Both the position numbers and the translations under genes were made by a program. From a virus: 22,631 nucleotides of DNA. The notes beneath the pieces were generated by a model that was given only the letters and a program-made list of their open reading frames with translations, did not search any database and was not told the origin of the DNA. Shown one piece after another: positions 1 to 22,631 of this stretch; the first letter of the stretch is position 1; each line of letters begins with the position of its first letter. The stretch spans positions 1-22,631 of the IMG/VR virus record IMGVR_UViG_3300032294_000463; one strand, given 5' to 3'.

Positions 1-650
1 AGATTATATGTTTCAAGAACTGGAGAGTGATATACATGGCTTAGTCCTGAATAAACTTTATTCATGTCTTTAGCAACCCCATTATAGGTAACATCATTAG
101 ATAGCAAAGGGAGCACTTGAGAATAAAAATAATTATAGTCTGTTAAGTTTCCATATATTTTTATTGATCTAAATCCGTCTTTCTGTGCTCTGAGGATAGA
201 TTCGTGAACTCTCTTGTTTGGGTCTATACTTCCAATTATCCCAGCTACACGAAAATCTTTTTTAGTTTTTGTGAAGCTTCTTATTGGATTTGGTATTACC
301 GTACCATTCACTCCTTGCCAATCTTTTTGAAATTGAGACACATAGTGTATTGCGTCGTATTTTAAATTAGGAATATCTTTTATTTTAAATACTTCAGTTT
401 CATGGCAAGATAGAATTTGTTTTTTACAGTTCGTTCTTTCTGCCAAAGGAATAAAATGATAAATTAGTATATCTTCTTTCGTTAAATTTAATTTGTCAAA
501 AGTTGAGTACTTACAATCCACCCCGTCCCACCCCACATTCTGCCCGTAAAGACAAGCATCTAACCCATTATTGTTAAATAAATTAACTAATGTGGATAAA
601 GCAACGGTTGACCCCCCTGGGCCACAAAATCCTGTGGCAATTTTTATCAT
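1..650 (-). CDS. GT-B glycosyltransferase (family 4-like), 3' end outside the window
   Basis: The frame is open from an ATG at 650 to the left edge of the window (216 codons), so the C-terminus is missing. The protein begins MIKIATGFCGPGGST, a beta-strand and glycine-rich loop typical of the N-terminal Rossmann domain of GT-B glycosyltransferases. Near residues 125-150 it has the inter-domain pattern IPNPI, followed by a strand reading VAGIIGSIDPNKR and then IKIYGN, which is how the C-terminal nucleotide-sugar-binding domain of GT4-like enzymes starts. The ATG overlaps the stop of the upstream glycosyltransferase by four bases (ATGA, 647-650), so the two are probably translationally coupled. 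The likely role is transfer of a sugar from a nucleotide-sugar donor, perhaps to phage DNA, a virion protein or host surface glycan. The acceptor cannot be told from sequence. Confidence 0.75.
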   Translation of the reverse strand, partial: MIKIATGFCGPGGSTVALSTLVNLFNNNGLDACLYGQNVGWDGVDCKYSTFDKLNLTKEDILIYHFIPLAERTNCKKQILSCHETEVFKIKDIPNLKYDAIHYVSQFQKDWQGVNGTVIPNPIRSFTKTKKDFRVAGIIGSIDPNKRVHESILRAQKDGFRSIKIYGNLTDYNYFYSQVLPLLSNDVTYNGVAKDMNKVYSGLSHVYHSPVLETYN

Positions 651-1846
651 TGTTGTTTCCTTGGATCAAATCCAAAAGCTTTGAAGCACTGTTCGTATAC
701 ATCCAAACGATATTTTGCTACCTTGTTAATGTCGAACAGTTGCTCGGTGATTGAATGTAGGTTCTCTCCCATTTCTCTACGCAGCTTATGGTCAGTAGCT
801 ACCTTGGACAGTATTCTTATCCATTCTGTCTTAGGAGCGTCTGGATCAATTAGGTAGCCCGTCTTGCCGTTGACGATCGTGTCGCTGTAGCAGCCGACGT
901 TTGAGGCCACTATAGGCACCTTGTATCGGCCAGCCTCAGCCACCTTAATATCGCTCTTGGAATCGTTAAATGGGTTCATCTTAAGTGGAGCTATAGCAAT
1001 ATCCATGTTAGCATAAAAGACACCATACTCATGTGGTCCCACTGCATAATGTGTGCTCCAGTTAGGCTGGCCTTTAAACCCTTTTAGTAGTTCGGATTTG
1101 TACTTGTCCCACACTTTATTCTGCCAATCGTCTTTCTCTTGTTGAGTTTTAGGAGGTGGTGGCATACCATAGAAATCCCACCATATGTTTTCCCTTCCTA
1201 CTTTTTGATTCACTACATGGGGCACAGTTGAGAACACCTTTACGTCAGGATTGTGGTGGATACCTCCAGCCCATCCGACGCGAACTAGGCGTCCAACGGT
1301 CTTTGGGTGGTTCCAACAAGGTAAATTATAGTCTATAGCATTCTTAACTACAGCAAGAATATTACGGCAGTAAGGCTTAATTCTCTCTGCAAACTTAGTC
1401 TGAGTTACAGTCACTAGATGGGAATTGTAGTAAAGCTGTTTGGTTAGCTCACTCAGCCCTTGATTCTTGTAGACATCAATTAGATGGTGCTCTTCGTAAA
1501 GTTCGGTAAGCAAGTCATCTGTATCAAAGTGAACAAACTTCTTAGCTTTTAATGCCAGACCTTGAACTCTAGCAGTATATGGACCTCCGAAGTTACTGAT
1601 GTTATTTATCAGTACCACATGCGCCCATTTTATTATCTCTGGGGGTTCGTCCTGCTCTGCGCCTTCATAATCGAACTTTCCAGTCTTTATATTAGCTTTT
1701 AGCGGATTGTCATCGAATTTAATCTCTAACTTATCGGGAAATAGCTCTTGGAGCTTGTGGTAAGGCATTAAGCTTCTGTAGTAACTGCAACCTTAACCTC
1801 CTGTGTTAGGAAAAAATACTAAAATTCGTAGTTTTTCCTTTGACAC
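647..1846 (-). CDS. GT4-like glycosyltransferase interrupted by one in-frame TAA after codon 17
   Basis: Residues after the stop form a GT-B enzyme: an FDTDDLL strand-loop near the N-terminal domain, a TVTQTKFAERI segment with NAID (typical of phage GT4 proteins), and a C-terminal donor-binding part with VAEAGRYKVPIVASNVGC and GYLIDPD. The uninterrupted frame starts at ATG 1768, but it clearly begins too late. The same frame continues upstream through GCSYYRSL, a TAA at 1795-1793, and LRILVFFPNTGG back to a GTG at 1846, which has a GGAGG seven bases upstream. An in-frame ATG at 1876 overlapping the HNH stop (ATGA) is another possible start. LRILVFFPNTGG is the first strand and loop expected of GT-B folds, so the pre-stop part belongs to the gene. 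It may be a nonsense mutant, a sequencing error, or a recoded gene. The identical GGT codons on both sides of the TAA allow a ribosome hop. Confidence 0.75.
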
Positions 1847-1851
1847 AGGAG
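1798..1851 (-). repeat. Interrupted stem-loop spanning the glycosyltransferase start region
   Basis: On the minus strand, CTCCTGTGT (1851-1843) pairs perfectly with ACACAGGAG (1806-1798). Inside it, GGAAAAA (1838-1832) pairs with TTTTTCC (1815-1809), separated from the outer stem by a small asymmetric internal loop. The GTG start (1846-1844) lies in the 5' arm. The 3' arm ends in AGGAG directly before GTTAAGGT, the stretch carrying the in-frame TAA. The 5' arm's CTCCT can alternatively pair with the AGGAG at 1858-1854 across a GAA loop, so two foldings compete. Confidence 0.5.
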
Positions 1852-1872
1852 TTCCTCCTTTTTCGGTATTAA

Positions 1873-2493
1873 TCATAATAGTTTCCTATTTTTTATGTAT
1901 TCAACTTTATTAGGCATCCATTCTTCCAACAATTTATCAGATTTTGAACAGTTGCATTTTGCACAACTAATTGCCAAATTGTCTAAATTATTGTCACCAT
2001 TATTCTTAATGGCTAGTACATGATCTAAGTGGTATGCCTGCTCACTAATTTCAGTGTTGCAATATTCACAAGTAAAATTGGGCTTGTGAAATGTGTTTAT
2101 ATTATAGCTTTCCAACGCCACTATTGAAGAAGTTTCTAATTTTATTAAATTTGCTTGCCTTTTTTTACGGGTATGTGTTTTTGATTTTTCACAAGCTCTA
2201 TACTTATCTGGATTATTAGCTATCCAAAGTTTAACGTATTCTTTTCTCTTTAAGTATCTTAATGTTTTTTCATACTGGGGTAGTCTTTTTCTTCTTTCTT
2301 TTTCTTGTAAAAGTTCTTTTTCTTTTACCCCAGGTTTTTTTCTATAGACTCTTCGCCTTTCATTTTGACAATATTTACATTCAGATTTATACCCATATTT
2401 TGCATTGCCTTTTCTGTAAAATTTAAAATCATAGTATTTTTGACAAGTATTGCAAACTCTACCAGTCACATCTTCGGGTATAGTGTATTTCAT
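1873..2493 (-). CDS. HNH endonuclease, probably free-standing homing type
   Basis: The protein has 206 residues. The N-terminus has paired cysteines (CNTCQ near 14-17 and CKYCQ near 39-42) that look like a zinc-binding module. The middle is very rich in Lys and Arg and probably contacts DNA. The C-terminal part is an HNH/McrA-like nuclease with CEYCN, then YHLDHVLAIKNNGDNNLDNL and SCAKCNCSKSDK: the H-D-H core, the conserved Asn and a second CxxC zinc pair. Such genes in T4-like phages are usually self-spreading homing endonucleases inserted between phage genes. It heads a separate transcription unit behind a terminator and promoter-like hairpins. Its TGA overlaps an ATG (1876) in frame with the glycosyltransferase. 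Its composition looks more A/T-rich than the replication genes (by eye), as expected of a mobile gene. The flanking genes are not halves of one gene, so it is not intron-borne. Confidence 0.85.
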   Translation of the reverse strand: MKYTIPEDVTGRVCNTCQKYYDFKFYRKGNAKYGYKSECKYCQNERRRVYRKKPGVKEKELLQEKERRKRLPQYEKTLRYLKRKEYVKLWIANNPDKYRACEKSKTHTRKKRQANLIKLETSSIVALESYNINTFHKPNFTCEYCNTEISEQAYHLDHVLAIKNNGDNNLDNLAISCAKCNCSKSDKLLEEWMPNKVEYIKNRKLL

Positions 2494-2495
2494 AA

Positions 2496-2534
2496 TTTCA
2501 TCCGCCCTGTATTATATAGGCAGGGTGGATGAAA
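2496..2534. repeat. 14-bp inverted repeat with TATAAT in its loop
   Basis: Arms at 2496-2509 (TTTCATCCGCCCTG) and 2521-2534 (CAGGGTGGATGAAA) pair fully apart from one G/T position. The 11-base loop carries TATAAT on the minus strand (2516-2511). The repeat ends two bases before the HNH ATG. It may be an operator over the HNH promoter or an RNA hairpin that hides the weak GGCGGAT ribosome site. Confidence 0.6.
2511..2516 (-). promoter_or_regulatory. TATAAT -10-like element upstream of the HNH gene
   Basis: The minus strand reads CTATATAATACAGG. A start about seven bases downstream would give a leader of roughly 12 bases before the ATG at 2493. There is no recognisable -35 box. It follows a strong terminator, so some promoter is needed in this gap. 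Confidence 0.4.
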
Positions 2535-2548
2535 ATTGTTTATTTAAA

Positions 2549-2594
2549 GTTACATATTGTCGTACTTTTCCATTATAGTACGGCAAGATGTAAC
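2549..2594. repeat. 18-bp imperfect inverted repeat
   Basis: Arms at 2549-2566 and 2577-2594 match at 16 of 18 positions (GTTACATATTGTCGTACT versus GTTACATCTTGCCGTACT) around a 10-base loop. A minus-strand TACTATAATGG overlaps the loop and inner stem. It has no T-run, so it is not a terminator. It sits between the terminator and the HNH hairpin and may be a binding site. Confidence 0.55.
2573..2578 (-). promoter_or_regulatory. CTATAATGG-type -10 element
   Basis: The minus strand reads TACTATAATGG, matching the motif seen at other gene starts in this window (CTATAATA/G). It is an alternative promoter for the HNH/glycosyltransferase unit, with a leader of about 70-75 bases. Confidence 0.35.
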
Positions 2595-2597
2595 AAT

Positions 2598-2636
2598 AAA
2601 AAAACCCCCTAACATATTTCACATATGTTAGGGGGT
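2598..2636 (-). terminator. Rho-independent terminator after the lipoprotein gene
   Basis: The minus strand has a perfect 13-bp stem, CCCCCTAACATAT / ATATGTTAGGGGG (arms 2623-2635 and 2605-2617), with a 5-base loop, followed by seven T residues (complement of 2604-2598). It lies about 20 bases after the stop at 2659 and closes the long DNA-metabolism unit. Confidence 0.93.
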
Positions 2637-2658
2637 GAAAAGCTAAGGCTTTAGTGTG

Positions 2659-3201
2659 CTAGGTAGCCTGTTGGCTAGCCGATCCATTGTCGGGCTTCTC
2701 TGTGCCCTTATTAGTATGGAGTATGCCCATAGCTTTTGCTAAACTATTTACAGCACCCTTCATATCAATATTACCATCGTAAGGAAGAATGTTCTTAACA
2801 GCAGCAACATAGTGCTCTCGCTTTCTACGGGATAGGAGTGCTAAGAGTGCCTCTAGCGCAGCCAACTGAGGAATGAAAATTGATGCAATCCCCGCAGCCG
2901 ACGCTCCTAGACCAAGCAGCCACGCTGACCATCCACCCTCATTCCCTGGATCTGGGACGATTGCAAGCTTCGTGCAATCCTTCTTCAGCATATCAGTAGG
3001 AGCGATGATGATGCTCTTATCCTTAAACTTATCGCTCTCTACAATTTCCTTAGGTAGAGTATCCTTAGGAACTACGACAACATCCTGGCTAGTGATAGCC
3101 TGTGGATCAGTCAGGCAATCTGAGGTTGAAATGCTCAGATCCCGTAGTGGGGAACAAGCTGCTACGAATAGCAGCATTACAGATAGAAAAATATTTCTCA
3201 T
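2659..3201 (-). CDS. Small lipoprotein with a hydrophobic C-terminal half
   Basis: The protein has 180 residues. MRNIFLSVMLLFVAAC is a textbook lipoprotein signal: short basic n-region, hydrophobic stretch and VAAC lipobox, giving an acylated Cys16. After a hydrophilic domain (about 20-88) comes a membrane-like stretch around 90-125 (GWSAWLLGLGASAAGIASIF and following LAALEALLALL), then RRKRE and an amphipathic tail. The layout of lipobox, one or two helices and a basic patch recalls small envelope proteins near phage lysis genes, but I see no holin, endolysin or spanin partner here. The start is set by a 4-base ATGA overlap with the SSB gene. It is the last gene before the terminator at 2598-2636. 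A role in lysis or superinfection exclusion is a guess. The lipobox suggests action at the host envelope. Confidence 0.75.
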   Translation of the reverse strand: MRNIFLSVMLLFVAACSPLRDLSISTSDCLTDPQAITSQDVVVVPKDTLPKEIVESDKFKDKSIIIAPTDMLKKDCTKLAIVPDPGNEGGWSAWLLGLGASAAGIASIFIPQLAALEALLALLSRRKREHYVAAVKNILPYDGNIDMKGAVNSLAKAMGILHTNKGTEKPDNGSASQQAT

Positions 3202-4019
3202 ACTTGAACTTCCTTCTTAAAACGTGATTCACCCATATCATCATCAGGCTTCTGCGTAGGGGAGCTTCCGCCCGTATCGAGGGTTACCCGTAGCATCTCT
3301 ACGAGCTTCTTGCCCTCGTCATACTCGCCAACCTTGATTTGTGAATGAATGTCGTGCATAGCCTCCATCCAAACCTTAATCTCACGATCCGATCCAGCAG
3401 AAGTCTTCTTGATTCGGAAAGTGGATTGATCGTAGTTGTTGAACTCTCCGCTCTTTCCTAGCTCTAGGATGAAATCGTTGCCCTTCTTCAGGCTCAGGAC
3501 ATTGGTGTTCTTAGGATCATTCTCGTCCATTAGCTCGCCGTTAAGGACACCCTCAAGAACCCTCTTGAATACCTTCTGGCCCGTTGAAAGGATCTTAACC
3601 GCACCAGTTACGTTATCTGGTGAGTTCTCCAGTGACCGGCGGTCTACTACGTTTAGATAGTAACGTGGGGTAGCCTTGATCTTCGTGGCTAGATCACCGA
3701 AACGGCTCTTGGTCTTTGGTGGTAGGCCAAGCTCCTTGTGCATCTTCCACAGATCAAAGTAAAAATCACAAACAGGGCACGACTCATTCTGAATCTTGCG
3801 GCAGAAATAGTTCCGCAGCTTACCCTCTTCGTTGGTGTAACGATGAATTAGTGCCTCAGCGTAGAAAGGCTTTGAGTCATCCTTCCAAGGCAGAATACGA
3901 ATGGTATTCTTTCCTGGCTCCACCTTTAGGTACTTTTTGAGGTCGCCCTCACCGCTTCCGCCAGCGGACTTGCCCTTCAGTAGTTCTTCGTGCTTCTTTC
4001 GTAGATCGTTTAGGTTCAT
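3198..4019 (-). CDS. 32: ssDNA-binding protein, T4 gp32-like
   Basis: The protein has 273 residues, close to T4 gp32 (301). The basic N-terminus (LNDLRKKHEELLKGK) resembles the cooperativity region. The core has KNTIRILPWKDD followed by a zinc site H59, C73, C81, C84 (HRYTNEE...NYFCR...ESCPVCD), very near the H-x12-C-x9-C-x2-C of gp32. The C-terminus is acidic in part (PDDDMGESRF), as in proteins that recruit partners by an acidic tail. It coats single strands during replication and recombination and should work with the UvsY-like protein and the helicase encoded just upstream. A purine-rich ribosome site (AAGAGAGAAAAAAATG) precedes the ATG. The stop overlaps the lipoprotein start (ATGA). Confidence 0.9.
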   Translation of the reverse strand: MNLNDLRKKHEELLKGKSAGGSGEGDLKKYLKVEPGKNTIRILPWKDDSKPFYAEALIHRYTNEEGKLRNYFCRKIQNESCPVCDFYFDLWKMHKELGLPPKTKSRFGDLATKIKATPRYYLNVVDRRSLENSPDNVTGAVKILSTGQKVFKRVLEGVLNGELMDENDPKNTNVLSLKKGNDFILELGKSGEFNNYDQSTFRIKKTSAGSDREIKVWMEAMHDIHSQIKVGEYDEGKKLVEMLRVTLDTGGSSPTQKPDDDMGESRFKKEVQV

Positions 4020-4036
4020 TTTTTTCTCTCTTTTTT

Positions 4037-4480
4037 TTAGTTGTAAAGTTTTGTTTCTGATCTTAAATTCGCACTAAGTTGGACCAACATATCCTTTTTA
4101 TGTTCCAACATAGAGCAAATAGCTTTTAAATATCCGTAAATTTCTTCTTGGTAAATTAAGTTAGTTTTTGCTTTGATATACTCATCGTTAGATTGAGCAT
4201 AATCTTCTAGGTATGTAGCTGTCGCCTTAGATCCTTTGTTTTTATTTGCTTCAAGCTCAGAGTTCTTAAGTAGAGAATAAAGTGCTTGGTTATTGGCAGC
4301 GGTAATATCAATCTTACGCTTCTGCCAAATTAGCATACCATGATAGTATGAGTATACCGTAGTATGCTTAACTAACTCCATCGCCAAATTATCCTTGTCG
4401 ATGGAGGAAAGCTTACCATGGATTTCCAAGTACTTATCTATATCTAAGTCTTTAACTTCGTCTTTGGGCAAGTAGTACAT
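4037..4480 (-). CDS. uvsY: UvsY-like recombination mediator
   Basis: The protein has 147 residues (T4 UvsY 137), almost entirely helical and charged, with the UvsY-like pattern of an N-terminal helix, a VYSYYHGMLIWQKRKID block, a middle region with lysines and a C-terminal helical part (YGYLKAICSMLEHKKDMLVQ). It lies directly before the gp32-like gene and after the helicase. In T4-group phages UvsY loads the UvsX recombinase onto gp32-coated ssDNA. The assignment rests on pattern and neighbours rather than a catalytic motif, so it is moderate. There is no Shine-Dalgarno sequence before the ATG. Instead a TATAAT ends six bases upstream, the spacing expected for a leaderless mRNA. Confidence 0.65.
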   Translation of the reverse strand: MYYLPKDEVKDLDIDKYLEIHGKLSSIDKDNLAMELVKHTTVYSYYHGMLIWQKRKIDITAANNQALYSLLKNSELEANKNKGSKATATYLEDYAQSNDEYIKAKTNLIYQEEIYGYLKAICSMLEHKKDMLVQLSANLRSETKLYN

Positions 4481-4486
4481 AAGGTC

Positions 4487-4492
4487 ATTATA
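4487..4492 (-). promoter_or_regulatory. CTATAATGA -10 element, putative leaderless promoter of uvsY
   Basis: The minus strand reads GGCTATAATGACCTTATG: TATAAT, exactly six bases, then the start codon. With a normal -10 position the first transcribed base would be the A of the ATG at 4480. It abuts the hairpin at 4494-4516. There is no -35 match. Confidence 0.5.
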
Positions 4493-4493
4493 G

Positions 4494-4516
4494 CCGACCG
4501 ATTTAAATTCGGTCAG
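4494..4516 (-). repeat. Hairpin between helicase and uvsY genes
   Basis: The minus-strand RNA can form an 8-bp stem, CUGACCGA / UCGGUCGG with one G-U pair and a 7-base loop (AUUUAAA). It follows the helicase stop (4525) but lacks a U-run. It may attenuate transcription or serve as a protein site next to the uvsY promoter. Confidence 0.45.
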
Positions 4517-4524
4517 ATATTTAT

Positions 4525-5835
4525 TTATCCTTCTGCGGATAGCTCGGAATCAGCCACTTCTTCCATAATGAGATTGGTGTAGTTTACACCAGCAGAGATA
4601 CGGTAGTGCTGCTTGCTATCTCGTGCCTTTACGACATAAACACGCATTCTACCCTTCTCGTACTCTTCCTCCGTCTGATTGAGGCTTATGGCCCAGTCAG
4701 CAGGGCGAATCTTACCGTAGCTGTCTCCTAGCTCTGCATCCGTAATGGTAGCCACCTTCTTACCCATTCTATTTGTCTGGGTAGCCGTCCATACAAGGAA
4801 ATTATGTTCCATCGCTAGCCCACGAAGTTCTTGAGCGATTCTCTCTTGCGCTTGATATTCAGCGTCGATAGCGCGATTTGGCCGAAGAAGCTCTAGGTAA
4901 TCTACAATAAGAAGATCAGGAACAAAATCATGGTGGAGTTTCAGTTGGACTAGCAGAGATCTAACCTGATTTACGGTTAGCTGCCCAACGGGGAACTCCT
5001 TAATGATTAGCTGTGCTTGATCGAACTTCTTCTGTACCTGATTTAGTCTCTCCTTAAGTAGAGGATATACCGACTTGTCCTTAAGCTTCACGTTAGGGAT
5101 CATGGTGAGGATCGAGTCGAATCGCTGCGCGATCTTATCTTCCGCCATCTCCAGTGAAATATAAAGGACCTTCTTTCCTTCCTTAAGAGCTATTGCACCC
5201 TGATTAACTAAGTATAGAGACTTACCTACGCCAGGGGGAGCAATAACCATTGCTAACTCCTTGGAGTTCAAGCCCCCATCTAGGAACTCGTTAAAAGTAT
5301 TGAAGACAGTTCGATACTTCTTCTTCTGCTTGTTTTCGAATAGACGGGTGATTCTATTGTCAACGTCATCGAAATACAATTGACCTACATTGACCTCTCT
5401 TGAGACTAGCATTGCCTTGCGGACAATCTCTTCGATCTCTGGGATCTTGTTCTCCTTAAGGAGGACTACGCTATCCTTGATGGCTTGAGTTAGTGCTTGC
5501 TTTCTAGCAAAGTCCTCTACTAGATCAAGAACAAACTCTCGATTGTCCAGAACATTAGTGTTTAAGCTATTGATCTGGCTGATATCGTCCTCGTAGTCCC
5601 CTAGGCTCTGCCCCTTAGGTAGATTTTTGCTAATATCCTCAAGAAGGATATCATCAGGTGGAATTACCTTGTATTTATCATAGTAAGCTCTTACACGCTC
5701 AAAGATAAATGAATATGAAGGAAACTCAAAGTACTCGGGCTTTATTAGCCCGGCAATCTGAGAGTAGAAATCCTTGTCGTGCTTAACGAGGTAAAGAATA
5801 CCTCGTTGAATGTTATCTGAAAAAGAGTAACTCAT
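4525..5835 (-). CDS. 41: Replicative DNA helicase, DnaB/T4 gp41-like
   Basis: The protein has 436 residues. The N-terminal helical domain (1-150) includes IKPEYFEFPSYSFIFERVRAYY, as in DnaB-family proteins. A linker is followed by a RecA-type motor: Walker A APPGVGKS (199-206), the H1a glutamate in YISLEMAE (about 229), Walker B DLLIVDYLELLRP (307-319), the QTNR sensor region (353-356), and LGDSYGKIRPADWAISLNQ. It should be a hexameric 5'-3' helicase that unwinds the fork on the lagging strand, with a primase not seen in this window. The length is close to T4 gp41 (475) and SPP1/T7-type motors. The start is set by an ATGA overlap with the zinc-ribbon gene upstream (5832-5835). Expression is probably from the long unit starting at thyX. 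Confidence 0.92.
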   Translation of the reverse strand: MSYSFSDNIQRGILYLVKHDKDFYSQIAGLIKPEYFEFPSYSFIFERVRAYYDKYKVIPPDDILLEDISKNLPKGQSLGDYEDDISQINSLNTNVLDNREFVLDLVEDFARKQALTQAIKDSVVLLKENKIPEIEEIVRKAMLVSREVNVGQLYFDDVDNRITRLFENKQKKKYRTVFNTFNEFLDGGLNSKELAMVIAPPGVGKSLYLVNQGAIALKEGKKVLYISLEMAEDKIAQRFDSILTMIPNVKLKDKSVYPLLKERLNQVQKKFDQAQLIIKEFPVGQLTVNQVRSLLVQLKLHHDFVPDLLIVDYLELLRPNRAIDAEYQAQERIAQELRGLAMEHNFLVWTATQTNRMGKKVATITDAELGDSYGKIRPADWAISLNQTEEEYEKGRMRVYVVKARDSKQHYRISAGVNYTNLIMEEVADSELSAEG

Positions 5836-6398
5836 TTTATTGATTGTGATCCGTTTGATCTCTTAGGGTCAAAATTCTTTGAATTTTCAACTTGTTTAAC
5901 TACTGCTTCCTTTCTTGCTTTCCTAGCTTTTCTTGTATCCTCATCTGACATTTTGGTTGCTTGTCCAGTTTTAACCATGTAGTCCATATCTGGGACCATG
6001 GCTTTGTAGTGGGATGCTCCACCTACGCCTTGGATGCGTCTCTTAGATCCTTCTATAGACGTTTCATAGAAGGCATGAGCTTGATCCTTGTCCATACCAT
6101 AATGATTGTACCGCTCTACCTTGCGTTTAACTTGCGAAGCGTCCTTTTTAATTAGAACACCATCCAAGTATCTTTCCATAGTTGTACCACAGGCAGGGCA
6201 CTTCTTCTTTCTCGGCTCACCGTTCTTTTTGCTAGAAGTAGTTGCGTGCTTACCACATGCGGGGCAAACCATGTTTAACTTCTTGTTTTGAGCTTCAAGC
6301 TTTTTATCACGGGCTTGCATCTCTTTGGGAGATAGTCTACGACCATCTTCGTAGACTACCTTCTTCCCTTTTTCCCATTTAATGATGTAGGTTGTCAT
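5832..6398 (-). CDS. Basic zinc-ribbon protein of unknown function
   Basis: The protein has 188 residues and I do not recognise a named family. Visible features are CPACG at 45-49 and CPACG at 67-71, forming one CxxC-x18-CxxC zinc ribbon; a strongly basic composition; and a C-terminal tail rich in Lys, Arg and Ser. The N-terminal segment (TYIIKWEKGKKVVYEDGRRL) is a beta-hairpin-like lead-in. It lies between NrdJ and the helicase, with TGATATG spacing after nrdJ and an ATGA overlap into the helicase gene, so it is made together with replication proteins. A nucleic-acid-binding accessory factor (helicase loader, primase-like or transcription factor) is possible, but there is no catalytic motif to decide. 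Confidence 0.8.
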   Translation of the reverse strand: MTTYIIKWEKGKKVVYEDGRRLSPKEMQARDKKLEAQNKKLNMVCPACGKHATTSSKKNGEPRKKKCPACGTTMERYLDGVLIKKDASQVKRKVERYNHYGMDKDQAHAFYETSIEGSKRRIQGVGGASHYKAMVPDMDYMVKTGQATKMSDEDTRKARKARKEAVVKQVENSKNFDPKRSNGSQSIK

Positions 6399-6399
6399 A

Positions 6400-8292
6400 T
6401 CAGCTACCGCAGGAGTTATCCCCGATTCTGCAAACCTCAGCAGAAGCAGTCTCAGCTACAGCGTGTGGTTTAGCGTACTTCTCAATATTCTCCTGAGTAA
6501 GGGGGATAGCTTGTAGTGGCTCCATACCCTTTGATCCCGCACGATATACCGTGAGGCCCTTTAGATAAGGTGCGTACTGAAGAGCTACCTTAGCAATGTT
6601 CTCCCACTGTGCATCATTTGGAAGATTGATGGTCTTGCTGATGGCGTTATCAATATACTTTTGGATAGTAGCCTGAACCTTAATGTGCTCCTCGGGGGTG
6701 ACATCATAGGCCCCCACGAATAAATCTAGCGACTTTCCTTTTTCAATATATTCCTTGAACAGAGGGTCAAGTACAACTTCCTCAGCCCAGGTATTAGCAA
6801 CACGGAATCTTCTCATATACATAGCAGCAAAGATTGGCTCGATACCGCTAGAAACTCCATGCACCATTGAAATTGTCCCCGTTGGAGGGACAGTAAGTAG
6901 TACAGCATTACGAATGCCGTGCTCCTTGATTAGCATTCTTATTCTGGCTGGGAGAGTTCTAGCGAACGACTCTTGCAGATACAGCTTGGCATTAAATGCA
7001 GGGAATGGTGACTTGTCCCTCGCCAGATAAATTGAAGCCTTGTACGCCTCATCTCTGATCGTAGTATAAAGCCTATCTAGGAATTCTAGCGACTTCTCTG
7101 AGCCATACTTAATTCCTAGCTTGATGAACATGTAATGCAGTGCAAGCACTCCAAGCCCGATTCTGCGTGAACGCTGACCGACCTCGTTGCACTCAGGGAT
7201 TGGATAGTGGTTTACCGTAAGCACATTATCGAGGAAACGAACACCGAGTCTTACCGTATGGGCAAGTCTCTTCCAATCAAACTCACCGCTATCATCCACC
7301 ATGTTGGCAAGATTGATGTTACCTAGGCAGCAATTACCGTACGCAGGAAGTGTAATCTCTCCACATGGGTTTGTGGCATTCATACGCTCAAAGTATGATA
7401 CGTTGGTATAGCTATTGGCTAGATCAATATTAAAGATACCGGGATCGCCAGACTTAACTGAGTTTTCCCAAATCTTATTCCATAGCTCTAGAGCCTTGTA
7501 CTTTACTTCCTTAACATTATCAAAGGTATCGTTAAAGTGCTTAAGCTGATGTAGCTTAACTCGCTCTACGGCATCCTTCTCGTCCAGAGCTACAGTCCAT
7601 ACTTGCTCTTGGCTTCCGTCTGGGGAAGTACGAGTCATTTCATACATGAAGTACTTACGGTTATTAAACGTAAAATACCAATCCTCGTCATTCTCGCACG
7701 CTTGAATGAATCTATCTGTAATGGCTACAGAAATATTGAAGTTGGTCAACTCGCCTAGGTCTAGCTTTACCTTAAGGAACTCAAGGATATCTGGATGAGT
7801 AACATTAAGCTCGGCCATTAGAGCGGTACGCCGATTCTTTCCGGCTCTAACGTGATTTCCGATTTCATTAATCATCCGCATTACGCTTACTGCGCCGGGA
7901 GCGGAGTTCTTAATGTTCTGGATGTCATCTCCGCGTGGACGGATCTTGCTGAAATTAAATCCGATTCCACCGCCAGCGCACGAAATCTTATACATATCAG
8001 CAATTACCTTGCCGATACTGTCTACGCTATCCTCTGGTTCTAGAACGTAGCAGTTTAGCATATTCTGGCGCGATCTGCCAGAGCCAAATATAATTCTTCC
8101 TCCAGGGACAAAATCCCCTGTAGCGAGAACGTCATAAAATCTACGCTCGTATGACTCCTTCTCATCATCCCGCTCGGCAGATGAAATATGCTTTGCCATT
8201 GCCTTGCAGCGGTCTGAGTATTTCGTCTCGCCTGGGTAAGCGTAACGATGTTCAAAAATCTTCTGCCCTAGTTCATTAAGTTGCTTAATCAT
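6400..8292 (-). CDS. nrdJ: Ribonucleotide reductase, class II (adenosylcobalamin-dependent)
   Basis: The protein has 630 residues. It reduces ribonucleotides to deoxyribonucleotides. Class II features are CAGGGIGFNFS (first redox Cys, about 106), NPCGEI with the thiyl-radical Cys and a second redox Cys eleven residues later (NPCGEITLPAYGNC), VPPTGTIS, and KGLTVYRAGS followed by the C-terminal pair C-x6-C (CRIGDNSC) that recharges the active site. There is no separate NrdB-type radical subunit nearby, which fits B12 dependence: the host or environment must provide cobalamin. The gene sits in the DNA-metabolism unit with an ATGA overlap after gene 46 (8289-8292). Together with ThyX it supplies dNTPs during infection. 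Class II enzymes are common in marine phages. Confidence 0.95.
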   Translation of the reverse strand: MIKQLNELGQKIFEHRYAYPGETKYSDRCKAMAKHISSAERDDEKESYERRFYDVLATGDFVPGGRIIFGSGRSRQNMLNCYVLEPEDSVDSIGKVIADMYKISCAGGGIGFNFSKIRPRGDDIQNIKNSAPGAVSVMRMINEIGNHVRAGKNRRTALMAELNVTHPDILEFLKVKLDLGELTNFNISVAITDRFIQACENDEDWYFTFNNRKYFMYEMTRTSPDGSQEQVWTVALDEKDAVERVKLHQLKHFNDTFDNVKEVKYKALELWNKIWENSVKSGDPGIFNIDLANSYTNVSYFERMNATNPCGEITLPAYGNCCLGNINLANMVDDSGEFDWKRLAHTVRLGVRFLDNVLTVNHYPIPECNEVGQRSRRIGLGVLALHYMFIKLGIKYGSEKSLEFLDRLYTTIRDEAYKASIYLARDKSPFPAFNAKLYLQESFARTLPARIRMLIKEHGIRNAVLLTVPPTGTISMVHGVSSGIEPIFAAMYMRRFRVANTWAEEVVLDPLFKEYIEKGKSLDLFVGAYDVTPEEHIKVQATIQKYIDNAISKTINLPNDAQWENIAKVALQYAPYLKGLTVYRAGSKGMEPLQAIPLTQENIEKYAKPHAVAETASAEVCRIGDNSCGS

Positions 8293-9872
8293 ATTATCCT
8301 CGATTCACCATTTCTCTTTTCTATTGTTAAGATCTGACACCCGTCGAGTAAGCTCTTAAGGTGTGAGTTATGCGTAATTAAAAATACCGTCTTATCTTCT
8401 TCCTTTAGACTTTTTAGTAAATTATGTATGCCCTGACAGCCATCTTCATCCATATTTTCTGCAATTTCATCAAAGAAAATTATGTTTGATTGTTCTTTAG
8501 ACGTATGGGTTAATAATGACTGGAGAGATAACATAACAGCTAAGTTTATCTTTCGCTTCTCGCCACCACTTAACGACATAAAGGAAAGTTTCCTTCCGTT
8601 ATTTATGATGGTTTCTTCCAATTCCTCATTGAATGAAATAGAGAACTGATTATTAGTTAGTATTGAAAGATATTCGTTAGTCTTAAAATTAAGATAATCA
8701 AGAATATTTCTTATGAAGTATTTAATTATACCCTGTTCGGAGAAGGCTCGCTCCCAGAACCGCATAACTTCATAATTAAGTTCATTAGATTTCTTAACTT
8801 CTTCTTCATTAGTCCTACGAAGAAGGATTTCATTATACTGCTCTTCTAATTTTTTCTGCGAAAGAAATAAATCTTGTTGTTCTTTAAGCTTAATCCATTG
8901 CTCTAAATTAACCATAGAAGATAACTTCTTAATGTTAGCTTCTAAGGTGTTTATTTTATTGCGTAGCTTAGTTGTTGCTTTTAATACCGGGTTAAGCTTG
9001 CGGGTCAGCCCACGAATATTGGCTTCTGTTTGTTTCTTAGTGTAAGTTTTTTTACAAGTCTTACATTTATCTTGAATGCAATATACGCCCTTATTTATCT
9101 TTTCTTGGATAGATCTAACTAAAATATCTTTAGACTCTATCTCATTCTTTAGAAAGATTAACTGCTCTCTGTGATTTAAGATTAAATTCTGTCTTTTCTT
9201 AACTTCTTCCAGAGGCTCTAGTTTTATGTCTTTAGTTTCCTTGATAAACTTAGACTTAATCTTATCTGATTGCTTCTCTAGCTCACTAATGACCGTAGAA
9301 GACTTTTCTGCTTCTGTCCTGTACTGAGACTTAAGATCTCTGATCTTATCTCTCCAATTAAAGATCTCGTCTAGATTTAAGAAGTTTCGGATGATAGTGC
9401 GCTTATCGTCTGCTGTAGCAGATAGAAATTCAAGATCTACATGCTGGCCGAACACTATAGAAGCTACGAAAGTCTTGTAGCTAAGGCCAAGCTCCTTCTC
9501 TATTTTCTCTTGGGTCTTGTTTGCGTTTTCTTGGGTTAGGTCTACTCCGTCTAAGTAAAATTGAAGACTATTTGGTCTTTTAGCTCTGGTTATGACGGCT
9601 TCCCCGACCCCATCTTTGTATACGCAGATTTCTACTTCTAGGTTTTTCTTCGAATCACAATTAACTAATGCTTCTTCTGTAGATTTTCTAATCGTCTTGC
9701 CGAAGATGGCAAAAGTTATCATCTCTAGGATTGAGCTTTTACCAGACCCGTTGCTGCCACCCGAATCTCTGTTTATTCCTTTTACATAAACAATGTTCCT
9801 AAACTTGGATAGATCGAGTTCAACAGTTCTGAAACTGTAAAAGTTTTTTGCTTTAAGAGTTTTTAGAATCAT
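8289..9872 (-). CDS. 46: Recombination nuclease ATPase subunit, gp46/SbcC/Rad50-like
   Basis: The protein has 527 residues (T4 gp46 560). The N-terminal lobe has Walker A GGSNGSGKSS (38-47) and a Q-loop in FGQHVDL. A central coiled coil is interrupted by a zinc hook CKTC (270-273, preceded by CIQDK). The C-terminal lobe has the ABC signature LSGGEKRK, Walker B NIIFFDEIAENMD and the H-loop FLITHN. With the gp47 homologue encoded immediately upstream it forms the Mre11/Rad50-type complex that resects DNA ends for recombination-dependent replication and host-DNA degradation. It starts inside the end of gene 47 (20-base overlap, 9853-9872) and its TGA overlaps the nrdJ ATG. The coiled coil is short compared with cellular Rad50, as usual in T4-like phages. 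Confidence 0.94.
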   Translation of the reverse strand: MILKTLKAKNFYSFRTVELDLSKFRNIVYVKGINRDSGGSNGSGKSSILEMITFAIFGKTIRKSTEEALVNCDSKKNLEVEICVYKDGVGEAVITRAKRPNSLQFYLDGVDLTQENANKTQEKIEKELGLSYKTFVASIVFGQHVDLEFLSATADDKRTIIRNFLNLDEIFNWRDKIRDLKSQYRTEAEKSSTVISELEKQSDKIKSKFIKETKDIKLEPLEEVKKRQNLILNHREQLIFLKNEIESKDILVRSIQEKINKGVYCIQDKCKTCKKTYTKKQTEANIRGLTRKLNPVLKATTKLRNKINTLEANIKKLSSMVNLEQWIKLKEQQDLFLSQKKLEEQYNEILLRRTNEEEVKKSNELNYEVMRFWERAFSEQGIIKYFIRNILDYLNFKTNEYLSILTNNQFSISFNEELEETIINNGRKLSFMSLSGGEKRKINLAVMLSLQSLLTHTSKEQSNIIFFDEIAENMDEDGCQGIHNLLKSLKEEDKTVFLITHNSHLKSLLDGCQILTIEKRNGESRII

Positions 9873-10911
9873 CTTCTGTCTTTAGTTTATTAAGTCCTTG
9901 TAGCAGAATTTCTTTTGGAATATCTGCTTTACACTCATTGAGATAATTAACAATAAGGTCATCGCTAAGTTCAAATACCATGCTCTTAGGACGATAAGAA
10001 CTTCTCTGTACCTCGTCATCAATGATTGGAAAATACTTAATATCGACATAAGAAACCCCATATTCAGCCATTATCTTCTTTCTTAGATCCACAGAATTAG
10101 TATCTAAGATTTGGCTTAGATAAACTCTCAATATTGTCTTGTAATTTTTATCTTTTATGAAATCCTTGTTTGCCTCTAAAGAGGCTAAAGGAAATTGACA
10201 ATATCTAATACCTGAGTTTATACTCTTAAACTCGTAACGTCCATCACCGTGGATTACAGCGTATCTATGCTGGTTATCAGCTTCTGAGAATGCGGTTGAG
10301 TATGGAGTTCCAACCACATGGACATGCCCATTATCCTGGGGCTTGTGTATGTGGCCCAGGAAAGTAGGGTATTTAAATACTTCTAGCCCTAGCGGAGAGT
10401 CTTCGTCTCCGTTAGGGTTTAAGCATCCTTTGAACCCAAAGTGTCCAAATACGAATTTGGTTTTATTATCTTTGGGTATACTATCAAGATACTGCCGGAT
10501 AGTTTGCTCTGAATCGAAATGTGCTATCAGATGGAAATCAATTTGATCGGTAAATTGAATCTTCTTGTAGGAGCTTACGATTTCGGCTCCGCAAACGGAA
10601 TAACTTTCTCCCAAGATGTCAATAATGCAAAGGTTATTAGTATCAGACTTAGCAGCAGTGTCATGGTTACCACGAATACAAATAATGCTCTTACGAAAAT
10701 GAGTAGAGGCAATTTCAGTAAAAAAACCAACACATCTAACGATCGACTCAGGGTCGGGCTTCCTGAAATGAAAGATGTCACCGAGGAATATAACGTGCGT
10801 AGGTAGTTCATCATGTATAATTTTTCTTATGGTATCAAATTGGTGTTGAAGATAATCGAAGCTTGGGTAAGCATTGTAGAAATGACAGTCACCAATTACT
10901 ACTGCCTTCAT
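9853..10911 (-). CDS. 47: Recombination nuclease subunit, gp47/SbcD/Mre11-like
   Basis: The protein has 352 residues (T4 gp47 339). It is a calcineurin-like metallophosphoesterase with the expected metal motifs in order: VIGDCHF (D8, H10), FLGDIFHF, IRGNHD, FGHFGF and LGHIHKPQ. It is the nuclease partner of gp46, acting on double-strand ends and recessed 3' termini. The start is fixed by the ATGA overlap with the small gene upstream (10908-10911), and the 3' end overlaps gene 46 by 20 bases, implying coupled synthesis of the two subunits in a fixed ratio. Confidence 0.94.
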   Translation of the reverse strand: MKAVVIGDCHFYNAYPSFDYLQHQFDTIRKIIHDELPTHVIFLGDIFHFRKPDPESIVRCVGFFTEIASTHFRKSIICIRGNHDTAAKSDTNNLCIIDILGESYSVCGAEIVSSYKKIQFTDQIDFHLIAHFDSEQTIRQYLDSIPKDNKTKFVFGHFGFKGCLNPNGDEDSPLGLEVFKYPTFLGHIHKPQDNGHVHVVGTPYSTAFSEADNQHRYAVIHGDGRYEFKSINSGIRYCQFPLASLEANKDFIKDKNYKTILRVYLSQILDTNSVDLRKKIMAEYGVSYVDIKYFPIIDDEVQRSSYRPKSMVFELSDDLIVNYLNECKADIPKEILLQGLNKLKTEDDSKNS

Positions 10912-11309
10912 ACAGGTAGATAAAGTTGTACGAACTCATTTATCCCTACAGGTCGTATAGTCCAATTTTGACGAAGATTATATTCTGTAGTATATTTACC
11001 ATCAAATGCTTTGTAAAGCCAGCACTTGATTGCTTCTGATAGTCCAATATTACGGCTAAACTTATCAGTTCTTGGATTGCACTTAGTAATGATTAGATCA
11101 TTACATGAGTGATTAAAGATAGGTCCGTCCTCTGTAATAACATAATCTTTGTGTTGAGATAGGACGGTATACCCACCGCACTGATCTATTTCTACACCCC
11201 CGTTTTCATTTTTCTTGTAGTTACGGAGGTGGCGAACACTGAAAATTGCTTTAAATTCGGGTTCATCCCCTTCTGGATGTTGGAAATATACAGTAATTTT
11301 AGAACTCAT
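10908..11309 (-). CDS. Conserved-context protein of unknown function
   Basis: The protein has 133 residues and I do not recognise it. It has no signal peptide or membrane segment. It begins with a strand-rich part (KITVYFQHPEGDEPEFKAIF) and contains four cysteines in total (CGG, SCNDL, KCNP, KCWL) that are not spaced as a clear zinc site, plus several aromatic residues towards the C-terminus. It is held between thyX and gene 47 by 4-base overlaps on both sides (11306-11309 and 10908-10911), so it is surely translated and probably serves nucleotide metabolism or recombination. Confidence 0.75.
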   Translation of the reverse strand: MSSKITVYFQHPEGDEPEFKAIFSVRHLRNYKKNENGGVEIDQCGGYTVLSQHKDYVITEDGPIFNHSCNDLIITKCNPRTDKFSRNIGLSEAIKCWLYKAFDGKYTTEYNLRQNWTIRPVGINEFVQLYLPV

Positions 11310-12061
11310 AGGGATTCCTTATTTATACCTAAAGTGTTAAGTGTTGGCTGCATTAAAGTGTAAATTCCTTCCGCCAAAAGTCTAATTTCGTGTTGGGCGT
11401 CCGGCTTTAATCTTTGATGCAGGAAGTGAATTATAGACTGGAGCGAGACAGTCCAGTAACATTCCGAATAAATATTTTGGGGCAAAACCATTCTTGCTAT
11501 TTCTTTAGCTACCCCAATTCTAACCAAAAAGTCGTAAGTGGACTTGGCAGAATCAGATGCAATTTTCATTTCTGCCCTCATAATATCGTGCAGTCTGCTA
11601 TCGGGGTGTATTTGCTCCGAAGACTGCTTATTACCATGAGGAGGATTAGCCCTAGCCATATTAGGAATGTAGAACTCGTCAGAGGTCTGTACATAACGAC
11701 CAGAAATCTCGTTCCAACTACAACCCTTATCTTGATCGTAGAAGTGATCGAATACCTCTAATGAAACCTCCTTACCCTCTACTTCGTAGGTTCTAAACCC
11801 ACTACCCACCTGATATTTCATTAGTTGGCGGAACAGGAATAAAGGGGCTTTAATGTGAAACGTAAAATACGAGTGCCTATAAGGGCTAGTATGTTCGTGC
11901 TCCCAGAGGAAATTAGTTAATTTGCTATCTTTCTCGTCAAAATTCGACTTAACTTTATTGTAACTTATCCGGGCAGAGTTAACTACTTTTAAAGGGCTAT
12001 CAACCTGCATTTTATCTATTAAAGATACGGAACTAATTTTATCATTTAAATAGTCAATCAT
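11306..12061 (-). CDS. thyX: Flavin-dependent thymidylate synthase with an insertion in the signature motif
   Basis: The protein has 251 residues. ThyX methylates dUMP to dTMP using FAD, NAD(P)H and methylene-tetrahydrofolate. The family shows in FHIKAPLFLFRQLMKYQ and in the C-terminal LHQRLKPDAQHEIRLLA (folate/dUMP-binding end of ThyX). The signature RHRxxSxNxxSxRY is recognisable only if residues 87-114 are skipped: KYQVG (82-86) joins SWNEISGRY (115-123) to give 14 residues in exact register, with S, N, S, R and Y all conserved. The first triplet is KYQ instead of RHR. The 28-residue insert (includes FDHFYDQDKGC) is in frame and is not a frameshift. It is the first gene of the long minus-strand unit. 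A TATAAT at 12096-12091 and an AGGG before the ATG are upstream. Confidence 0.93.
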   Translation of the reverse strand: MIDYLNDKISSVSLIDKMQVDSPLKVVNSARISYNKVKSNFDEKDSKLTNFLWEHEHTSPYRHSYFTFHIKAPLFLFRQLMKYQVGSGFRTYEVEGKEVSLEVFDHFYDQDKGCSWNEISGRYVQTSDEFYIPNMARANPPHGNKQSSEQIHPDSRLHDIMRAEMKIASDSAKSTYDFLVRIGVAKEIARMVLPQNIYSECYWTVSLQSIIHFLHQRLKPDAQHEIRLLAEGIYTLMQPTLNTLGINKESL

Positions 12062-12106
12062 TGTGTTTATGCCCTAAATATAAGTGATACATTATAGGAT
12101 GCCATT
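12062..12106. promoter_or_regulatory. Divergent intergenic promoter region (thyX / basic protein genes)
   Basis: The gap is 45 bases. The minus strand reads CCTATAATG with TATAAT at 12096-12091, giving a leader of about 23 bases with AGGG before the thyX ATG. On the plus strand TATAAG (12079-12084) is a weak -10 candidate, and AGGA at 12096-12099 is the ribosome site for the ATG at 12107. The two promoters would overlap. Confidence 0.45.
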
Positions 12107-12688
12107 ATGGATATTAAGTCGATAATAAAAAATGTTTTAGCCCAACGGCTAGAAGAGAACGTACAAGTCCCCCAATTACCTAAAGTTAAGGATACTAATG
12201 ATTATGTTAAGTACCTAGCCGAAGCGATTCAATACCGATTAGACGAGCTAAAAATTAATAAAGATATCAACCGTGCCGAAGTTAAGAGAATGAAAACGGC
12301 TGGTGTTTCTAAGGGAGCTAGAAGAGAATTTACTAAAGATGACGTATCAAGAGCAGAAAAAGATAAAGAAATTAAAACGGCTCAAAGAGGGACCACAAAA
12401 GGACCTTCCAATCGAGAACGAGGATATGAAAGAGGGACTACCTCTCCAAAAGCAGGAATAGCAAAAGCTAATGCAGAGGGAAAGGCCCAGACACCCCCAT
12501 TATCTAAAGATCAAATAAATAAAATGGGAGTTGGTGGTAAAAAAAATGCAGCGGGTCAAAGCAAAGAAAAGAATCTTAATCGGAAACTAAGAAAAATAAG
12601 TGCAAATACCGGAAAACTTCTTGGTTCATTAGCGGATAAAGAAGGTGGCTCAGGGAGAAACCCTAAAAATAAAGGTGGCGGCCTGTGA
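12107..12688 (+). CDS. Very basic, low-complexity protein of unknown function
   Basis: The protein has 193 residues. A short helical N-terminal part (1-55; IIKNVLAQRLEENVQ, then YVKYLAEAIQYRLDELKI) is followed by about 135 residues dominated by Lys, Arg, Gly, Ser and Asn with no hydrophobic core, so the tail is probably disordered and could bind DNA. It ends in a glycine-rich KGGGL. I know no family for it. Its TGA overlaps the GTG start of the next gene (GTGA, 12685-12688), so the two are a coupled pair on the plus strand between minus-strand blocks. A packaged, DNA-associated virion protein is a reasonable guess but unproven. Confidence 0.75.
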   Translation: MDIKSIIKNVLAQRLEENVQVPQLPKVKDTNDYVKYLAEAIQYRLDELKINKDINRAEVKRMKTAGVSKGARREFTKDDVSRAEKDKEIKTAQRGTTKGPSNRERGYERGTTSPKAGIAKANAEGKAQTPPLSKDQINKMGVGGKKNAAGQSKEKNLNRKLRKISANTGKLLGSLADKEGGSGRNPKNKGGGL

Positions 12689-13299
12689 AAACTATCAAAG
12701 AAAGATTAATTGAGATGATAGTCGAAAGGTGCTGGAAAGGATACAAACCAGTCCCCGGTAAGAAGCCTTATTCAAAAGGGTCTTGCAAGTCAGTTAATGA
12801 AGGGTATACTACAGGTAAAAATGCTAAGGCCACAGGTTCTCGCGTAGGTGCTGCTTCTAAGAGTATGCAATCTGGTGAGACATCTACCAAAAAGTCTCCT
12901 GAGCAAGTTAAGAAACAAGTTACCTCTATCAAGGATAGAATCCAAAAGAGACATGGTGACGCGGGTGTAGGAAAATTCTTTGACGGGTATCGCTCAGTTA
13001 AGCCCAGAGGTTCAAGAGCTAAGATAAAAGAAGGTAAGACTCCTGCTTGGCAAAGAAGCGAAGGGAAAAACCCTGAAGGTGGACTAAATGCTAAAGGTAG
13101 AGCTTCGGCCAAGGCTCAAGGACACAATCTTAAACCACCCGTCTCAGCGGAACAGGCTAAGAAGTCCGATAAGTCTGCTGCCCGGAGAAGGTCATTTTGC
13201 GCGAGAATGTCCGGGCACAAAAGAAAGAATACTTCCTCAAAAACTGCCAATGATCCAAACTCAAGAGTTAATAAAGCCTTGAGAAAATGGGACTGTTAG
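12685..13299 (+). CDS. Basic phage protein with a DUF6321-like C-terminal domain
   Basis: The protein has 204 residues and starts at GTG in a GTGA overlap with the upstream gene. Near the N-terminus it has CWKGYKPVPGKKPYSKGSCK, a motif I have seen in many phage proteins (CWxGY...KGSC). The C-terminal 85 residues run TPAWQRSEGKNPEGGLNAKG, then LKPPV, RRRSFCARMSGHK and KALRKWDC, matching from memory the pattern of the DUF6321 family of marine phages. Function is unknown. The composition is strongly basic, again suggesting DNA or RNA contact. The N-terminal MKTIKERLIEMIVE is an amphipathic helix reminiscent of T4 capsid-targeting peptides. The stop TAG overlaps the TAA of the minus-strand polymerase gene (13296-13299). 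Confidence 0.8.
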   Translation: MKTIKERLIEMIVERCWKGYKPVPGKKPYSKGSCKSVNEGYTTGKNAKATGSRVGAASKSMQSGETSTKKSPEQVKKQVTSIKDRIQKRHGDAGVGKFFDGYRSVKPRGSRAKIKEGKTPAWQRSEGKNPEGGLNAKGRASAKAQGHNLKPPVSAEQAKKSDKSAARRRSFCARMSGHKRKNTSSKTANDPNSRVNKALRKWDC

Positions 13300-14372
13300 T
13301 TAATATGGTATTCTTCTCCTGATCCGAAAGAATCCCCTACCATAACTTCAATTTCTAGCGGGACAGAAAACGTGATACCAAAGTTTTCTTTGATGTAGGG
13401 GTACTCGGTCATATGATAGTGAAGCAATCGGATTGTTTCATCCACTTCAGAATCAGGGGCTATTAGCTCTAGGCTGTCATGGACAGTAGCGACAATTTTG
13501 GATTGCATCTTACGCTTCTTTAGTTCTTGATGCAGTCCTAGCATACAGCAAACTAGTGTATCACTTGCAGATGACTGTACGGTAAAATTCAGTCCCTGTC
13601 TAAATGCTTGCTCTCTAATATACTTAGCCTCAGATGCAGCATTAGGTAGATTGCGACGGCGACCAAAAATAGTGTAAGCATATTTGTTTCTTTTGATGAA
13701 GTCATCAATATGGTCCATGTATCTTGGAACTCCAGGGAAAGCCGCCATCCAACCTTCAATGATACCCTTGGCCTTCTTGAAGCTGATGCCCTGCTTCATC
13801 GCTAGAGTCTTCTCTGTGCCTCCGTACACCGTCAAGAAGCTCACAGCCTTGGCAATCTGACGCTCTTCCTTTGTCACCTTGTCCATGGGCTTACCGAACG
13901 TCATAGACGCTGAGTAAGTATGTAGATCCATGCGCTCATTGAACGCTTTAGCCATGTTCTTCTCCTTGGCTAAGTGAGCTAGGACTCGCAGTTCCATGGA
14001 CTTCATATCCGCAGTAATAAACTTATGGCCCTTTGGAGCTACAACATAATTGCGGATATTAAACTTGGATTCTCTAGGCAGGGTATGGAATGAAATGCCC
14101 ATACTATTATTCCCTACGCTATACCCTGCATTAGATAAGCGTCCGGTTACCGTACCATCAAGTCGATACTCCACGAAGATCTTGTTGAATCCATTATACT
14201 TAATGGCTTCCTTTACACCCGTAATATAGGTGTCATGTAGCTTTTTAGATCTACGGAATTCTAGCAAAGACTTAATGAAGCTGTTAGCACCAAGTATCTT
14301 CTCGTTGCTTAAGCTTGTGATTACAGATCGTGAGATCTGCTTTTCGTGATCTAGCTTCTCAAACCTATTCAT
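13296..14372 (-). CDS. DNA polymerase family A, palm/fingers piece (third of three)
   Basis: The protein has 358 residues and carries the polymerase active site: RLDGTVTGRLS (about 70-80), motif A ADMKSMELR with D122, motif B R171-x3-K175-x7-YG (RQIAKAVSFLTVYGG), and motif C TVHDSLEL with H298-D299. The usual HDE has become HDS, so the second acidic residue is missing at that spot, a change also seen in some phage enzymes. It lacks the 3'-5' exonuclease and most of the thumb, which are encoded by the two frames upstream. Its ATG overlaps the end of the middle piece by eight bases (ATGAATAG, 14365-14372), with a +1 frame change. Thus the active polymerase would be an assembly of separate chains, unless the breaks are sequence errors. 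Confidence 0.92.
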   Translation of the reverse strand: MNRFEKLDHEKQISRSVITSLSNEKILGANSFIKSLLEFRRSKKLHDTYITGVKEAIKYNGFNKIFVEYRLDGTVTGRLSNAGYSVGNNSMGISFHTLPRESKFNIRNYVVAPKGHKFITADMKSMELRVLAHLAKEKNMAKAFNERMDLHTYSASMTFGKPMDKVTKEERQIAKAVSFLTVYGGTEKTLAMKQGISFKKAKGIIEGWMAAFPGVPRYMDHIDDFIKRNKYAYTIFGRRRNLPNAASEAKYIREQAFRQGLNFTVQSSASDTLVCCMLGLHQELKKRKMQSKIVATVHDSLELIAPDSEVDETIRLLHYHMTEYPYIKENFGITFSVPLEIEVMVGDSFGSGEEYHIN

Positions 14373-14874
14373 TGAGTCCTCGCTTGTCTATCTCGTCTTG
14401 CAGTTGTTCTAATAGAATATCTAATGCTTCTGCGCTTGTACTAGCCGCCCCAGTCTTTTCCGAAGAGATTGGAGGGTAAAGCCCAAAGCCACCCTCTACT
14501 ATGTTGCCCTTTTTATCGCATGAGAACAATACCTTGATTAGGTCATCAGTAGAAGTAAGCTCATAAATTTTATTTACTTGCTTGAAGGAATATAGCTTAT
14601 CTTCTTTCTCATGGATATCCTCTCTCAGTTGAGTAGCAAGCTCGTCTACAGTCTCCTCAGAGATTAATAGACCATCAAGCTCCATGTCCTTAAATAGCTC
14701 CACAGCAGGCACCATGAGCCTATCATAGAGATTGGACATCTTAAGATCCGCAATACTCTTCTCAAGTTTGCGAAATATCTTAAGAGTGAAATACGCATCG
14801 AGAGCGTTGCCTCTAGCCATCAGGCCTAGCGGCATGTTCTTCCAGTCAGTTTTTCTCCCGTCTTGGCCTAACAT
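14365..14874 (-). CDS. DNA polymerase family A, middle piece: Exo III and thumb region
   Basis: The protein has 169 residues. The N-terminus supplies the third exonuclease motif (RGNALDAYFT, D26), the part missing from the piece encoded upstream. It continues with LMVPAVELFKDMELDGLLIS, a standard family A lead-in to the polymerase domain, and later STSAEALDILLEQL, the start of the thumb. It cannot be catalytic alone. Its ATG overlaps the TAA of the first piece by one base (TAATG, 14872-14876), a classic reinitiation junction and a -1 frame change. I see no slippery heptamer there. It ends 8 bases inside the palm piece. The three frames together make one complete polymerase in the correct order. 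Confidence 0.85.
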   Translation of the reverse strand: MLGQDGRKTDWKNMPLGLMARGNALDAYFTLKIFRKLEKSIADLKMSNLYDRLMVPAVELFKDMELDGLLISEETVDELATQLREDIHEKEDKLYSFKQVNKIYELTSTDDLIKVLFSCDKKGNIVEGGFGLYPPISSEKTGAASTSAEALDILLEQLQDEIDKRGLNE

Positions 14875-15899
14875 TAGATAATGCTCATCTCACCTGGGAA
14901 GTAGTACTTGCAGAGGTCCGAAAGGCTCTTCGGGAGATTTTCATCAATCATGTGTTGCATAAGTTTGGTGTCGTAAATGTTTACGATGTTTGGCATTCCG
15001 TGCCTAGAAAGAAACTTAGTGTCGAACTGAGCCTTATGAAAGATCTTCTTGGTCCCCTCATTGGTGAAAATTTTATTCAACGTGGTCTGTACATGAGACA
15101 TCCACTTGTCCGGTTGGTTAAATTCTTTGTGATAGACAGGAATAATGAATGTCTTCTGACCGGATGTTGAGTCGAATGATAGAGCTATAGTTTGAATCTC
15201 ATCCTTGATGAAATCAAGGCCTGTGGTTTCAATATCGACTGCAACGTCACAATCTACATATCTCTCTAACGAGGTTAGCTCGCTTATCGTGAAGATAAGC
15301 TCCCACGCAAATTCAGATTGCGTATTGGTTTTTGTGTAGTGTAGCTCAATAGCATTCTGGATGTCCAGGCCAAACAGATACTCATTCTGAGGCTCCACTA
15401 TTACCTGATAAGGGTGGTAAATTGCTACAACAGGAATGCCGTTGTAATCAAAAGACTTCCCTCGCTTATCCATGATACCAGATTTCTTTGTAAGCATAAC
15501 CATAGGAAGGTTACCACACACAAAGATTAGTTTTGGATTGCAGGATTTAATTGTAGCTGCGATGTGGGCGCGGCAAATATCCTTATCATCCTTGGTCATG
15601 TCCTTATCTTTTACAGATGGGCACTTGACCGCTGCCGTGTACTCTATGGCGGGGATAAGATGGCTTAATCCCAACTTGGAGAGAGTATCTTCAATTAAGT
15701 TCTGCTCCTTGGATGAAAATGGAGTCAATTCCCCAAATTCTAACTTAAAGGACTCTGACACAAATAAGATTTCACACTGTTTATTGAACCCTTCCTCCTC
15801 ATGGTCCATAATCGAGTGGCAAATCTTACTCTTATCGAGAATAGTGCAGCCTTGGCACCCACTATTTAAAGATTTAAATGGGTCTGGTATAATCCGCAT
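14874..15899 (-). CDS. DNA polymerase N-terminal piece: UDG-like Fe-S domain plus Exo I/II
   Basis: The protein has 341 residues. The first 165 look like a family 4 uracil-DNA glycosylase: C15-x2-C18, then C93 (AVKCP) and C109 (DICRA), the spacing of its 4Fe-4S ligands, and YHPYQVI at the end. The catalytic GEAPG loop is replaced by SESFK, so glycosylase activity is unlikely. The same UDG-like fusion is known in SPO1 polymerase. The second half is a DnaQ-like 3'-5' exonuclease with Exo I VDIETTG (D222, E224) and Exo II FHKAQFDTKFL (D293). It stops at FPGEMSII before Exo III. There is no Shine-Dalgarno sequence. A TATAAT ends only three bases before the ATG. It is transcribed divergently from the sigma-like gene, 13 bases away. 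Confidence 0.88.
   Translation of the reverse strand: MRIIPDPFKSLNSGCQGCTILDKSKICHSIMDHEEEGFNKQCEILFVSESFKLEFGELTPFSSKEQNLIEDTLSKLGLSHLIPAIEYTAAVKCPSVKDKDMTKDDKDICRAHIAATIKSCNPKLIFVCGNLPMVMLTKKSGIMDKRGKSFDYNGIPVVAIYHPYQVIVEPQNEYLFGLDIQNAIELHYTKTNTQSEFAWELIFTISELTSLERYVDCDVAVDIETTGLDFIKDEIQTIALSFDSTSGQKTFIIPVYHKEFNQPDKWMSHVQTTLNKIFTNEGTKKIFHKAQFDTKFLSRHGMPNIVNIYDTKLMQHMIDENLPKSLSDLCKYYFPGEMSII
15888..15893 (+). promoter_or_regulatory. TATAAT -10 element for the sigma-like gene
   Basis: The plus strand reads GGTATAATCCGCATAC, ending 19 bases before the proposed GTG at 15913. A second candidate, TATTAT at 15902-15907, would make the mRNA leaderless. There is no -35 box. It lies inside the 5' end of the polymerase gene on the other strand. 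Confidence 0.35.
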
Positions 15900-15902
15900 A
15901 CT

Positions 15903-15908
15903 ATTATA
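15903..15908 (-). promoter_or_regulatory. ATATAATAGTA -10 element before the polymerase gene
   Basis: The minus strand reads AAATATAATAGTATG. It shares TATAATAGTA with the sites at 16893 and 19896. Only three bases separate it from the ATG at 15899, so the transcript would have no leader, or the true start site lies a little further upstream. Confidence 0.4.
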
Positions 15909-15912
15909 TTTT

Positions 15913-16275
15913 GTGTCTAATTATCTTGATAACAAGAAATTTGAAAGCTTAATAAAGCTTCATTGCTCGGGAAATTACGAATCTCAAGATGAGCTAATGG
16001 GATGTTTCGACATCCTAATCTCCAACATCATAGACGCCTTTCACTTTAAAGTGGACAAAGAAGACGCAAAACAGGATTGTTTCCTGCTTATACTAAAGAC
16101 TTTACGCAACTTTAATCCGGCGAATGGGTCTGCGTTCAATTACTTTACGACCGTTATAGTTAACAACTTGAAGTTAGTTGCAACTAAGATAAAGAGACAC
16201 AGATTAAAGTTGGAAGCTTATTATGAACACAAGCACGGGGTGAGGTTGAATCACCCTGATACTAGTTCGTGCTGA
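15913..16275 (+). CDS. 55: Late sigma factor, T4 gp55-like (short)
   Basis: The protein has 120 residues from GTG 15913 (an ATG at 15997 would give 92). The recognisable part is sigma-70 region 2-like: EDAKQDCFLLILKTLRNFNP then GSAFNYFTTVIVNNLKLV, which matches the core-binding and -10-recognising helices of T4 gp55 and its cyanophage relatives, followed by a basic helix (KIKRHRLKLEAYYEHKH). T4 gp55 has 185 residues and directs late transcription at promoters with only a -10 TATAAATA. The short form here would also read just a -10 box, consistent with the TATAAT sites lacking -35 boxes in this window. There is no Shine-Dalgarno sequence before the GTG. The 3' end overlaps the convergent gene by 25 bases. 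Confidence 0.65.
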   Translation: MSNYLDNKKFESLIKLHCSGNYESQDELMGCFDILISNIIDAFHFKVDKEDAKQDCFLLILKTLRNFNPANGSAFNYFTTVIVNNLKLVATKIKRHRLKLEAYYEHKHGVRLNHPDTSSC

Positions 16276-16583
16276 ATTGCTGTGCAGTTATCTACGAATC
16301 TTACAGACACTTCCCCGTTCTGAACTTCAAAAGTTAGCAGAGTGGGAACATAGTTTAGATTCTCAGGGAGATTAAACTCGCGCCGCATGATTGAGTAAGC
16401 ATCGGGCAAATCGAATAGATTCACCCGCGATACGATGCCTTTAATTTTCTTGGCAGCCTTGTCCCAAGGAGTATAAAAAATTACCTGATGATGAAGTCGA
16501 TCACCACGATCTTGGGCATAGCGGATGCAATTGACAAAAACTCGTAATTTGTCGTAACTATTTATACTACGGGGAATGTTCAT
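16251..16583 (-). CDS. Protein of unknown function next to the sigma gene
   Basis: The protein has 110 residues with no family I recognise. It appears to be a compact alpha/beta protein: helix (SYDKLRVFVNCIRYAQDRG), strand (HHQVIFYTP), then alternating strands (TLLTFEVQNGEVSVRFVDN). The start is fixed by the ATGA overlap with the upstream gene (16580-16583). Its last 25 bases are antisense to the 3' end of the sigma-like gene. The two small minus-strand genes here form a pair from the divergent promoter at 16886-16915. Confidence 0.7.
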   Translation of the reverse strand: MNIPRSINSYDKLRVFVNCIRYAQDRGDRLHHQVIFYTPWDKAAKKIKGIVSRVNLFDLPDAYSIMRREFNLPENLNYVPTLLTFEVQNGEVSVRFVDNCTAIQHELVSG

Positions 16584-16885
16584 GGAGGTGTGATTACTGA
16601 TGATAAGTAAATACCCGAAGCTGAAAGCTGCTCTTGGAGAGCGGCATCCTTCATAATCTGCTCCGATACCTTCTGGAGCTTATCATTTAGATGCTCAATT
16701 CCGTTAAAGAAAATCTGCTTCAGGAACTCCTCTTGCGAAAGTTCTGGTGGCTTAACTACGTCAGTCCAGTTCTTAAATCCCTGGGCTTCGTCCTTGCTTA
16801 GTTTAATTGTTAGTTTCATACGTCCTCTACTTCTTTCTTCGGTTTGTATATTCCAGTTAGAACCTAGTAATTTAATTTTATCCAT
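16580..16885 (-). CDS. Small helical protein of unknown function
   Basis: The protein has 101 residues. It has a strand-like N-terminus (MKLTIKLSKDEAQGF, resembling the ribbon of ribbon-helix-helix proteins), then WTDVVKPPELSQEEFLKQIFFNGIEH and a charged helix (LNDKLQKVSEQIMKD), ending SGIYLSSVITPP. RHH-type DNA binding or a small RNA-polymerase partner is possible. In T4 the late co-activator gp33 is a small helical protein working with gp55, but sequence alone does not support that name. It is transcribed divergently from the resolvase-like gene 30 bases away, with CTATTATAG just before its ATG and no clear ribosome site. Confidence 0.7.
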   Translation of the reverse strand: MDKIKLLGSNWNIQTEERSRGRMKLTIKLSKDEAQGFKNWTDVVKPPELSQEEFLKQIFFNGIEHLNDKLQKVSEQIMKDAALQEQLSASGIYLSSVITPP

Positions 16886-16892
16886 CGAGGTC

Positions 16893-16899
16893 TATAATA
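16893..16899. promoter_or_regulatory. Near-palindromic CTATAATAG promoter element between divergent genes
   Basis: The plus strand reads GGTCTATAATAGTACGAGG. TATAAT (16893-16898) would serve the resolvase-like gene, with GAGGA ahead of the ATG at 16916. Read on the minus strand it is CTATTATAG, eight bases before the ATG at 16885. One site could serve both directions. CGAGG is repeated on both flanks (16886-16890, 16903-16907). Confidence 0.5.
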
Positions 16900-16915
16900 G
16901 TACGAGGATAAAAAT

Positions 16916-17473
16916 ATGAAAGATGATTTTGATTTAAAAAATCTGGTGGAGTCCAAGAAGAAAAGAAAAAACAGTAGAACCAAGGGTAACACCTTTGAGC
17001 GAAAAGTGTGTAAGATACTTAACGAGCACTTTAAGACTACTGAATTTATTAGATCCCCTGGATCTGGAGCTTTCTCTACAACTCATAAACTACCAGAACA
17101 CTTAATGTTTAGTGGTGATTTAATTACACCTAAAAGCTTTAAGTTCACTATTGAGTGTAAGAAAGGATATAATAAAGAAAACATTGGATCTTTATTTAAT
17201 CCTAAGTCAGATTTAATGTCATTTATAGCCCAAGCTGAGAAAGATTCTGTGAAAATAAATAAAAATTTCCTGTTGATCTTTCAGCAAGATAGAAAGGATA
17301 TTCTTTGCTTGTTCAATGAAAAGAAATCCCTAACTTTGGCGACATACGCTGAAAACAAAACTCATGTTTTTTTGAACTTTAACAATAACAGGTATATGAT
17401 ATGTAAGCTAGAGGATCTACTAGAGATAACCAAGACTTACAATGCTTGGCACCTTTGGTACACTAGTTGTTGA
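16916..17473 (+). CDS. PD-(D/E)XK nuclease, Holliday-junction-resolvase-like
   Basis: The protein has 185 residues. It has a basic N-terminal stretch (SKKKRKNSRTKGNTFERKV) with the conserved Glu of the first helix, RSPGSGAF, then SGDLITP (catalytic Asp) and TIECKKG (E-x-K), the core order of Hjc/PD-(D/E)XK nucleases. Such enzymes cut branched recombination intermediates before packaging, the job done in T4 by the unrelated gp49. The C-terminal half is less typical and ends AWHLWYTSC. The ATG follows GAGGATAAAAAT, a good ribosome site. Its 3' end overlaps the convergent 808-residue gene by 11 bases. It could also be a nuclease of other specificity. Confidence 0.75.
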   Translation: MKDDFDLKNLVESKKKRKNSRTKGNTFERKVCKILNEHFKTTEFIRSPGSGAFSTTHKLPEHLMFSGDLITPKSFKFTIECKKGYNKENIGSLFNPKSDLMSFIAQAEKDSVKINKNFLLIFQQDRKDILCLFNEKKSLTLATYAENKTHVFLNFNNNRYMICKLEDLLEITKTYNAWHLWYTSC

Positions 17474-19889
17474 TTTGATTCTTTAGGATATTTGAAAATT
17501 CAACTAGCATGTTAGCTAATTTCATGCTAGCAGATGAGAGTTTAATGTCTCTACTAGAAGTAATACTTTCTGACCCTCTTATTACATTAGCTTTCCTACT
17601 TCTCTTTCTTAAAGCTTTTTTAGATATATGACATTCAGTTACTGCTCTGCCGCTATTTTCTACCATAACTTTTACGGTAACTGAATCAGCATCATCTATT
17701 TTACTTTTTACATGAATTGATCTTCCGTCGAAATTAACTTCATAATTATCTGCATTATTCCCATCCAGCATATTAGTTAATGGAGAGAAGAATTCGTTCT
17801 GTCTACAAACGTGTAACTCTGCGGTAGCCAGTGAACCCGCAGTAAATAATGGGTTATTCCTGCACCCCCCAGCAAAAAATGCTTCTGTTGCAATATAAGC
17901 TAAAGCTGCTCTTTTTTGTGCAGGGTTGGACCCATTTATTTTTTTTTCAAGCATTTTATTTTTAATATAGGTCTTCATCAAACCTTTCAATCTTTCTGGA
18001 TCTTTCTCCCCTTTTATGGCATCTTTAAGTTCTGTATACATTTCATCGTTTATTAAATTTTTATAATCTGAATTCTTTTTCAATTCATTTAAGAAAGTTT
18101 CAGCAAATTTATTTACGGTATTTAAATTTATTTGTTTGCCATCTTTTGTAAGAGTAAGCTTTGGTCCAAGTTTTTTTATATTTTCTTCCATACTACTAAA
18201 ATCTTTCTCTAACCCTCTATTAGATTGAACGTCTGTGTCGGTCAGTCCAAGATTTGTTTTCGCTGCATCAGAGAATATACTTAACTTCTCCATTTCTTCT
18301 GGTGTGCAATTTTCTTTAGAACAATTCGTACCTAGCATTAGGGATTTTCTTGTGTTCTCAGATAATGTTCCTAACTTGGCTCCTTTGTCAAAATCTATGT
18401 AATTTTTCATACTATTTCCAACTATGAAATAGTTTCTCTTTACGTCTTTGGGGCAAGTTTTAGCTTTTTGTTTATCTGAACAAAGTTTTTCAAGGTTTGA
18501 CTCAACTATCATTCCCTCAGCTTCCTCTCTTGACATGCCCTGTCTGACTAGACCACTAATAGCATCTTCTTTTGATTTATATATCTCTACTGTATCATCT
18601 CTTAGCCCAGCACCAGTTTCAGAAGCTACTCTAATAGCGAAGTCTGGTCTTCTAACTCTCAGTCCATGAACTGTAAATCTAGCAGATCTTTGGAGAACTA
18701 TTTTAGCAACGTCTGGGCCATGTATTCTAGCTAGATGAACTAAGGCTAGTGAGTCTTCGTCAGTTAGAGGAACGGAGAACTCCCCCTCATCTTCTTTTTG
18801 CTGTTCAAATATTTCTAGGATTGCTTCATTAATTTCATTTCTTGCCTGCTCCATTTCACTAATTAAAGCATCCAAAGACTCTTTGCAGTTATCATACTCT
18901 TTTGCTTTCTGCGGGTTAGCGCAATCAAGTGCCATATGCACTACGATGGCTTGCTTTTCTAAAAATTCTCCTCTGAGGTTTGCTCCTCCAATTATATCTC
19001 TACCTAAATCTACAGTGTCTAACTCGCATCCAATAGATTTGGCACCCTCACCAAATAAATTATTCATGTAGTTAGAAGAGTCTGAAAAGAATAACCCATT
19101 TCCATTTTCAATATTATCCTTAACTACAAAGCCACCTCTTTTAACTTTCTTGAAGTTTGTTTTGAATTTGGTACATTCTTCTTCGTTTAGCGGCTCCCCT
19201 TTTTTGAACTTCTCAATTGCATCAAGCATATTATTTGAAAGTTCTTTTTTTACTTCTTCTGATAGATTATTCTTTGCCTTCGTTACTTTGAATCTCCCAT
19301 CTGGAGTTTGCTCAAAACTATAACCTTCTTCAATCATCTTAGCGATTGAACCGGACGAGCTATCCCCAGAGAATTTCTTAATTGTTGCCGCTTGGAACCA
19401 TTCTTTTTCTCTTGGGTTTTTTAGGTTAGACAAAATTCTTTTTATAAAATCTGGTGGTTCCGGTAATCCAATCCCTAATTGTTGTGCAAATTTATCTGTA
19501 GGGAACCATGAGAATAATTTTTTTAATAAACTTACTTGGGCAGTATGTTCTTGGTCTTGCCCCTTATCCATTGTTTTCTTTGCTCCGCCCCCAGATAATA
19601 AACTTACAAAGTCGTTATAGTTTTGTTTTGCGTTTGCAGATCCGGTGACTGCTCTTTCAGGTCTGGCACCTGGGAATCCATTAAAAATTATTCTGCCTTC
19701 ATCGTTTAAATAAACAAAAGAATTTGGGATTTCTGCAACAGGAATTTTTATTCCAGGCTGTGAAGCTTGCCCTATATAAGTATCTGCCAATCCTTTAGCC
19801 TGTGGATCTAATTGCACAGCTTCTAGTAGCTTAAGACTTCTTTTTTTAAGTCTTGAATAACTCTCAAGTAGTTCTTGGAAATAATTCAT
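17463..19889 (-). CDS. Large phage protein of unknown function, possibly virion-associated
   Basis: The protein has 808 residues with no family I can name. Charged, mostly helical segments alternate with short strand regions. It has no signal peptide or membrane segment. It begins MNYFQELLESYSRLKKRSLKLLEA, an amphipathic helix whose spacing recalls the capsid-targeting peptide of T4 internal proteins (MKTYQEFI). Residues around 400-440 contain RRPDFAIRVASETGAGLRDD, and the last 70 include basic KKALRKRSRKAN. Cysteines are scattered (CSKENC, CSDKQKAKTCPKD). It lies alone between the tail genes and the resolvase, with its own CTATAATAG promoter directly after the tail terminator, which suggests late expression. 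There is no Shine-Dalgarno sequence, and TATAAT sits exactly six bases from the ATG. An internal head or structural protein is my best guess. Confidence 0.8.
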   Translation of the reverse strand: MNYFQELLESYSRLKKRSLKLLEAVQLDPQAKGLADTYIGQASQPGIKIPVAEIPNSFVYLNDEGRIIFNGFPGARPERAVTGSANAKQNYNDFVSLLSGGGAKKTMDKGQDQEHTAQVSLLKKLFSWFPTDKFAQQLGIGLPEPPDFIKRILSNLKNPREKEWFQAATIKKFSGDSSSGSIAKMIEEGYSFEQTPDGRFKVTKAKNNLSEEVKKELSNNMLDAIEKFKKGEPLNEEECTKFKTNFKKVKRGGFVVKDNIENGNGLFFSDSSNYMNNLFGEGAKSIGCELDTVDLGRDIIGGANLRGEFLEKQAIVVHMALDCANPQKAKEYDNCKESLDALISEMEQARNEINEAILEIFEQQKEDEGEFSVPLTDEDSLALVHLARIHGPDVAKIVLQRSARFTVHGLRVRRPDFAIRVASETGAGLRDDTVEIYKSKEDAISGLVRQGMSREEAEGMIVESNLEKLCSDKQKAKTCPKDVKRNYFIVGNSMKNYIDFDKGAKLGTLSENTRKSLMLGTNCSKENCTPEEMEKLSIFSDAAKTNLGLTDTDVQSNRGLEKDFSSMEENIKKLGPKLTLTKDGKQINLNTVNKFAETFLNELKKNSDYKNLINDEMYTELKDAIKGEKDPERLKGLMKTYIKNKMLEKKINGSNPAQKRAALAYIATEAFFAGGCRNNPLFTAGSLATAELHVCRQNEFFSPLTNMLDGNNADNYEVNFDGRSIHVKSKIDDADSVTVKVMVENSGRAVTECHISKKALRKRSRKANVIRGSESITSSRDIKLSSASMKLANMLVEFSNILKNQINN

Positions 19890-19895
19890 ACTACT

Positions 19896-19901
19896 ATTAT
19901 A
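19896..19901 (-). promoter_or_regulatory. TACTATAATAGTA -10 element, putative leaderless promoter
   Basis: The minus strand reads TACTATAATAGTAGTATG. TATAAT ends six bases before the ATG at 19889, placing +1 on the A of the start codon. The 13-mer TACTATAATAGTA is palindromic apart from its centre base. It lies three bases beyond the terminator hairpin. Confidence 0.55.
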
Positions 19902-19903
19902 GT

Positions 19904-19935
19904 AAAATAGCCTACCCTAATTGGTAGGCTATTTT
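19904..19935 (-). terminator. Hairpin terminator after the tail tube gene (bidirectional shape)
   Basis: A perfect 13-bp inverted repeat, AAAATAGCCTACC (19904-19916) and GGTAGGCTATTTT (19923-19935), has a 6-base loop. Runs of A and T at the stem base give a U-tract in either direction. It lies 25 bases after the tail tube stop (19960), and no plus-strand gene ends here. Confidence 0.88.
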
Positions 19936-19959
19936 TAATTAGGGATAGGTAAATTAAAA

Positions 19960-20547
19960 TTAAGCGTAGTTGAAGTAGTCGAGGAAATCATATCTAAACT
20001 CTACTTCAATAGTTGAGAAATCGTTGTTGTTATAGTTCTTTTCTGAGAATCTAACTGACTTTGGATAAACTCCATAGAACTCAATAGCAGCATGAGGATT
20101 ACGAGTATTATCTAGCTCTAATACCCGCATCTTAGCAATCTTAAATGAGTTATTACCTGGGCCTCCTGGGGCAGCTATGGCAGTAGCGTCGCCAGTCACA
20201 GGATTGTAAATGGACTTAAACCAAGTCCAAAGTACAGCACAGGTACGACGCATATAAAGGTTATCAAAGGTAATTGACACCGAATCAAACGTAGGAAGAC
20301 CAGGATAGTAAACCCGATCATTGACACGATTGACAGCGATATCCTCTACCCCGTAGCCTACAGCACCTACTTGCTTTGCAGCTAGTGTAAGGTCCGTTGT
20401 TTGCTGCACACCAATCGCAGGAGGCAGTCCAAAGAATTGCACCTCAAATTGATATGCCCGGACGGAATCAAGAGACGTTGAGATTACGGGTAAGCTCTCT
20501 CCCTTTCTAAACGGACGATAACTGTTACGAAAATAGCTTTGAACCAT
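19960..20547 (-). CDS. 19: Tail tube protein, T4 gp19-like
   Basis: The protein has 195 residues (T4 gp19 163). It forms the inner tube through which DNA passes. Family features are an N-terminal strand with RAYQFEVQFFGLP, a middle PTFDSVSITFDNLYMRR, WTWFKSIYNP, and a C-terminal AAIEFYGVYPKSVRFSE and STIEVEFRYDFLDYF, a typical tail-tube end. A Gly/Pro/Ala-rich loop (about 124-133, AIAAPGGPGN) is a likely insertion. GGAT ahead of the ATG (GTGGATAATCAATATG) is the ribosome site. Its gene starts six bases after the sheath stop, so both are made from one mRNA that ends at the terminator 19904-19935. Confidence 0.94.
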   Translation of the reverse strand: MVQSYFRNSYRPFRKGESLPVISTSLDSVRAYQFEVQFFGLPPAIGVQQTTDLTLAAKQVGAVGYGVEDIAVNRVNDRVYYPGLPTFDSVSITFDNLYMRRTCAVLWTWFKSIYNPVTGDATAIAAPGGPGNNSFKIAKMRVLELDNTRNPHAAIEFYGVYPKSVRFSEKNYNNNDFSTIEVEFRYDFLDYFNYA

Positions 20548-20552
20548 ATTGA

Positions 20553-22613
20553 TTATCCACTAAATTTAGCTGACTGGCTTGTAAGGTTGACCTCGAAAAC
20601 AATCCACTCGGCAGTCTTCACAGGTCTTAAGAGTACCTTGCACCATAGTTCATTACGATCCACTCTAAGTGGCGTATTGACAGTTGAATCGCAGATTACT
20701 CTGAAATCAACAATGCCTCTTCTGGCTTGAATGTCGCTAAGAACAGCCTCAGCCTTACCCTTAATTACATCCCAAGTAAAGGCATCATTAGGCTCAAACA
20801 GATCTTGGCGTCCTGTTTGCAATAGAACCTTTCTTAGGAAGATCATAAGTCTTCTGACATTGATACGGTCAAGAGCCGTAGCAGCCCGCTGTGCGGTCTT
20901 CTGTCCAAAGATAGTAATACCCTCGGGTACGAAGTTTACGATTGGGTTTATGTTGTTTACATACAGAGCATCACGATCGCCCTGATTAAGTGCCTTCTCT
21001 GTGGCGGTTGGCTTAGTTAGCCGACCACGACGGAAACCAGCAGGGGCAAACCAAGTCTCAGCTACGTTATCAGTAAACGCCATTTGTCTTACAGCAAAGA
21101 TAGCTGGGTCGTACCACCGATCCTTACCTGAGAATACATCAAAGACTTGGACATGCGGCCAGAACACAGAAGCCCAAGAAGAATTGATTGCAGCCGTTCT
21201 TGACCCATCTGATGTACGACCGTTCATCCACTCCGTAACCTCTTGTACTGTATCTAAGCCATATGGAGGGGATACAGCGGCAATAAAGTTTTGTGATTCC
21301 TCAGCAAGAGTAATTAGAGCATTCTGAACTTGCTGATCGAAGACACCTGGGACCAGAGCCATTGAAATGTTCAGAGTATCATCGTCAAGAGCATAGATAC
21401 CAGTCTTGTTAGCGGCAGTACCGATGATTGCAGTATTATTCATCGTTCCATTGGTTCCGCCCGATAGATTGTAAGTTCCTGGCTTGAACTTTACGAATCT
21501 TGGGAGGAAGGAAGCTAGGGTATTTGACCCGTTGTTTAGAATCAATCTGGCTTGGGTTAGTCCGAGCGCAGATATTTGATCTTGGAATGACGTTAGTTTG
21601 CTTGGAGATCCTGTAGTTAAGCCGCTAAACAGAATCTCACCCTTAATGTAATCTGAAGTAGCATTGTCAACGCCAATGTTGATTACGTCCTCTACGAACG
21701 TAGTATCATTTAGCAGAGAAATGTTAAAGCTTTCCGCCGTAGCACCCTCATTGTTGATGCTGAGAATAGTATTTGGACTTCCATTGCTCTCGACTTCAAC
21801 GCTCAATCCCACAGTCTGGCCCGTGATACCTACCGTTGAAAGGTTGTACCCAGTTCCAGGGTATTGGGATCTTACTAGGTAAGCAAGTGAACCCGCAGAT
21901 ACGTCAGCACCGAATACGGTAGCAGAGCTTACACCCACAGACGATACTCCACTATCTGGCACTACTAGGAAAAAAGCTGACGCAGCAGGAGTTGTAAAAG
22001 TTGAGTTCGTATAAGCTGAAATACTTAGGGATGCTAAACGCCCGGCATATGAGTTTACTAGATACCCTTGAGTTTCGGCAGAATCGAATACTACTCCAAT
22101 GTGGTCCGTCTTAGCTGTACCAGTACCAATTATACTAGCAATAGCTGACGCTTGGCTGATACCAGCGGCTTGGTTGGCTGTGGAGCTAGCAATTGCGTAT
22201 GTTTGCTGAGTTAGAACCTCAACTCCGTCTGAGTCCCTAGCTGTGACTCTAAGGTATAGTGGGTTTGTAATTCCATAAGAGCTAGCATTAAATCTGATAG
22301 CAGGGCAAACACCAAAGTTAACTACGGCAGAAGCGTCCTGGGCATCTGATCCAACGGCTCGTACATACTGAACCTGATTGGTAGCCTCTAGAATTTCCAT
22401 TGCACCCTCAAGACCTTGGCCTTGAAGTGCTTCGCTTGGGTTACCGAAGGTCTGAAGTAAATTCTCACGAGATGTGATTAAAGTAGCCTCATTGGTTGGG
22501 CCTTTAGTCGCATAACCAACAATACCCACGATTGATGATTCGATGCTCGGTGGATACGCTGAGTTATCCTTCTCGATAAATACTACGCCAGGGCTAGTAG
22601 GAATTGCGGCCAT
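20553..22613 (-). CDS. 18: Contractile tail sheath protein, T4 gp18-like
   Basis: The protein has 686 residues (T4 gp18 659). The N-terminal part AAIPTSPGVVFIEKDNS, with VGIVGYATKGPTNEATLI, is the conserved start of myovirus sheath proteins. The middle (about 90-370) is a variable, Ser/Thr/Ala-rich protrusion domain. The conserved C-terminal domain holds NPIVNFVPEGITIFGQKT, INVRRLMIFLRK and LLRPVKTAEWIVFEVNL, the segments that make the inter-subunit mesh. Sheath contraction drives the tube through the host envelope. AAGGATAATTAAATG gives a strong ribosome site. The gene runs nearly to the right end of the window, and the promoter lies outside. Confidence 0.97.
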   Translation of the reverse strand: MAAIPTSPGVVFIEKDNSAYPPSIESSIVGIVGYATKGPTNEATLITSRENLLQTFGNPSEALQGQGLEGAMEILEATNQVQYVRAVGSDAQDASAVVNFGVCPAIRFNASSYGITNPLYLRVTARDSDGVEVLTQQTYAIASSTANQAAGISQASAIASIIGTGTAKTDHIGVVFDSAETQGYLVNSYAGRLASLSISAYTNSTFTTPAASAFFLVVPDSGVSSVGVSSATVFGADVSAGSLAYLVRSQYPGTGYNLSTVGITGQTVGLSVEVESNGSPNTILSINNEGATAESFNISLLNDTTFVEDVINIGVDNATSDYIKGEILFSGLTTGSPSKLTSFQDQISALGLTQARLILNNGSNTLASFLPRFVKFKPGTYNLSGGTNGTMNNTAIIGTAANKTGIYALDDDTLNISMALVPGVFDQQVQNALITLAEESQNFIAAVSPPYGLDTVQEVTEWMNGRTSDGSRTAAINSSWASVFWPHVQVFDVFSGKDRWYDPAIFAVRQMAFTDNVAETWFAPAGFRRGRLTKPTATEKALNQGDRDALYVNNINPIVNFVPEGITIFGQKTAQRAATALDRINVRRLMIFLRKVLLQTGRQDLFEPNDAFTWDVIKGKAEAVLSDIQARRGIVDFRVICDSTVNTPLRVDRNELWCKVLLRPVKTAEWIVFEVNLTSQSAKFSG

Positions 22614-22631
22614 TTAATTATCCTTAGTTTG

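Follow-up and report, generated by a model that had tools for sequence, protein, structure and literature searches.

Is a family A DNA polymerase that is spread over three overlapping reading frames one damaged or recoded gene, or are these three genes in their own right, and, if so, do their products work as a single enzyme? The question is raised by positions 13296-15899 of the window (the whole 22,631-nucleotide stretch of viral DNA analyzed here), where a reading made from the sequence alone had placed a polymerase in three pieces, with one of the breaks inside the exonuclease domain.

Three reading frames and their domains

All three frames, here termed p1, p2 and p3, are present on the minus strand and agree base-exactly with the sequence-only reading, as do the positions and overlaps of the two junctions, J1 and J2 (Table 1). 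The domain order proposed there was likewise recovered. p1 gave Pfam matches to the UDG superfamily (PF03167) and to DNA_pol_A_exo1 (PF01612), and p3 matched PF00476 (1.6e-76), with palm and fingers bearing motifs A, B and C as in family A enzymes. p2 had no Pfam match; its sole profile match was phrog_17 DNA polymerase (2e-10), where it aligns to a stretch lying between those of p1 and p3.

Table 1. Coordinates of the three frames, their junctions and selected motifs in the window
Feature	Position	Strand	Description
p1	14874-15899	(-)	341 aa; UDG-like domain (~aa 9-191) and N-terminal part of 3'-5' exonuclease with Exo I and Exo II
p2	14365-14874	(-)	169 aa; C-terminal exonuclease helix with Exo III and N-terminal part of thumb
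p3	13296-14372	(-)	358 aa; remaining thumb, palm, fingers
J1	14872-14876	(-)	TAATG stop/start overlap p1-p2, 1 nt, frame -1/+2; loop after Klenow residue 472, within exonuclease domain
J2	14365-14372	(-)	ATGAATAG start/stop overlap p2-p3, 8 nt, frame +1; within thumb
p1 promoter-like box	15901-15908	(-)	TATAATAG; one base upstream of p1 start codon
Exo I motif DIE	15228-15236	(-)	p1 D222, E224; invariant 64/64
Exo II aspartate	15021-15023	(-)	p1 D293; invariant 64/64
Exo III GNALD	14797-14811	(-)	p2 G22 (Klenow Tyr497 position) to D26 (Asp501); both invariant 58/58

Structure comparisons place both cuts within folded domains. Residues 194-341 of p1 correspond to Klenow residues 324-472 (Z 13.9), p2 D26 aligns with Klenow Asp501, and residues 70-159 of p2 correspond to the thumb of Taq (residues 450-527; Z 7.2). 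As p1 stops at Klenow position 472, leaving Exo III to p2, the exonuclease carboxylates reside on two chains, and the split is a genuine three-way one with a cut inside the exonuclease fold, as had been claimed. The second cut likewise falls within a subdomain, the thumb, rather than between domains, a point that goes beyond the earlier account. In 105/105 loci, p2 carries one part of the thumb and p3 the other, and the usual single thumb/palm/fingers polypeptide is absent; this divided thumb concerns the layout of the genes, not homology to family A.

All four DEDDy carboxylates are kept in every p1 (64/64) and p2 (58/58) compared. The DEDDy tyrosine, four residues before the last aspartate (Klenow Tyr497), corresponds to Gly22 in 58 of 58 p2 sequences in the Klenow alignment. 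Since this position is glycine throughout, the enzyme may proofread poorly or not at all. The motif RGNALDAYFT, given as Exo III in the sequence-only reading, lacks the tyrosine. In p3, the motif A residue D122, the motif B residues R171, K175, F179 and Y183, and H298-D299 of motif C are invariant (67/67). p1 is conserved less strongly than p3.

The N-terminal region of p1 (AF2 model, pLDDT 86.6 for p1) has a UDG fold, residues 9-191 matching the family 4 UDG structure 4zbx with Z 17.4 over 170 residues. Family 4 motif 1, GE(G/A)PG, is not kept; alignment to 1ui0 and the clade alignment show SES/SDS-type residues instead. Four cysteines (C15, C18, C93 and C109) are invariant in 48 sequences with cluster-like spacing, and we take them to be putative equivalents of the four Fe-S cluster cysteines of family 4 UDGs. 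The UDG-like domain is probably structural.

A clade that keeps the split at variable junctions

The tripartite architecture was found in 105 non-identical IMG/VR loci from many metagenomes, with p2 identities down to ~33%. Among non-identical clade loci, p1-p2 fusions numbered 0/99 and p2-p3 fusions 0/105; all clade relatives thus keep the split, and intact homologues, which the sequence-only reading had named as grounds for rejecting it, were found only outside the clade. The tripartite sequences form one clade in the tree (support 98/99). The three pieces share a common history, co-diverging with r 0.91-0.94, and are under purifying selection (pN/pS 0.14-0.32, with synonymous sites near-saturated). 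Cellular and prophage relatives in the genome contigs searched reach only 24-31% identity. The clade is apparently large and uncultured.

The junctions themselves vary among relatives, with overlaps of 1, 7, 14 or 17 nt, spacers and entire inserted genes. At J1, a 1-nt overlap is present in 61 of 98 clade loci and an inserted gene in 31; the inserts are unrelated genes, antisense in 25 loci and sense in six. J2 shows the 8-nt overlap in 62/105 loci, and in seven of 105 the p2-p3 gap exceeds 100 nt, six of these gaps holding another gene; J2 inserts are a dNMP kinase gene or other genes. Homing endonucleases were considered as a general cause of J1 and rejected: only one scanned insert, that of L056, is an HNH endonuclease, and most scanned J1 inserts are antisense genes of other kinds.

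Signals for separate expression accompany this arrangement. A TATNATA box lies upstream of 42 of 52 clade p1 starts (background 1.8%). Immediately before the p2 ATG, a TA-rich promoter-like box is present in 25/25 loci with an antisense insert, 0/6 with a sense insert and 0/67 without insert; the TA-box pattern was broadened after the sequences had been inspected, and its exact frequencies are descriptive. A Shine-Dalgarno sequence of at least 4 bases precedes p3 in 82% of cases compared to a background of 30%, and the signal before p2 is weak (53% compared to 30%). The proposal that the pieces are translationally coupled is supported by the start/stop overlaps and by the Shine-Dalgarno enrichment at p3, and weakly so by that at p2.

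A probable single enzyme from three chains

We consider it likely, with a probability of about 0.85, that a single heterotrimeric replicative family A polymerase is built from p1, p2 and p3, each translated separately as a subunit by way of translational coupling. One message would yield three chains by termination-reinitiation at TAATG and ATGAATAG, with p2 possibly made from its own promoter in some relatives. The chains would fold together without a covalent link: p3 would provide the site of polymerization together with some of the thumb, p2 would complete the thumb and add the last exonuclease helix with the Exo III aspartate, and p1 would give the other three exonuclease carboxylates as well as the UDG-like domain. 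Such an assembly may both polymerize and proofread.

The genomes that carry the three genes would belong to a deep-branching, T4-like, gp23-bearing phage lineage. The Gp23 major capsid protein (PF07068) scored above the cut-off in records of nine out of ten relatives, and a contractile sheath gene lies in the window, where a capsid gene was not seen. Each of the five longest clade records tested gave a single PF00476 match, and a family B polymerase (PF00136) was not found in 10 clade records; the records are fragments, and a further polymerase could lie elsewhere in the genome. A search for the clamp family PF02916 gave no match, nor did its control.

A division of the exonuclease site across two chains, lacking the DEDDy tyrosine, could also serve as a switch, in which binding of p1 turns proofreading on and its release turns it off, with p2-p3 staying as the polymerase; we regard this modular proofreading as possible but doubtful. 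Less probable still is that p2 and p3 make up the polymerase while p1 works on its own, as a UDG-like protein or a nuclease, or joins them only briefly, in which case the exonuclease would not be stably attached to the enzyme. Such independence would agree with p1 being a gene with its own promoter-like box that other genes can separate from p2, with the loss of the Exo III tyrosine from p2, and with the lower conservation of p1. However, p1 by itself stops short of the end of the exonuclease fold, p1 and p2 co-diverge (r 0.92), and the invariant carboxylates, three in p1 and one in p2, are most sensible if joined in one site.

Rejoining by programmed ribosomal frameshifting or stop readthrough is very improbable. 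p1 and p3 share one frame, so that the shifts at J1 and J2 cancel, as had been noted, and the overlaps comprise few bases in many genomes; the open overlap preceding the p2 and p3 starts amounts to a few codons (five each in the near-identical L001). Yet no slippery heptamer is visible by eye at either junction, in line with the earlier reading, and junction frames and spacings differ among relatives. Moreover, in two relatives (L005 and L009) J1 is a spacer of 42 nt that contains two in-frame stops, TAG and TAA, and in 31 loci p1 is separated from p2 by other genes, with the p2 promoter-like box behind the antisense ones. As the junctions vary, genes intervene and p2 can have a promoter-like box of its own, frameshifting, readthrough and single-base error are excluded as general explanations.

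Splicing, by a group I intron in cis or trans or by a split intein, has precedents in the annotated intron of the homologous SPO1 polymerase gene and in a phage PolB with a reported split intein (PMC6892783), but we give it hardly any credence here: coding overlaps of 1-8 nt at most junctions provide no space in which an intron or intein could lie, and the inserted sequences are ordinary genes, found on either strand. No Rfam intron reached the gathering threshold in the window, L005, L014, L035 or L013, a weak negative, the intron-like stretch of L013 (Vibrio phage D69) being unmatched too. Least credible of all is that the breaks reflect mistakes in sequencing or assembly, or a pseudogene in decay: two cancelling frame changes are what paired single-base errors, flagged earlier for exclusion, would leave, but 105 non-identical loci from independent assemblies keep the split, junctions are near-identical in independent relatives at 98-99%, pN/pS is low and every tested catalytic residue is kept.

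Relation to other divided polymerases

Outside the clade, SPO1 gp31 and the MW202455 polymerase have the same order of UDG-like, exonuclease and polymerase regions and contain sequence homologues of all three pieces; they differ in holding p1 and p2 within one gene and in having the tyrosine. The SPO1 intron lies in the palm, and the MW202455 polymerase keeps the canonical UDG motif. Vibrio phages D69, D181 and D148 come closer, with a gene for the UDG-like domain and Exo I/II, another gene, and then a gene for Exo III, thumb and palm, and so have a J1-like cut. They lack the J2 cut, keep the Exo III tyrosine and have a palm interrupted by an apparent intron; their placement in the tree is uncertain owing to a long branch. 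L017, with p1 apart and p2 and p3 fused, was considered as an intermediate and set aside: its cut falls after the exonuclease domain, with Exo III in the first gene, and is therefore a split of a different kind. Rhodothermus phage RM378, whose polymerase we take to be split, resembles the clade in being of gp23 type, with ~130 kb and a separate gene for a polymerase exonuclease. It was rejected as a relative, the separate exonuclease being family B (PF03104, 2.7e-14), and no p1 or p2 homologues were seen in its first 50 kb.

Split phage polymerases are already known. Those found in the literature searched are two-chain, several of them associated with a homing endonuclease, an intron or an intein, and that literature held no description of a three-gene family A polymerase. 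In the large clade described here, the sole replicative polymerase recognized is fixed as a set of three genes, with both cuts within folded units and one through a catalytic site. The arrangement suggests that both a proofreading exonuclease and a thumb can be split across chains and stay split over deep divergence, and it offers naturally occurring cut sites to anyone engineering family A polymerases in pieces. It is also a warning for automatic annotation, in which p2 would be missed for want of a Pfam match and p1 and p3 would be labelled as separate enzymes.

MEP401 and MEP402 of OM43 phages are similar in that a family A polymerase occupies separate genes with a small gene between them, conserved in most relatives (PMC10580990). 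They are two genes, however, the exonuclease is whole in the first and the cut precedes palm motif A; a UDG-like domain was not seen in the printed sequence. In the T4-related Aeromonas phages 25 and 44RR, the replicative polymerase is likewise encoded in separate genes, gp43A and gp43B, whose junction holds a homing endonuclease or untranslated sequence (PMC2988022). These systems offer a precedent for separate chains that work together: the two proteins of phage 25 purify together, with non-covalent assembly reported, and show polymerase activity, and the split NrdA of Aeh1 is active (PMC2988022). The split-gp43 type does not fit the present pieces: gp43A/gp43B is a family B enzyme in two pieces, known from few phages (PMC2988022), whereas the clade described here has a family A polymerase in three pieces, fixed in a large clade and cut through the exonuclease active site.

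A family A polymerase encoded in three genes

In the window, a virus record of 22,631 bases, the three minus-strand frames (p1, p2 and p3) and both junctions proposed in the sequence-only reading were borne out with exact coordinates, p1 and p2 meeting at TAATG (junction J1) and p2 and p3 at ATGAATAG (junction J2). No Pfam family matched p2; its match to phrog_17, a phage polymerase family, corresponds to the stretch between p1 and p3. Together, the three pieces make up a single family A polymerase; its type, UDG-like/exo/pol, occurs intact in MW202455 and, with an annotated intron, in SPO1.

Features of the window and of related loci (L-numbers)
Feature	Position	Strand	Match or remark
p1	14874-15899	minus	UDG superfamily and polymerase A 3'-5' exonuclease
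p2	14365-14874	minus	phrog_17
p3	13296-14372	minus	DNA_pol_A, 1.6e-76
TA box before p1 start	15901-15908	minus	
Gene divergent from p1	15472-16275, likely coding from about 15900	plus	Sigma70 region 2 (PF04542), weak
DUF6321 protein gene	12685-13299	plus	PF19846, 9.9e-18
HNH/endonuclease VII-like gene, free-standing	1873-2493	minus	phrog_1035, 3.1e-24
TA box before p2 in relatives	bases -15 to -1 before p2 ATG		L059, L069, L080, L081, L082, L088, L117, L142, L138, L084 and others

Scanning IMG/VR with p3, p2 and p1 retrieved loci from many metagenomes, with p2 identities from 99% down to about 33%, and profile searches of their forward frames yielded 105 non-identical p2-bearing loci with the same split. 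p1 and p2 occupy different open frames in 99/99 loci having both, as do p2 and p3 in 105/105. Because these relatives keep the split at J1 and J2, paired single-base sequencing errors, which had still to be excluded when the frames were first described, are excluded. Most scan patterns (e.g. EERQIAK, motif B) lay inside the pieces and off the junctions, so that intact genes would have matched too; as relatives were the best 80 loci per scan, this bears on intact genes among these rather than among more distant relatives. Moreover, pN/pS is 0.14-0.32 for all three pieces, with synonymous change near saturation, and p1, p2 and p3 distances correlate (r 0.91-0.94, 51 loci). Maximum-likelihood analysis of the palm region groups 20 tripartite members in a single clade (98/99), distinct from every other phage or cellular sequence sampled. 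The tripartite polymerase is thus real and conserved.

Position of the cuts and active sites

In the AlphaFold2 model of p1 (48 sequences, pLDDT 86.6), residues 9-191 matched family 4 UDG (Z 17.4, rmsd 3.0, 170 aligned) and residues 194-341 matched Klenow 324-472 (Z 13.9, rmsd 2.7, 143 aligned); p1 therefore ends about 30 residues short of the Exo III aspartate, Klenow Asp501, whose aligned counterpart is p2 D26. In the predicted p2 structure (pLDDT 83.5), residues 70-159 matched the Taq thumb (450-527; Z 7.2, rmsd 2.1, 78 aligned), a modest score for a helical piece, and p3 aligned from about residue 23 with Taq 519 onward. By these matches and alignments, both junctions interrupt folded units: J1 falls just ahead of the predicted last exonuclease helix, and J2 within a lengthened part of the modelled thumb.

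None of the four exonuclease carboxylates (p1 D222, E224 and D293; p2 D26) varies across the clade, and neither do the polymerase motif residues tested. As the carboxylates are shared out over p1 and p2, the exonuclease site would need two chains. At the Klenow Tyr497 position, all 58 p2 sequences carry Gly, whereas Tyr is kept in SPO1, MW202455, Emalyn, the differently split L017 outside the clade and Vibrio phage D69; proofreading in the clade may be slower, may depend on a different group or may not occur. The GE(G/A)PG motif (glycosylase motif 1) is gone from the UDG-like domain. C15, C18, C93 and C109 of p1 are invariant in 48 sequences, with a spacing resembling that of the Fe-S cluster cysteines of family 4 UDG; they may form a structural iron-sulphur site.

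Junctions and start signals

Both junctions behave like gene boundaries. At J1, p1 and p2 overlap by 1 nt in 61 loci and by 7-17 nt in five, and in L005 and L009 they are separated by a 42-nt spacer containing two in-frame stops. This junction tolerates several kinds of insert: other genes separate p1 from p2 in 31 loci, on the opposite strand in 25 (many a short lipoprotein-like protein, others NSYDRIYNLL/ESIWDTYR-type proteins) and on the same strand in six; a further locus outside these 31, L014, has a 271-aa gene there. One same-strand insert, in L056, is an HNH endonuclease (PF13392, 4.9e-10); a homing endonuclease could conceivably have given rise to the split. At J2, p2 and p3 overlap by 8 nt in 62 loci and by 4 nt in 19; a deoxynucleoside monophosphate kinase gene separates the thumb and palm genes in L098 (phrog_139, 1.3e-25), L107 and L238, a kinase-like gene lies there in L228, and other genes do in L219 and L304. 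L083 has an interruption within the p2 frame itself.

A TA-rich box, CTATNATATATAG or near, in a pattern refined after inspection of the sequences, directly precedes the p2 ATG in 25/25 loci with antisense J1 inserts, in 0/6 with sense inserts and in 0/67 without insert; the same kind of box precedes 42/52 p1 starts (background 1.8%). The box is near-palindromic (TATWATAG / CTATNATATATAG) and sits no more than a few bases from start codons, which would leave transcripts with next to no leader. We read it as a putative promoter, resembling a T4-type late promoter with a -10 element only, which would make p2 an independent gene in antisense-insert genomes. The gene divergent from p1, whose PF04542 match (E 0.0045) falls under the cut-off, possibly encodes a gp55-like late sigma factor, which would then recognise these boxes. 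Shine-Dalgarno signals are well above background at p3 starts and just slightly above at p2 starts, the latter fitting reinitiation at TAATG.

Lineage and comparison with other split enzymes

The window also encodes a DnaB-type helicase, SSB, SbcC/SbcD-like proteins, ribonucleotide reductase, ThyX and tail sheath; the DUF6321 gene is convergent with p3, and the two share a few bases at their ends. Among ten relatives' records, the T4-type capsid protein Gp23 scores above the cut-off in nine, none shows a family B polymerase, and PF00476 matches once in each of the five longest (73-111 kb). Because the best-covering isolate capsid matches reach about 26-38% identity, and isolate polymerases among the matches listed at most about 34% to p3, we regard the virus as a member of a deep, uncultured T4-like lineage, perhaps one of those called Far-T4 (PMC4360716), a paper from which the word 'split' is absent. 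One clade member, L245 (UViG 2716884398_000001, 130604 bases), has an identifier not of metagenome form and could reveal a host.

The D69 polymerase is cut as at J1 and, unlike the clade, lacks the J2 cut; its long branch is compatible with a cut either shared with the clade or independent. Besides the exonuclease-domain split, D69 (L013, 1704-5583) has an intron-like stretch within its palm that contains small ORFs; the annotation of the region lists just two DNA polymerases and several hypothetical proteins.

The account with the best support is that three subunits would be made separately and then assembled into one enzyme. The analysis itself establishes the reading frames, their conservation, the cuts and the residues; assembly, activity and proofreading of p1-p2-p3 are what we infer. 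A tripartite family A polymerase is undescribed in the collections and literature searched, while split phage polymerases as such are already known. For assembly and activity, T4-related phages offer precedents: the separate gp43A and gp43B chains of phage 25 co-purify and show polymerase activity, and Aeh1 NrdA is fully active although split (PMC2988022).
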